Below, piece by piece: positions 1-46,732 of a DNA stretch of 46,732 bases. Positions within the stretch are counted from its first letter, which is position 1. Every line of letters starts with the position of its first letter. Source of the DNA: Desulfuromonadales bacterium (GTDB taxonomy: Bacteria; Desulfobacterota; Desulfuromonadia; Desulfuromonadales; UBA2197); NCBI GenBank assembly GCA_014859605.1, contig JACUTW010000010.1, positions 1 to 46,732 on the forward strand, read 5' to 3'. Under the pieces are notes generated by a model. It did no database searches, was not told the DNA's origin, and saw only the letters and a list, made by a program, of their open reading frames with translations. Both the position numbers and the translations under genes were made by a program.

Positions 1-12
1 TAAGATTAGACC

Positions 13-1134
13 TTAATCGCGATAGATCCGCGGGACGCGCTTGCTGACGTTGCAGAAGATTTCGTAGGAGATGGTGCCGACCTTTGCGGCCCACTCTTCG
101 GCGCTGATGGCGTCATTCTGGTCGCGGCCGAGGAGGGTGACTTCGTCGCCGACACTGACGCCGGGGATATCGGTGACATCGACCATGATCCAGTCCATGC
201 AGACCGTTCCGGCGACCGGGGCGCGCTGACCGCGAATCAGCACCTCGCCACCATGGCTGAGCTGGCGGCTGTAGCCGTCGGCATAACCGACCGGTACCGC
301 GGCGATGGTACTGGGGCGCAGAACGCGATAGCGGTGGCCGTAGGAGATGCCGGTGCCGGCCGGGACGTCCTTGAGCAGGGCGATGCGCGAACGGAAACTC
401 ATCACCGGTTGCAGGTCGAGTTGATCGGCAAAATAATCTGACGGCGCGGCGCCGTACAGGACGATGCCGGGGCGGACCACGTTACATTCCGGGATTTCAC
501 GGGAGAAGATTGTGGCACTGTTGCCGAGATGAATGTCGGCCGGGTTAAAGCCGGCCGCCCGCACCTGGCTGAGGATGGTGCGGAACAGGTCAATCTGTTC
601 AGCGGTGAGGGGATGGGGCGGATCGTCGGCAAGGGCGAGGTGGGACAGGACGCCGTCAAGGCGGAGATGGGTCAGGGCGGCAAGCTGCGGGAGGACCATG
701 GCGAGCTCGTCCGGCTGAAAACCGATGCGTCCCATGCCGGTATCGATCTTGAGGTGATAAGGCCAGATCACCCCGGCGGCGGCGGCGATCGTCTCCAGCC
801 GCCGGGCGCTATCGAGATCGAAGAGACAGGGGATGAGCTCGTGCTGCAGGAGGCTCAGCTCCTGCCCCGGATAGAAGCCGCCGAGGACGAGGATCGGCTG
901 CCGCACCCCGGCGTTGCGCAGTTCGATCCCTTCTTCGACGATCGCCACGCCGAAGAGATCGGCCCCGGCCGCGGCGAGAACAGGGGCGATCCGCTGCGCG
1001 CCATGGCCGTAAGCGTCGGCCTTGACCACCGCGAGAATCTTGGCCGCCGGGCCGATGCGCCGGCGCACCTCCAACAAATTGTGGCGGGTAGCGGCAAGAT
1101 CGATCTCAACATAAGTAGGGCGGTGGCCAAGCAT
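13..1134 (-). CDS. alr: Alanine racemase
   Basis: PLP-dependent enzyme that interconverts L- and D-alanine in the cytoplasm, supplying D-Ala for peptidoglycan. The translation has the N-terminal TIM-barrel signature AVVKADAYGHG with the PLP-binding lysine at residue 38, the segment GISYGHRYRV carrying the probable catalytic tyrosine, and VPVGYADGYSR near the C-terminus; 373 aa is normal for the family. I start at the ATG at 1134 (MLGHRPTYVEIDL), which has GAAAGG about 7 nt upstream and fits the family N-terminus. The longer frame from 1173 runs through a CCTCCCC/GGGGAGG palindromic repeat and is unlikely to be translated. It is divergent from the AsmA-like gene. No operon partner is visible inside the window. 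Confidence 0.95.
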   Translation of the reverse strand: MLGHRPTYVEIDLAATRHNLLEVRRRIGPAAKILAVVKADAYGHGAQRIAPVLAAAGADLFGVAIVEEGIELRNAGVRQPILVLGGFYPGQELSLLQHELIPCLFDLDSARRLETIAAAAGVIWPYHLKIDTGMGRIGFQPDELAMVLPQLAALTHLRLDGVLSHLALADDPPHPLTAEQIDLFRTILSQVRAAGFNPADIHLGNSATIFSREIPECNVVRPGIVLYGAAPSDYFADQLDLQPVMSFRSRIALLKDVPAGTGISYGHRYRVLRPSTIAAVPVGYADGYSRQLSHGGEVLIRGQRAPVAGTVCMDWIMVDVTDIPGVSVGDEVTLLGRDQNDAISAEEWAAKVGTISYEIFCNVSKRVPRIYRD

Positions 1135-1157
1135 GAAAAGACCTTTCACAAGGTTCA

Positions 1158-1259
1158 ATTCCTCCCCTTTCAAGGGGGAGGTTAGGAGGGGGATGGGTCT
1201 AGTTGGTTGCTCAAAATCTTCCCATCCCCACCCCGACCCTCCCCTTGAAGGGGAGGGAG
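1158..1259. repeat. Palindromic CCTCCCCTTTCAAGGGGGAGG-type repeat pair
   Basis: Two inverted modules face each other between alr and the AsmA-like gene: CCTCCCCTTTCAAGGGGGAGG at about 1169-1189 and CCCTCCCCTTGAAGGGGAGGG at about 1237-1257, with C-rich flanks (CCATCCCCACCCCGACCC). Related copies occur at 7327-7352 and 20946-21056, so this is a dispersed intergenic repeat family rather than a local hairpin. It may also act as a transcript-end structure. Confidence 0.75.
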
Positions 1260-1408
1260 AAAATCCCGATGAGGACGTGAAACCGCTTCCCTTTTAGCAT
1301 GACCTCCCCTGCGAGTAAAGATTTCCGACAATCTTCGACTTGCTTCTTCCCCAACTCCGGCGAGCGCGCTATACTGGCGCCCCATTGCTTCTCAAGGAGA
1401 TTTTTTCT

Positions 1409-4400
1409 GTGCTTGAACGCTTGCGCCGCCACCCCGTAATCACCCTGCTGGCCCTCCTGTCCGGCGCGGCCGCTGTGGGGCTGACCCTCTTCCTTTACTC
1501 TTTTAACCTCAACGATTACCGGAGCCAACTCCAGGCCGGCCTGCAAGACGCTCTGCAGCGCCCGGTAGAGATCGGGACAATCCACTTTGCCCTGCGCCAC
1601 GGCCTCAGTCTTGAACTCAACGATGCCGTTATCGGCGCCCCGGCGGATGTCACCTCTCTGGCTGCCGACCACTTGCTGCTGCGCCTGCGTTTCGCCCCGC
1701 TGTTGCAGCGCCAGCTGAGTTTCTCAAGCATCCTCCTGGAAGGGGCAGAGCTCCGTATCGACCTGCCAACAACCACAACGACCCACGCAGCGACACCACC
1801 GGAGCGGATCAAAACCCTCCTCGACCTGCTGCGCCGGACCGATATCAGCACCCTGATGCTGCGCAACAGCCGCGTGACGATCAACCGCGGCGCAGAGCGT
1901 TACGATCTCGACAAAATCAATCTGCAACTCGACAACTTCGCTTTTTCGACGCCGGTGGTGCTGACGGCGCGCGGCGAGCTGATCAACCGGGGATTACGCT
2001 CCCCCTGGCAATTATCGGGCAAGATCGAAGCCGCAAGTGCGGATGCTCCCTGGCAAGAGACCCGCATCGATCTCACCTTCGGGATGAAAGGCCTCGATCT
2101 GGCGCAACTCCCCCTTGCCACCGGCAAAGAGGGAGAAGATCTCCAGCTCGCCGGCACGGCCCAATTGCAGCTGCATGCGCAGGGCGCGCTGGCCAGCGGC
2201 CTTGCTTTTGAACTCCGCGCGGAAAGTCCGGACGCGGCCTTAACTCTGCCGGCCCGGTATGCGGCGCCGCGACCTGTGGGTGAAATCGTTTTTGGCGGTC
2301 TCTGGCAAAGCGGCAACGGCACGCTGCGCGACCTCCGCCTCGACGTCGACAACCTGAAACTGCAGGGCGCGCTGACCTTGCCGACCGCAACAACCCCCTG
2401 GACCGCAACTTTTTCTGTCCCGGCAACTCCGCTTCAGCTCCTCGGCCCCTGGGTGCCGGATCGCACTCTGCCGCAGTTGGCAGCGGCCCTGCGCGGCCCG
2501 GACGTCAGCGGCAGCGCCGCCGTCGACGAAATTGCCCTGCGCTGGTCGCAGGACGAGGGACTGCACTTCGATCAGGCCCGTTTTCACCTCAAGGGCGGAA
2601 ACTTCACCTTCAAGGGGATCGGTCCGGTCAAAAATGTCGTGGCAGACGGCCGCTGGGCACAGGAGATCCTGACGATCAACAGCGTCAAAGCCCACCTGTT
2701 AGGCGGGCAGAGCGAGGGGGCGGGGACGATCGCCTTCCCCCCCGGGGAGAAAGCGATCTTCAATCTCCAGATCGCCAGCACGGCACAGGCCGAAACACTG
2801 ATCCCCCTCCTCCCGGCAATCTGGCAGGAGAAGCTGCAGGCCAGTGGCCCCCTCTCCTTTTCCGGCAAGGTCAGCGGCACTCCGGCCCGCCTCCTCCTCG
2901 ATCTGCAGTCACACTTCGAAACGGCGGCGGTCGCCTTTAACTCCATCCCGCTGAAGCGGCCGGGAGAGCGGGGGGAACTCCTCATCCTCGGCACCGTACA
3001 GGCTGCCGGGCTCGAACTCAGCCATGCCCGCCTTCTCCTCCCCTTTGCCGAAGCCCGCGCCAATGGCCGTTTTGCCCTCGACAGCAGCGGCGATTACACC
3101 CTTGCCTGCGACATCAACGACCTCCTCCTCGAAAAACTCCCCCCCTTTCTGGCGGTCCAGCAGAATTTGCAGGGGCGCGGCGAAGTCGATCTGCGCCTCG
3201 ATTTAAGCGGCGACCGCAAGGGACTGAGGCATTTGCAGGGGAGCGGCGAATTCCGGAAACTCGGCATGCACCTCTGGGCCAGCGTCGCCAATCTGCGCGG
3301 CGCCAGCGGGCGGATGCTGGTCCATCGCGAAGGGATCGAATTCCCGGCGATCTCCGGCCTCCTCGGCCTTTCACCGGTGCGGGCCAGCGCCGAGCTGAAA
3401 TGGCTGCCGGAGTTTCAGCTCACCCTCGATCTCGATCTCGCCAAGACCCGGGCCGCTGATCTCGTCTTCAACTCGCCACAGAAGATCTTTGCCGCCATCC
3501 AGGGACGCCTGGTCATCTCCGGCAGCGGGATCCTCTTTGAAGAGATTGCCGCCGAGATCGGCGATGAAACCAAAGCCCGGATCAATGGCCATCTCACCTA
3601 CACGCCGGCCAGCCTGGTTCTCGACATCGCGGCCCGTCAGGGGAATATCGCTGGCATCATCGCCCTTTGGCAAAAAGGGGAAAAAACGGCGCCGCGCTCG
3701 ACACCGCCGACCGATGCGGACCATCCCCTGAGCGCCGACATTCAGGTGACGATTGCCAAGGGCGATCTTTTCGGAGTCAGCTTTACGAATGCCGCCGGAA
3801 CCATCGCTCTGCGCAACGGGGCCCTGCAGATTGAGCCGCTGCGTCTCGAGATCGGCGCCGGCCATGCTAACGTCGCGATCAGCACCGGTCCGCTGCGGGA
3901 GGAACATCCCTGGCTGAAGGTCTCGGGTCAGGTGGAGAAGATCGATGCGGCGCAGGTCCAGAAGCAACTTCTCGGCAAGCGCGGCACTATCTCCGGCACC
4001 CTGGCGAGCACCTTTACGCTGCAAGGGGAGATCGGCCGTTTTCTCGAAACTTGCAATGGCAAGGTCAATCTGCGCCTCAACCAGGGGCTGCTGCGCGGAT
4101 TTAAAAGCATCAGCCGCGCTCTCGCCCTCTTCAATGTCGGCAAGATTCTCACCTTGAACTTTCCCGATGTCGACAAGGACGGTCTCCTCTTTGACCGGAT
4201 CAAGGGGAATCTGACTTTCACCGACGGCGTCGTCAGCAGCGATGATCTCGCCCTCAGCAGCCCCGCCTTTGACATGGCCTTTGTCGGCAAGGCGGATCTC
4301 GGCAAAGATCGTCTCGACTTTATTATCGGCGTCAAACCGCTGCAGACTGTCGACAAGATCCTCTCCAACATCCCCCTGGCAGGGTGGATATTGACCGGCG

Positions 4401-4570
4401 AGAAGAAGGCTTTCGTCGTCGCCAACTTCCACGTCACCGGCAGCAGTCAGGATCCCGAAGTCGAAGCGATCCCCTTCTCGTCCCTCTCCGACATGGCCGT
4501 CGGCATCTTTAAACGCACCTTCGGCCTGCCCGGCAAGATCGTTGATGACGTGACGGAGCTGTTCCGGTAG
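1409..4570 (+). CDS. Large AsmA/YhdP-like envelope protein
   Basis: A 1053-residue protein with one N-terminal membrane helix (about residues 8-29) and a long periplasmic body rich in beta-strand repeats. The C-terminal quarter resembles the AsmA-like C-terminal domain of YhdP/TamB-type proteins (for example ALFNVGKILTLNF and GKADLGKDRLDFIIGVKPL). Proteins of this family are thought to bridge the periplasm and help move phospholipid to the outer membrane; that role here is inference. I choose GTG at 1409 because AAGGAGA lies 8-9 nt upstream and the helix follows directly; the frame is open 23 codons further up without a good ribosome-binding site. The TAG stop coincides with the GTAG head of the following REP-like repeat. 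It is monocistronic, between divergent alr and convergent ubiE. Confidence 0.8.
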   Translation: MLERLRRHPVITLLALLSGAAAVGLTLFLYSFNLNDYRSQLQAGLQDALQRPVEIGTIHFALRHGLSLELNDAVIGAPADVTSLAADHLLLRLRFAPLLQRQLSFSSILLEGAELRIDLPTTTTTHAATPPERIKTLLDLLRRTDISTLMLRNSRVTINRGAERYDLDKINLQLDNFAFSTPVVLTARGELINRGLRSPWQLSGKIEAASADAPWQETRIDLTFGMKGLDLAQLPLATGKEGEDLQLAGTAQLQLHAQGALASGLAFELRAESPDAALTLPARYAAPRPVGEIVFGGLWQSGNGTLRDLRLDVDNLKLQGALTLPTATTPWTATFSVPATPLQLLGPWVPDRTLPQLAAALRGPDVSGSAAVDEIALRWSQDEGLHFDQARFHLKGGNFTFKGIGPVKNVVADGRWAQEILTINSVKAHLLGGQSEGAGTIAFPPGEKAIFNLQIASTAQAETLIPLLPAIWQEKLQASGPLSFSGKVSGTPARLLLDLQSHFETAAVAFNSIPLKRPGERGELLILGTVQAAGLELSHARLLLPFAEARANGRFALDSSGDYTLACDINDLLLEKLPPFLAVQQNLQGRGEVDLRLDLSGDRKGLRHLQGSGEFRKLGMHLWASVANLRGASGRMLVHREGIEFPAISGLLGLSPVRASAELKWLPEFQLTLDLDLAKTRAADLVFNSPQKIFAAIQGRLVISGSGILFEEIAAEIGDETKARINGHLTYTPASLVLDIAARQGNIAGIIALWQKGEKTAPRSTPPTDADHPLSADIQVTIAKGDLFGVSFTNAAGTIALRNGALQIEPLRLEIGAGHANVAISTGPLREEHPWLKVSGQVEKIDAAQVQKQLLGKRGTISGTLASTFTLQGEIGRFLETCNGKVNLRLNQGLLRGFKSISRALALFNVGKILTLNFPDVDKDGLLFDRIKGNLTFTDGVVSSDDLALSSPAFDMAFVGKADLGKDRLDFIIGVKPLQTVDKILSNIPLAGWILTGEKKAFVVANFHVTGSSQDPEVEAIPFSSLSDMAVGIFKRTFGLPGKIVDDVTELFR

Positions 4571-4661
4571 GGGCACCCCTCGTGGGTGCCCTCGGGTAAA
4601 AGACGGGCACGGCGCGCCGTGCCTTCGGGCAAAAGACGGGCACGGCGCGCCGTGCCCCTAC
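4567..4661. repeat. REP-like element, GTAGGGGC head, between convergent genes
   Basis: Begins GTAGGGGCACCCC and ends GCCCCTAC, with internal copies of GGGCACGGCGCGCCGTGCC in tandem. Both ends carry the GTAG tetranucleotide in inverted orientation, the mark of REP/BIME sequences. The first TAG is the stop codon of the AsmA-like gene; ubiE ends 4 nt beyond the other end. It can fold into several strong hairpins and may terminate both transcripts. Confidence 0.8.
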
Positions 4662-4665
4662 GAAA

Positions 4666-5373
4666 TTATTTGATGCCGGTGTAGATCGTCGCGATGCCGA
4701 AGGTTTGATCGTGATGGGTGACGGAGGAGAAGCCGGCTTCCTGCATCATCTGCATGAAGACTTCGCGGGGGGGGAAGGCCTGAACGGAATCGGGGAGGTA
4801 TTGATAAGCGCTGCGCCGGGAGATGAGGCCGCCGATCCGGGGAAGGACCTGCAGGAAGTAGAAGTCGTAGAGGGCTTTGAAGGTGCGGCTCTTGGGGTTG
4901 GAGAATTCGAGGATGACGACCCGGCCCCCCGGCTTGAGAACCCGGCACATCTCGCGCAGTCCGGCCGGGCGATCGACGACATTGCGGATGCCGAAAGCGA
5001 TGGTGACGGCATCAAAGAGGGCGGGCGGAAAGGGGAGCTCTTCGCAGGGGGCATTCACCAGCTGAATCCGCGACGCATAAGGGGAGGCAGCGACTTTGTC
5101 GCGGCCATGCACCAGCATCCCCTGGGTAAAGTCAGCGCCGATAATCTGCACCGTAGCCGGGGTGCGGCTGGCGATTTCGAGGGCGACATCGCCGGTGCCG
5201 GTGGCGACATCGAGGACCATGCCGGCAGCGGGGAGATTGAGGAGACTGACGGCATTTTTCCGCCAGCGCCGGTCGACACCAAAGGAGAGGAGCCGGTTGA
5301 GCAGATCGTAACGGGGGGCGATGGCGTCAAACATTTCGCGGATGCCCCGCCCTTTTTCACTGATTTGATACAT
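4666..5373 (-). CDS. ubiE: Demethylmenaquinone/ubiquinone C-methyltransferase UbiE
   Basis: SAM-dependent methyltransferase that adds the ring methyl group in the last step of menaquinone synthesis (and in ubiquinone synthesis where present). Seen: FDAIAPRYDLLNRLLSFG at the N-terminus, SAM motif LDVATGTGD at residues 54-62, and the family C-terminus VTHHDQTFGIATIYTGIK. The 235 aa length is typical. The ATG at 5373 has AGGAGG 9 nt upstream; the longer open frame to 5562 has no family similarity and is rejected. In an anaerobic Desulfuromonadota host menaquinone is the likely product, an inference. It ends next to a REP element shared with the convergent AsmA-like gene. Confidence 0.93.
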   Translation of the reverse strand: MYQISEKGRGIREMFDAIAPRYDLLNRLLSFGVDRRWRKNAVSLLNLPAAGMVLDVATGTGDVALEIASRTPATVQIIGADFTQGMLVHGRDKVAASPYASRIQLVNAPCEELPFPPALFDAVTIAFGIRNVVDRPAGLREMCRVLKPGGRVVILEFSNPKSRTFKALYDFYFLQVLPRIGGLISRRSAYQYLPDSVQAFPPREVFMQMMQEAGFSSVTHHDQTFGIATIYTGIK

Positions 5374-5455
5374 GCGGTACTGCCTCCTGGTGTCGTCGCT
5401 TACTGGCGGTTTTTGTAGCACAGCATCGTAGGGCAGGCAACATAAAGTGCAATTT

Positions 5456-5493
5456 ATCCGACGGATCGGCCGGATCGGAGCGATCCGTCGGAT
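5456..5493. repeat. ATCCGACGGATCG inverted repeat upstream of slyX
   Basis: Perfect 13-bp inverted arms ATCCGACGGATCG (5456-5468) and CGATCCGTCGGAT (5481-5493) with a 12-nt loop, ending about 6 nt before the ribosome-binding site of slyX. The vocabulary (GATCGG/CGGATC) is shared with the tandem repeat at 22806-22848, suggesting one family. It could fold in the 5' leader of slyX. Confidence 0.7.
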
Positions 5494-5511
5494 GAAAAAA
5501 AGGAGACCACC

Positions 5512-5703
5512 ATGAACACCACCGAAGAACGTTTCATCGAACTCGAAATTCGCTACGCCCATCAGGAACGGCTGGTCGAAGAACTGAGCAGCATTGCCGC
5601 TGAATTCGGCCGGCGCATCGCCACCCTCGAACGGGAGAATCGCAGCTTCCGCGAGATGCTCAGCGCCCTGGCGCCCTCCACCCCCGAATCGCCGGACGAG
5701 TAA
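5512..5703 (+). CDS. slyX: SlyX-family small coiled-coil protein
   Basis: A 63-residue acidic protein made of one long helix with heptad-like spacing (ERFIELEIRYAHQERLVEEL), matching the short SlyX family of unknown biochemical function. The start has AAAGGAG 7 nt upstream. Its TAA stop overlaps the ATG of the radical SAM gene by one base (TAATG), so the two are probably translationally coupled. The C-terminal tail (STPESPDE) is acidic and disordered. Family assignment is by pattern only, since such short coiled coils are easy to over-assign. Confidence 0.75.
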   Translation: MNTTEERFIELEIRYAHQERLVEELSSIAAEFGRRIATLERENRSFREMLSALAPSTPESPDE

Positions 5704-7301
5704 TGACCGATGTCGTCCTCATCCAGCCGCCGGCGACCAAAGCAGTCGAGCCGCCGCTCGGGCTGGCCATCCTCGCTGGTCATCTACGCGCCAAGGGCTT
5801 TACGGTGGCGACCCTCGATGTTAATCTCAGCGCCACTTTGTCCCTGCTGGCACCGGAAAGTGCCGCCCGGGCCGCCGGATCATCGCCGCCGACGACCGTG
5901 CGCCGCGCCCTGAAACAGGCGACGGCATCGTTGGCGCTGGTCCGTTCTGCGGCCGCCCTCACCTCCTTTCCGCGCTATGCCACCGCCTTGCACCATCTCC
6001 ACACCCTCCTCGGCCTTTACGGTGAAGAAGGGGAGCGCCTCACTCTCGGCGATTACGACTACGAAGAGCTCTCCCCCTTTGCCCCGGCGGCTCTGCAGCA
6101 ACTCGCGGCGGGCGAAGTCACCACCCTCTTTCATCAGCTCTTTACCGAAAAAATTGTGCCGGAAGTAGTCGACCGGGCGCCGCGCCTCATCGCCTTCTCG
6201 ATCAACTACCGGCACCAGCTCCTGCCGGCCTTTGCCCTCGCCGGGATGCTGCGTCGCGCCCTGCCTGCTGCCACTCTCGTCGTTGGCGGCGGCATGATAA
6301 CCTCCTGGCAACGGGTTTTGTCGGCCGGGGCGATCCGCTTGCCCCTCTTTGACCATCTGATCTTCGGACCAGGGGAAGAGCCGCTGACCCGATTGGCCAG
6401 TGGTGGCACCGACGATTATCTCCTCAGTGGTACTGAGATCGCTTTCACCCCGGACTTTTCCGATCTGCCACTGGCTGACTACCTTTCGCCGCGGCCGGTC
6501 CTCCCGATCGCTGCCTCGCGCGGCTGCTACTGGGGAAAGTGCCGCTTCTGCCCGGAAGCCGCCGCCCCGACCCATCCTTACAGCAGCGATGCAGCACAAG
6601 AGTTCCCGGATCGCTTGCTGGACCTGGCGGCCAGGACCGGAGTGCGGGATTTTCATCTCACCGACAATGCCATCCCGGTGTCGACCCTCAAAGCCCTGGC
6701 GGCCCGTCAGGCTGACCTGCAAGGGCTGCGCTGGCACGGTTTTGTCCGCTTTGAACGCGCCCTCCTTGACCCGGCCCTGATCGCCGGCCTCGCCGCCAGC
6801 GGCTGCACCCTGCTGCAACTCGGTCTGGAGAGCGGCTCCCAATCCGTCCTCGAACAGATGGCCAAGGGGACGAAACTCACCGAGGCAGCACAGATCCTCG
6901 AAAATCTCCGGGTTGCCGGGATCGCCAGCTACGTCTATGTCATGACCGGCATCCCCGGTGAGACCGCCGCCGATGCGGCCTTGACGCGCAGTTTCCTGCT
7001 CGAACATGCCGAGAAGATCGGCTTTCTCAATCTGGCGCTGATGAATCTCCCCCGCGATGCGGCGCTGCTGCAACAGGCCGGAGAGTATGCCATCGATCGC
7101 AGCGATCTTCTCGACAGCGACGCCCCTCTCGGCCTTTATCGCTCCTTTAGCAGCCGCACCGATTGGGGCCGGGACGAAGCGCGCCGCTTTCTCGCCGAGC
7201 TGAAACGGGAGCCGGCGATCCGTGCCATCCTGCAGCGCACCCCGCCGTGGCTGACCTCGAATCACGCCTTTTTCTTTCCGCCGCCGCCGCGGGTGTGCTA
7301 A
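5703..7301 (+). CDS. B12-binding-type radical SAM protein with CX4CX2C cluster motif
   Basis: A 532-residue protein. Residues 1-200 look like a cobalamin-binding Rossmann domain (VVLIQPPATKAVEPPLGLAIL at the start; LVVGGGMITS later). A radical SAM domain follows, with cluster cysteines at 275, 280 and 283 in RGCYWGKCRFC. The spacing is CX4CX2C rather than the usual CX3CX2C; similar GCYWG/GCWWG motifs occur in some B12-dependent radical SAM families, from memory. Downstream LQLGLESGSQSVLEQM and YVYVMTGIPGETAAD are typical SPASM-free B12-rSAM motifs. The substrate is unknown. It is coupled to slyX by a one-base overlap and followed by a KamA-like radical SAM gene. The canonical DxHxxG cobalamin-ligand motif is not visible, so cobalamin binding may be base-off or lost. 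Confidence 0.85.
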   Translation: MTDVVLIQPPATKAVEPPLGLAILAGHLRAKGFTVATLDVNLSATLSLLAPESAARAAGSSPPTTVRRALKQATASLALVRSAAALTSFPRYATALHHLHTLLGLYGEEGERLTLGDYDYEELSPFAPAALQQLAAGEVTTLFHQLFTEKIVPEVVDRAPRLIAFSINYRHQLLPAFALAGMLRRALPAATLVVGGGMITSWQRVLSAGAIRLPLFDHLIFGPGEEPLTRLASGGTDDYLLSGTEIAFTPDFSDLPLADYLSPRPVLPIAASRGCYWGKCRFCPEAAAPTHPYSSDAAQEFPDRLLDLAARTGVRDFHLTDNAIPVSTLKALAARQADLQGLRWHGFVRFERALLDPALIAGLAASGCTLLQLGLESGSQSVLEQMAKGTKLTEAAQILENLRVAGIASYVYVMTGIPGETAADAALTRSFLLEHAEKIGFLNLALMNLPRDAALLQQAGEYAIDRSDLLDSDAPLGLYRSFSSRTDWGRDEARRFLAELKREPAIRAILQRTPPWLTSNHAFFFPPPPRVC

Positions 7302-7326
7302 AAAGGCCGTCATCTTTTGAGCTTCT

Positions 7327-7352
7327 ATTCCTCCCCTTTCAAGGGAGGGAAT
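7327..7352. repeat. CCTCCCCTTTCAAGGGAGGG palindrome
   Basis: A single palindromic module of the same family as 1158-1259, lying between the two radical SAM genes. It may act as a weak processing or termination hairpin; there is no T-tract. Confidence 0.65.
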
Positions 7353-7390
7353 CACAAACAACGACTTTCAACCTTCAACCGGCTTATGAC

Positions 7391-8443
7391 ATGGAACCCT
7401 GGCAACACTCCTTACGAAACTCCCTCACCGATCCGACGCAACTGGCCAGCCGCTTTGCTCTCGACCCGGCACCGCTGCTGGCGGTGGCGCAGCGCTATCC
7501 GCTGCGCATCACCCCCTATTATCTTGCCCTCCTGGAAGGGCCGGGCGATCCCCTGTGGCGGCAATGCGTCCCCGACCCCGCTGAACTGGCAGCAGACGGC
7601 CTGTTCAGCGACCCCCTGAACGAAGCCCAGCTGAGCCCGGTGCCGGGATTGGTGCATCGCTACCCGGATCGTGCCCTCCTCCTCACCACCGCCACCTGCG
7701 CCCTTTACTGCCGCTTCTGCACGCGCAAACGCGCCATCGGCTGCGGAGACCAGCCCGCAGATTTTACCGCCGCCCTTTCTTATATCGCCCGAACGCCGGG
7801 GCTGCATGAAGTCATCCTCTCCGGCGGCGACCCCCTGCTGCTCGACGATGATCGCCTCGACGACCTGCTGAGTCGGCTGCGGACGATCCCCCATATCGAA
7901 ACGATCCGCATTCACAGCCGCGTGCCGGTCGTCCTGCCGGAGCGGATCACGGAAAAGCTCGCAGCCCTCCTGGGGCGGTATCATCCTTTGTACCTCAACA
8001 CCCACTTTAACCATCCCCGCGAATTGACTGAGGAAGCAGCGCAAGCCTGCGGACGCCTGGCCGCAGCCGGCATCCCCCTTGGCAACCAGAGTGTGTTGCT
8101 GCGCGGCGTCAATGACGATGCTGAAACCCTGCGCTCTCTTTTTCGCGGCCTGCTGCGCCTGCGGGTGCGCCCCTATTATCTCCATCACGGCGACCTTGTC
8201 GCCGGCACCGCCCATCTGCGCACGACCATCGAAACCGGCCTGAAGTTGGTTGCCGCCCTGCGCAACACCCTGCCGGGGATGGCGATTCCCCAGTACGTCA
8301 TCGACCTCCCCGGCGGCCGCGGCAAAGTGCCGCTGCTGCCGGACGCCATAAAACAGCTCGGCGCGACCGCCATCATCCGCGCCGCCAACGGCGACCGCGT
8401 CGCCATCGCCAATCCCGGCCAGGATGAGGTCGCCCGTCGCTGA
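7391..8443 (+). CDS. Lysine 2,3-aminomutase-like (KamA/EpmB family) radical SAM enzyme
   Basis: A 350-residue PLP- and SAM-dependent enzyme. The radical SAM motif LTTATCALYCRFCTRKRA gives cysteines 103, 107 and 110 (CX3CX2C). The PLP-binding lysine is K312 in the glycine-rich LPGGRGKVPLLPD; YYLHHGDLVAGTAHLRT matches the family substrate region. Members either make beta-lysine (KamA, usually over 400 aa) or modify the EF-P lysine (EpmB, about 340 aa). The length favours EpmB-like proteins, while the CTRKR sequence is KamA-like, so the substrate is open; no epmA or efp gene is in the window. The ATG at 7391 has only a weak ribosome-binding site, but the upstream frame runs through a repeat and overlaps the preceding gene. 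Confidence 0.85.
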   Translation: MEPWQHSLRNSLTDPTQLASRFALDPAPLLAVAQRYPLRITPYYLALLEGPGDPLWRQCVPDPAELAADGLFSDPLNEAQLSPVPGLVHRYPDRALLLTTATCALYCRFCTRKRAIGCGDQPADFTAALSYIARTPGLHEVILSGGDPLLLDDDRLDDLLSRLRTIPHIETIRIHSRVPVVLPERITEKLAALLGRYHPLYLNTHFNHPRELTEEAAQACGRLAAAGIPLGNQSVLLRGVNDDAETLRSLFRGLLRLRVRPYYLHHGDLVAGTAHLRTTIETGLKLVAALRNTLPGMAIPQYVIDLPGGRGKVPLLPDAIKQLGATAIIRAANGDRVAIANPGQDEVARR

Positions 8444-8495
8444 ATCTTTGGAACTGCGCTATACTTTGCTGACCAACCCCGGCAAAGGAGGCCCT

Positions 8496-9005
8496 ATGAC
8501 AAAACGGCTATTTTACGGATGGATACTTTGGCTGCTGGTGACGCCAGCTTTCGCTGCACCGCTTCAGGTCTATTCCTCCAGCAGCAAAGGATTGGTTATG
8601 AGTGAGACGATCAGCAGAAGTCCGGCCGAGTGGAAGAAACAATTGACCGCCGAGCAGTACCATATTTTACGCGAAGCCGGGACGGAGCGGGCCTTTGCCA
8701 ACAAATTCCACGACCATCATGCCGCGGGGATCTATTCCTGCGCCGGCTGCAATCTGGAGCTCTTCCGCTCCACAGATAAATACGATTCCGGCACCGGCTG
8801 GCCGAGCTTCTTTGCACCGATTGCCCAGGAAAATATCCGAACCAAAGAGGATCGCGGCTTCTTCTCAGTACGCACCGAAGTCCTCTGCGCCCGTTGCAGC
8901 GGCCATCTCGGCCACGTCTTTAACGATGGCCCAGCGCCGACCGGGCTGCGTTACTGCATGAACTCGGCGGCGTTGACCTTTACCCCGGCACAAGAGAAGA
9001 AATAA
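8496..9005 (+). CDS. msrB: Exported peptide methionine-(R)-S-oxide reductase MsrB
   Basis: Reduces methionine-R-sulfoxide in proteins. The N-terminus (KRLFYGWILWLLVTPAFAAP) is a classic Sec signal peptide with cleavage probably after AFA, so the enzyme should act in the periplasm. The zinc site is C82/C85 and C131/C134 (CAGC and CARC), the catalytic cysteine is C154 in RYCMNSAAL, and GTGWPSF is present. The start ATG at 8496 has AAAGGAGG 5 nt upstream; an upstream in-frame extension lacks one. A second Met (MSETISRSPAEW) sits where cytoplasmic MsrB proteins begin. A periplasmic MsrB needs an electron donor such as a DsbD-type relay, which is not seen here. It is followed at 5 nt by trmJ. Confidence 0.92.
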   Translation: MTKRLFYGWILWLLVTPAFAAPLQVYSSSSKGLVMSETISRSPAEWKKQLTAEQYHILREAGTERAFANKFHDHHAAGIYSCAGCNLELFRSTDKYDSGTGWPSFFAPIAQENIRTKEDRGFFSVRTEVLCARCSGHLGHVFNDGPAPTGLRYCMNSAALTFTPAQEKK

Positions 9006-9010
9006 CCTTC

Positions 9011-9766
9011 ATGTCGCTCCTTCACCCTCAGCGCCTCGCCGTCATCCTCGTAGCCCCGCAGCAGCCGGGGAATATCGGCGCCACCGTGCGCGCCATGGCC
9101 AACTTCGGCGTCAGCGAATTGCGCCTGGTCACCCCCTGCCCGCACCTTCATCCCGAGGCGCGTAAATTCGCCGTCAATGCCCATCCCCTCCTCGGCGCGG
9201 CGAAAATTTACAACAGCCTGCCCGATGCCCTGGCCGACTGTCACCTCTCCATCGCCACCACCCGCCGCTGTGGCCGGCTGCGCGGCGACCTCCTCGACAG
9301 CACTGCGGTACCGGGAGTCCTGGCAACCCTGCCGTCTGACGCGCAGATCGGACTGGTCTTTGGCCGCGAGGATAGCGGCCTGAGCAGCGACGAAGTTGCC
9401 CTCTGCAGCCACGCTGCGACCGTGGCGACGAGCAACGACCTCGGCTCCCTCAATCTCGCCCAGGCCGTCCTCCTCTTCCTTTACGAAATTTTCCGGCCGC
9501 AGACGCAGACAGGCCCGCCCGCTGTCGTCCCGGACGCAGTTCTCCCGCCGCAGGCCGAACTGCAGGCGATGCTCGGACAGATGGATAGCATTCTCGAAAG
9601 GATCGCTTTTGTGAATCCGAGTTCCCCGGCCGGGGTACGGAACAAGCTGCACCAACTCCTGAACCGGGCCCGGCCCGATCAGGAAGAGGTGGCGCTGCTG
9701 CGCGGCCTGTGGACGCAAATTGCCTGGAGTATCAACGACTGGCGGGGGCGGAAACGGGGGCTTTAA
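9011..9766 (+). CDS. trmJ: tRNA/rRNA methyltransferase, TrmJ-like SPOUT family
   Basis: A 251-residue SPOUT (TrmH-superfamily) 2'-O-methyltransferase. Conserved pieces are VAPQQPGNIGATVRAMANFG near the N-terminus, LVFGREDSGLSSDEV and SNDLGSLNLAQAV, which form the knotted SAM-binding site. The C-terminal helical extension fits TrmJ, which methylates position 32 in the anticodon loop of several tRNAs. The specific substrate is inferred from family resemblance. It starts 5 nt after msrB and its 3' end overlaps the convergent membrane-protein gene by 4 nt. Confidence 0.85.
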   Translation: MSLLHPQRLAVILVAPQQPGNIGATVRAMANFGVSELRLVTPCPHLHPEARKFAVNAHPLLGAAKIYNSLPDALADCHLSIATTRRCGRLRGDLLDSTAVPGVLATLPSDAQIGLVFGREDSGLSSDEVALCSHAATVATSNDLGSLNLAQAVLLFLYEIFRPQTQTGPPAVVPDAVLPPQAELQAMLGQMDSILERIAFVNPSSPAGVRNKLHQLLNRARPDQEEVALLRGLWTQIAWSINDWRGRKRGL

Positions 9767-10230
9767 CGCCTTTTCGGGGCCAGGAGCAATTTGTTGGCGG
9801 CAAAGTTGAAACATTGCAGATAAGTCAGCGTTGTCGCAAAAAAGGAGAAAAAGGCGGTGCTGCTGACAAAGCTGCCGGCCGGAGCACTGGCGATCATGGT
9901 ACCGTAAAAGATAAAGACCGCCGCCTTGCTGAGCGAAGCAACGATGCGCTGGCGTTGCAAGGCCTTTTGCTCCAGCGCTTTTTTTGCCTTGGGCGCCGTG
10001 AGTTCGCTCGCTGCCTCCTGGGCGGCAAAACGATAGATCGGATAGAAGAAGAGGACCTGCAACCCCAGAGTCAGATAGATACTGTTAAAAAAGATCTTCA
10101 ACGCCCCTTTTTCCGCATAGACCTGCTGTAACTTCCAGGCAACAAAGAGCAGGAGCGCCATCAAAACCCCCTGCACAATGCTGTGAATCTTCATCAGCTG
10201 CCTGATCCGCTCCACTCCGGCTTGACTCAT
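9763..10230 (-). CDS. Small membrane protein of unknown function
   Basis: A 155-residue protein with three to four predicted membrane helices (GVLMALLLFVAWKL; SIYLTLGLQVLFFYPIYRF; AAVFIFYGTMIASAPAG; FFSFFATTLTYLQC) and a basic cytoplasmic linker between helices 2 and 3. I do not recognise a family. The ATG at 10230 has AAGGAG 7 nt upstream; nine further codons upstream are open but lack a site. It lies 19 nt downstream of the DUF294 gene on the same strand, so the two are probably co-transcribed. Its 3' end overlaps trmJ by 4 nt on the other strand. Confidence 0.75.
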   Translation of the reverse strand: MSQAGVERIRQLMKIHSIVQGVLMALLLFVAWKLQQVYAEKGALKIFFNSIYLTLGLQVLFFYPIYRFAAQEAASELTAPKAKKALEQKALQRQRIVASLSKAAVFIFYGTMIASAPAGSFVSSTAFFSFFATTLTYLQCFNFAANKLLLAPKRR

Positions 10231-10249
10231 AAAACAACTCCTTCTGACT

Positions 10250-11479
10250 TCAAACAATAGTGAAATTGGTGTGGATAATCTTCTGTAACTCTTCGATGCG
10301 CCGCAGGGCCTGGCGCAGCTCCTCCTGTTCGCGCAGGCTCAGGGTTTGCGGCTGCAGGTAATAGGAATCTGCCTGCAGACCGCGCAGTTCGCGAATTTGC
10401 AGCTGGATGCGCAGGCGGGTCAGAAGAAGATAGGCACTGCGCAGGCCGGTGGCAAATTTGGCGGAGAAACTACGCGCTAACTCGAGTTGGTCGATGCGCT
10501 GCAGCGTCGAAGTTTCGACAATATTGTGGTTGACGGCAAGGATGCGCACATTCATCACCAGTGCCGCCCAGCCGAGGAGCTTGATGTTCATTTCGCCCTG
10601 ATGCGCCCCGCTCTTCTCGATACAGAGCCGCCCGAACCAGCCGAGGCCGATCTTCATCTCGGTCGCGGCCTTCGCCATCCCGTAGATGACCTGAAAATAA
10701 CTGCGCTCAAAATCCCGAATCACGACAATCAGAGCTTCGGCCAGAGGCTTCTCGCCGGCGATAAAGCGGGCATCGGAGAGGACGATCAGATCCATGAGAT
10801 TTTTGGCATATTGATCATATTCATAACAGACAATCGCCAGGATCCGCCGCTTCCACTGCAGCAGTGACCCCCGCCAGGTCGGATTCGACGGCATGATCTC
10901 GCCGGTACACTTTTTAAAGCCGACCTCGGCGAGGCGATCGACGAGTTGCGCCGAGAAGGTGGCAAAGTAACTGTCGACCGCGGCAGCACCGCCATCGGCA
11001 TAAACAAGCAGATAATCCTGATCCGTAATCAGCGTCTGTTCATAGCGACCGTCACTCCCCATGCTCAGCAGCGCGTAGGGCAAGGGGGCCGGGCCGGCGC
11101 CGCTGGCAACCATCTCCGCTTCAACCAGCGACATCGTCCGGTCCGCCAGGAGATTGCGGTAGCGGGTGCAGGCATAATGCAATGCCGGCACCGAGGGGAC
11201 GGCTTCAAAACGGGTGATCTCCAGCTCGTTCAACTGCCGGTGGATCCCGGCCAACTCCTGATAATCAGCACTGACCGCGACCCGCTGCAACAGTTGCCGA
11301 TGGGTCGCCTGCACCGTGCTGAGGGCAATATTCTCCGCGTCTATCCGTTGCCGTAACTCCGCCAAAAGTGCTTCAGCTTCCGCCCGGTCGAGGTTGAGCA
11401 GGTACTCCCGCACTTGTTGGGTGAGGGCACTGATGAAGTCGGTCGATTTCTCCGGCAACGGGGGATGACGCTGGGGCAT
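10250..11479 (-). CDS. DUF294 nucleotidyltransferase-like protein (no CBS domains)
   Basis: A 409-residue soluble protein. A helical N-terminus (residues 1-125) precedes a GlnD-like nucleotidyltransferase core with GSDGRYEQTLITDQD at residues 141-155, where the GS and the two aspartates of DQD are the expected catalytic residues. A C-terminal substrate-binding helical domain follows (EKSGAHQGEMNIKLLGWAAL). It is paralogous to the product of 19482-20936, which carries extra N-terminal CBS domains; both flank the symporter island. Genes of this type are commonly found near acetate/DUF4212 symporters, where a regulatory role is suspected; the reaction and target are unknown. The ATG at 11479 has GGAG 7 nt upstream. 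Confidence 0.85.
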   Translation of the reverse strand: MPQRHPPLPEKSTDFISALTQQVREYLLNLDRAEAEALLAELRQRIDAENIALSTVQATHRQLLQRVAVSADYQELAGIHRQLNELEITRFEAVPSVPALHYACTRYRNLLADRTMSLVEAEMVASGAGPAPLPYALLSMGSDGRYEQTLITDQDYLLVYADGGAAAVDSYFATFSAQLVDRLAEVGFKKCTGEIMPSNPTWRGSLLQWKRRILAIVCYEYDQYAKNLMDLIVLSDARFIAGEKPLAEALIVVIRDFERSYFQVIYGMAKAATEMKIGLGWFGRLCIEKSGAHQGEMNIKLLGWAALVMNVRILAVNHNIVETSTLQRIDQLELARSFSAKFATGLRSAYLLLTRLRIQLQIRELRGLQADSYYLQPQTLSLREQEELRQALRRIEELQKIIHTNFTIV

Positions 11480-11863
11480 GAGATTGCTCCGCGAAGGGCA
11501 GAAGGGATGAACCAGAAAGGGCCAAATTTCCCCCCTTTATATAACACTATTGCTCCGGAGGTTAAACACTGAAACGTAGGAGCTGGCTCCAGCCTGCGAT
11601 TATCGCGAGCTGGAGCTCGCTCCTACAGAAACAGATTTGAATATTGAGTCACCGGAGCAATAGCGGAAGTCGTCCTGCACCCCTCAAAATCATGAGAATA
11701 GTTCAACATACTTCAGCATACAGATATGGTCCCATTTACCAGTCATCTCAAACGCCATTCTAAATATTATCCAAGTCACCGAACTTATGGAACTCCCTCC
11801 TCACGGTCTAAAAACAAAATTCAACCGCCCCGACAAAAAACCAGATATTTTATACATTTTTTG
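11480..11863. other. Long intergenic region upstream of the symporter promoter
   Basis: About 380 nt between the divergent DUF294 gene and the promoter of the DUF485-symporter unit. It holds one REP-like palindrome (11576-11626) and then AT-richer sequence. The open frame at 11726-11917 is low-complexity, lacks a ribosome-binding site and is not believed. No RNA gene is recognisable. Confidence 0.6.
11576..11626. repeat. REP-like element, GTAGGAGC head
   Basis: Begins GTAGGAGCTGGCTCCAGC and ends GAGCTCGCTCCTAC, giving two hairpin modules facing each other around TGCGATTATCGC. The same element, in part, occurs at the 3' end of the LigB-like gene (35018-35053). The paired GTAG heads are typical of REP/BIME elements. 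Confidence 0.8.
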
Positions 11864-11891
11864 TTGACATCATTTTATAACAACATATTAT
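11864..11891 (+). promoter_or_regulatory. Sigma-70-type promoter of the DUF485-ActP unit
   Basis: TTGACA at 11864-11869, a 16-nt spacer, and TATTAT at 11886-11891. It lies about 185 nt upstream of the DUF485 start, leaving a long leader that contains three copies of the ATCTTGT heptamer. Confidence 0.65.
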
Positions 11892-11908
11892 GGCGCGAAT
11901 CTAATAAT

Positions 11909-11973
11909 ACAAGATAACGCAATTTTTACCACAACAGCCAGCATAACATCTTGTATTTTCAATCATATCTTGT
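11909..11973 (+). promoter_or_regulatory. Three ATCTTGT heptamers in the symporter leader
   Basis: ACAAGAT at 11909-11915 (reverse orientation), ATCTTGT inside AACATCTTGT at 11945-11954, and ATCTTGT at 11967-11973. The 10-mer AACATCTTGT recurs at 18067-18076, upstream of the second symporter operon. They are candidate operator sites, possibly for the nearby IclR regulator; this is inference, as AT-rich 7-mers recur by chance. Confidence 0.35.
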
Positions 11974-12076
11974 GTTCTACTGTCGGCAATCTGCGTGCCT
12001 TCTGCAGATTTTTTCTTCATTTTGTGCGGGAACCGGAAGAGTTCTCCACAAACATCTTTTCAGAGGAGTGATTATC

Positions 12077-12343
12077 ATGGGACATGGACCCGCCGTAAAA
12101 CTAGGCAAGGACGAAGCGGCCGCCTACAAGACCAAACTGGGCGTCAAGATGTTTATCGGCTATACCATCGTTTACTTCACCTTCATCATCATCAACGCTA
12201 CCAACCCGAAAGCAATGGAAGCGACGATCATGGGGCAGACGGCTGCCGTTCTCTGGGGTTTTGGCTTGATCTCTCTGGCGCTGATTCAGGCCGTCATCTA
12301 CAACCATCTCTGCACCAAAGCAGAGTCAGACATGAATAGTTAA
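12077..12343 (+). CDS. DUF485 membrane protein (symporter partner)
   Basis: An 88-residue protein with two membrane helices (MFIGYTIVYFTFIIINA and VLWGFGLISLALIQAVIYN) and a short charged C-terminus. It matches the DUF485/YjcH type that sits directly upstream of ActP-like acetate permeases. The start at 12077 (MGHGPAVKL) has AGAGGAG 8 nt upstream; the frame stays open to 11951 but that part covers the regulatory leader. It is separated from the symporter by 11 nt. It is thought to assist or stabilise the permease; its mechanism is unknown. Confidence 0.88.
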   Translation: MGHGPAVKLGKDEAAAYKTKLGVKMFIGYTIVYFTFIIINATNPKAMEATIMGQTAAVLWGFGLISLALIQAVIYNHLCTKAESDMNS

Positions 12344-12354
12344 GGAGTCTCACC

Positions 12355-14277
12355 ATGATATACGCACAGTCTCCCTTGGCTATCGGTCTTTTCATAACTT
12401 TTGTCGCCTTCGTCCTCGGGCTCTCTTTCTACCTCGGACGGCGCACCAGCTCGGCTTCCGGCTATTATGCCGCCGGCGGCAATGTCCACTGGTTCACCAA
12501 CGGGATTGCTTTTGCCGGCGACTACCTTTCGGCGGCTTCCTTTCTCGGCATCTGCGGCATGATCGCGACCTCCGGCTTCGATGGCTGGATGTACTCGATC
12601 GGTTATCTCGCCGGCTGGGTCGTCGCCCTCTTCCTCGTTGCTGAGCCGATGAAACGTCTGGGGAAATACACCTTTACCGATGCTCTCGACTCCAAATTCA
12701 ACTCCAAGTCGATTCAGCTCACCGCCGCGATCTCGACCTTGCTGGTCTCGGTCTTCTACCTCATCCCGCAGATGGTCGGCGCCGGTGTTCTGGTGCAGCC
12801 CCTCCTTGGTCTGCCCCACTGGGTCGGTGTCTGTATCGTCGGTGTTGTTGTCACTATTATCGTGGCGACGGCCGGGATGGCCTCAACGACCTACGTGCAG
12901 TTCTTCAAGGGTTCTCTTCTCCTGATCATGTCGACTGTTCTGGTTATCCTGGTTCTTTCCCGCGGGCTTTCGACCACACCCGAGAACAACGGCGTCGCTT
13001 ATCATGATTTCAAGCCCTTGACCGCGACAGCCGCGCTGGAGATCAGTGATCCGGGTTACACCGTGGTTGCCGGGCTCGATTCGGCCTTCGGCCAAGCTAA
13101 CTTTGTCAAGCTCGCCAAAGATGGCAAAGAGAGCATCTGGAAGCTGAGCCAGACCGAGGCCGGCTACAACCTCGAACAAACTCTTTATGTCACCACCAAG
13201 GCAGATGGAACCAAACTCTATAACGGTGCGGCCAAAGATTCCGGGGAGTTCTTCCCGGTCGGCCACGTCAAAGAACTGCGGATGGACGGCAAGGAAGTCA
13301 TCACCACCGGCGCGGTCGGCCCCTTTGCCTACCTCTCGGCGATCAAGGATTCAACCATTGTCCTCTGGGGGAAAACTTACATTGTCGAAGGTCAGGAAAA
13401 GACCGAGGTCTTCTTCCAGAAACCGACTCCCGGCTCCCGGATTCTCCGTCCCGGCCTGAAGTTCAAGGTCGACAACGCCACCCCGACCGAGACCTTCAAC
13501 TTCGTTTCGCTGATGCTGGCGCTCTTTTGCGGCACCGCGGCTCTCCCCCACATCCTCATCCGTTACTACACGGTTCCGAGCCAGGCGGCGGCCCGCAAAT
13601 CGACCATCGTCGCCATCGCCGCTATCGGTTTCTTCTACATCCTCACCCTCTTCATGGGCGTCGGCGCCATGACCAACGGCGTTATTAATCTCACCGACAA
13701 TAACATGTCCGCGCCGCTGCTGGCCCTCTCCTTCGGAGTGGTCCTCTTCTCGATCATCTCCTCCCTGGCCTTCGCCACCGTCCTCGGCACCGTTTCAGGG
13801 CTGATCGTTGCCGCCTCCGGGGCGGTTGCCCATGACCTGATGGACAACTACTTCAACATGAAGATGAGTGATCACGGCAAAGTCCGCGCCGGCAAGATCT
13901 CTGCGGTGGTCGTCGGTGTGATTGCCATCTACCTCGGGATCATGTTCGAAGGGATGAACGTCTCTTTCCTCGTCGGTTGGGCCTTTGCGGTCGCCGCCTC
14001 GGCGAATCTGCCGGCCATCCTCATGCTCCTCTTCTGGAGCAAGACAACCGCCCGCGGCATCTCCGCCTCGATCATCGTCGGCATCGTCAGTTCCCTCGGC
14101 CTGATCCTCATCTCCCCGGACATGTGGGCCCTTTACGGCCTCCTCCCCGCGGATGCACCGATCAGCTTTAACAGTCCGGCCGCCATCTCGATCCCGCTGT
14201 CGATTATCGCCCTGGTCGTTATTTCGTTGCTGACCCAAAAGGACATCAACCGCGGCCACGACGTCGAAACCGCTTGA
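12355..14277 (+). CDS. actP: ActP-like sodium:solute (acetate) symporter
   Basis: A 640-residue SSS-family carrier with about 13 membrane helices, predicted to import acetate or a related short carboxylate with Na+. The N-terminal signature includes SGYYAAGGNVHWFTNGIAFA and GDYLSAASFLGICGM, close to ActP. Residues about 205-380 form a long hydrophilic segment between two membrane helices, larger than expected for the 549-residue E. coli ActP; it contains strand-like repeats (GKEVITTG, GKTYIVEG) and should lie outside the membrane. AAGGAG is 7 nt before the ATG. Co-transcribed with the DUF485 gene and followed by a strong terminator. Acetate as substrate is inferred from family and partner gene. 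Confidence 0.85.
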   Translation: MIYAQSPLAIGLFITFVAFVLGLSFYLGRRTSSASGYYAAGGNVHWFTNGIAFAGDYLSAASFLGICGMIATSGFDGWMYSIGYLAGWVVALFLVAEPMKRLGKYTFTDALDSKFNSKSIQLTAAISTLLVSVFYLIPQMVGAGVLVQPLLGLPHWVGVCIVGVVVTIIVATAGMASTTYVQFFKGSLLLIMSTVLVILVLSRGLSTTPENNGVAYHDFKPLTATAALEISDPGYTVVAGLDSAFGQANFVKLAKDGKESIWKLSQTEAGYNLEQTLYVTTKADGTKLYNGAAKDSGEFFPVGHVKELRMDGKEVITTGAVGPFAYLSAIKDSTIVLWGKTYIVEGQEKTEVFFQKPTPGSRILRPGLKFKVDNATPTETFNFVSLMLALFCGTAALPHILIRYYTVPSQAAARKSTIVAIAAIGFFYILTLFMGVGAMTNGVINLTDNNMSAPLLALSFGVVLFSIISSLAFATVLGTVSGLIVAASGAVAHDLMDNYFNMKMSDHGKVRAGKISAVVVGVIAIYLGIMFEGMNVSFLVGWAFAVAASANLPAILMLLFWSKTTARGISASIIVGIVSSLGLILISPDMWALYGLLPADAPISFNSPAAISIPLSIIALVVISLLTQKDINRGHDVETA

Positions 14278-14312
14278 TTAAACTTGCTTCAAAGCTGATG
14301 CTCTGAAATACT

Positions 14313-14343
14313 TTGGGCCGCCTTCGGGCGGCCCACTTTTTTT
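14313..14343 (+). terminator. Rho-independent terminator after actP
   Basis: Stem GGGCCGCC / GGCGGCCC closing a TTCG tetraloop at 14315-14334, followed by AC and a run of seven T. It is among the clearest intrinsic terminators in the window. Confidence 0.93.
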
Positions 14344-14359
14344 CATAAGGATGCAAAGA

Positions 14360-14986
14360 ATGAAACGTTTTCGCGTCACCTTACTGGTCGTCTGTCTCGT
14401 CCTCGGCTGGCTCGGCTTCACCGACCTTGCCCTTTATCTGCGCAACCCCGAGCCGCAAGTGATCAACATCGAAGAACTGGTCCAACAGGGGGCACCGCGG
14501 GAATGGCTGAAGATCGAAGGCGGCTATCGCGATCTGCTGCAGGCGATCAACATGAGTGGCACCGTGGAGATCACGTCCTTCCTGGTTCCGTTGAAGCCGT
14601 CAGAAAGCTCCAATGACCTCCTCATCTGGTTTGAAACCCGCGATCCGCAGATCCTCAGCGCCCTCAAAACTTACTACTTCCATTTGGAAACAGAAAGAGC
14701 GCGCGCTGAATTTTTAAAGGAAAACCAGTCCCTTTTTTCCGGAAGGTATGACCTGCAAGGGATGACCGTCAGCAGCCTGATCGCCGACTCTAACGCCAGC
14801 AAGCTCAAAGAGTTGCTGACAACTATGAATATTCCGGTTTCAGACCAGGTCATTTTTATCAGCGCGGGGAAGGTCCCGTCAACCGGCCGGGGCTTGTTCT
14901 TTGCCGCCATGGCGCTGCTCGGCTTAAGCAAACTCCTCTTCGATCTCTGCAAAAATCCCCAAAAAGAAGTTGCCCGCCAAAATTAA
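14360..14986 (+). CDS. Membrane-anchored protein of unknown function
   Basis: A 208-residue protein with an N-terminal membrane helix (VTLLVVCLVLGWLGFTDLALYL) and a hydrophobic C-terminal helix (GLFFAAMALLGLSKLLFDL), leaving about 130 residues outside the membrane (DLLQAINMSGTVEITSFLVP). I recognise no family. The ATG at 14360 has AAGG 9 nt upstream; a further ATG 9 nt earlier is less well placed. It follows the actP terminator by only 17 nt, so it may rely on read-through or its own unseen promoter. Downstream comes an ATTCCCG-type repeat. Confidence 0.7.
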   Translation: MKRFRVTLLVVCLVLGWLGFTDLALYLRNPEPQVINIEELVQQGAPREWLKIEGGYRDLLQAINMSGTVEITSFLVPLKPSESSNDLLIWFETRDPQILSALKTYYFHLETERARAEFLKENQSLFSGRYDLQGMTVSSLIADSNASKLKELLTTMNIPVSDQVIFISAGKVPSTGRGLFFAAMALLGLSKLLFDLCKNPQKEVARQN

Positions 14987-15022
14987 TCAAAGAATCTGCG
15001 TAACTTCAGCTTGATCCAAAGA

Positions 15023-15103
15023 TTGTCATTCCCGAGGGTTTTATCGGGAATCCAGGTTCAAAGTCATTGGATCCCCGATTGAATCATTCGGGGATGACGA
15101 CAA
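15023..15103. repeat. TTGTCATTCCCG-type inverted repeat
   Basis: Begins TTGTCATTCCCGAGGG and ends CCCGATTG...CGGGGATGACGACAA. The inverted ends TTGTCATTCCCG and CGGGGATGACGACAA, with internal ATCGGGAATCC and GGATCCCCGAT, form a long imperfect hairpin. The TCATTCCCG...GGAATCC vocabulary is that of a widespread small repeat in many proteobacteria. Confidence 0.7.
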
Positions 15104-15169
15104 AATGCACAGAATCATTGTGGGGCTGAATAGTTACGAATCTGACACACACTCATCGAAAAAACGACG

Positions 15170-15200
15170 AAAAACGGCCCGCCAAAAAAGAGGCGGGCCG
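15170..15200 (-). terminator. Terminator of the small membrane-protein gene
   Basis: On the minus strand a stem CGGCCCGCC / GGCGGGCCG (15175-15200) is followed by TTTTCGTCG and further T-rich sequence. It lies about 40 nt past the stop codon at 15241. Confidence 0.8.
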
Positions 15201-15240
15201 CAAGTGAGCCGGGTATTCTTCCGATCGCAAAGGGAAAGGA

Positions 15241-15600
15241 TTATGCTTTCTTTTTTTTGCCTTTGGTAAAGGGGTGAGCCTGACGGCTGACGATAAAATC
15301 GATGATCAGCTTGAGCCAGATGGTCGAACCGGCCATGGCGGTCCAGGTCTCATAGTGCCAATGGCCGATGGCGACGCCGACAATAATGATCACGGCAACA
15401 GCCATGCCCGTCAAATTGATGATGGCCACGACCGGCGCCCATTTCTTGGGATTCGGCGGTGACTCGCCCTTTTTCAGGGCGACCTCTGAATAGTCTTTTT
15501 GAAGCAAAATACGCCAGGCCCGCCGTCCCCAGATAAAGGCCATCGGGAAAAGGGCCAAAAACAAGATCCATGTCATTGCGATGCTGACATCAAAAACCAT
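15241..15600 (-). CDS. Small membrane protein linked to the symporter operon
   Basis: A 119-residue protein with two or three hydrophobic segments (AMTWILFLALFPMAFIWG; VVAIINLTGMAVAVIIIVGV; MAGSTIWLKLIIDFIV) and a strongly basic C-terminus ending KGKKKKA. I do not recognise a named family. It is downstream of the second symporter on the same strand, after a terminator-like hairpin at 15693-15724, so its transcription may be partly separate. Upstream context suggests an accessory role in transport, which is inference only. Confidence 0.7.
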   Translation of the reverse strand: MVFDVSIAMTWILFLALFPMAFIWGRRAWRILLQKDYSEVALKKGESPPNPKKWAPVVAIINLTGMAVAVIIIVGVAIGHWHYETWTAMAGSTIWLKLIIDFIVSRQAHPFTKGKKKKA

Positions 15601-15692
15601 TCCGTACTCCTGTCGGGCCCCGCGCAGGCGGGGCGATAATTTATAGTCTCTTTTTTACCCGAAGAAGCGGTCTTCCAGCAATCAAATAATCG

Positions 15693-15724
15693 AAAAAAAC
15701 CCCGCCAGCACTTTGCTGGCGGGG
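15693..15724 (-). terminator. Terminator after the second symporter
   Basis: Minus-strand hairpin with 11-bp arms CCCCGCCAGCA / TGCTGGCGGGG around a 3-nt loop (15700-15724), followed by seven T. It lies 28 nt past the symporter stop. Confidence 0.9.
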
Positions 15725-15752
15725 CAAGACGAACCATCTGCAACAATCAAGC

Positions 15753-17558
15753 TTAGTGCGCGCCACCGATGACTTTGGAGCCGCGCGGGGTGCGGACATC
15801 TTCCACCAGGTGCTGGATGTGCTCGGGGCACTCCGGCGTGAACTTGCTCACCACATAAGCGACGAGGAAGTTGGTCAATGCGCCGATGGTGCCGAAAGCT
15901 TCCGGGGTGATGCCGAAGAAGGAGTTAGCTCCACCGATCAGGCCGAGGAAATCGGTCCCTTTGATGAAGAAGAGACCTTTGTGGGCAAAGACGTAGAAGA
16001 GGGTGATGGAGATACCGGCGACCATACCGGCAATCGCCCCTTCTTTGTTCATCTTCTTGTTGAAGATACCCATCATCAGTACCGGGAAGATCGAGCTGGC
16101 CGCGATACCGAAGGCGAGAGCGACAGTACCGGCTGCAAAGCCCGGAGGATTGAGACCGAGCCAGCCAGCGACAACGATGGCACAAGCCATGGCGATCTTG
16201 CCGGCGCGGAGCTCACCCTTTTCACTGAGGCTCGGCATCCAGATCTTCTTGAGAAGGTCATGAGAGAAGGCCGAGGAGATGGCAAGGAGCAGGCCGGCTG
16301 CGGTCGAGAGCGCAGCCGCAACACCACCGGCAGCGACCAGAGCGATAACCCAGTTCGGCAGCAGAGCGATCTCCGGGTTGGCAAGAACGATAATATCGGC
16401 GTTAACCGTCAGTTCGCTGCCAGCCCAACCAGCGGCGGCGGCTTTATCGAGAACCGCCTGGTTCTTGGTCTTGTCGTTGTAGTACTGGATGCGGCCGTCG
16501 TTGTTCTTGTCCTGCCACTTGAGCAGACCGGTGGTCTCCCAGCGCTTCATCCAGTCCGGACGCTCAGCATGCACCAAGCTGGTCCCTTCAGCATACATGT
16601 CGCCACCGGTCTTGGCCGCCGAGTTGACAGTCGAGAGGAGGTTCAAACGCGCCATGGCGGCAACCGCCGGAGCAGTGGTGTAGAGGAGGGCGATGAAGAC
16701 CAGCGCCCAACCGGCCGAAGAACGGGCGGCGGCGACGGTGGGGACGGTGAAGAAACGGATGATAACGTGCGGCAGACCGGCGGTACCGATCATCAGCGAG
16801 ATGGTGTAGACAAACATGTTCAGGGTACTACCAGCGGTGGTGGTGGTGTACTTGCCGAAACCGAGGTCGGTGACAACCTGGTCAAGGCGGGCCAGCATGG
16901 TGATATCCTGGCCAGTCAGACTTCCACCCAAACCGAGCTGCGGAATCGGGTTGCCGGTCAACTGGAAAGAGATGAAGATGGCCGGAATGGTGTAGGCCGA
17001 AATCAAAACGACGTACTGGGCAACCTGGGTGTAGGTGATCCCCTTCATGCCGCCGAAGACGGCGTAAGCGAAGACGATCGCCATACCGATATAGATCCCT
17101 GTTTCATTGGTAACGCCAAGGAAGCGGGCAAAGGTGACGCCGACACCGGTCATCTGACCGATGATGTAAGTGATCGACATGGTCAGCAAGCAAACAACGG
17201 CCACCGCTGACGCGCCGTTCGAGTAGAAACGCTCGGCAACGAAGGAGGGGACGGTAAACTTGCCGAACTTGCGCAGATACGGGGCAAGGAGCATGGCCAT
17301 CAGAACGTAGCCGCCGGTCCAACCCATCAGGAAGAGACCGCCGCCATAGCCCATGTTCGAGATCAAACCGGCCATGGAGATAAAGGACGCTGCCGACATC
17401 CAGTCAGCTGCCGTCGCCATACCGTTAAGGACCGGGGGGACACCGCCGCCGGCGACATAGAAATCAGAGGTGCTGCCGGCGCGCGCCCAAACGGCAATGC
17501 CGATATAGATGGCGAAGGTCAGGCCGACAGCAAGATAGGTTAAAGTTTGTAATTCCAT
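15753..17558 (-). CDS. Sodium:solute symporter, large subunit of a DUF4212-type pair
   Basis: A 601-residue SSS carrier with about 13 helices, predicted to import a carboxylate with Na+. N-terminal signature: TSDFYVAGGGVPPVLNGMA followed by DWMSAASFISMAGLI. The extracytoplasmic loop between helices (about 305-385) holds DKNNDGRIQYYND at residues 350-362, an EF-hand-like calcium loop with Asp at positions 1 and 5, Asn at 3 and Gly at 6; position 12 is Asn rather than Glu. GGGAGG lies 8 nt before the ATG. It is 15 nt downstream of the DUF4212 small subunit, which is the standard arrangement of this pair. The substrate is not determinable from sequence. Confidence 0.9.
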   Translation of the reverse strand: MELQTLTYLAVGLTFAIYIGIAVWARAGSTSDFYVAGGGVPPVLNGMATAADWMSAASFISMAGLISNMGYGGGLFLMGWTGGYVLMAMLLAPYLRKFGKFTVPSFVAERFYSNGASAVAVVCLLTMSITYIIGQMTGVGVTFARFLGVTNETGIYIGMAIVFAYAVFGGMKGITYTQVAQYVVLISAYTIPAIFISFQLTGNPIPQLGLGGSLTGQDITMLARLDQVVTDLGFGKYTTTTAGSTLNMFVYTISLMIGTAGLPHVIIRFFTVPTVAAARSSAGWALVFIALLYTTAPAVAAMARLNLLSTVNSAAKTGGDMYAEGTSLVHAERPDWMKRWETTGLLKWQDKNNDGRIQYYNDKTKNQAVLDKAAAAGWAGSELTVNADIIVLANPEIALLPNWVIALVAAGGVAAALSTAAGLLLAISSAFSHDLLKKIWMPSLSEKGELRAGKIAMACAIVVAGWLGLNPPGFAAGTVALAFGIAASSIFPVLMMGIFNKKMNKEGAIAGMVAGISITLFYVFAHKGLFFIKGTDFLGLIGGANSFFGITPEAFGTIGALTNFLVAYVVSKFTPECPEHIQHLVEDVRTPRGSKVIGGAH

Positions 17559-17573
17559 TGAGGTCGCCTCCCT

Positions 17574-17828
17574 TTATTGCTCGTGGACGTTAAATTTTTC
17601 GTCAAGTTTACCCATCAGCTTGGCAAAGACGAAAATCAGGATAATGAAGATGTACATTGAGCCCTGATGGGCAAACCAGAAACCGAGCGGGTAGCCACCA
17701 AGATGAATGTTGTTCAGTGCCGGAGCGAAGACAATACCGAAACCATAGGAAACGAGGGCCCAGATGAACAGATGCACCCCGATGAGCTTCAGTACCGCGT
17801 GCCAGTAAGCCTTTCCACTTGTGTCCAT
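17574..17828 (-). CDS. DUF4212 symporter small subunit
   Basis: An 84-residue protein with two membrane helices (VHLFIWALVSYGFGIVFA and GSMYIFIILIFVFAKLM) and a conserved GYPLGFWFAHQGS link between them. This is the putative solute:sodium symporter small subunit family that always pairs with an SSS large subunit, as here. GAGGAG is 6 nt upstream of the ATG. It is the first clear gene of the operon with the symporter at 15753-17558. Confidence 0.92.
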   Translation of the reverse strand: MDTSGKAYWHAVLKLIGVHLFIWALVSYGFGIVFAPALNNIHLGGYPLGFWFAHQGSMYIFIILIFVFAKLMGKLDEKFNVHEQ

Positions 17829-17933
17829 AAAATTCTCCTCATTCTGCTTGTAATGTTGGTTGCTCTTGGCCGGAATCAGCCGCGATAATCACCACGTTTT
17901 TTCTTTTTTTGTACCCTTTGCTTGGCTCTTTTG

Positions 17934-18014
17934 TTAGCAGAGCCGGCGGAATGAGACCTCCTCGTTAAAAGTGACACTGCCGAAGTTTGCGCCTTTGCGT
18001 CTCATCGATGTCAT
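17934..18014 (-). CDS. Possible 26-residue small ORF in the leader of the DUF4212 operon
   Basis: On the minus strand a strong AAAGGAG lies 5 nt before an ATG at 18014. The frame reads MTSMRRKGANFGSVTFNEEV then SFRRLC and TAA. It is basic and has no membrane segment. It lies in the 325-nt gap between iclR and the DUF4212 gene, so it could be a small protein, a leader peptide, or a chance frame. A second ATG 4 nt earlier gives another short frame. The rest of the gap shows one AACATCTTGT motif and no recognised RNA. Confidence 0.3.
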   Translation of the reverse strand: MTSMRRKGANFGSVTFNEEVSFRRLC

Positions 18015-18066
18015 TCATTCTCCTTTCCTAGCATTCAATAGATCTTCTTCGTATCGGTGCACAAAC

Positions 18067-18076
18067 AACATCTTGT
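18067..18076 (-). promoter_or_regulatory. AACATCTTGT motif shared with the actP leader
   Basis: The 10-mer matches 11945-11954 exactly. It lies about 240 nt upstream of the DUF4212 start, in the gap between iclR and the operon. It is a candidate shared operator. The chance of one such match between two AT-rich regions of this size is not negligible. Confidence 0.3.
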
Positions 18077-18153
18077 GAATCAATCCCTGCAAAAAACTCA
18101 TTTCTGGTAAAAATTATCATCTGCCCAAAAAACTACCCTATTATTAAAAATCG

Positions 18154-18918
18154 TCAAGCATAGGCGCGGGAATAACCGAACTTCATCGACAATTGCTCAC
18201 CGGCGACCAGGAGGGCGGGGATCACTTCGCCATCCAGACGCTCCGGCAACATCCGAAAGGAAGGGGCGAGAAGAGTGAGGGCCCCGACCACCTTACCGGC
18301 ATAATCGCGAATCACCACTGCCACCGCACAGATCCCTTCGCCTAATCCGCCAAAGTCAACAGCCACCCCCTTACGGCGAATCTCCTCCAGCTCCTTGACC
18401 AATTCCTGTGACTCCTCTTCGCTGCGGCGCTTACCGACCCGCCCGAAGAGATCGATGGAACCGACCGACTTGATCACCTTGCCGGCGGCGTTGGTAAAGA
18501 AGGGAAAACGCTTGCCGACCAGATCGACAGCGCGGACCTGCTGAAAAGAATCGACCATATCAAGGAAGAGGACTTCATCGTCACTGACGACGGTGAGATA
18601 AATGGCTTCACCGAGTTTATGGGCCAACTCTTCCATCACCGGGTGCGCCAGACGCAGAAGGTTCGCACTCTTGAGAATATGCTGCGCCATCTCGAAGGCC
18701 TGCACCCCAAGGCTGTAAGCGCCGGTACTTTCATTACGCTCGACCAGCCCCTTGTCTTCAAGAGTGGCGAGGAGGCGGAATGATTTATTGCGGCTGAGCT
18801 CGAGCTTCTTGGCCAGAACTGCCAGGGTGAGATTGCTCTCCTCCTGCGCCAGCGCTTCGAGAAGCTCAATCGCCTTGACGACTGCCTGAACTGAATAGAC
18901 GCCTTTTTCTCTGGTCAT
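18154..18918 (-). CDS. IclR-family transcriptional regulator
   Basis: A 254-residue regulator with an N-terminal winged helix-turn-helix (about residues 8-70: LAVLAKKLELSRNKSFRLLATLEDKGLVER) and a C-terminal IclR effector domain (HKLGEAIYLTVVSDDEVLFLD; GGLGEGICAVAVVIRDYAGK). The family responds to small carboxylates or aromatics, which suits its place directly upstream of a symporter operon on the same strand. AAAGG precedes the ATG by about 9 nt. It has a near-ideal sigma-70 promoter flanked by AGTGTT/AACACT, consistent with autoregulation. Likely target genes are the two symporter units; that is inference. Confidence 0.9.
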   Translation of the reverse strand: MTREKGVYSVQAVVKAIELLEALAQEESNLTLAVLAKKLELSRNKSFRLLATLEDKGLVERNESTGAYSLGVQAFEMAQHILKSANLLRLAHPVMEELAHKLGEAIYLTVVSDDEVLFLDMVDSFQQVRAVDLVGKRFPFFTNAAGKVIKSVGSIDLFGRVGKRRSEEESQELVKELEEIRRKGVAVDFGGLGEGICAVAVVIRDYAGKVVGALTLLAPSFRMLPERLDGEVIPALLVAGEQLSMKFGYSRAYA

Positions 18919-19481
18919 CTTTGCACCTTTGATCGTCTATAGTGAGGAGGCCAATCGGGACAAAACGTTTTTCTAAAAAGTGTTATATTTTTATTAGTAC
19001 ATCGTTCTATAATTGTCAACACTATATTTTAAAATTTCATTGCGACCGCAAATGAAACGCACAAAAAGAAATGGAGCCACCCCGAAAAAAGACGGACCCG
19101 CAAATTTGTTAAAACATATAACTACCCTTACTTACTTAATTTTTCTGTAGTTAACCCGTTAAATCCGCTAAAATTTCCGGAAAAATACATTTTTTTATTT
19201 CCATTTGATTTTTTACGGCAACAGTGTTGATGTTTCGTTGATAAAAATAAATTCCGTAAATTTGCGTTTTATTAACACCAAAAAAGTAAGAAATCAGTAC
19301 CGACAAACACACTCGTGCCGACAATCGTGATTAACAAGTATAAACAGTGTTACAGAAGAAGAATGAAAACCGGCCATGACAGTAGCAGCAGAACTACGTT
19401 GCCGGCCACCCTTTTAAATTGCATTCTTTCAGCAATTACGGAAGAATATGGCCACTTCCCCTCCGAAATCAGGTGAAAATC
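18919..19481. other. AT-rich divergent region between iclR and the CBS-DUF294 gene
   Basis: About 560 nt, much more AT-rich than its surroundings. It contains the iclR promoter (18991-19019) and four copies of (C)AGTGTT or its complement at 18979-18984, 19018-19023, 19222-19228 and 19345-19351. The first two flank the promoter as inverted sites 33 nt apart. No convincing promoter for the rightward gene, and no RNA gene, could be read. Confidence 0.55.
18991..19019 (-). promoter_or_regulatory. Sigma-70 promoter of iclR
   Basis: On the minus strand TTGACA (19019-19014), a 17-nt spacer, and TAATAA (18996-18991), about 72 nt upstream of the iclR ATG. It is flanked by the inverted AGTGTT/AACACT sites. 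Confidence 0.75.
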
Positions 19482-20936
19482 ATGCCGGCTATCAATGAAG
19501 ACAGTTTCTTTTTCATCAGCGTTGACAGTGTCTGCCATCGTCCGGCCATCACCTGTTCGCCCGATCTGAGCCTGATTGCAATGGCCCGCCTGATGAAACA
19601 CCAGAACATTTCCGGGATCGTGGTCGTCGAAGGAGAAAAACCGGTCGGCATCGTGTCGCTGCGCGACCTGCGCAACCTCATCGCCGACGCCCCTGACACC
19701 CTCGTCAACCTGACAGTCGGCGAGATCATGAAGACCCGCCTGATCACCATCCATGCCCACGACTACCTCTTCAAAGCCATCTTCTTGATGGCCAAGCACA
19801 ATATCCACCGCCTGATCGTCGTCGATGAACTCGAGCGACTGGTCGGGGTCATGACCGATACCGATCTGCTGCGAATTCAAACCCGCAGCCCCCTGTATCT
19901 GATCAAGGAGATCGAAGCCGCGACCTCTCTCGAACAGTTACGCACCCTCGGCCAAAAGATGATCGGCATGCTGCAGTACGCGCTCAGCACCAATGCCGAC
20001 ACCCAGAGCCTGATTCAATTGATCAGCCATTTTAATGACGCCCTGACCGAGCGCATGATCGCCATCCTTGGCAGCGAAGAAGGGATTGCCCTGCCGTCCG
20101 GCGCCGCTTATCTCGCTCTCGGCAGCGAAGGGCGCGGCGAACAGACCCTGCGCACCGACCAGGACAGTGCCATCGTTTACCGCGACGACCTCCCTGCCGA
20201 ACAACTTGCTGAAGTGCGGCGTTTTGCCGTGCGCATCGTTGCCGCTCTGGAGTTTATCGGCGTCCCCCTTTGTCCGGGGGAGATGATGGCCAACTCGCCG
20301 GATTGGTGCCACAGCCTGAGCGAATGGAAAGAATTGACCGCCCGCTGGATCTCTGTCCCCACCCCGGAGCAGATGGTCTATTTCGGCGTTTTTCAGGATT
20401 TACGCGTGGTGCATGGTGACAAGGGATTTGAGAAGGAACTGCGCGACCATCTCTGCACCTGCACCAAAAGCAACGGCATCTTCTTTCCGAATATGGCGCG
20501 CAATATTGCTCGCTTCAAAGCGCCGATCGGCATCTTTGGCCGTTTTTTGCTGGGGAAATCCGGGGGGGAACGGGGGAAGATCGATCTGAAAAAAGGGGGG
20601 ATTTTTACTTTGACCCGGGGGGTCGGGCTCCTTGCTCTGGAGACGGGGATTCTCGGCGGCACAACCTGGGATAAACTCGAACGCCTCCACCTCCTCCAGA
20701 TCATCTCGGACGAGGAGTGGGAAACCCTGAAAGAAGCCTTTACCTTTCTCGTCAAGCTGCGCCTGGAGAAACAGTTGAGTGCGCTCAGTTCCGGTCAGGA
20801 GGCGGGCAACCTTGTCGACCCGTCTCTCCTCCCCGAGCGCTCCCGCGATCAACTCCGCAGCGCCCTGCGCGGCGTCAACACCCTGATCAGTATCATGCGC
20901 AACCGCTATCAGCTCGACATGAATACACCGCGGTAA
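19482..20936 (+). CDS. CBS-domain DUF294 nucleotidyltransferase-like protein
   Basis: A 484-residue soluble protein. Two CBS domains occupy about residues 14-70 and 77-135 (GIVVVEGEKPVGIVSLRDLR; LIVVDELERLVGVMTDTDLL) and should bind an adenine nucleotide. A DUF294 nucleotidyltransferase core follows with GSEGRGEQTLRTDQD at residues 214-228, then the DUF294 C-terminal helical domain. The shape resembles the GlnD uridylyltransferase and suggests nucleotide-sensing post-translational regulation. It is paralogous to the CBS-less protein at 10250-11479. The ATG at 19482 has AGGTGA 7 nt upstream; an earlier TTG start is less likely. Proteins of this type often neighbour acetate/DUF4212 symporters; the target is unknown. 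Confidence 0.88.
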   Translation: MPAINEDSFFFISVDSVCHRPAITCSPDLSLIAMARLMKHQNISGIVVVEGEKPVGIVSLRDLRNLIADAPDTLVNLTVGEIMKTRLITIHAHDYLFKAIFLMAKHNIHRLIVVDELERLVGVMTDTDLLRIQTRSPLYLIKEIEAATSLEQLRTLGQKMIGMLQYALSTNADTQSLIQLISHFNDALTERMIAILGSEEGIALPSGAAYLALGSEGRGEQTLRTDQDSAIVYRDDLPAEQLAEVRRFAVRIVAALEFIGVPLCPGEMMANSPDWCHSLSEWKELTARWISVPTPEQMVYFGVFQDLRVVHGDKGFEKELRDHLCTCTKSNGIFFPNMARNIARFKAPIGIFGRFLLGKSGGERGKIDLKKGGIFTLTRGVGLLALETGILGGTTWDKLERLHLLQIISDEEWETLKEAFTFLVKLRLEKQLSALSSGQEAGNLVDPSLLPERSRDQLRSALRGVNTLISIMRNRYQLDMNTPR

Positions 20937-20945
20937 ATCAAGAAC

Positions 20946-21056
20946 CTCACCACCCCCAGCCCTTTAGGCCCGAATCTGGGTCCTCCTTGAAAAAGGAGGG
21001 GAGCTTTTGACCGTCTCCCCCTCCTTAGTTTAGGAGGGGGTCGGGGGGTGGTGATT
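20946..21056. repeat. CACCACCCCC-type inverted repeat with CCTCC palindromes
   Basis: Outer arms CACCACCCCC and GGGGGGTGGTG enclose TCCTCCTTGAAAAAGGAGGGGA and CCCCCTCCTTAGTTTAGGAGGGGG modules. It belongs with the repeats at 1158-1259 and 7327-7352. It fills the gap between the CBS-DUF294 gene and thiE, which converge, and may terminate both. Confidence 0.75.
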
Positions 21057-21707
21057 TTAACCCGCCATCCCCCGCAACAACTCCGCCGCCGCTGCCTCCG
21101 GATCGACCGCCTGCAAAATCGCCCCGATCACCGCCACCTGCCGACAACCGGCCGTACGCAGCTCCGGAAGACGCGTGACGTTCACGCCGCCGAGGGCAAA
21201 GACCGGCAACGGTGCGTTAGCGCAGATGGCCGCAAGCGGTTCCAATCCGACCGGCGGACCGTAAGGGAGCTTCGAAGGGGTGGCGTAAATTGGACCGAAG
21301 GTGACAAAGTCGGCGCCGGCCAGAGCGGCGCGATGAACTTCATCGGGATGATGGGTGGAGACGCTGATGATCCGCTGCTCACCCAGGAGCTGGCGGACAA
21401 CATGCACCGGCAAAGAATGCGCGCCGAGGTGCAGACCATCGGCATCGACCGCCAAAGCAAGATCGACCCGGTCGTTGATCAGCAGCCTGGCGGAAAATTC
21501 CCGGGTCAGCTGCCGCAACTCCAAGGCCAACGGATAGAGTTCGGCGGCGCTCAAATCCTTTTCCCGCAGCTGCACCGCCCGCACCCCACCGCGCAGCGCC
21601 GCCCGCACCGCCGCAACTAAATCCCGCCCCGGCGGCAGAGATTTCCGGTCGGTGATCAGGTACAAAGAGAAGTCGACCTTCCCCTTGTCAGCGCACAAAG
21701 GCGACAT
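21057..21707 (-). CDS. thiE: Thiamine-phosphate synthase ThiE
   Basis: Joins HMP pyrophosphate and the thiazole phosphate to give thiamine phosphate. A 216-residue TIM barrel with LYLITDRK, VQLREKDLSAAEL, LLINDRVDLAL, GLHLG, FGPIYATPSK and ALGGVN, all ThiE motifs. The ATG at 21707 (MSPLCADKGK) has AAGGA about 7 nt upstream and overlaps the 3' end of thiH by 20 nt; a TTG closer to LYLITD with an AAGGGGAAGG upstream is a possible alternative. It is the last gene of the operon. Confidence 0.93.
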   Translation of the reverse strand: MSPLCADKGKVDFSLYLITDRKSLPPGRDLVAAVRAALRGGVRAVQLREKDLSAAELYPLALELRQLTREFSARLLINDRVDLALAVDADGLHLGAHSLPVHVVRQLLGEQRIISVSTHHPDEVHRAALAGADFVTFGPIYATPSKLPYGPPVGLEPLAAICANAPLPVFALGGVNVTRLPELRTAGCRQVAVIGAILQAVDPEAAAAELLRGMAG

Positions 21708-22800
21708 CCCAATCCTTCCAGACCGGCTCATACCCCTGCGCACGGATCATCGCTGCCACCTGATCGACGTTGCGATCATCATCAATCACAAACTGCTGAC
21801 CGCTGTCATCCTCGCTGGCATACCCCCCCGGCGCTGTGCAGCTGCCGGCGCTCATCTGGGTAATCCCCAGAGGGAGGAGATGGTCGCGCAGGGTGGCGCT
21901 TTCGCGGGTGGAGAGGACCAGCCCGGCGTCGGGAATGAGGAGACGCAGGGCGCAGAGGATCTGAACAAAATCGCGATCCGAGACCGGCGCCAAGGGCTGG
22001 AACCCGCCGTCCGCCGGGCGCATGCGCGGAAAGGAGACGCTGAGATGGGTACGCCAGTAGTGGCGGGCAAGATAAAGGGCGTGCAGGGCGGTAAAGAAGC
22101 CTTCGACGCGGAAATCGCCGAGACCGAGGAGACTCCCGACCCCGACGCGGCGGATGCCGGCCGCCGCAGCCCGCTCCGGCCCGAGGAGACGCCAGTCGTA
22201 ATCGCGCTTGCGGCCGGAGGGGTGCATCTGCGCGTAAAGGGGGCGATCGTAAGTCTCCTGATACAAGGTGAGACCGTCGACACCAGCAGCGATGAGGCGC
22301 GCATAGCCGGCTTGATCGAGGGGATAGATCTCGATGCTCAGGGAGGAGAAGAGGGGACGAATCCGCTGAATCGCCGCTTCGAGATAATCGAGTCCAGCGA
22401 TCTGCGGCGCTTCACCGGTGACGATCAGAAGATGCCGGAAGCCGCGATCGTGCAGCACCTGCGCCTCAGCAGCAACCTCATCAAGGCTCAGGGTCTTGCG
22501 CGGCATCTGGTTGTGAACGTTGAAACCGCAGTACAGGCAGCCGTTCGTGCATTCGTTGGAGAGATAAAGGGGGGCGTACATCTGGATCGTCCGGCCGAAA
22601 CGCTGCACGGTCAGCTGATGCGCGCGCTGCGCCATCGTCTCCAGATACGGCGCTGCGGCCGGCGACAGTAAAGCAAGGAAACCATCGAGGCGGAGGGGCG
22701 TCGCCGCCAAGGCGCGTTCGACATCGGCCGCGGTCTGGGCGGCAATTTCGGCGCGAATCTGCGCCGGGTCGTACTTAGCTATTTCGTCGAGAAAAGACAT
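21688..22800 (-). CDS. thiH: 2-iminoacetate synthase ThiH
   Basis: Radical SAM tyrosine lyase that makes dehydroglycine for the thiazole ring in the anaerobic pathway. A 370-residue protein with the cluster motif ECTNGCLYCGF (CX3CX2C), then TGEAPQIAGLDYLEAA, ETYDRPLYAQMHPSG and MSAGSCTAPGGY, close to ThiH. Use of ThiH rather than the oxygen-dependent ThiO fits an anaerobe. It lies between thiG, from which it is separated by a 49-nt repeat, and thiE, which it overlaps. The ribosome-binding site is weak and sits at the edge of the GATCGGTCG repeat. Confidence 0.95.
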   Translation of the reverse strand: MSFLDEIAKYDPAQIRAEIAAQTAADVERALAATPLRLDGFLALLSPAAAPYLETMAQRAHQLTVQRFGRTIQMYAPLYLSNECTNGCLYCGFNVHNQMPRKTLSLDEVAAEAQVLHDRGFRHLLIVTGEAPQIAGLDYLEAAIQRIRPLFSSLSIEIYPLDQAGYARLIAAGVDGLTLYQETYDRPLYAQMHPSGRKRDYDWRLLGPERAAAAGIRRVGVGSLLGLGDFRVEGFFTALHALYLARHYWRTHLSVSFPRMRPADGGFQPLAPVSDRDFVQILCALRLLIPDAGLVLSTRESATLRDHLLPLGITQMSAGSCTAPGGYASEDDSGQQFVIDDDRNVDQVAAMIRAQGYEPVWKDWDVAFVR

Positions 22801-22805
22801 TTTTC

Positions 22806-22848
22806 ATCCGATCGGTCGGATCGGTCGGATCGGTCGGATCCGTCCGAT
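22806..22848. repeat. GATCGGTCG tandem repeat between thiG and thiH
   Basis: About three exact tandem copies of GATCGGTCG flanked by ATCCG and ATCCGTCCGAT, filling the thiG-thiH gap inside the operon. It shares its vocabulary with the inverted repeat at 5456-5493. Copy number is likely to vary between strains. Confidence 0.75.
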
Positions 22849-22849
22849 T

Positions 22850-23620
22850 TTAGTTACGCAAAAAACCAGTGAGCGGGCTCGACGCTTCGGCCTGATGCCG
22901 CTGACTGCCGAGGCCGGCCAAATAGCCTTCGCGCCCGGCTTCGACCCCTTTGCGGAAAGCCTGTCCCATCAACCCGGGATCACGCGCCACCGCCAGAGCC
23001 GTGTTGACTAAAACCGCATCGGCACCAAGCTCCATCGCCTCAGCCGCATGGGAAGGGGCGCCGAGGCCGGCATCGACAATGACCGGGACGATCGCCTGTT
23101 CGATGATGATGGCGATCTGTTCGCGGGTACGCAGACCGCGATTCGTCCCGATCGGCGCGCCGAGGGGCATCACCGTGGCGGTGCCGATCTCCTGCAGACG
23201 CTTGGCCAAGACCGGATCGGCATTGATGTAGGGGAGGACGATAAAGCCCTCCTTGACGAGAATCTCCGCCGCCTTCAGGGTCTCGATCGGGTCGGGGAGG
23301 AGATAGTAAGGGTCGGGGGTGACTTCGAGCTTGATCCACGGCTCACAGCCGGCGGCGCGGGCCAAACGGGCAAGGCGTACCGCTTCTTCAGCATCACGGG
23401 CACCGCTGGTGTTGGGGAGGAGGAGATACTTCTGCCGGTCGATGTGGGACAACAAGCTGTCCTGGGGATCGTCGACATCGACGCGGCGCAGGGCAACAGT
23501 GACAATCTCACAGCCGGAGCCTTCCATGGCCGCGACCATGGCGGCGTTGGAGGAGAATTTTCCGGTGCCGACAAGGAGCCGGGAAGAGAAGGTGCGATTG
23601 GCAATGATGAGATCGGACAT
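22850..23620 (-). CDS. thiG: Thiazole synthase ThiG
   Basis: Condenses deoxyxylulose phosphate, ThiS-thiocarboxylate and dehydroglycine to the thiazole phosphate. A 256-residue TIM barrel with [42 protein letters not shown] (with the lysine expected to form the sugar imine) and [12 protein letters not shown]. The ATG at 23620 has AAAGGA 7 nt upstream; the longer frame from 23662 adds a non-conserved segment. It is third in the thi operon after the thiS-thiF fusion and thiS. Confidence 0.96.
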
Positions 23621-23663
23621 GGGAGATCCTTTTCTGAGGAGGAATAAAGCTGTAAAGAACATT

Positions 23664-23796
23664 TCACACGGATAAAATCTGATTTGTACGGATTTTACGG
23701 ATTAAACGTTCACCCCAAACCTTTTTGACGATAAGTGCTCACCATTTTGATTTATCTGTCCTTTATCCGTCTCATCCGTGTAAATCCGTGTGAGAC
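23664..23796. repeat. TCACACGGAT-type inverted repeat
   Basis: Ends TCACACGGAT (23664-23673) and ATCCGTGTGA (23784-23793) with internal GATTTGTACGGATTTTACGG and TTATCCGTCTCATCCGTG. It lies in the 194-nt gap between thiS and thiG. The ATCCGTGTAAATCCGTGT vocabulary is common to a widespread small bacterial repeat. Confidence 0.65.
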
Positions 23797-23814
23797 CGAA
23801 TATTTTGGATTGAA

Positions 23815-24012
23815 CTACCCGCCGCCGACGAAGTGGACGATTTCGATGCTGTCACCGGCGGCCAGAGGGGTTTGGGCAAAGTTGGCTTGCAGGACAATGG
23901 CGTGATTCAATTCGATCGCGACACGGCTGGCATCGAGCCCCAACTCCTGGAGCAGGCCGGCAACATCGCCGGCGGTGACGTCGCGGGCGCGACCGTTAAT
24001 TTTTAGCTGCAT
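23815..24012 (-). CDS. thiS: Sulfur carrier protein ThiS
   Basis: A 65-residue ubiquitin-like protein ending in the required Gly-Gly (IEIVHFVGGG), which receives sulfur as a C-terminal thiocarboxylate for thiazole formation. GGAAG lies 8 nt upstream of the ATG. It follows the thiS-thiF fusion across two repeat elements (24037-24202). The fusion carries its own ThiS-like domain, so this free ThiS is probably the working sulfur carrier. Confidence 0.94.
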   Translation of the reverse strand: MQLKINGRARDVTAGDVAGLLQELGLDASRVAIELNHAIVLQANFAQTPLAAGDSIEIVHFVGGG

Positions 24013-24036
24013 GTCATGAACTTCCTTTGTTTTTTT

Positions 24037-24131
24037 GTAGGTTGCTGTTGAGCAGCTCCATCGCGAAACGCAACATTGTCAATGAGATGACACCCAAAAA
24101 CTGTCGCGTTTCGTTCCTCAACACGACCTAC
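24037..24131. repeat. GTAGGTTG-type palindromic element
   Basis: Begins GTAGGTTGCTGTTGAG and ends CTCAACACGACCTAC, with internal inverted CGCGAAACGCAACA and TGTCGCGTTTCG. It is a 95-nt imperfect palindrome with GTAG heads. A very similar GTAGGTTGxGTTGAG...AAACxCAACA design is widespread in bacteria (from memory). Confidence 0.7.
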
Positions 24132-24141
24132 AAAAACTATC

Positions 24142-24202
24142 GTAGGGGCACGGCGTGCCGTGCCCGGTTGCGTGGGATTGGGCACAGCACGGCTGCCCCT
24201 AC
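24142..24202. repeat. REP-like element, GTAGGGGC head, at the thiF stop
   Basis: Begins GTAGGGGCACGGCGTGCCGTGCCC and ends GGGCACAGCACGGCTGCCCCTAC, two hairpins facing each other. The TAG of its minus-strand GTAG head is the thiF stop codon. Confidence 0.8.
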
Positions 24203-25005
24203 GCGGGCTCTTCGCCCAAAAGGAGGCGCAGGGCCGCATTCGCCTGGTGGTGGGCAGCGACACCGACGCGCGGCGCCATTAACCCCTGACCGGGGCCGGC
24301 GCTGCTGTCGCCATCGCCGACCAGCCAGAAATTACGGCCGACGCGGCGGGTGGTGATGGTATTAGACGGGCCGAAACCGGCGAGACCCGAAGCGGCAATC
24401 AGCGGCTTATCGGGGAAATTCTGCCGCCAGCTCTCGACCAGCAGCGCTTTCTGATCCGCAGCATCAAAGGCTTCAACCAGAAGATCAGCCACGCCAAAGA
24501 CCTGCGGAATATTAACGCGATCAAGGCGGCCATGATAGGTAGCGACCTTGACAAAGGGATTGATCCGCCGAAGATTCGCCTTGAGGGCATCGACCTTGGC
24601 CATGCCGATCTGATCGACAAAGAACTGCTGGCGATTAAGATTCGATGGTTCGACCAGATCGAAATCCGCCAGCAGCAAGCGCCCGACACCGATGCGGGCG
24701 AGAGCGACCGCCACCGCTGAACCGAGGCCACCGCAGCCGGCAATGCCGACCGTCCCACCCTTGATCTTTTCGTGCACCCCCGGCGTGTGCCGTGCCATGA
24801 GGAGCGCTTCCATCTCTTCCGGGGCCGGAACTTCGCCGCGCCGAATCAGCGCCACCCGGTCGCCATCGGCCAGGAGCTGATCCTTGGGCGTCGGAAAGCC
24901 GTTAACGATGAGGAGATCGGCCTGCGGCTTGTACTGCGCGCGCAGGGCAAAGAGGGTCGTCCCGGCGGGAACTTCGATCGTGCGTTCATTGACCATGATC
25001 TGCAT
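24199..25005 (-). CDS. thiF: ThiS-ThiF fusion: ThiS-like domain plus ThiS adenylyltransferase
   Basis: A 268-residue fusion. Residues 1 to about 58 resemble ThiS (MQIMVNERTIEVPAGTTLF; LLADGDRVALIRRGE) but lack a C-terminal Gly-Gly. Residues 65-268 are an E1-like adenylyltransferase with GCGGLGSAVAVALARIGVG, DFDLVEPSNLNRQQF, NPFVKV and AFDAADQK. Only one cysteine is present (in GCGG), so the zinc-binding CxxC pairs and the acyl-disulfide cysteine of E. coli ThiF are missing. It should adenylate ThiS; the fused ThiS-like domain is probably structural. The ATG at 25005 is used because the longer frame enters the riboswitch terminator. It is the first gene of the operon, ends inside a REP, and is preceded by the TPP riboswitch. 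Confidence 0.9.
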   Translation of the reverse strand: MQIMVNERTIEVPAGTTLFALRAQYKPQADLLIVNGFPTPKDQLLADGDRVALIRRGEVPAPEEMEALLMARHTPGVHEKIKGGTVGIAGCGGLGSAVAVALARIGVGRLLLADFDLVEPSNLNRQQFFVDQIGMAKVDALKANLRRINPFVKVATYHGRLDRVNIPQVFGVADLLVEAFDAADQKALLVESWRQNFPDKPLIAASGLAGFGPSNTITTRRVGRNFWLVGDGDSSAGPGQGLMAPRVGVAAHHQANAALRLLLGEEPA

Positions 25006-25019
25006 AAAGTCACCACAAA

Positions 25020-25056
25020 TAAAAAGACGGTGGAGCCGACTTGTCGCGGCTCCACC
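25020..25056 (-). terminator. Intrinsic terminator: TPP riboswitch expression platform
   Basis: Minus-strand stem GGTGGAGCCG / CGGCTCCACC (25029-25056, 8-nt loop) followed by TCTTTTTATTT, between the aptamer and the first thi gene. It is the obvious switching element: transcription should stop when TPP is bound. An antiterminator pairing with the aptamer is not worked out. Confidence 0.88.
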
Positions 25057-25085
25057 GTCTGCATGATTCATTCGGGAGGATGCGC

Positions 25086-25176
25086 CGCTTCCCTACGCCG
25101 GTATGAGCCGGATCAGGTTCGAAGGGTCGTCCCGCTGGCTGCGAAACTCTCAGTGACGTCAGTCACTCCCCTAGGG
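25086..25176 (-). ncRNA. TPP (THI-box) riboswitch
   Basis: On the minus strand the conserved THI elements appear in order: GGGGAGTG, CACTGAGAGT, ACCCTTCGAACCTGATC and the P-arm TACCGGCGTAGGGAA. It lies about 80 nt upstream of the thiS-thiF fusion and precedes an intrinsic terminator, so it should repress the thi operon when thiamine pyrophosphate is abundant. Confidence 0.96.
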
Positions 25177-25193
25177 CTGTAAATTGTGGTGGT

Positions 25194-25223
25194 AAGCTAG
25201 CAGGATGCCGCGGGAAAAGTCAA
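25194..25223 (-). promoter_or_regulatory. Promoter of the thi operon
   Basis: TTGACT (25223-25218), an 18-nt spacer, and TAGCTT (25199-25194) on the minus strand, about 20 nt before the start of the riboswitch. Confidence 0.55.
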
Positions 25224-25233
25224 CCGAATATCT

Positions 25234-25809
25234 TTAGCGCTTCCCCTTCACCCACCAGGCTTCACCCTCCCCCTCAAACCACCAGCGGCTCGAATCGGTG
25301 ACCCAGATCGTTTCGGCCAACTCGCGGGCCACCACGGTCTTCAACCGTTTCAGAGAGTAGGGATACCACTCTTCGGCATTGCGATTGCCAAGATCCCGGT
25401 ACTCTTTGAGAGCAAGGATCATCTCCAGTTGGTCGGCATCATGAGCCAGGCACGACTCCGGCGTCTCCCCGGCGGTAAATTCCGCGATTGAACCTTGATA
25501 ATCGTCGCCAAAAGGGAGGGTGGCGGCAAGATCTGCGACGGCTCGCTCTTCGTCGACCTGCACATACTTTTTGTTAACGTAGTTGAGATCGCCGGTGCGC
25601 GCCTCGGGGATATCGTGAAAGAGGCAAAGCTGCATGACCCGCGCCGGATCCACCGTGCCGTCAAGTTGTGCCAGAGTGTAGCCGATGACGGCAGTACGAA
25701 AGGAGTGCTCGGCGACCGACTCGGCTCCGGAGCCGAGGAACTGAAAACCGGTGCGCGGCGTGCGCTTGAGCATCCCGACTTCAAAGAGGAAGTTGGCGAG
25801 GTTTTTCAT
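25234..25809 (-). CDS. HD-domain phosphohydrolase (YfbR/5'-deoxynucleotidase-like)
   Basis: A 191-residue HD hydrolase. Metal ligands are visible in AEHSFR (His), CLFHDIPEARTGD (His-Asp) and LAHDADQLEM (Asp), in the spacing of the COG1896/YfbR family that dephosphorylates deoxynucleoside monophosphates; the exact substrate is inference. The start is the ATG at 25809 (MKNLANFLFEVGMLKRTPRT) with GGAG 5 nt upstream. The longest frame reaches 26190 but passes through a REP element and is not real. It is downstream of the EamA gene with a 143-nt gap. Confidence 0.87.
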   Translation of the reverse strand: MKNLANFLFEVGMLKRTPRTGFQFLGSGAESVAEHSFRTAVIGYTLAQLDGTVDPARVMQLCLFHDIPEARTGDLNYVNKKYVQVDEERAVADLAATLPFGDDYQGSIAEFTAGETPESCLAHDADQLEMILALKEYRDLGNRNAEEWYPYSLKRLKTVVARELAETIWVTDSSRWWFEGEGEAWWVKGKR

Positions 25810-25836
25810 GGTGCTCCGACGGATAAAAAATTTCCG

Positions 25837-25896
25837 GTAGGGGCACCCCTGGTGGGTGCCCGGATTAAGGCGGATACCCACAAGGGGTATCCCTAC
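25837..25896. repeat. REP-like element, GTAGGGGC head
   Basis: Begins GTAGGGGCACCCCTGGTGGGTGCC and ends GGATACCCACAAGGGGTATCCCTAC, two face-to-face hairpins upstream of the HD gene and downstream of the EamA gene. Confidence 0.78.
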
Positions 25897-25952
25897 CAGT
25901 TCAAGGTCATGGAAGCTGGATGATAGCGCAAATAGGCGGGGAGTGCCACCCC

Positions 25953-26825
25953 TCAACCAAACCGGATCAAAACCACCCCGGCAAGAATAGTACAGCCGGC
26001 CAGCAGGCGGATGCGGCCGCAGGTTTCGTTGAGAAAGAGGATGCCGATGAGGACGCCGATAAGGATACTCACCTGCCGGGTCGGAACAGCGTAACTTAAG
26101 GGGGCAAGCTGGAGGCCGTAACGGAAGGTGAGAAAGGAGCCCATCATCACCGGACCGGCGATAAGGATCAAGCGGGGATTGTGCTGCCACTCGGGCAGGA
26201 TACGGCCGCGGTAGCGGCGCCGGAGAAGATTAAGGGTCATGAAGACCAGCATGAAGATGACCAACAGATAGGTGAAGTAGAGGGGGGAATAATTGCTCAC
26301 CCCGGTCTTGTCGATCACCGCGCCGACCGAATAGATAAAGCCGGCGAAGAGGGCATAGCGCACGGCATCTTCATTGAGGCTGCGCAAAGGGCGGAGGGCT
26401 TCATCGAGAGAAAGCCGCCGCAACTGCACGCACCAGACGCCGATCACGACCAAAGCAATGCCGCCCAGGCCCAATCCTGAGATCTTTTCCCCGAGCAGGA
26501 GGGCGCCCCAGACCGGCACATACAGCATCGACGTCTGCGACAGTGGGTAAACCAGCGAAAGGTCGCCGCGATGATAAGCCTGACCATTGGCAATATGATA
26601 CAGGACGAAACAGAGCCCGCCGCTGGCGGCGAGGGCAACAATCTGCGGCGACGGCAAGGGGAAGGGACCGGGGAGGAAAGGAAGGAGCGCGGTAAAGAGC
26701 GTTGCCGAGACGACAAACATCCACCAGATGTAGATGGTTTTGTCGCGGCTGCGCTTGACGAGGAGATTCCACAGGGCATGCATCAGCGCCGAGAAGAGGA
26801 TCAGACTAAAGGCTAAAGTACTCAT
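25953..26825 (-). CDS. EamA/DMT-family permease
   Basis: A 290-residue protein with about ten membrane helices arranged as two five-helix EamA halves; FVLYHIANGQAYHRGDLSLV and SYAVPTRQVSILIGVLIGIL are typical of the drug/metabolite transporter superfamily. The N-terminus (FSLILFSALMHALWNLLVKR) is the usual EamA start. The substrate cannot be told from the sequence. The ribosome-binding site is weak (AGGTAG about 11 nt upstream). It shares its strand with ubiD upstream (52-nt gap) and the HD gene downstream. Confidence 0.88.
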   Translation of the reverse strand: MSTLAFSLILFSALMHALWNLLVKRSRDKTIYIWWMFVVSATLFTALLPFLPGPFPLPSPQIVALAASGGLCFVLYHIANGQAYHRGDLSLVYPLSQTSMLYVPVWGALLLGEKISGLGLGGIALVVIGVWCVQLRRLSLDEALRPLRSLNEDAVRYALFAGFIYSVGAVIDKTGVSNYSPLYFTYLLVIFMLVFMTLNLLRRRYRGRILPEWQHNPRLILIAGPVMMGSFLTFRYGLQLAPLSYAVPTRQVSILIGVLIGILFLNETCGRIRLLAGCTILAGVVLIRFG

Positions 26826-26877
26826 GGCGCAGAGTCTACCTGATATGGTTTTTTTGTCATAGTGAATTTATTCAATT

Positions 26878-28242
26878 TTACTCAATAAACCAGGCGGCCG
26901 GCAACCCGTATTCCCCGGCTCGCGCTGCGACTTGCGTCACGATCTGCGGATCCGGGGATAACGGTTGGGACAAAGGGCGGGAAGCATCGATGTTGAGACC
27001 GATGCCGGACAGGATCGTCAGATCGCGCTGCGGATCGACAGCATTCAAAGCGCGCCAGAAAGCCGCGGCGTAGTCATGGACATCCACTTCGGGTCCAAAG
27101 AGGATGAGCAGCCGCGAGCGGCGCAGCAGATCGGTGGCGCGCAGGCGGGCCAGGAGTGCGGCGCCATCGCCGCCCGGATCGGCCGCGACCAGGGCGCAGC
27201 CATGAAAGATCCCTTCGAGCGGCATGGCCAGAGCGACGACTTCAGGGTAATCGATGCGCAACAGTGGCAGAAAGATTTGCGGGGTGAGGGCCGCCAGATA
27301 GCAATCCTCCATCGGCGGCGGACCGACGACGGTCGCCGGAAAGCAGCCATCGCGGCGCCGGTGCAGGGCCGAAAGGCGCAGGCGCGGCACCAGGGTTGCC
27401 GGCGCATAACTGCCGCTGTGGTTGCCAAACGGTCCTTCCAACCCGACATCGTCAGGGGAGACATAGCCTTCCAGGACTGCTTCGGCCACAGCCGGGACGA
27501 GGAGATCAATCGAGGTGCAGCACGACAGCGGCAACGCCTCTCCGGCCAGGAGGCCGACAAAGGCAGCTTCGTCAATACCGGCCGGCAACGGTGCCGCCGC
27601 CGCCCAGAGGAGGGCCGGCGGTGCGCCAAGGACGATGGCGACCGGCATCGGCTCCCCCCGTTCCTGCCAGGCGCGGGCATGAGCACCCGCCCCCGAGCCT
27701 TCTTTCCAGTGAATCAGGAGACTGTCGTCCAAACTGCGCTGCACCCGGTAGATCCCCCAGTTGAGCGCCCCGCTTTCGGGATGACGGGTCACCACCAGCG
27801 GCAGAGTCAGATAGCTGCCGCCATCCTCCGGCCAGGATTGCAGAAAGGGGAGTTCCGCCAGCTCTCCGGCCACCTCCTGCCAGCAGGGGGGGACCAGGGT
27901 TGACTTGATTCCGCGGCAAAGGCTCGCCAGACGCTGCGCCGCGCCGCCGCTTTCCCCTTGCAGCAGCGACGTCAAGCGCTCGATCAGCAGCGAAAGATCT
28001 TCCTCTTCCGCCCCCAGCGCCCAGGCGGCGCGACGCGGACTGCCGAAAAGGTTGGTCAGAATCGGCAAAGCGGTCGGTTGCGGGGCGCTGAAACAGAGGG
28101 CGGGACCGTGCGCTTTACTCACCCGGTCGGTGATCCGGGCAATCTCCAGAGTCAGAGCCACCGGGACAGCAATCGTGTGCAGCTCGCCATTCCGAATCAG
28201 CTGTTCGATGAATTTACGTAGGTCAAAAGCGTAAGGGAGCAT
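26878..28242 (-). CDS. UbiD-family (prenylated-FMN) decarboxylase
   Basis: A 454-residue protein with the UbiD fold: GIYRVQ near residues 163-168 and the signature EGYVSPDDVGLEGPFGNHSG at about residues 258-277, then PPPMEDCYLAALTPQIFLPL. Family members decarboxylate aromatic or alpha,beta-unsaturated acids using prenylated FMN made by UbiX, which is not in the window. It is slightly shorter than UbiD (about 490 aa). Whether it acts in quinone synthesis or aromatic metabolism is open. GGAGAG lies about 4 nt before the ATG. It is divergent from ttcA across a 95-nt region with a perfect dyad. Confidence 0.85.
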   Translation of the reverse strand: MLPYAFDLRKFIEQLIRNGELHTIAVPVALTLEIARITDRVSKAHGPALCFSAPQPTALPILTNLFGSPRRAAWALGAEEEDLSLLIERLTSLLQGESGGAAQRLASLCRGIKSTLVPPCWQEVAGELAELPFLQSWPEDGGSYLTLPLVVTRHPESGALNWGIYRVQRSLDDSLLIHWKEGSGAGAHARAWQERGEPMPVAIVLGAPPALLWAAAAPLPAGIDEAAFVGLLAGEALPLSCCTSIDLLVPAVAEAVLEGYVSPDDVGLEGPFGNHSGSYAPATLVPRLRLSALHRRRDGCFPATVVGPPPMEDCYLAALTPQIFLPLLRIDYPEVVALAMPLEGIFHGCALVAADPGGDGAALLARLRATDLLRRSRLLILFGPEVDVHDYAAAFWRALNAVDPQRDLTILSGIGLNIDASRPLSQPLSPDPQIVTQVAARAGEYGLPAAWFIE

Positions 28243-28286
28243 TTATCTCTCCGGTATTGCTGCATGCGGATTGCTTTTTTTTGAAA

Positions 28287-28311
28287 AATTTCGTAAATTC
28301 ATGACGAAATT
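28287..28311. promoter_or_regulatory. Perfect 8-bp dyad between ubiD-family gene and ttcA
   Basis: AATTTCGT (28287-28294) and ACGAAATT (28304-28311) are exact inverted arms around a 9-nt spacer, in the AT-rich middle of a 95-nt divergent intergenic region. The layout is that of a dimeric repressor site. No regulator is known. Confidence 0.45.
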
Positions 28312-28337
28312 AATCCACTAATCCCTCAGGCGGCCCC

Positions 28338-29126
28338 TTGCTCGAATCAAAACTCTTCCATAAAGTACGCAAATTAGCCGGCAAGGCAGTCGGCGATTTT
28401 TCCCTGATTGAAGCCGGCGACCGGATTGCTATCGGCGTTTCCGGAGGGAAAGATTCTTATGCCCTCCTCCACACCCTCGATACCCTGCGCCGGCGCGCCC
28501 CGATTCATTACGAACTAATCGCCGTCAACATCGATTCCGATTACCCCGGTTATCGTACTGATATCATCGAAAATCACCTGCAGCAGCACGGCTTCACTTA
28601 TCACATGGAACCGACCGAATGCTACCGCATCATCGAAGAGAAGCGTCGCCCCGGCACGTCGTACTGCGCTTTTTGCGCCCGCCTGCGCCGCGGCGCCCTC
28701 TACGATGTTGCCCAGCGCCTCGGCTGCAACAAGATTGCCCTCGGCCATCATCTTGACGACTTTATCGAGACCCTCCTCCTCAACCAGTTTTACATCGGCC
28801 GGCTCGCGGCGATGAGTCCGAAACTATTGGCTGACAACGGCCAACAGACGGTCATTCGCCCCTTTGTTTATATCGAAGAGGCAAAGCTGATCGCCCTTAG
28901 CCGGGAGAACTCCTTCCCGATCGTTTCTTGCGCCTGCCCGGTCGCGAGTTGCAACGACCTCAAACGGCAAAGGATGAAGAGGATGATCCGGGACCTTTCC
29001 AAAGAGATTCCCGATATCCGCAGCAGCCTGATCGGCGCCCTCGGCAATGTCCAGCCCCGTCACCTGCAAGACCGCGATCTCTGGGATTTCTCCGATCCAA
29101 AGAACAGCGCTGAGGAGAAGTTATGA
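28338..29126 (+). CDS. ttcA: tRNA 2-thiocytidine(32) biosynthesis protein TtcA
   Basis: ATP- and Fe-S-dependent thiolase that makes s2C at tRNA position 32. A 262-residue protein with the PP-loop SGGKDS at residues 35-40, the CXXC pair C110/C113 (YCAFCARLRRG), further cysteines at 198, 200 and 205 (SCACPVASC), and LGHHLDDFIETLLLN. The start is a TTG at 28338 with CAGG about 6-8 nt upstream; no ATG or GTG fits better and the protein begins as expected. The stop overlaps the pilZ ATG (ATGA), so the two are coupled. Confidence 0.93.
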   Translation: MLESKLFHKVRKLAGKAVGDFSLIEAGDRIAIGVSGGKDSYALLHTLDTLRRRAPIHYELIAVNIDSDYPGYRTDIIENHLQQHGFTYHMEPTECYRIIEEKRRPGTSYCAFCARLRRGALYDVAQRLGCNKIALGHHLDDFIETLLLNQFYIGRLAAMSPKLLADNGQQTVIRPFVYIEEAKLIALSRENSFPIVSCACPVASCNDLKRQRMKRMIRDLSKEIPDIRSSLIGALGNVQPRHLQDRDLWDFSDPKNSAEEKL

Positions 29127-29812
29127 AGATTAACCGTGGCAGTGAGAAGAAGATCTCCCTCTGCATCCAGAACGAAGGGCTCAGCCTCTTTTTAACGGCG
29201 CTGCTGCGGGAATGGGGCTTCTGTGTCAACCCGACCTGCCCGGAGCATCCGGATGAACTTCTGCTCGCCGAAGAAAATTGCTCACACTGCGCCGCGCACC
29301 GCAAGCGGATCGATCTGATCAACTCGGCTTACTTCGACAGCGATCAGGTCAATCGGCCGATCGCCATCGAACAGCTCTGGCGGGTTCTCGAAAAACATTA
29401 CCACCTCCCTCCCCGTCATCACCTGCGCCTGTCAGTCGATCTGCCGATCGGCATGGAGATTCGCGGACAGGAACAGCCGGGCCGCCTCACCAACCTCTCC
29501 CCGGCCGGCGCACGTCTCTCCTTGCCCCGGGAACTCGCCAGCGGCGAGCTCTTCCCCATCGTCCTGCCGCTAGCGCAACGTACCCTGCAGCTGACGGCGA
29601 AGATCATTTATATCAACACCTTCCCCGACCGCGACAACCGTTATGATGCCGGGATCCTCTTCGAGCGGATCTCCAGCGAAGATAAAGCCCTGCTGCGGGG
29701 CACCATTACCCTTACCGTCTTCTCCAGCATCCGCCAGCAACTGCCGCGCTGGGCCTTTGAAGTCGGCATCAACCAGTTTGATCTCTCCCCGGAGTTGCGC
29801 CAGCAGCTGTAG
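29123..29812 (+). CDS. PilZ-domain protein with N-terminal extension
   Basis: A 229-residue cytoplasmic protein. The C-terminal half is a PilZ domain with the c-di-GMP motifs RHHLR at residues 98-102 and NLSPAG at 124-129, so it should bind cyclic di-GMP. The first 95 residues are not an obvious domain: they begin like a degenerate receiver (ISLCIQNEGLSLFLTALLRE) and contain CPEHPDELLLAEENCSHC with four closely spaced Cys/His, a possible metal site. It is coupled to ttcA by a 4-nt overlap. The TAG stop belongs to the palindrome shared with glnE. Confidence 0.85.
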   Translation: MKINRGSEKKISLCIQNEGLSLFLTALLREWGFCVNPTCPEHPDELLLAEENCSHCAAHRKRIDLINSAYFDSDQVNRPIAIEQLWRVLEKHYHLPPRHHLRLSVDLPIGMEIRGQEQPGRLTNLSPAGARLSLPRELASGELFPIVLPLAQRTLQLTAKIIYINTFPDRDNRYDAGILFERISSEDKALLRGTITLTVFSSIRQQLPRWAFEVGINQFDLSPELRQQL

Positions 29813-29836
29813 AGGCGGTTCGTGAACCGCCTCTAC
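29809..29836. repeat. Perfect REP palindrome carrying both pilZ and glnE stop codons
   Basis: GTAGAGGCGGTTC (29809-29821), a 2-nt loop, and GAACCGCCTCTAC (29824-29836): perfect 13-bp arms. TAG at 29810-29812 ends pilZ on the plus strand and TAG at 29835-29833 ends glnE on the minus strand, so one element terminates two convergent reading frames. Confidence 0.9.
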
Positions 29837-32800
29837 GAAGCCGCAAAGACCTGCTCAAAGACCGCCCGAATCCCCGTCGTCATCTGCCGGTACTCGGCCA
29901 GAAAAATTTCGTCGGCACGCTGCGGGCGATCCGGATAACCGAGACGCTGCGCCAGTTTGCGCAGATAAGCCGGCTCTCCGGACAGGGCGCTGATCGATTC
30001 GTCATGGATCAGCCGCAACTTGTTTTCGAGGCGGCGAAGAAATTCATACCCCTGCAGCAGCGTGGCAAAGTCAGCGGCAGCGAGGAGACCGGTCTGCTGC
30101 AAAACATGCAACGCCGCCAGAGTATTGTGCCCCTGGAGTTCGGCATACGCAGCGCCATGGCGCAGTTGCAGATACTGGACAATAAACTCGACATCGACCA
30201 TGCCGCCGCGGCCGGTCTTGATGTTAAAGTGATCGACCCCTTCTTTGGCAATCTCGCTCTCCATCCGTTCCCGCAAACGCCGAATCTCTCCCGCCAGATT
30301 CTCCGGCAGCTCCCGGCCATAAACGATCTGGCGATTGAGTTCGTCAATCTTTTTTGTCAACTCCGCCGGGCCGCAGACAACCCGCGCCTTGATCAAAGCC
30401 TGCCGCTCCCAGGGTTGCGCTGTGGTCTGATGATACTCGCGATACGCGGCGAGACTGGTGACTAGCGGCCCCTGATTCCCGGAAGGGCGCAAACGGGTAT
30501 CAATCTCGTACAGGGAGCCTTCCGGCGTCTTCAGGGTCAGCACCGAGATAATCCGCTGCGCCAGCCGGGAGAAGTATTCCTGATTGGTCTGCGGCCGAAA
30601 ACGCTCGGGATCACACCCCGGGGCCGGTTTGGTCTCGCCGCTCCCTTCATGGATAAAGATGATATCGAGGTCGGAGTGGTAGTTGAGCTCCATCCCGCCG
30701 AGTTTGCCCATGCCGACAATGGCAAAACCGGCGGGCCGCTCCGGCCCGTTGTCATCCGCGACCCAGGGGAGGCCGTAACGGGGGAGGAGTTCGCGGCGCG
30801 CCATCTCCACCGCCGCACAGAGACAGACATCGGCCAGAGCCGAGAGCTGCAGAGTGCTCTCCTCCAGCCGGGTATTGCCGTGGATATCGTTCAAACCAAT
30901 ACGCAGCGTCTCTTCCTTGTGGAAACGCCGCAGAATGCCGAGTTGATCTTCATAATCGGGGTGGAGGGCGAGTTGCGCCACCAACTCGGCCGCCATAGTC
31001 TCCCGCTCCTTGAAGGTGACACTGTAGGAACTGCTGACCAGAGCATCAAGAATCTCGGGATGCTGAATAAAAATCCGCGACAGAAACTGGCTGGTGGCAA
31101 AGAGGGAGACGAGGAGGGTGATAATCGTCCGGTTCTCTGCCAGCAGGGCGTAAAAGGTCGCCCGGGCGCGTAGAGCGCCGAGAAAACGCTCAAGATTGCG
31201 CAGCGCCATCTCCGGCTCCGGCGCCGCCAAAACTTCCTGCATGAGCAGCGGGGCGATCCGCTCGAAATGGCGCCGCGCCCGTTCGGTCAGCGGTGCATTC
31301 TTCGGCCCGTCGCGCAGGGCGAGGAGACTTTCATAAGCGCCGCTCGGATTCTTGAAGCCCTGCTCTTCGAGAAAATCCATGACCAGATCGGCATCAGCGG
31401 CCGGATCGAAGAGCCAAAGGATCTCGGGCCGGATCTCGTCGCGGATCGTCTCTTCGCCGCTGTAAAAGAGATCGTGGAAGATGGTGTGAACCCCCTGGCG
31501 ATGTCGCTCCAGAGTGGCGGAGAATTCTGCCAGCGTGGAAAAACCGCTGCGCCGCGCCAGGACCAACAGCTCGGCGTCACTTCCCGGCAGGTTGTGGGTC
31601 TGACGTTCCTGGACGACCTGGATGCGATGTTCGACGGTGCGCAAAAAGGTATACGCCTCGCGCAGCAGCGTCGCTTCCTCCTCCCGCACCAGACCGGCTT
31701 CGACGAGCTTGCATAGCGCTGCCATCGAACCCTTTTCCCGCAGTTCCGGCTGCTTGCCGGCATAAATCAGCTGCAGCGCCTGAATGAAGAATTCGATCTC
31801 ACGAATGCCGCCGCGACCGAGCTTGAGGTTGCGCTCCCCTTCCCGCTCGCGGGTGAGGTTGTGGTCGATCTTCTGCTTCATCCCCTTGATATCCTCGACC
31901 ATGCCGTAATCGAGATAGCGGCGAAAGATGAATGGTTCCAGACTCTTGAGAAGCTTTTCTCCGAGGGGAATGGACCCGGCCACCGGCCGCGCTTTGATCA
32001 TCGCTGCCCGTTCCCAGCTCTGCCCCCAGTGCTCGTAATAAATTTCCGCACTGCGCAACGGCGTCGCCATCTCGCCGCTGTTCCCTTCCGGACGCAGACG
32101 CAGATCGACACGGAAGACAAAACCGTCCTCCGTCGCCTGCCCGACCGCCTTGCTGACCAGATCGGCGAGCCTGGAAAAGTACTGATGCAGGTGAAGCTGG
32201 TTGCGCACTCCCCCCGACGCCGTCGGTACGCCGGCCGTCATCCCCTTCTCGCTGGTATAGAAATAGATGAGATCAATATCGGAGGAGAAGTTCAGCTCAA
32301 AGCCGCCGAACTTTCCCATCCCCAGGACGGTAAACTCTGCTTCCACCGGATTATCGCCGGTGAGGGATTCGAGCAAAGGAACACCATATTCCCCCTGCAG
32401 CAAACTGCCGCAGATTTCGCAGGCACGCTGCAATGAGGCGCCGGCCAGCGCGGAGAGGGCATAGGTGGTGCGGGAAAGATCGTCGAGACCGCAGAGATCA
32501 CGCCCGGCAATGCGCAGAATTTCCCGGCATTTGTAGCGCCGCAGTCCTTTTTGCAGCGTCACAAAATCGGCAGCGTCGGGGATGAGACCCCGCAACTCGC
32601 CGCACATCTCCTCTTCGCTCTTGATACAATCGATCTTACCGTCGATCAAGAGGCGGCGGGGGAACTCTTCATCACGACAAAGAATGGTGGTGAGAAACGG
32701 GGAAGCGCCAAGGATAGTGACGAGTTGCTGCCGCCGCAGCGGCGCCGTGAGGATGAGGTGGCGGAGTTCCTCCGGTTGGCTGTCGCAAAAACGTTCGAGG

Positions 32801-33021
32801 CCGTTGAGCGCCTGATCCGGATCGGCCGCAGTCAGGGCGTCGCCAATCAGGGCGGCGAGGAGCGGCTCCGACGCCAGTCGTTCGTGCAGTTCCTGCAAGT
32901 TGGTAGCGCTCTTGGCGATCTCGACCAGGCCGAGATCGGCCGCGAGCGAGAGCCAGCCATCACGGCCACTGACCCCCTTCAAATCAGCGAGCCGCTCGAG
33001 AAGTTGCTCGGGCCCCATCAT
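29833..33021 (-). CDS. glnE: Bifunctional glutamine synthetase adenylyltransferase/deadenylase GlnE
   Basis: Adds and removes AMP on glutamine synthetase under PII control. A 1062-residue protein with two nucleotidyltransferase domains: the N-terminal deadenylase at [18 protein letters not shown] (residues 234-251) and the C-terminal adenylase at [18 protein letters not shown] (residues 770-787); both keep the aspartates. [19 protein letters not shown] and [19 protein letters not shown] follow each domain. The ATG overlaps the mtnA stop (ATGA). It ends in the palindrome shared with pilZ. Length and domain order are normal. Confidence 0.97.
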
Positions 33022-34058
33022 CGCGAAAAGAGTCCCGCCAGTGAGGTTTGAAAGTCGGCAGTGGCAACGCCGCGTTCGCTGATAATCGCACTGATGTAAC
33101 GGGCAGGGGTGACGTCGAAGGCGGGATTGCGCACCGCGACTCCGGCCGGGGCAATCGGGTGGCCGCCACAGTGGGTGACTTCGCCAGGACTGCGCTCCTC
33201 GATGGGGATAAGACTACCGTCACTGAGGCTGCGATCGATGGTCGAGAGGGGGGCGGCGACGTAAAAGGGGATGTCATGTTCTTTGGCAAGAATGGCGACA
33301 CTGTAGGTGCCGATCTTGTTAGCGGTATCGCCATTGGCGGCGATGCGGTCGGCGCCGACGATAACGCAGTCGATCTCCCCCTTGCTCATCAGATAGCCGG
33401 CCATATTGTCGCAGATCAGCGTCACCGGGATGCCATCCTGCATCAACTCCCACGCCGTCAAACGTGCCCCTTGCAGCCAGGGGCGAGTTTCGTCGGCGAT
33501 CACGCTGACCGATTTCCCCGCCTCCACGGCGGCACGAATGACGCCGAGGGCAGTGCCGAAACCACCGGTCGCCAGGGCGCCGGCATTGCAATGGGTGAGG
33601 ATGCGAGCGCCGTCCGGGATCAACACCTGACCGTGTGCCCCCATCGCCCGGTTGAGAATTTCATCCTCGGCGGCAATGGCGTGCGCTTCGGCAAAGAGCG
33701 CGGCCTTAAGCTCGCTCCCCGGCAAATCCGCATGGGCGCGGGCGCAAGCTTTCATCCGCTCCAGCGCCCAGCAAAGGTTGACCGCCGTCGGCCGGGTCGC
33801 GGCGAGGAGATCGCAGACATCGCTAAACTCTTCGAAAAATTCGATGAAGTCGCCGGCATAAATGGCATCCGCACCAAAGGCGGCGCCGTAAGCCGCCGTC
33901 ACCCCGATCGCCGGGGCGCCGCGCACCACCATGCTGCGAATCGCCTCAGCAACACTTTCGGCATCTTTATAACTGAGCCAAACCTCCTGGTTGGGGAGGA
34001 GACGCTGATCGATGAGGAGGAGAGTATCGTTTTCAAAACGGATCGGCTTGATCGCCAT
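33018..34058 (-). CDS. mtnA: Methylthioribose-1-phosphate isomerase MtnA
   Basis: Converts 5-methylthioribose-1-phosphate to the ribulose isomer in methionine salvage. A 346-residue protein with [18 protein letters not shown], the catalytic cysteine C157 in [12 protein letters not shown], and aspartate D237 in [20 protein letters not shown]. The ATG at 34058 has AGGAG 8 nt upstream; the longer frame to 34187 passes through a repeat and is rejected. It is the upstream partner of glnE with a 4-nt overlap. Other methionine-salvage genes are not in the window. Confidence 0.95.
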
Positions 34059-34082
34059 GACGGAGACTCCTGGACGAAAATA

Positions 34083-34147
34083 GTGGGGGCGACCCCTTGT
34101 GGTCGCCCGCCTTTGACTGACAGGGCGGGCACAAGACCCGCCCCTAC
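34083..34147. repeat. REP-like element upstream of mtnA
   Basis: Begins GTGGGGGCGACCCCTTGTGGTCGCC (a variant of the GTAGGGGC head) and ends GGCGGGCACAAGACCCGCCCCTAC. It sits 25 nt upstream of the mtnA start. Confidence 0.7.
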
Positions 34148-34217
34148 CAAAAGAACAATGAACCGTGAGGGGATGAATTCTAACCAAAACAGGGGGGATT
34201 TACAATCGAATTACCGG

Positions 34218-34248
34218 ATAAAAAAGGCCTGACCGAACGGCCAGGCCT
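34218..34248 (-). terminator. Terminator of the mucR-like gene
   Basis: Minus-strand stem AGGCCTGGCC / GGTCAGGCCT (34225-34248, one mismatch) with a GTTC loop, followed by a T-rich run. It lies about 27 nt past the stop of the MucR-like gene. Confidence 0.85.
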
Positions 34249-34274
34249 GACTATTTCATGGTGGTCAGAGGAAC

Positions 34275-34790
34275 TTACGCCTTCTTTTTCGCCTTGCTCA
34301 CAGCTGCTTTCTTCTCTTTGCTGACAACCGGGGTTTTCTTCTCTTTGCCTGCGCCATTTTTCTTTTCGGCTGTAGCGATCCGGGCGGCCGCGAGTTTTTC
34401 GCCGAGACCGCTCTCTATCGCCATCTTCTTGCGTGTTTCTGAATAAGACTTGGCGGCCAGAGCCTGAGTGCGGGGGATGCCGAACTCTTTGCGATAATCC
34501 TTGGCCGCCATATTGTGCTTGGCCATGAGATGGCGCGACAATGTCTTCATGCTTTCGCCGCAGATGATACAAGTAATCGCATTTTTTCCGATTGACTTCT
34601 TGGCAGAGATCGCCGGTTTGACCTCTTCTGCAACAACTTCCGCCTCGGCAACAATATCAACACCCTTTTCGAGCGCCGAGAGTGCAGCATAAACGTCCTG
34701 AATCTCTTTCAGCAGATCTTCCTTTGACATCGGTGTCGTGGTCGCATGGGCAATAACAATATCTTTTGCCATCTCCAATAAAGTCGCCAT
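34275..34790 (-). CDS. MucR/Ros-type zinc-finger regulator with lysine-rich tail
   Basis: A 171-residue DNA-binding protein. The central Ros/MucR zinc finger has C74, C77, H87 and H92 (CIICGESMKTLSRHLMAKH, CX2CX9HX4H), followed by YRKEFGIPRTQALAAKSYSE, typical of the family. The C-terminus (about residues 143-171) is almost all Lys, Ala, Ser and Val, resembling a histone-H1-like tail. MucR-type proteins regulate envelope and polysaccharide genes and can bind DNA broadly. AAGGAG lies 9 nt upstream of the ATG at 34790. It is monocistronic, with its own terminator. Confidence 0.92.
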   Translation of the reverse strand: MATLLEMAKDIVIAHATTTPMSKEDLLKEIQDVYAALSALEKGVDIVAEAEVVAEEVKPAISAKKSIGKNAITCIICGESMKTLSRHLMAKHNMAAKDYRKEFGIPRTQALAAKSYSETRKKMAIESGLGEKLAAARIATAEKKNGAGKEKKTPVVSKEKKAAVSKAKKKA

Positions 34791-34861
34791 TTTTAGTTTC
34801 TCCTTTTTTAAATTCATCAACCGTTCATAAGGATACAGAGTTATCTCAAATATTCAATAGT

Positions 34862-34993
34862 CTAATTTTCAATACGCCATAGAAACGCATGTGCAATTTC
34901 CATTAAATGATTACGCATCAATGTTCTGTTCGATTCAAGGAACAACTCATAAACTTCGCGCAGCAACGCCATCGAATCTTCTGCCGGGACCAT
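34862..34993 (-). CDS. Possible small protein, unknown
   Basis: A 43-residue frame (from MVPAEDSMALLREVYELFLE onward) with no recognised family and a poor ribosome-binding site. It lies between the mucR-like gene and the 3' end of the LigB-like gene. Amphipathic helical content suggests a real protein is possible; otherwise the stretch holds only a REP fragment. Confidence 0.25.
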   Translation of the reverse strand: MVPAEDSMALLREVYELFLESNRTLMRNHLMEIAHAFLWRIEN

Positions 34994-35017
34994 CGCTGAT
35001 GTTTCAGGCCTCCTGAT

Positions 35018-35053
35018 AGCGAAAACTATCGCGAGCCGGAGCTCGCTCCAACA
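35018..35053. repeat. REP fragment overlapping the ligB-like 3' end
   Basis: CTATCGCGAGCCGGAGCTCGCTCCAAC is one half of the element at 11576-11626. The last eight codons of the ligase and its TAG stop are encoded by it, so the C-terminus has been rewritten by the repeat. Confidence 0.7.
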
Positions 35054-36870
35054 CCCGTTCGTTGTTCCAGCCAATCCTTGAGCAGCTCATCATCCCCGAG
35101 GAGTCCGAGGCGATAGAAAGCGGCCAGCTGTGGCCTGGCGGCCGGGCTGGCAAGAAAGCTGGACAGGGCGGCTCCGGAGCGGTCGCCGATGACACTGGCA
35201 AGCTCCGGAGCAGTGGCGGTCGTTATGGCGCCGAGGGTGGCATAATGCTTTTGCAGCCGTGCCAGCGTTTTCGGACCGATACTCTCAACCCCGAGCGCCG
35301 CCAGCAATCGCCACGGTTGCGGATGCCGGGCGCTTTGTAGCGCCGCAGCGATCCTGGCCGCCGTTTTGGCACCGAAACCATCGACGGCAGCGATCTCTTC
35401 TTCCTTGAGGGTGAGCAGGGAGGGGAGATCCGGCACCAATCCGGCCGCGGTCAGCGCTTGCAGGCGACCGCGCCCGAGTCCGGCGATATTCAGTCCGGCA
35501 GGGGAGGTGAAATGGAGCGCCCGGCTGAGAAATTGCGCCGAACAGTCAACGCCGGAGCGATAGCAAGCATGCGGACTGACCACGACCGGCGCCGCCGGCG
35601 CAAGGACGGCACGCCGGGGAATCCGCCGGGTCACGGCGACAATCTGCGGGATGACATCACCACTGAGGGCGACGAGGACTTCATCACCGGCGATGAGATC
35701 GAGCCGCTCCAGCTCGGCGGCATTATGGAGAGTGACGTGCTCGATCTGGATGCCCGCAAGCTCGCGCCGCGCCAGAGTCGCCACCGGCGTGCGACGCCCG
35801 GTGCGGCCAGTCTGCCAAAGGATCTCGGTGACGGTCGTCTGGACGGTGGCGGCCGGAAATTTCCAGGCTGCCGCCCAGTTCGGCGCCCGGCTGCCGTCCC
35901 CAAGGGTGCGACGTAGAAGCAAATCATCGACCTTGACGACAATCCCGTCGGCGGCAAAGGGCCATTGACTCCGTTGCGCCAAAGCAGTGGCAAAGAGTTC
36001 GCGGATCTCCGCCAGAGAAGTGGCACTCCAGCTCTGCGGCAGGGGATCGGCGAAACCCCACTCCTTGAGAGCGCGGAGGCTGTCGCGATCGGAGAGGACA
36101 GAATCAGCGACGCTGAGCTGCATAAAGGGGAAGAAAGCCAGAGCTGCGAGGGCTTTTGGAGTGGCGTCCTGAGAGCGTAAAGTGGCGACCGCCTGATGCC
36201 GCAACGTCGCATAAGCTGTGGCAGCGGCTGTCTGCGGCGCGTTCTCTTGCCGCTCTTTGCGGGCGTAAATCTCTCCGCGCAGCAGCAATCGGGGCGGGTA
36301 GTTGCCGCGCAGCTTTTGCGGAAGTGCGTCGAGCTTCCGGGCCTGGGCGGTGACATCTTCGCCGCGCAGGCCATCGCCGCGCGTTGCCGCTGCCACTAAC
36401 TTCCCCTGCAGATAAAGGAGCTCCACCGGCAGGCCGTCAAACTTGGGCTGAACCAGGTACAGAACTTTCCCCTCCGTGACCTTTTTCACCCGCTGCAACA
36501 ACGCCGCCACCGCCGTCTCATCGGCGCTGGAAGTCAAACTGAGCATCGGCTGCGCATGGGCAAGCGTCAACTTCGGATCGACCCCTTCGGCCCCGACCCG
36601 CCGCGTCGGCGAATCGACGCTGACCAGCAAGGGGAAGCAGGCTTCCAGCCTTACCAATCGGGCATAAAGGCGGTCATACTCGGCATCGCTGAGGACCGGA
36701 CGGAGCTCCTGATAATAAAGGCGATTGTGATAAAGGACTTCGGCGCTGAGGGTTTCGAGCTGAGTCTTGGCGGTAGAGGTGTCGAGAAGAGGGCAATCGG
36801 ACGCCGCAAAACTTCCGGCGGGCAGGGTGGTGATAAGCAGAATAAACCCGATGAATAGACGTGACAGCAT
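35026..36870 (-). CDS. ligB: LigB-like NAD-dependent DNA ligase with signal peptide
   Basis: A 614-residue NAD+-type DNA ligase. The N-terminus (LSRLFIGFILLITTLPAGSFA) is a Sec signal peptide, followed by a ligase Ia-like region (YHNRLYYQELRPVLSDAEYD), the adenylation motif QPKFDGLP with nucleophile lysine K143, and LLRGEIYARK, WPFAADGIVVKVDD and WKFPAATVQT. The zinc finger is reduced to two cysteines, there are helix-hairpin-helix repeats near GLGRGRLQALTAAGL and VDGFGAKTAARIA, and no BRCT domain. E. coli LigB has the same plan, including a signal-like N-terminus. AAGGAGG precedes the ATG. Whether it is active, and where, is unclear. Its 3' end is fused to a REP fragment. Confidence 0.88.
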   Translation of the reverse strand: MLSRLFIGFILLITTLPAGSFAASDCPLLDTSTAKTQLETLSAEVLYHNRLYYQELRPVLSDAEYDRLYARLVRLEACFPLLVSVDSPTRRVGAEGVDPKLTLAHAQPMLSLTSSADETAVAALLQRVKKVTEGKVLYLVQPKFDGLPVELLYLQGKLVAAATRGDGLRGEDVTAQARKLDALPQKLRGNYPPRLLLRGEIYARKERQENAPQTAAATAYATLRHQAVATLRSQDATPKALAALAFFPFMQLSVADSVLSDRDSLRALKEWGFADPLPQSWSATSLAEIRELFATALAQRSQWPFAADGIVVKVDDLLLRRTLGDGSRAPNWAAAWKFPAATVQTTVTEILWQTGRTGRRTPVATLARRELAGIQIEHVTLHNAAELERLDLIAGDEVLVALSGDVIPQIVAVTRRIPRRAVLAPAAPVVVSPHACYRSGVDCSAQFLSRALHFTSPAGLNIAGLGRGRLQALTAAGLVPDLPSLLTLKEEEIAAVDGFGAKTAARIAAALQSARHPQPWRLLAALGVESIGPKTLARLQKHYATLGAITTATAPELASVIGDRSGAALSSFLASPAARPQLAAFYRLGLLGDDELLKDWLEQRTGVGASSGSR

Positions 36871-36972
36871 GCCCCCTCCTTACTTCCATTGCTGAAGGTC
36901 GGGAAGGAATTTCCCGACACCAGGCGATTATGCACGAAAAATAATTTTTGTCACGCGTGGAAAAGCACGCGG

Positions 36973-37947
36973 TTAAATAATCAACGCCGCACTCTCGCTA
37001 CGCGGCGTCGGCGGCACGGCACGCAGCTGCTCCTCGGCGCCGCGTTTCACCCGCACCTCGACAGACGCCTCATCCTGTAACTTGCCATAAGAGGCGACAA
37101 TGCCGCAGGCAAAATCGAGATCTGCCGCATCGGGATTGCCGACCAGCAGGCCACAGGGTCCGGCCACATCCGGCACTTTCAGGAGATAATCGTCCGGACC
37201 GGCCAAAGCAAAAAGCTGCTCGTTATCCGACTCGTTGCGGCCAACGAGGAGCTTGGTGTTAGGGGAGAGACGAAACTGCCGGCCGATCTTCAAGAGCTCA
37301 ACACTGCGGACATCAGCATCGGGTTGGTGGGCAAAGAGATCGCGGAGTTTGTCGCTGAAACGCTCCTCGGTGAGGAGACAGCCGCCACCGGAAGCGGGAT
37401 AATCCTTGATCCCCCAGGCGGCAGCGTACTCTTTCTGACGACGCCGCGTGCGCCCCTGGATATCGAGGAGACGGGCGCGATCGACCAGTCCCGCCTCTTC
37501 CATGGCGGTGATCGGCAGGACCTGCGCCGAGAGGGGGCGGAGAATTTTTTGCGCATAACCGGAATGCTTGGCAACGGCTTGCATGGCGCTGCGATTCTGA
37601 CTCATCGGCCGCTGCCCCATGACTTCGCCGGAGAAGATAAAGTCAAAGCCCTGCTGCTCCATGATTTCACCAGCGAGGCGGAACATCATGGCGTGACAGT
37701 CGATGCAGGGGTTCATGTTACTGCCGTAGCCGTAGCGGGGATTTTTCACCATCTGCAGGTGCTCTTCGCTGATCTCTTTGATAATCAACGGGATCCCGAG
37801 GGCGGCAGCGGCTTTTTTTGCCTTGGCAGCGCCGAAGAAGGGGGTCACAAAAGAGATGCAGGTCACTTCAACACCCTGCCGCAGCAGCAGGGCAGCGGCG
37901 AGGGTACTGTCCAATCCTCCGGAGAGGAGGCCTAATCCTTGACTCAT
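36973..37947 (-). CDS. PP-loop ATPase fused to NFACT-R-like RNA-binding domain
   Basis: A 324-residue protein. The N-terminal PP-loop domain has SGGLDS at residues 9-14 and the CIDC pair (C81/C84) after GYGSNMNP, as in ThiI/MnmA-type tRNA thiolases; YPASGGGCLLTEERFSDKL follows. The C-terminal part (LLVGRNESDNEQLFALAGPD) resembles the NFACT-R RNA-binding domain. A role in RNA thiolation is inferred. The ATG at 37947 (MSQGLGLL) is chosen by family fit; its ribosome-binding site is weak, and the longer frame lacks support. It is divergent from tolQ. Confidence 0.8.
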   Translation of the reverse strand: MSQGLGLLSGGLDSTLAAALLLRQGVEVTCISFVTPFFGAAKAKKAAAALGIPLIIKEISEEHLQMVKNPRYGYGSNMNPCIDCHAMMFRLAGEIMEQQGFDFIFSGEVMGQRPMSQNRSAMQAVAKHSGYAQKILRPLSAQVLPITAMEEAGLVDRARLLDIQGRTRRRQKEYAAAWGIKDYPASGGGCLLTEERFSDKLRDLFAHQPDADVRSVELLKIGRQFRLSPNTKLLVGRNESDNEQLFALAGPDDYLLKVPDVAGPCGLLVGNPDAADLDFACGIVASYGKLQDEASVEVRVKRGAEEQLRAVPPTPRSESAALII

Positions 37948-38037
37948 GGTCACAATCCGTTCGTGATTAATTTTCAAGAAGCTAACACAGGAAGGCATTT
38001 TGCGACAAGCCACAGCAACGATTTGCGCGATGTGACG

Positions 38038-38066
38038 TTGACTTGCAACTCTTTTCTAGGGATAAT
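38038..38066 (+). promoter_or_regulatory. Sigma-70-type promoter of the tol-pal operon
   Basis: TTGACT at 38038-38043, a 17-nt spacer, and GATAAT at 38061-38066, about 32 nt before the tolQ GTG. A ribosome-binding site (GGAGG) at 38085-38089 follows. Confidence 0.7.
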
Positions 38067-38097
38067 CCGCCCATTCAAATCTTCGGAGGTGACAAGC

Positions 38098-38760
38098 GTG
38101 GAATTAATTTCAAATGCCGGCCTGGTGGTTCAACTGGTCCTGCTGGTTTTGCTCTATTTTTCGGTGGTGTCGTGGGCGATCATCTTTTACAAAGGGGTGA
38201 TGATCCGCCAGGCAATGAAGCAATCAGCAGCCTTTCTCGATGATTTCTGGAAGCTCAAGAGCTTCGATGCCGTTGCCAAAAATCTCGATGCCTTTCCCCG
38301 CTCCCCCCTGGCAAACCTGTATCGCGAGGGTTATCAGGAGATGATGAAGGTACGCAAGCACCAAAACGAAAGTACGGAAGCTGCCGCTTGGCTCGGTGAC
38401 AATGTCGAGCGCGCCCTGCGCCGGGCCACCACTCAAGAGACACATCGCCTTGAAAAGTATCTGAACTTCCTCGCCACCACCGGTTCCTCTGCCCCCTTTA
38501 TCGGCCTCTTCGGCACCGTCTGGGGGATCATGGGGGCCTTTCACGTTATCGGCCTCACCGGCAATGCCTCGCTGGCGAGTGTGGCACCGGGGATCTCGGA
38601 AGCCCTGGTTGCCACCGCCATCGGCCTGGTGGCGGCCATCCCGGCGGTCATCGGCTACAACCATTTTATCAACAAGGTCAACCTCCTTTGCGGCGAGATG
38701 GATAATTTCAGCCAGGAATTCCTCAATATCGTACAGCGCGCCAAGCGCGGAGATGAATAA
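38098..38760 (+). CDS. tolQ: TolQ, proton-channel subunit of the Tol-Pal complex
   Basis: Inner-membrane protein that with TolR uses the proton gradient to energise outer-membrane constriction at division. A 220-residue protein with three membrane helices, the first at [20 protein letters not shown] and the others in the C-terminal half ([39 protein letters not shown]). GTG at 38098 has GGAGG 8 nt upstream and fits the family; the frame upstream is open but crosses the promoter. It is the first gene of the operon, and its stop overlaps tolR (TAATG). Confidence 0.95.
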
Positions 38761-39191
38761 TGGAGAGTTCGCAACCGGGCGGTCGCCAGCGGCGCACCGC
38801 CCTTTCGCAGATTAACGTCACCCCCTTTGTCGACGTCATGCTCGTGCTGCTGGTGATCTTTATGGTCACTGCGCCGATGATGGATAAAGGGCTCGATGTC
38901 AACCTGCCGCAGGTCAAGGACGCGCCGACGATGAGCGTCAAGGATGAACCCTTGACCGTCACGATCGGTGCCGCCGGTGAGATCAGTATCGGTAAGACGC
39001 GGGTCGCCTCGGTTGACAAACTCGGCGCGGTCCTGCTCCAGGCAACGTCGGGGAACAAAGAGCGGCAGGTTCTGCTCGCCGCCGACGGCAAGGTCCCCTA
39101 CGAGCAGGTCGCTAAAGCCATGGCGTCAATTCGCGCCGCCGGCATTGAGAAGGTCGGGATGGTGTTACAGCAGGAGGACCCATCGAAGTGA
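38760..39191 (+). CDS. tolR: TolR
   Basis: Partner of TolQ in the proton-driven motor. A 143-residue protein with the single membrane helix and the conserved [20 protein letters not shown], whose aspartate carries protons, followed by a small periplasmic domain ending [15 protein letters not shown]. It overlaps tolQ by 1 nt and tolA by 4 nt, which indicates translational coupling. ExbD is the nearest alternative, but tolB and pal downstream settle the identity. Confidence 0.94.
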
Positions 39192-39985
39192 CGACTGGCC
39201 GCTATCGCCGCGGTAATGCTACCCTTCGCCAAGTTGCCGACCGCAGGAGTCAGCGCGAAAATAATTTTTTTCTCGCGATCATCGGCTTCTCCCTGCTCAG
39301 CCACATCATCGTTGCCGCCTTCTTCCTTTACACCCCCTCCACCACCAGCAAGCGCCGCCCGCCGACGCTCTACGTCGACCTGGTCATGGCCCCGCCGGTG
39401 GTCAACCCGCAACGCGGCAGCGCCGGGGCGACCGTCAAGACCGCCACCCCGACGGCAACCATTCCACAACTGACCGTAACTCCTACCAGGACAGCGAAGG
39501 CGCCGGTGGTCGTTAAAGGAAAAGAGGCGAAAAAAACCGCCGTGGTGAAGGATGATGTCGACATTGCGGCGGACATTGCTAAAATGAAACAACGCAAAGC
39601 GGCTCAGGACGAACAAAGGGAGATACAGGCCGCCATTGCCGCCATGAAGCAAAAGACAACGGCGACTCCGCCAGCAGCGGCAGCTGTCGGGAGTGCGAGC
39701 GGAACCGGTGACGAAGCCGGGAGCGCCAACGACGACTGGCTACAAAGAGCGGTCAAGGATAAGTGGACCTGGCCGGACCGGAAAAAGAAAGATCTGAGCG
39801 CAGAGGTCGAAGTCGAATTCGATGCTACGGGGAAGCTGAGTAATTACCGTTTTATCCGCCATTCAACGGATGCACGTTTTGACGATTCGCTGAAAAGAGC
39901 TCTTCTCGCCCTAGAACCACTGCCGTCACTCCGTAAATACAAAGCCACGTTCCTCTTTAACCTCGATGACCTGCAAGGGCAATAA
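39188..39985 (+). CDS. tolA: TolA-like envelope protein
   Basis: Links the inner-membrane TolQR motor to TolB-Pal. A 265-residue protein starting at GTG 39188, with one N-terminal membrane helix (FLAIIGFSLLSHIIVAAFFLY), a long Ala/Thr/Lys-rich stalk, and a C-terminal TonB/TolA-type domain (WTWPDRKKKDLSAEVEVEFD to LPSLRKYKATFLFNLDDL). It is shorter than the 421-residue E. coli TolA. The start codon overlaps the tolR stop by 4 nt. The identity depends on operon position as much as on sequence. Confidence 0.87.
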   Translation: MTTGRYRRGNATLRQVADRRSQRENNFFLAIIGFSLLSHIIVAAFFLYTPSTTSKRRPPTLYVDLVMAPPVVNPQRGSAGATVKTATPTATIPQLTVTPTRTAKAPVVVKGKEAKKTAVVKDDVDIAADIAKMKQRKAAQDEQREIQAAIAAMKQKTTATPPAAAAVGSASGTGDEAGSANDDWLQRAVKDKWTWPDRKKKDLSAEVEVEFDATGKLSNYRFIRHSTDARFDDSLKRALLALEPLPSLRKYKATFLFNLDDLQGQ

Positions 39986-39989
39986 CCCT

Positions 39990-41285
39990 ATGAAACGAAT
40001 CACCGGCCTCCTCTTCACTCTCATTTTATTGGGCAGCCCCCTCACCCCCGCGACCGCCGCTATCGTCATCAGCGGACCGGGGCAACAAACGATCCCCCTT
40101 GCCATCGCTCCCTCTCTGCCCCAGCCAGGGACGACAGCCACGGCCATTGGCAGCGCTTTCGGCGAAACGCTGCACAACGATCTGCTGATGAGCGGCATCT
40201 TCACCCTCGCCGATCCCCGCTCCTTCCTGAGTGACGCGACCAGACCGGGATTGTCGAGCGCCGACGTCGATTTCGCGCAGTGGCGGATTCTGGCGGTCGA
40301 CGCATTGGTCAAGAGTTCCTACAGCCTCAGCGGCAATGAACTGGTCTTTGATGCTCGCCTTTATGACGTCCCTTCCGGAAGCCTCCTGGATGGCCGCCGC
40401 TATCGCGGCAAGCCCGGCGACGAACGACAGATGGCGCACGCCTTTGCTGATCAGATCCTCAAGGTCCTCGGCGGCGACGAGGGGGCTTTTGCCGGACGGA
40501 TCCTCTTTGTCGGCAAGAAGGGGGGCGAAAAAGAGCTGTACATGATGGAGACCGACGGGCGCAATCTCCTCCCCCTCACCGCCCATCGCTCGCTGGTCCT
40601 CAATCCGGATATCTCCCCCACCAGTCGCGAGGTCGTCTTTACCTCTTATCGCACCGGACGGCCGGAACTTTACCGCAAAGAGATCTACAGCGGCAGCGAG
40701 GTCAAGCTCTCCAGCCGCAAAGGGGTCAATATCGGCGCCCGCTTCCATCCTGACGGCAAATCGCTCGTCGCCTCCCTCTCCTTTGAAGGCAACTCCGAAC
40801 TTTACCTGCTCGGCAGCGACGGCAGCATTCGCAAACGCTTGACCAACAACTGGGGGATCGACATCGATCCGACCTGGTCGCCGGACGGCAACCAGATCGT
40901 CTTCACCTCCGATCGCCTCGGCTCGCCGCAGCTCTTTATTCTCGATCTGAACAGCGGCGCCACCCGACGGTTGGCTTATAACGGCAAATACGACACCTCC
41001 CCGGCCTGGAGCCCGGATGGCGAAGAGATCGCCTTTGCCCGTCTCGAAGAAGGCCGCTTCGAGATTTATACCATCCGCCCTGACGGCAGTAACGAACGCC
41101 GTCTGACCACCGCCGGCGGCAACAAGGAACACCCGCGCTGGAGTCCGGATGGGCGCTTCCTGCTTTACTCCTCGGACAGCGGCGGCAAGGGAATCTGGGC
41201 AATGCGCGCCGACGGCAGCGCCCCGCGCCGAATCTCGCCGCCGGGGCTGGAGGCCGCCCATGCCGTCTGGAGCAAGCGCTGGTAA
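39990..41285 (+). CDS. tolB: TolB
   Basis: Periplasmic beta-propeller that binds Pal and other partners of the Tol-Pal machine. A 431-residue protein with a Sec signal peptide (KRITGLLFTLILLGSPLTPA), an N-terminal TolB domain, then propeller blades marked by repeated WSPDG or FHPDG (FHPDGKS, WSPDGNQ, WSPDGEE, WSPDGRF). The ATG at 39990 follows AAGGGC at about 10 nt. It lies 4 nt after tolA and 81 nt before pal. Confidence 0.96.
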   Translation: MKRITGLLFTLILLGSPLTPATAAIVISGPGQQTIPLAIAPSLPQPGTTATAIGSAFGETLHNDLLMSGIFTLADPRSFLSDATRPGLSSADVDFAQWRILAVDALVKSSYSLSGNELVFDARLYDVPSGSLLDGRRYRGKPGDERQMAHAFADQILKVLGGDEGAFAGRILFVGKKGGEKELYMMETDGRNLLPLTAHRSLVLNPDISPTSREVVFTSYRTGRPELYRKEIYSGSEVKLSSRKGVNIGARFHPDGKSLVASLSFEGNSELYLLGSDGSIRKRLTNNWGIDIDPTWSPDGNQIVFTSDRLGSPQLFILDLNSGATRRLAYNGKYDTSPAWSPDGEEIAFARLEEGRFEIYTIRPDGSNERRLTTAGGNKEHPRWSPDGRFLLYSSDSGGKGIWAMRADGSAPRRISPPGLEAAHAVWSKRW

Positions 41286-41366
41286 GGTGATTTTTTTTCA
41301 TTCACCTGTTATAGTCCCACAGCTTCTCCCCTTACTCACCCCAACTGCAGAAGAAAGGAACCTGTC

Positions 41367-41939
41367 ATGCCCCGTTTACTCTTGACCCTGATAATGGCTT
41401 CTTCCCTGTCCATGACCTTTGGCTGTGCCATGAAAGCTGCAACCAGCTCGACCAGCGATCCCTCTTTGCAACAAAGCACTTCCAGTACGGCGGCGAGCGA
41501 CCCGCTGCGCGGCGAGCAGGGCCAGATCCGCGAAGAGACGATCATGGCGGCGCCGCAATCAACGGTGCGGTCGGAAACATGGACCTCACAAGAGAAACCC
41601 TTTTTGGCCGGCTTGCAGATCGTGCCCTTTTCTTATGACCAACACCTGCTCAGTGATGAAGCAAGGGAGATCATCGCCGCCAATGCCGCGATTCTCAAAG
41701 GGGCGGGCAAGGTGCGATTTCAACTCGCCGGCCATTGCGACGAGCGCGGTTCAGACCAATACAACATCGCCCTCGGCGAACGGCGGGCTGAAGCTGTCCA
41801 GGCTTATCTCCTCCAGCTCGGCATCGATGCCGGCCGCATGGAGACGGTCTCCTATGGCGAAGAGAAGCCCCTCGATCCCGGCTATGGTGAGAGCGCCTGG
41901 ATGAAGAACCGTCGCGTCGAATTTGTTCTCCTCCCTTAA
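41367..41939 (+). CDS. pal: Pal, peptidoglycan-associated lipoprotein
   Basis: Outer-membrane lipoprotein that binds peptidoglycan and TolB. A 190-residue protein with a lipoprotein signal whose cysteine is in SMTFGC; this lipobox is non-canonical (Thr at -3). The C-terminal OmpA-like domain has the peptidoglycan motif HCDERGSDQYNIALGERRAE. It follows tolB directly and precedes cpoB by 21 nt. Confidence 0.95.
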   Translation: MPRLLLTLIMASSLSMTFGCAMKAATSSTSDPSLQQSTSSTAASDPLRGEQGQIREETIMAAPQSTVRSETWTSQEKPFLAGLQIVPFSYDQHLLSDEAREIIAANAAILKGAGKVRFQLAGHCDERGSDQYNIALGERRAEAVQAYLLQLGIDAGRMETVSYGEEKPLDPGYGESAWMKNRRVEFVLLP

Positions 41940-41960
41940 CCGTAGAATCACAGGATGACG

Positions 41961-42773
41961 ATGAAGAACAAAGCGTTAATAACGGCGATAGGAACCATCG
42001 CACTACTGGCTGGCGGCTGCGTGCCGATGGAGCGGGAGTTGCGCGTCGATCAGGATATCCTTTCCCTGAAGAGTCGCCTTAACTCTCTGGAGCAGGGGGT
42101 AGACCGCCAGGGACAAAATCGCGAATCGATCGAACGCCAGGTCGAGGGCATGGCCCGGCGCCAGGCCGATTTACAGGCCAGTCAGGATGCCCTGCGGGTC
42201 GAACTGCAAACAGTGCGCGGTCTCATTGACGATGCCACGGCCCGCCGGCGTGAAGAGCAGGAGAACTTGCTCTTGACGCAAAAGGATGCAGGGCTGCGCC
42301 TCGGCAATATGGACGGTCGCCTGCTGAAAGTGGAAAAAGATCTTCTTGAGCTCCGCACTCTCCAGTCGGCCAAAGTTACGGAACCGGCTGTAGCCGCAGA
42401 AAACCTTTACGAACAGGGCCGGGATCTCATCCTCAACAAAGGGGATGGCAGCAAGGGGCGGGCAACGCTTGAGGAATTTATCAAAGCCCGGCCGCAGAGC
42501 GAACTCGTCCCCAATGCTTATTACTGGATCGGCGAGTCTTACTATTCGGAAAAGAACTTTGAAAATGCCATCGTCCAGTTTCAGGATGTCATTGAAAAAT
42601 ATCCGGCTCACTCCAAGGCGAGTGCCTCCCTTTACAAGCAGGCGTTGGCGTTTGAGTCCCTGGGCGAAGGTAGAAAAGCAACGGCCCTGCTGAAAAAGCT
42701 GATCGACACTTATCCCGCCTCTGATGAAGCGAAGAAAGCCAAAGAACGCGCCGGGGGAAAGCCCAAGAGCTGA
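41961..42773 (+). CDS. cpoB: CpoB (YbgF) periplasmic coordinator of the Tol-Pal machine
   Basis: A 270-residue lipoprotein (LLAGGC signal) with an N-terminal coiled coil (residues about 35-140) and C-terminal TPR repeats (NLYEQGRDLIL; NAYYWIGESYYSEKNFENAI; YKQALAFESLGEGRKAT). CpoB coordinates peptidoglycan synthesis with Tol-Pal constriction. E. coli CpoB is soluble, so the lipobox is a difference, shared by some other bacteria. I start at the second ATG (41961), which has AGGA 5 nt upstream; the ATG at 41955 is possible. It ends the tol-pal operon. Confidence 0.9.
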   Translation: MKNKALITAIGTIALLAGGCVPMERELRVDQDILSLKSRLNSLEQGVDRQGQNRESIERQVEGMARRQADLQASQDALRVELQTVRGLIDDATARRREEQENLLLTQKDAGLRLGNMDGRLLKVEKDLLELRTLQSAKVTEPAVAAENLYEQGRDLILNKGDGSKGRATLEEFIKARPQSELVPNAYYWIGESYYSEKNFENAIVQFQDVIEKYPAHSKASASLYKQALAFESLGEGRKATALLKKLIDTYPASDEAKKAKERAGGKPKS

Positions 42774-42821
42774 TGATCGACTTAAACCCCGGATGAGCAT
42801 TTCCAGGAATATACACTTGCC

Positions 42822-43055
42822 ATGGCGTCGCCTACTTCGCAAGAAATCGCAGTCCTCTTCCTTGCTCTGGGGCTGCTCCTTGCCACGGCCCGCCTCTTTA
42901 CTGAGATAGCCAAATGCTTCAATCAACCGATGGACCTCGGCGAGATCCTCGCCGGGGTCTTTTGGGGACCGACGATCGTCGGCATCCTCGCCCCGCACTT
43001 CTCCATCTATCTCCCTATGCCAACCTACCAAGAAGCAGTGTGCTGTCTCTGGTAA
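42822..43055 (+). pseudogene. Truncated cation:proton antiporter remnant
   Basis: A 77-residue frame. Its first 60 residues (LLLATARLFTEIAKCFNQPM; LGEILAGVFWGPTIVGILAP) match the first two helices of CPA-type cation:proton antiporters, which run to several hundred residues. It then turns into a non-family tail (YQEAVCCLW) and stops. It looks like the 5' end of a decayed or deleted antiporter gene; no continuation was found in the following 300 nt. Confidence 0.6.
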
Positions 43056-43112
43056 CGACAGAACTCGTCTCTCCATTAAACATGCTGCAGGAGAACGCCA
43101 GAGAGAGAACTG

Positions 43113-43325
43113 ATGAAAAATCTTCTTGAATATCAAATCCTCATCCCGTTAGTATTGCTCCTTGGCTTTGCCCCGTTTTATCCTCTGCCGCATATCGTCG
43201 AGAAGATGAAAATGCTCATGGCCGGGACGCTTAAAAAGCCTATCGATATCTTTGACCTGTTCTGGCATGCATGGCCATTTGTGCTGCTGGCTTACCGGAT
43301 CATCCAGGACCTGCGCGCGAAATAG
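43113..43325 (+). CDS. Small two-helix membrane protein
   Basis: A 70-residue protein with two membrane helices (YQILIPLVLLLGFAPFYPL and FDLFWHAWPFVLLAYRII) separated by a basic loop with the sequence MLMAGTLKKPIDIFDLFWHA. Short proteins of this look are conserved in related bacteria but I know no function. The ribosome-binding site is moderate (GAGAGA). It is followed after 27 nt by the CDF-like gene. Confidence 0.65.
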   Translation: MKNLLEYQILIPLVLLLGFAPFYPLPHIVEKMKMLMAGTLKKPIDIFDLFWHAWPFVLLAYRIIQDLRAK

Positions 43326-43352
43326 CTCACCCCTGAGAGAAAAAAAGACCTG

Positions 43353-44021
43353 ATGCAGCCACAGATCGAACCGACCCGGCAACTCGTCGCCCTGTACACC
43401 CGCGCCACCTGGTTAGCCGTCTTCACCATCATTTATAACCTCGGCGAGGGACTGCTCTCGGTCTGGCTCGGCGCCGCCGATGAAACCCTGGCCCTCTTCG
43501 GTTTCGGCGTCGACTCCTTTATCGAAGTCATCTCCGCAATCGGCGTCTGGCACATGCTGCACCGCTTCCGTGCCCATGCCGGGCAGCCGCTGGATGCCTT
43601 TGAGCAACGGGCCCTGCGCATCACCGGCAGTGCCTTTTATCTCCTCACCGTCGGCCTGATCGCCACGGCCGGAGCCAGCCTTTACCAGCAGCACCAGCCG
43701 GAGACGACCTTCTGGGGAATTGTCATCTCCCTCGGCTCGATCTCGTTCATGTGGTATCTGATTAGGCAGAAGACCAAGGTCGGACTGGCCCTGTCATCGC
43801 CGGCGATTTTAGCTGACGCAGCTTGCTCCAAGGCCTGCCTGTATCTCTCGCTCGTTCTCCTCCTGTCCAGTCTCGGCTATGAACTGACCGGCATCGGCAG
43901 CCTCGATGCCATCGGTGCGCTACTGATCGCCTGGCTGGCCTGGCGGGAAGGGCGGGAAGCTTTTGCCAAAGCCCGCGGACTGGCGTGCAGCTGCAACTGC
44001 AGCGGTCGATGTAAAGGTTAA
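43353..44021 (+). CDS. CDF-like cation transporter with Cys-rich tail
   Basis: A 222-residue protein with about six membrane helices in the cation-diffusion-facilitator pattern (IIYNLGEGLLSVWLGAADET; FGVDSFIEVISAIGVWHML; ADAACSKACLYLSLVLLLS). The paired aspartate/glutamate metal positions are partly altered, with Glu-Gly in helix 2 and Asp-Ser in the next. There is a C-terminal CSCNCSGRCKG motif that could bind a soft metal. It lacks the usual cytoplasmic C-terminal domain. The metal is not known. The ribosome-binding site is weak. It lies upstream of the B12-controlled cobalt transporter but is separated from it by a promoter. Confidence 0.7.
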   Translation: MQPQIEPTRQLVALYTRATWLAVFTIIYNLGEGLLSVWLGAADETLALFGFGVDSFIEVISAIGVWHMLHRFRAHAGQPLDAFEQRALRITGSAFYLLTVGLIATAGASLYQQHQPETTFWGIVISLGSISFMWYLIRQKTKVGLALSSPAILADAACSKACLYLSLVLLLSSLGYELTGIGSLDAIGALLIAWLAWREGREAFAKARGLACSCNCSGRCKG

Positions 44022-44035
44022 ACGCCGCATCACCC

Positions 44036-44065
44036 TTGACAGCCAAGGTGCACGATTGCTATAAA
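44036..44065 (+). promoter_or_regulatory. Promoter of the cbiMNQO transcript
   Basis: TTGACA at 44036-44041, an 18-nt spacer, and TATAAA at 44060-44065, immediately upstream of the cobalamin riboswitch. Confidence 0.75.
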
Positions 44066-44081
44066 GCTTCACACAATCAAA

Positions 44082-44241
44082 CGAATGGACGCGTGGAAGA
44101 GGAGTGCAAGACTCCCGCTGCCCCGCAGCCGTAATGGGAACGAAAGCCCGCCCGGACGCTCAACTTCGGGAATCACCACTGGGACAACTCCTGGGAAGGT
44201 GGGCAAGTAGGTCGCCCAGAGCCGGAATACCGCCCCATTCG
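44082..44241 (+). ncRNA. Cobalamin (B12) riboswitch
   Basis: The outer stem CGAATGG (44082-44088) pairs with CCATTCG (44235-44241). Inside are the conserved GCTGCCCCGCAGCCGTAA, CACTGGGACAACTCCTGGGAAGG, GGGCAAGTAGG and the B12-box region CGCCCAGAGCCGGAATACC. The 120 nt downstream contain GGGAGG-rich sequence and a TCTCCGGGAGGG just before the cbiM start, so B12 may block translation by hiding the ribosome-binding site; no T-tract terminator was seen. Confidence 0.95.
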
Positions 44242-44364
44242 CATACTTCGCGGGAGGTCTCCATCCATGCCACAGCTGCCCCTTTTCTTTGCTCTATCTC
44301 CCCCGACATCGTCCTTGACCGACACCACTCCTGAGCACGCTCCTTTCTCCGGGAGGGACTAACG

Positions 44365-45045
44365 ATGCATATCATGGAAGGGTTCCTGCCGGCGACGCAC
44401 GCTGTCACCTGGGGCGCGGTCGCTGTTGTCTGCGTCGGCGTCGGCTTGCGCTCGATCAACAAAGCCGTCAAAAAACAGCCTGAACTCAAGATGCTCATCG
44501 GTGTCGCGGCCGCTTTCACCTTTATCCTCTCGGCCCTGAAGCTCCCTTCCCTCACCGGCAGCTCTTCGCATCCGACCGGCACCGGCCTCGGCGCCATCCT
44601 CTTCGGACCGTTGGCGATGGCACCAATCGCGGCGATTGTCCTCCTCTTTCAGGCCATCCTCCTCGCGCACGGCGGATTAACCACCCTCGGCGCCAATATC
44701 TTCTCGCTGGGCGTGGTCGGGCCGCTGGTCGGTTACGGCACCTATCGTCTCGGCAAAAAGCTGGCCCTCCCCCTCAGTTTGACGGTCTTTGCTGCCGCCA
44801 GCCTCGCCGATCTGGCGACCTACGGCACCACTGCCCTGCAGCTGGCCCTGGCCTTTCCCGATCCCCTGGGCGGCATCAGCGCCTCTCTGTTCAAATTTCT
44901 CGGCGTCTTTGCTGTCACCCAGATCCCCCTGGCGCTTGGCGAAGGTTTTCTCACTGTCCTCATCTTCAACTTCATGCAGAAGTACAGCGGCGGCGAACTT
45001 GCGCAACTCGGTTTTCATCTCACCCGCAGCGAGGGCCGGTTATGA
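44365..45045 (+). CDS. cbiM: CbiM, cobalt ECF transporter substrate-specific component
   Basis: Membrane S-component that binds Co2+. A 226-residue protein beginning MHIMEGFLP; the N-terminal Met-His-Ile is the known metal-coordinating start of CbiM/NikM proteins. Conserved KLPSLTGSSSHPTGTGLGAI and GGLTTLGANIFSLGVVGPL follow, with about six helices. It is first in the cbiMNQO operon under the cobalamin riboswitch; GGGAGGG lies 7 nt upstream. Its TGA overlaps the cbiN ATG. Confidence 0.96.
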   Translation: MHIMEGFLPATHAVTWGAVAVVCVGVGLRSINKAVKKQPELKMLIGVAAAFTFILSALKLPSLTGSSSHPTGTGLGAILFGPLAMAPIAAIVLLFQAILLAHGGLTTLGANIFSLGVVGPLVGYGTYRLGKKLALPLSLTVFAAASLADLATYGTTALQLALAFPDPLGGISASLFKFLGVFAVTQIPLALGEGFLTVLIFNFMQKYSGGELAQLGFHLTRSEGRL

Positions 45046-45347
45046 GCGGAGCCCTGAAAAACTCACTGCTTTGGGGCACGGTCGTCCTCCTCACTTTTAT
45101 CCCGTTGCTGACGATCAAAGCCCCCGGTGGCGGGACCGATAACCAGGCACAAGGGGTCATCGAGAAGCTCGCTCCCGACTATCAGCCGTGGTTCGAGTCG
45201 CTCTTTACCCCCGACGGCGCAAGCGAAAGCCTCCTCTTTGCGCTGCAGGCGGCCCTTGGCGCCGGGGTCATCGGTTATTATGTCGGCTCTGTGCGAAAAA
45301 AGAGGGCTGCTACCCCCCCGGCCAACGTGAGGAACCGTGCGCATTGA
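45042..45347 (+). CDS. cbiN: CbiN, cobalt transporter small component
   Basis: A 101-residue protein with two helices and the family segment DNQAQGVIEKLAPDYQPWFE. It supports CbiM in cobalt uptake. It overlaps cbiM by 4 nt; cbiQ begins 11 nt before its stop. Confidence 0.93.
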   Translation: MSGALKNSLLWGTVVLLTFIPLLTIKAPGGGTDNQAQGVIEKLAPDYQPWFESLFTPDGASESLLFALQAALGAGVIGYYVGSVRKKRAATPPANVRNRAH

Positions 45348-46062
45348 TTCCTATGCGCACGGCAATCGCTGGCGACAGATTCACCCCGGCAGCAAAGGAC
45401 TGCTGGTCCTTTTTTCCCTGATTGCGGCCCTGCTCAGTCGTCACCCCGCCATCCCACTATTGATCGCTCTGATCATGAGCGGCCTGATCCTACTTGGTGC
45501 CGGCATCCCCTGGCGTGGCTACCTGCGGTTGCTGGCTCTGCCCCTCGCCTTCCTGCTCTGGAGTTGCCTGCTCTTACTTGTCACCTTTTCACCGATCGGC
45601 CTGAACCGCTCCGAACTCCCTCTGGTGCAACTGGTACTTTCCCGCTCCCTCGGAGCCCTCTGTACTCTCCTCTTTTTCGCCCTGACCACACCGCTGAGTG
45701 AAATTGCCGGGCTGCTGCGAACGATTGGCGTCCCCCGCCTCTTTGTCGAACTGATGGTCATCGCTTATCGCCAGATCTTTATCCTCCTTGATGCCTTCAG
45801 CCAGATCCGAACGGCTCAAGAGGCAAGACTCGGTTATCGCTCCTTCAAGGTTTCATGGCGCTCGGCCGCCGAACTCGCCGGTAATATTCTCATCAAGACC
45901 GTGGTGCGCGCCCGCCACAACCATCAGGCTTTGCTGGCGCGGGGCTATGATCAGGAACTGCGCTTTTTGAGTCCGCAGCGCCATCTGTCGCGCTGGCACC
46001 TTTTCGGCGCCGCTACCCTGGGGAGTTTCTTTATCCTCCTCGCCTGGCAGGTGCAGCCATGA
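45337..46062 (+). CDS. cbiQ: CbiQ, energy-coupling transmembrane component
   Basis: A 241-residue T-component with about six helices, containing PLSEIAGLLRTIGVPRLFVE, AYRQIFILLDAFSQIRTAQE and the two Ala-Arg-Gly/ARHNHQALLARGYD motifs that contact the ATPase. The GTG start has GAGGAA about 3-6 nt upstream and overlaps the cbiN 3' end. Its stop overlaps the cbiO ATG (ATGA). Confidence 0.92.
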   Translation: MRIDSYAHGNRWRQIHPGSKGLLVLFSLIAALLSRHPAIPLLIALIMSGLILLGAGIPWRGYLRLLALPLAFLLWSCLLLLVTFSPIGLNRSELPLVQLVLSRSLGALCTLLFFALTTPLSEIAGLLRTIGVPRLFVELMVIAYRQIFILLDAFSQIRTAQEARLGYRSFKVSWRSAAELAGNILIKTVVRARHNHQALLARGYDQELRFLSPQRHLSRWHLFGAATLGSFFILLAWQVQP

Positions 46063-46732
46063 GCGCGGCCATCCTTGCCCTGCAAAACGTCACCTTCACC
46101 TATCCCGGTGCCGTGACCGCCCTAAAAAATCTCTCCGTCACTTTTACCCGCGGCCAACGCACTGCCGTCATGGGGCGCAACGGCTCAGGGAAAACCTCGC
46201 TCTTTGCCCTGCTCAATGGCTTGCAGCGACCGCAAAGCGGCGAAATCCTCTTTGCCGGCAACCGTCTGCGCTACGACCAGTCCAGCCTGCTGCAACTGCG
46301 CCAAGCCGTCGGCATGGTCTTTCAGGATCCCGAACATCAGCTCTTCTCCGCCAGCCTTTACGAGGATGTCTCCTTCGGGCCGATGAATCTCGGCCTGCCG
46401 GAAGCGGAAGTCCGCCATCGCGTCGAAGGCGCCCTGAAACTCCTCGGCCTCACCGCGCTTTTAGAGCGCCCGGTGCATGACCTTTCCTACGGCCAGAAGA
46501 AGCGCGCCTGCATCGCCGGCATCCTCGCCATGCAGCCCGAAGTCATCGTTCTCGATGAACCCTTTGCCGGCCTCGATGCAATCATGACCCACGAGCTCAT
46601 TGCCACCCTCAACGACCTGGGAAGCCACGGCGTCACCCTGATCATCGCCACCCACGATGTCGACTTTGCCCGCAACTGGGCGGATGAGATTATTGTTTTG
46701 CGCGAAGGGGAGCTTTTGGAGCAAGGGATGGC
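46059..46732 (+). CDS. cbiO: CbiO, cobalt transporter ATPase (3' end outside window)
   Basis: ABC ATPase of the cobalt ECF transporter, 224 codons seen with no stop before the window ends. Walker A GRNGSGKTS at residues 39-47, Q-loop FQDPEHQLF, signature LSYGQKKR at residues 142-149, Walker B VIVLDEPFAGLD at 162-173 and the switch His in IATHD. The remaining C-terminal part is probably only a few tens of residues. It overlaps cbiQ by 4 nt. Confidence 0.95.
   Translation, partial: MSAAILALQNVTFTYPGAVTALKNLSVTFTRGQRTAVMGRNGSGKTSLFALLNGLQRPQSGEILFAGNRLRYDQSSLLQLRQAVGMVFQDPEHQLFSASLYEDVSFGPMNLGLPEAEVRHRVEGALKLLGLTALLERPVHDLSYGQKKRACIAGILAMQPEVIVLDEPFAGLDAIMTHELIATLNDLGSHGVTLIIATHDVDFARNWADEIIVLREGELLEQGM

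Follow-up and report, generated by a model that had tools for sequence, protein, structure and literature searches.

Can an NAD+-dependent DNA ligase be made for export from the cytoplasm? The question arises in the window, the whole 46,732-nucleotide stretch of Desulfuromonadales bacterium contig JACUTW010000010.1 that was analysed, where an open reading frame on the (-) strand (36870-35026, starting at the ATG at 36870-36868) encodes a 614-residue NAD+-dependent ligase. The earlier note, written from the letters alone, placed a signal peptide on this protein, and the present analysis bears that out. The ATG lies behind a ribosome-binding site, AAGGAGG, four bases to its 5' side (36875-36881, (-) strand, read directly from the DNA, in which AAGTAAGGAGGGGGC precedes the ATG). 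Residues 1-22 (36805-36870, (-) strand) form a Sec-type leader, MLSRLFIGFILLITTLPAGSFA, continued by A23-S-D-C26; an Arg stands in front of a core of 10 uncharged residues with a mean Kyte-Doolittle hydropathy of 2.94, and cleavage is predicted, by motif only, after A22. The features expected for Sec export are thus all there: a positive n-region, a short hydrophobic core and a cut site, with no lipobox. The remainder, residues 23-614 (35029-36804, (-) strand), is the predicted mature exported ligase, as judged from the reading frame, its domains and its alignment. A misplaced start does not account for the leader, as the earlier note had feared that it might. The first in-frame ATG, GTG or TTG after the annotated start is codon 72, which is past Y52, D62, Y65 and D66 and inside NAD+-binding domain Ia; no alternative start retains domain Ia while omitting the leader, and initiation at codon 72 would yield a broken NAD+ ligase. 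A leaderless start is therefore ruled out.

The domains behind the leader, all on the (-) strand, are those of an NAD+ ligase. Pfam matches to the adenylation domain, the OB fold and two helix-hairpin-helix (HhH) families are above cut-off in the window protein, Nlig-Ia (PF22745) is just under it (25.9 bits against 27), and BRCT gives no Pfam match. Domain Ia, located by the sub-cut-off PF22745 match and by alignment, spans approximately residues 26-103 (36562-36795), with invariant C26 and C78 and with Y52, D62, Y65 and D66 kept. The adenylation domain (PF01653, 35851-36564) carries the nucleophile K143 (36442-36444) in motif I, K143-F-D-G146, just as the earlier note had read it. The OB fold (PF03120) occupies residues 344-415 (35626-35841), and the HhH region (PF14520, PF12826) residues 460-579 (35134-35493), after which the protein ends without a BRCT domain. 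Between OB and HhH, alignment places a zinc-finger remnant, C436-x6-C443 (35542-35565). The claim that zinc finger and BRCT are both lost is thus correct for BRCT and half correct for the zinc finger, in which the pair equivalent to C408/C411 of LigA is deleted and the pair equivalent to C426/C432 is kept.

Whether the leader is a peculiarity of one gene can be judged from its relatives. Searched with the window protein, the 277 genomes of its class yield 30 that have a match clearly above LigA (at least 345 bits, against 324 for the best LigA-type match). With LigB from E. coli, Enterobacter hormaechei and Klebsiella pneumoniae added to these 30 rows, the LigB-type set comprises 33; it is compared with a control set of 32 LigA rows that includes the E. 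coli enzyme. Removed before counting were L012 and L016 (copies of L002 and L001), L003, L007 and L010 (matching L065, L064 and L045), L009 (a broken frame), L008 (see below) and the split Klebsiella aerogenes ligB, which lies in two pieces (L073:1441-3113) annotated ligB_2 and ligB_1. The leader rule is simple and home-made: a positive residue, an uncharged 10-residue core with a mean hydropathy of at least 1.8, and a cut-site motif, sought from any of up to 12 start codons per frame (the annotated start for enterobacterial rows) relative to a common anchor in domain Ia. This rule accepts 29 of the 33 LigB-type proteins, that of E. coli among them; of the 32 LigA proteins it accepts 1 (L032), by way of a far upstream TTG. 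An uncharged core with a mean of at least 1.5, from any start, is found in 32 of 33 LigB-type and 2 of 32 LigA rows (L032, L001). The four LigB-type failures comprise two with a core (L018, lacking a positive residue, and L056, with a long n-region), K. pneumoniae, whose core is weak (1.57), and L053, a frame without a leader.

It is the property of these leaders, and not their letters, that appears to be selected: over 406 pairs of 29 class rows (L053 left out) the median identity is 21% in the leader against 56% in the mature part, and the hydrophobic core is nonetheless kept. Signal peptides evolve in just this way, with the property under selection and the sequence free. G003, a genome of the same genus, carries a copy that is 90% identical and has the leader as well; genome G002 (91% complete) yields only a LigA-type match and none of LigB type. 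An export leader appears to be general among the LigB-type ligases examined rather than the oddity of one gene, and the absence of the signal from close homologues, which the earlier note had named as grounds for giving up the idea, is not what the comparison returns. Sec export of the window ligase is well supported by this conservation, and we regard it as very probable. A lipoprotein is ruled out, with no lipobox at the invariant Cys in any of the 33 LigB-type rows. A separate observation concerns L008 (L008:1405-3021 and upstream), a verrucomicrobial LigA that retains all four zinc cysteines. Far upstream in its 827-residue frame is a stretch that satisfies the leader rule; with L008 counted in, 2 of 33 LigA rows pass, although a later Met fits it as well. 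L008 may represent an additional route to ligase export, or else a wrong start.

The cysteines and the net charge also set LigB-type proteins apart from LigA. C26 and C78 are Cys in 33 of 33 LigB-type rows each and in 0 of 29 and 0 of 32 LigA rows, respectively; C436 and C443, which correspond to LigA C426 and C432, are Cys in all 30 LigB-type rows that reach them; and all 33 rows lack the first zinc pair. Two further cysteines of LigA, C112 and C224 (present in 29 and 28 of 32 LigA rows), are absent from all 33. From C26 onward, 22 of the 33 LigB-type proteins contain exactly four cysteines, against 6-10 in LigA. Over the homologous part, net charge runs from -4 to +17 in LigB (30 rows) and from -28 to -3 in LigA (32 rows). 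In the predicted structure of the window protein (mean pLDDT 83.9, pTM 0.54), judged by helix ends only, the first helix begins five residues after C26 and the second finishes at C78; the ends of an antiparallel hairpin are adjacent, which makes a C26-C78 disulfide plausible in the model. That four cysteines are invariant is a fact; how they are bonded is a guess. Recognised oxidation partners are scarce where they would be needed: neither DsbB nor VKOR was found in the window's genome, and whereas DsbB occurs in 38 and VKOR in 67 (54 over cut-off) of the 277 genomes of the class, the 30 LigB-bearing genomes account for one DsbB (G171) and four VKOR matches (G213, G216, G217 and G238, only G217 over cut-off). 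Disulfides are accordingly doubtful in these organisms.

The best-surviving alternative is that the hydrophobic N-terminus plays no part in export and that the protein is a cytoplasmic ligase of base-excision or mismatch repair, as has been proposed for E. coli. There, LigB is treated as a repair enzyme, a ligB deletion being sensitive to peroxide and mitomycin C and a weak mutator, phenotypes that the authors attribute to repair (PMC5507437, consulted in part). Gene order lends this some colour. In two of 20 other loci (L086:4688-9380 and L088:3869-8585) ligB lies between mutL, before it, and miaA, after it, with mutL/ligB and ligB/miaA overlaps of 4 bases each (frames taken from the first possible starts; Pfam run on L086), an arrangement in which an exported ligase may be translated together with a mismatch-repair gene. 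A neighbour of another kind recurs: a glycosyltransferase-9 (GT9, heptosyltransferase-type) gene is no further than about 1.5 kb from ligB, on either side, in 10 of the 20 loci (L080, L081, L082, L083, L084, L085, L089, L090, L092, L095; Pfam calls for L080, L081 and L095, BLAST likeness for the remainder), although shared descent means that such counts are not independent. In L080, L092 and L095 it overlaps ligB by 4 bases, again with frames from the first possible start. The GT9 neighbourhood hints at the envelope, the mutL-miaA neighbourhood at repair. An amine-oxidase-like FAD gene is also nearby in five of the GT9 loci (L080, L082, L084, L085, L095). No GT9 gene is listed as adjoining ligB in the window or in G003; in the window a ROS/MUCR-type regulator gene (34275-34820) follows ligB just downstream on the same strand, a ThiI/NFACT-R-type protein is encoded nearby, and divergent frames beside ligB resemble tolQ-R-A-B. 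What weighs against a cytoplasmic repair ligase is that a hydrophobic core is kept in 32 of 33 leaders that share so little sequence, against 2 of 32 in LigA, and that the conserved cysteines and acidic charge of LigA are gone; this explanation is unlikely.

Export without release is a second alternative, in which the N-terminal helix is an inner-membrane anchor and the ligase faces the periplasm. Some leaders are indeed long and lack an ideal cut site, and positive charges precede the core in most rows. Set against this, the first invariant Cys follows the end of the core by 1-13 residues in 32 of 33 LigB-type rows, and passing rows have a cut-site motif after the core (which the rule itself demands). 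An anchored ligase is, on balance, distinctly unlikely. A third alternative concerns function rather than location: periplasmic repair of DNA entering by natural transformation, like the role suggested for Lig E (parts of PMC4220977 and PMC10799422). ComEC is present in the window's genome; its family is also matched in 10 of 14 control genomes, so that its presence says little, and no com gene was recognised among ligB neighbours, which were not annotated systematically. Of the two roles that the earlier note offered as speculation, one for extracellular DNA and one in natural transformation, transformation is thus not specifically supported, and we hold it to be very unlikely; an extracellular or periplasmic (biofilm) role fits the E. 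coli data slightly better.

K-AMP transfer from NAD+ is the known chemistry of the NAD+-ligase family, and the active site suggests that the window protein retains it. The comparison follows the roles of the E. coli LigA residues. K115, D117, G118, R136, E173, R200, D285 and K314 of LigA, and Y22, D32 and D36 of its domain Ia, are kept in 33 of 33 LigB-type rows, which settles positively the suggestion that active-site residues be checked across LigB-like proteins. Other positions have diverged: the window protein has replaced R218, R308 and R379 of LigA, the R379 position being Leu in 32 of 32 LigB rows, and at E113, two before the nucleophile Lys (window residue 141, 36448-36450), all 33 LigB rows have Gln where all 32 LigA rows have Glu. 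These replacements and the low activity of E. coli LigB, less than 1% of that of LigA (PMC5507437, in part), might be taken to indicate a degraded LigA copy or an NAD+/DNA-binding protein that is no ligase, a notion that is scarcely credible given motif residues invariant across 33 sequences, some pairs of which are only 23% identical. From its residues, ligase chemistry is expected of the window protein. Two relatives may be of another sort: in G265 and G264 (L066 and L067; surroundings of L066 in L094) the LigB-type frame stops after approximately 430-440 codons, near the OB domain, as either a natural short form or a broken gene.

The preferred model is that of an exported NAD+ ligase. The leader would direct Sec export and be cut after approximately A22, as the conserved sequence suggests. 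The protein would fold outside, perhaps stabilised by two bonds, of which C26-C78 would close the hairpin of two helices in domain Ia and C436-C443 would stand in for the zinc site; this is the weakest step. Domain Ia would bind NAD+, from which K143 would take AMP, both with conserved residues, and the enzyme would seal nicks in DNA outside the cytoplasm, for example in biofilm DNA or in DNA crossing the periplasm. External NAD+ is the hardest point; lysing cells, which would release DNA and NAD+ together, are the simplest source. Replication would be left to a separate LigA: the 2.76-Mb genome of the window (G000) encodes one further NAD+ ligase, presumed to be LigA, in a frame of 715 codons that lies on contig 132, and the window gene is thus an accessory ligase. 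We consider the whole model, a periplasmic or extracellular LigB-type ligase that seals nicks with lysis-derived NAD+ as the NAD+ counterpart of Lig E, probable. That LigB-type ligases overall, E. coli LigB included, likewise act beyond the cytoplasm on NAD+, their paired cysteines substituting for the zinc finger, is slightly more likely than not.

The E. coli data fit the model in part. Loss of ligB reduces biofilm 1.6-fold, yet the repair phenotypes accompany it (PMC5507437, in part); in that paper words beginning with 'signal', 'periplasm', 'export', 'secret' or 'cysteine' occur 0 times in a term search, and a description of LigB as exported was not found among the matches listed in the open-access literature, which does not imply its absence from print. 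Plasmids of the pCA24N type add an N-terminal His tag, and EndA is periplasmic. Overexpression of LigB from pCA24N blocks growth even when the protein is ligase-dead (PMC5507437, in part); the tag could spoil the leader and keep the overexpressed protein inside. When cpxR is deleted, ligB and endA both go up, with ratios to the reference of 3.6 and 2.4 (PMC2731931, in part). A genomic link to the EndA nuclease was sought and rejected: PF04231 is found in 7 of 271 class genomes, of which only G135 bears LigB. In E. coli, LigB has so far been a second, seemingly redundant ligase whose role is not agreed. If LigB is exported, it would act on DNA outside the cytoplasm, the biofilm phenotype would gain a direct cause, and NAD+ would appear to be a usable cofactor there. 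Export may even explain why its role has proved elusive, in that the weak activity and the puzzling phenotypes would stem partly from study in the wrong compartment with the leader still attached.

The comparison with known ligases begins with the name. The window protein scores 260 bits against the NCBIfam LigB model NF005987 (cut-off 498), 406 against the LigA model NF005932 (cut-off 369) and 398.5 against TIGR00575 (cut-off 444.45). It is therefore called LigB-type, not a certified LigB equivalog, and automated naming would label it LigA. It has the LigB domain order (Ia, sub-cut-off; adenylation; OB; HhH; no BRCT), lacks two of the four zinc-finger cysteines, and groups with enterobacterial LigB apart from LigA, by shared derived residues and by a tree in which all 30 complete LigB rows (the short L066-L068 left out) lie on one side of a branch with SH-aLRT 99, albeit a quick tree with a long-branch warning, since enterobacterial LigB is a very long branch. 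Across 395 genomes of the phylum only three matches stand clear of LigA, all in the window's class, although distant LigB could hide among LigA.

E. coli LigB (YicF, DNA ligase B), at approximately 27% local identity, resembles the window protein in its leader, its four invariant cysteines, the lost first zinc pair, Q at E113 and L at R379. It differs in having K and R where the window protein retains R277 and K290, and the window protein scores higher against the NCBI LigA model than against the LigB model. E. coli LigB too is described as lacking BRCT (PMC5507437, in part). LigA (e.g., 2OWO, 5TT5) is among the best fold and sequence matches and shares the Ia-adenylation-OB-HhH order and the active site; it is unlike the window protein in its four-Cys zinc finger (32 of 32), its more acidic charge and its 6-10 cysteines, and in that 31 of 32 fail the leader rule. 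LigA also carries a BRCT domain. Lig E, for its part, is an accessory ligase with a predicted periplasmic leader, whose loss lowers biofilm in N. gonorrhoeae (PMC10799422, in part); its activity rises when that leader is removed, and unlike the window protein it uses ATP instead of NAD+ and mostly has no added domains (PMC6144786, in part). The window protein, with its conserved domain Ia residues, does not appear to be a minimal ATP-dependent ligase of that kind. If LigB is indeed exported, the comparison would suggest that LigB and Lig E, accessory ligases of different kinds, have come to occupy the same location.
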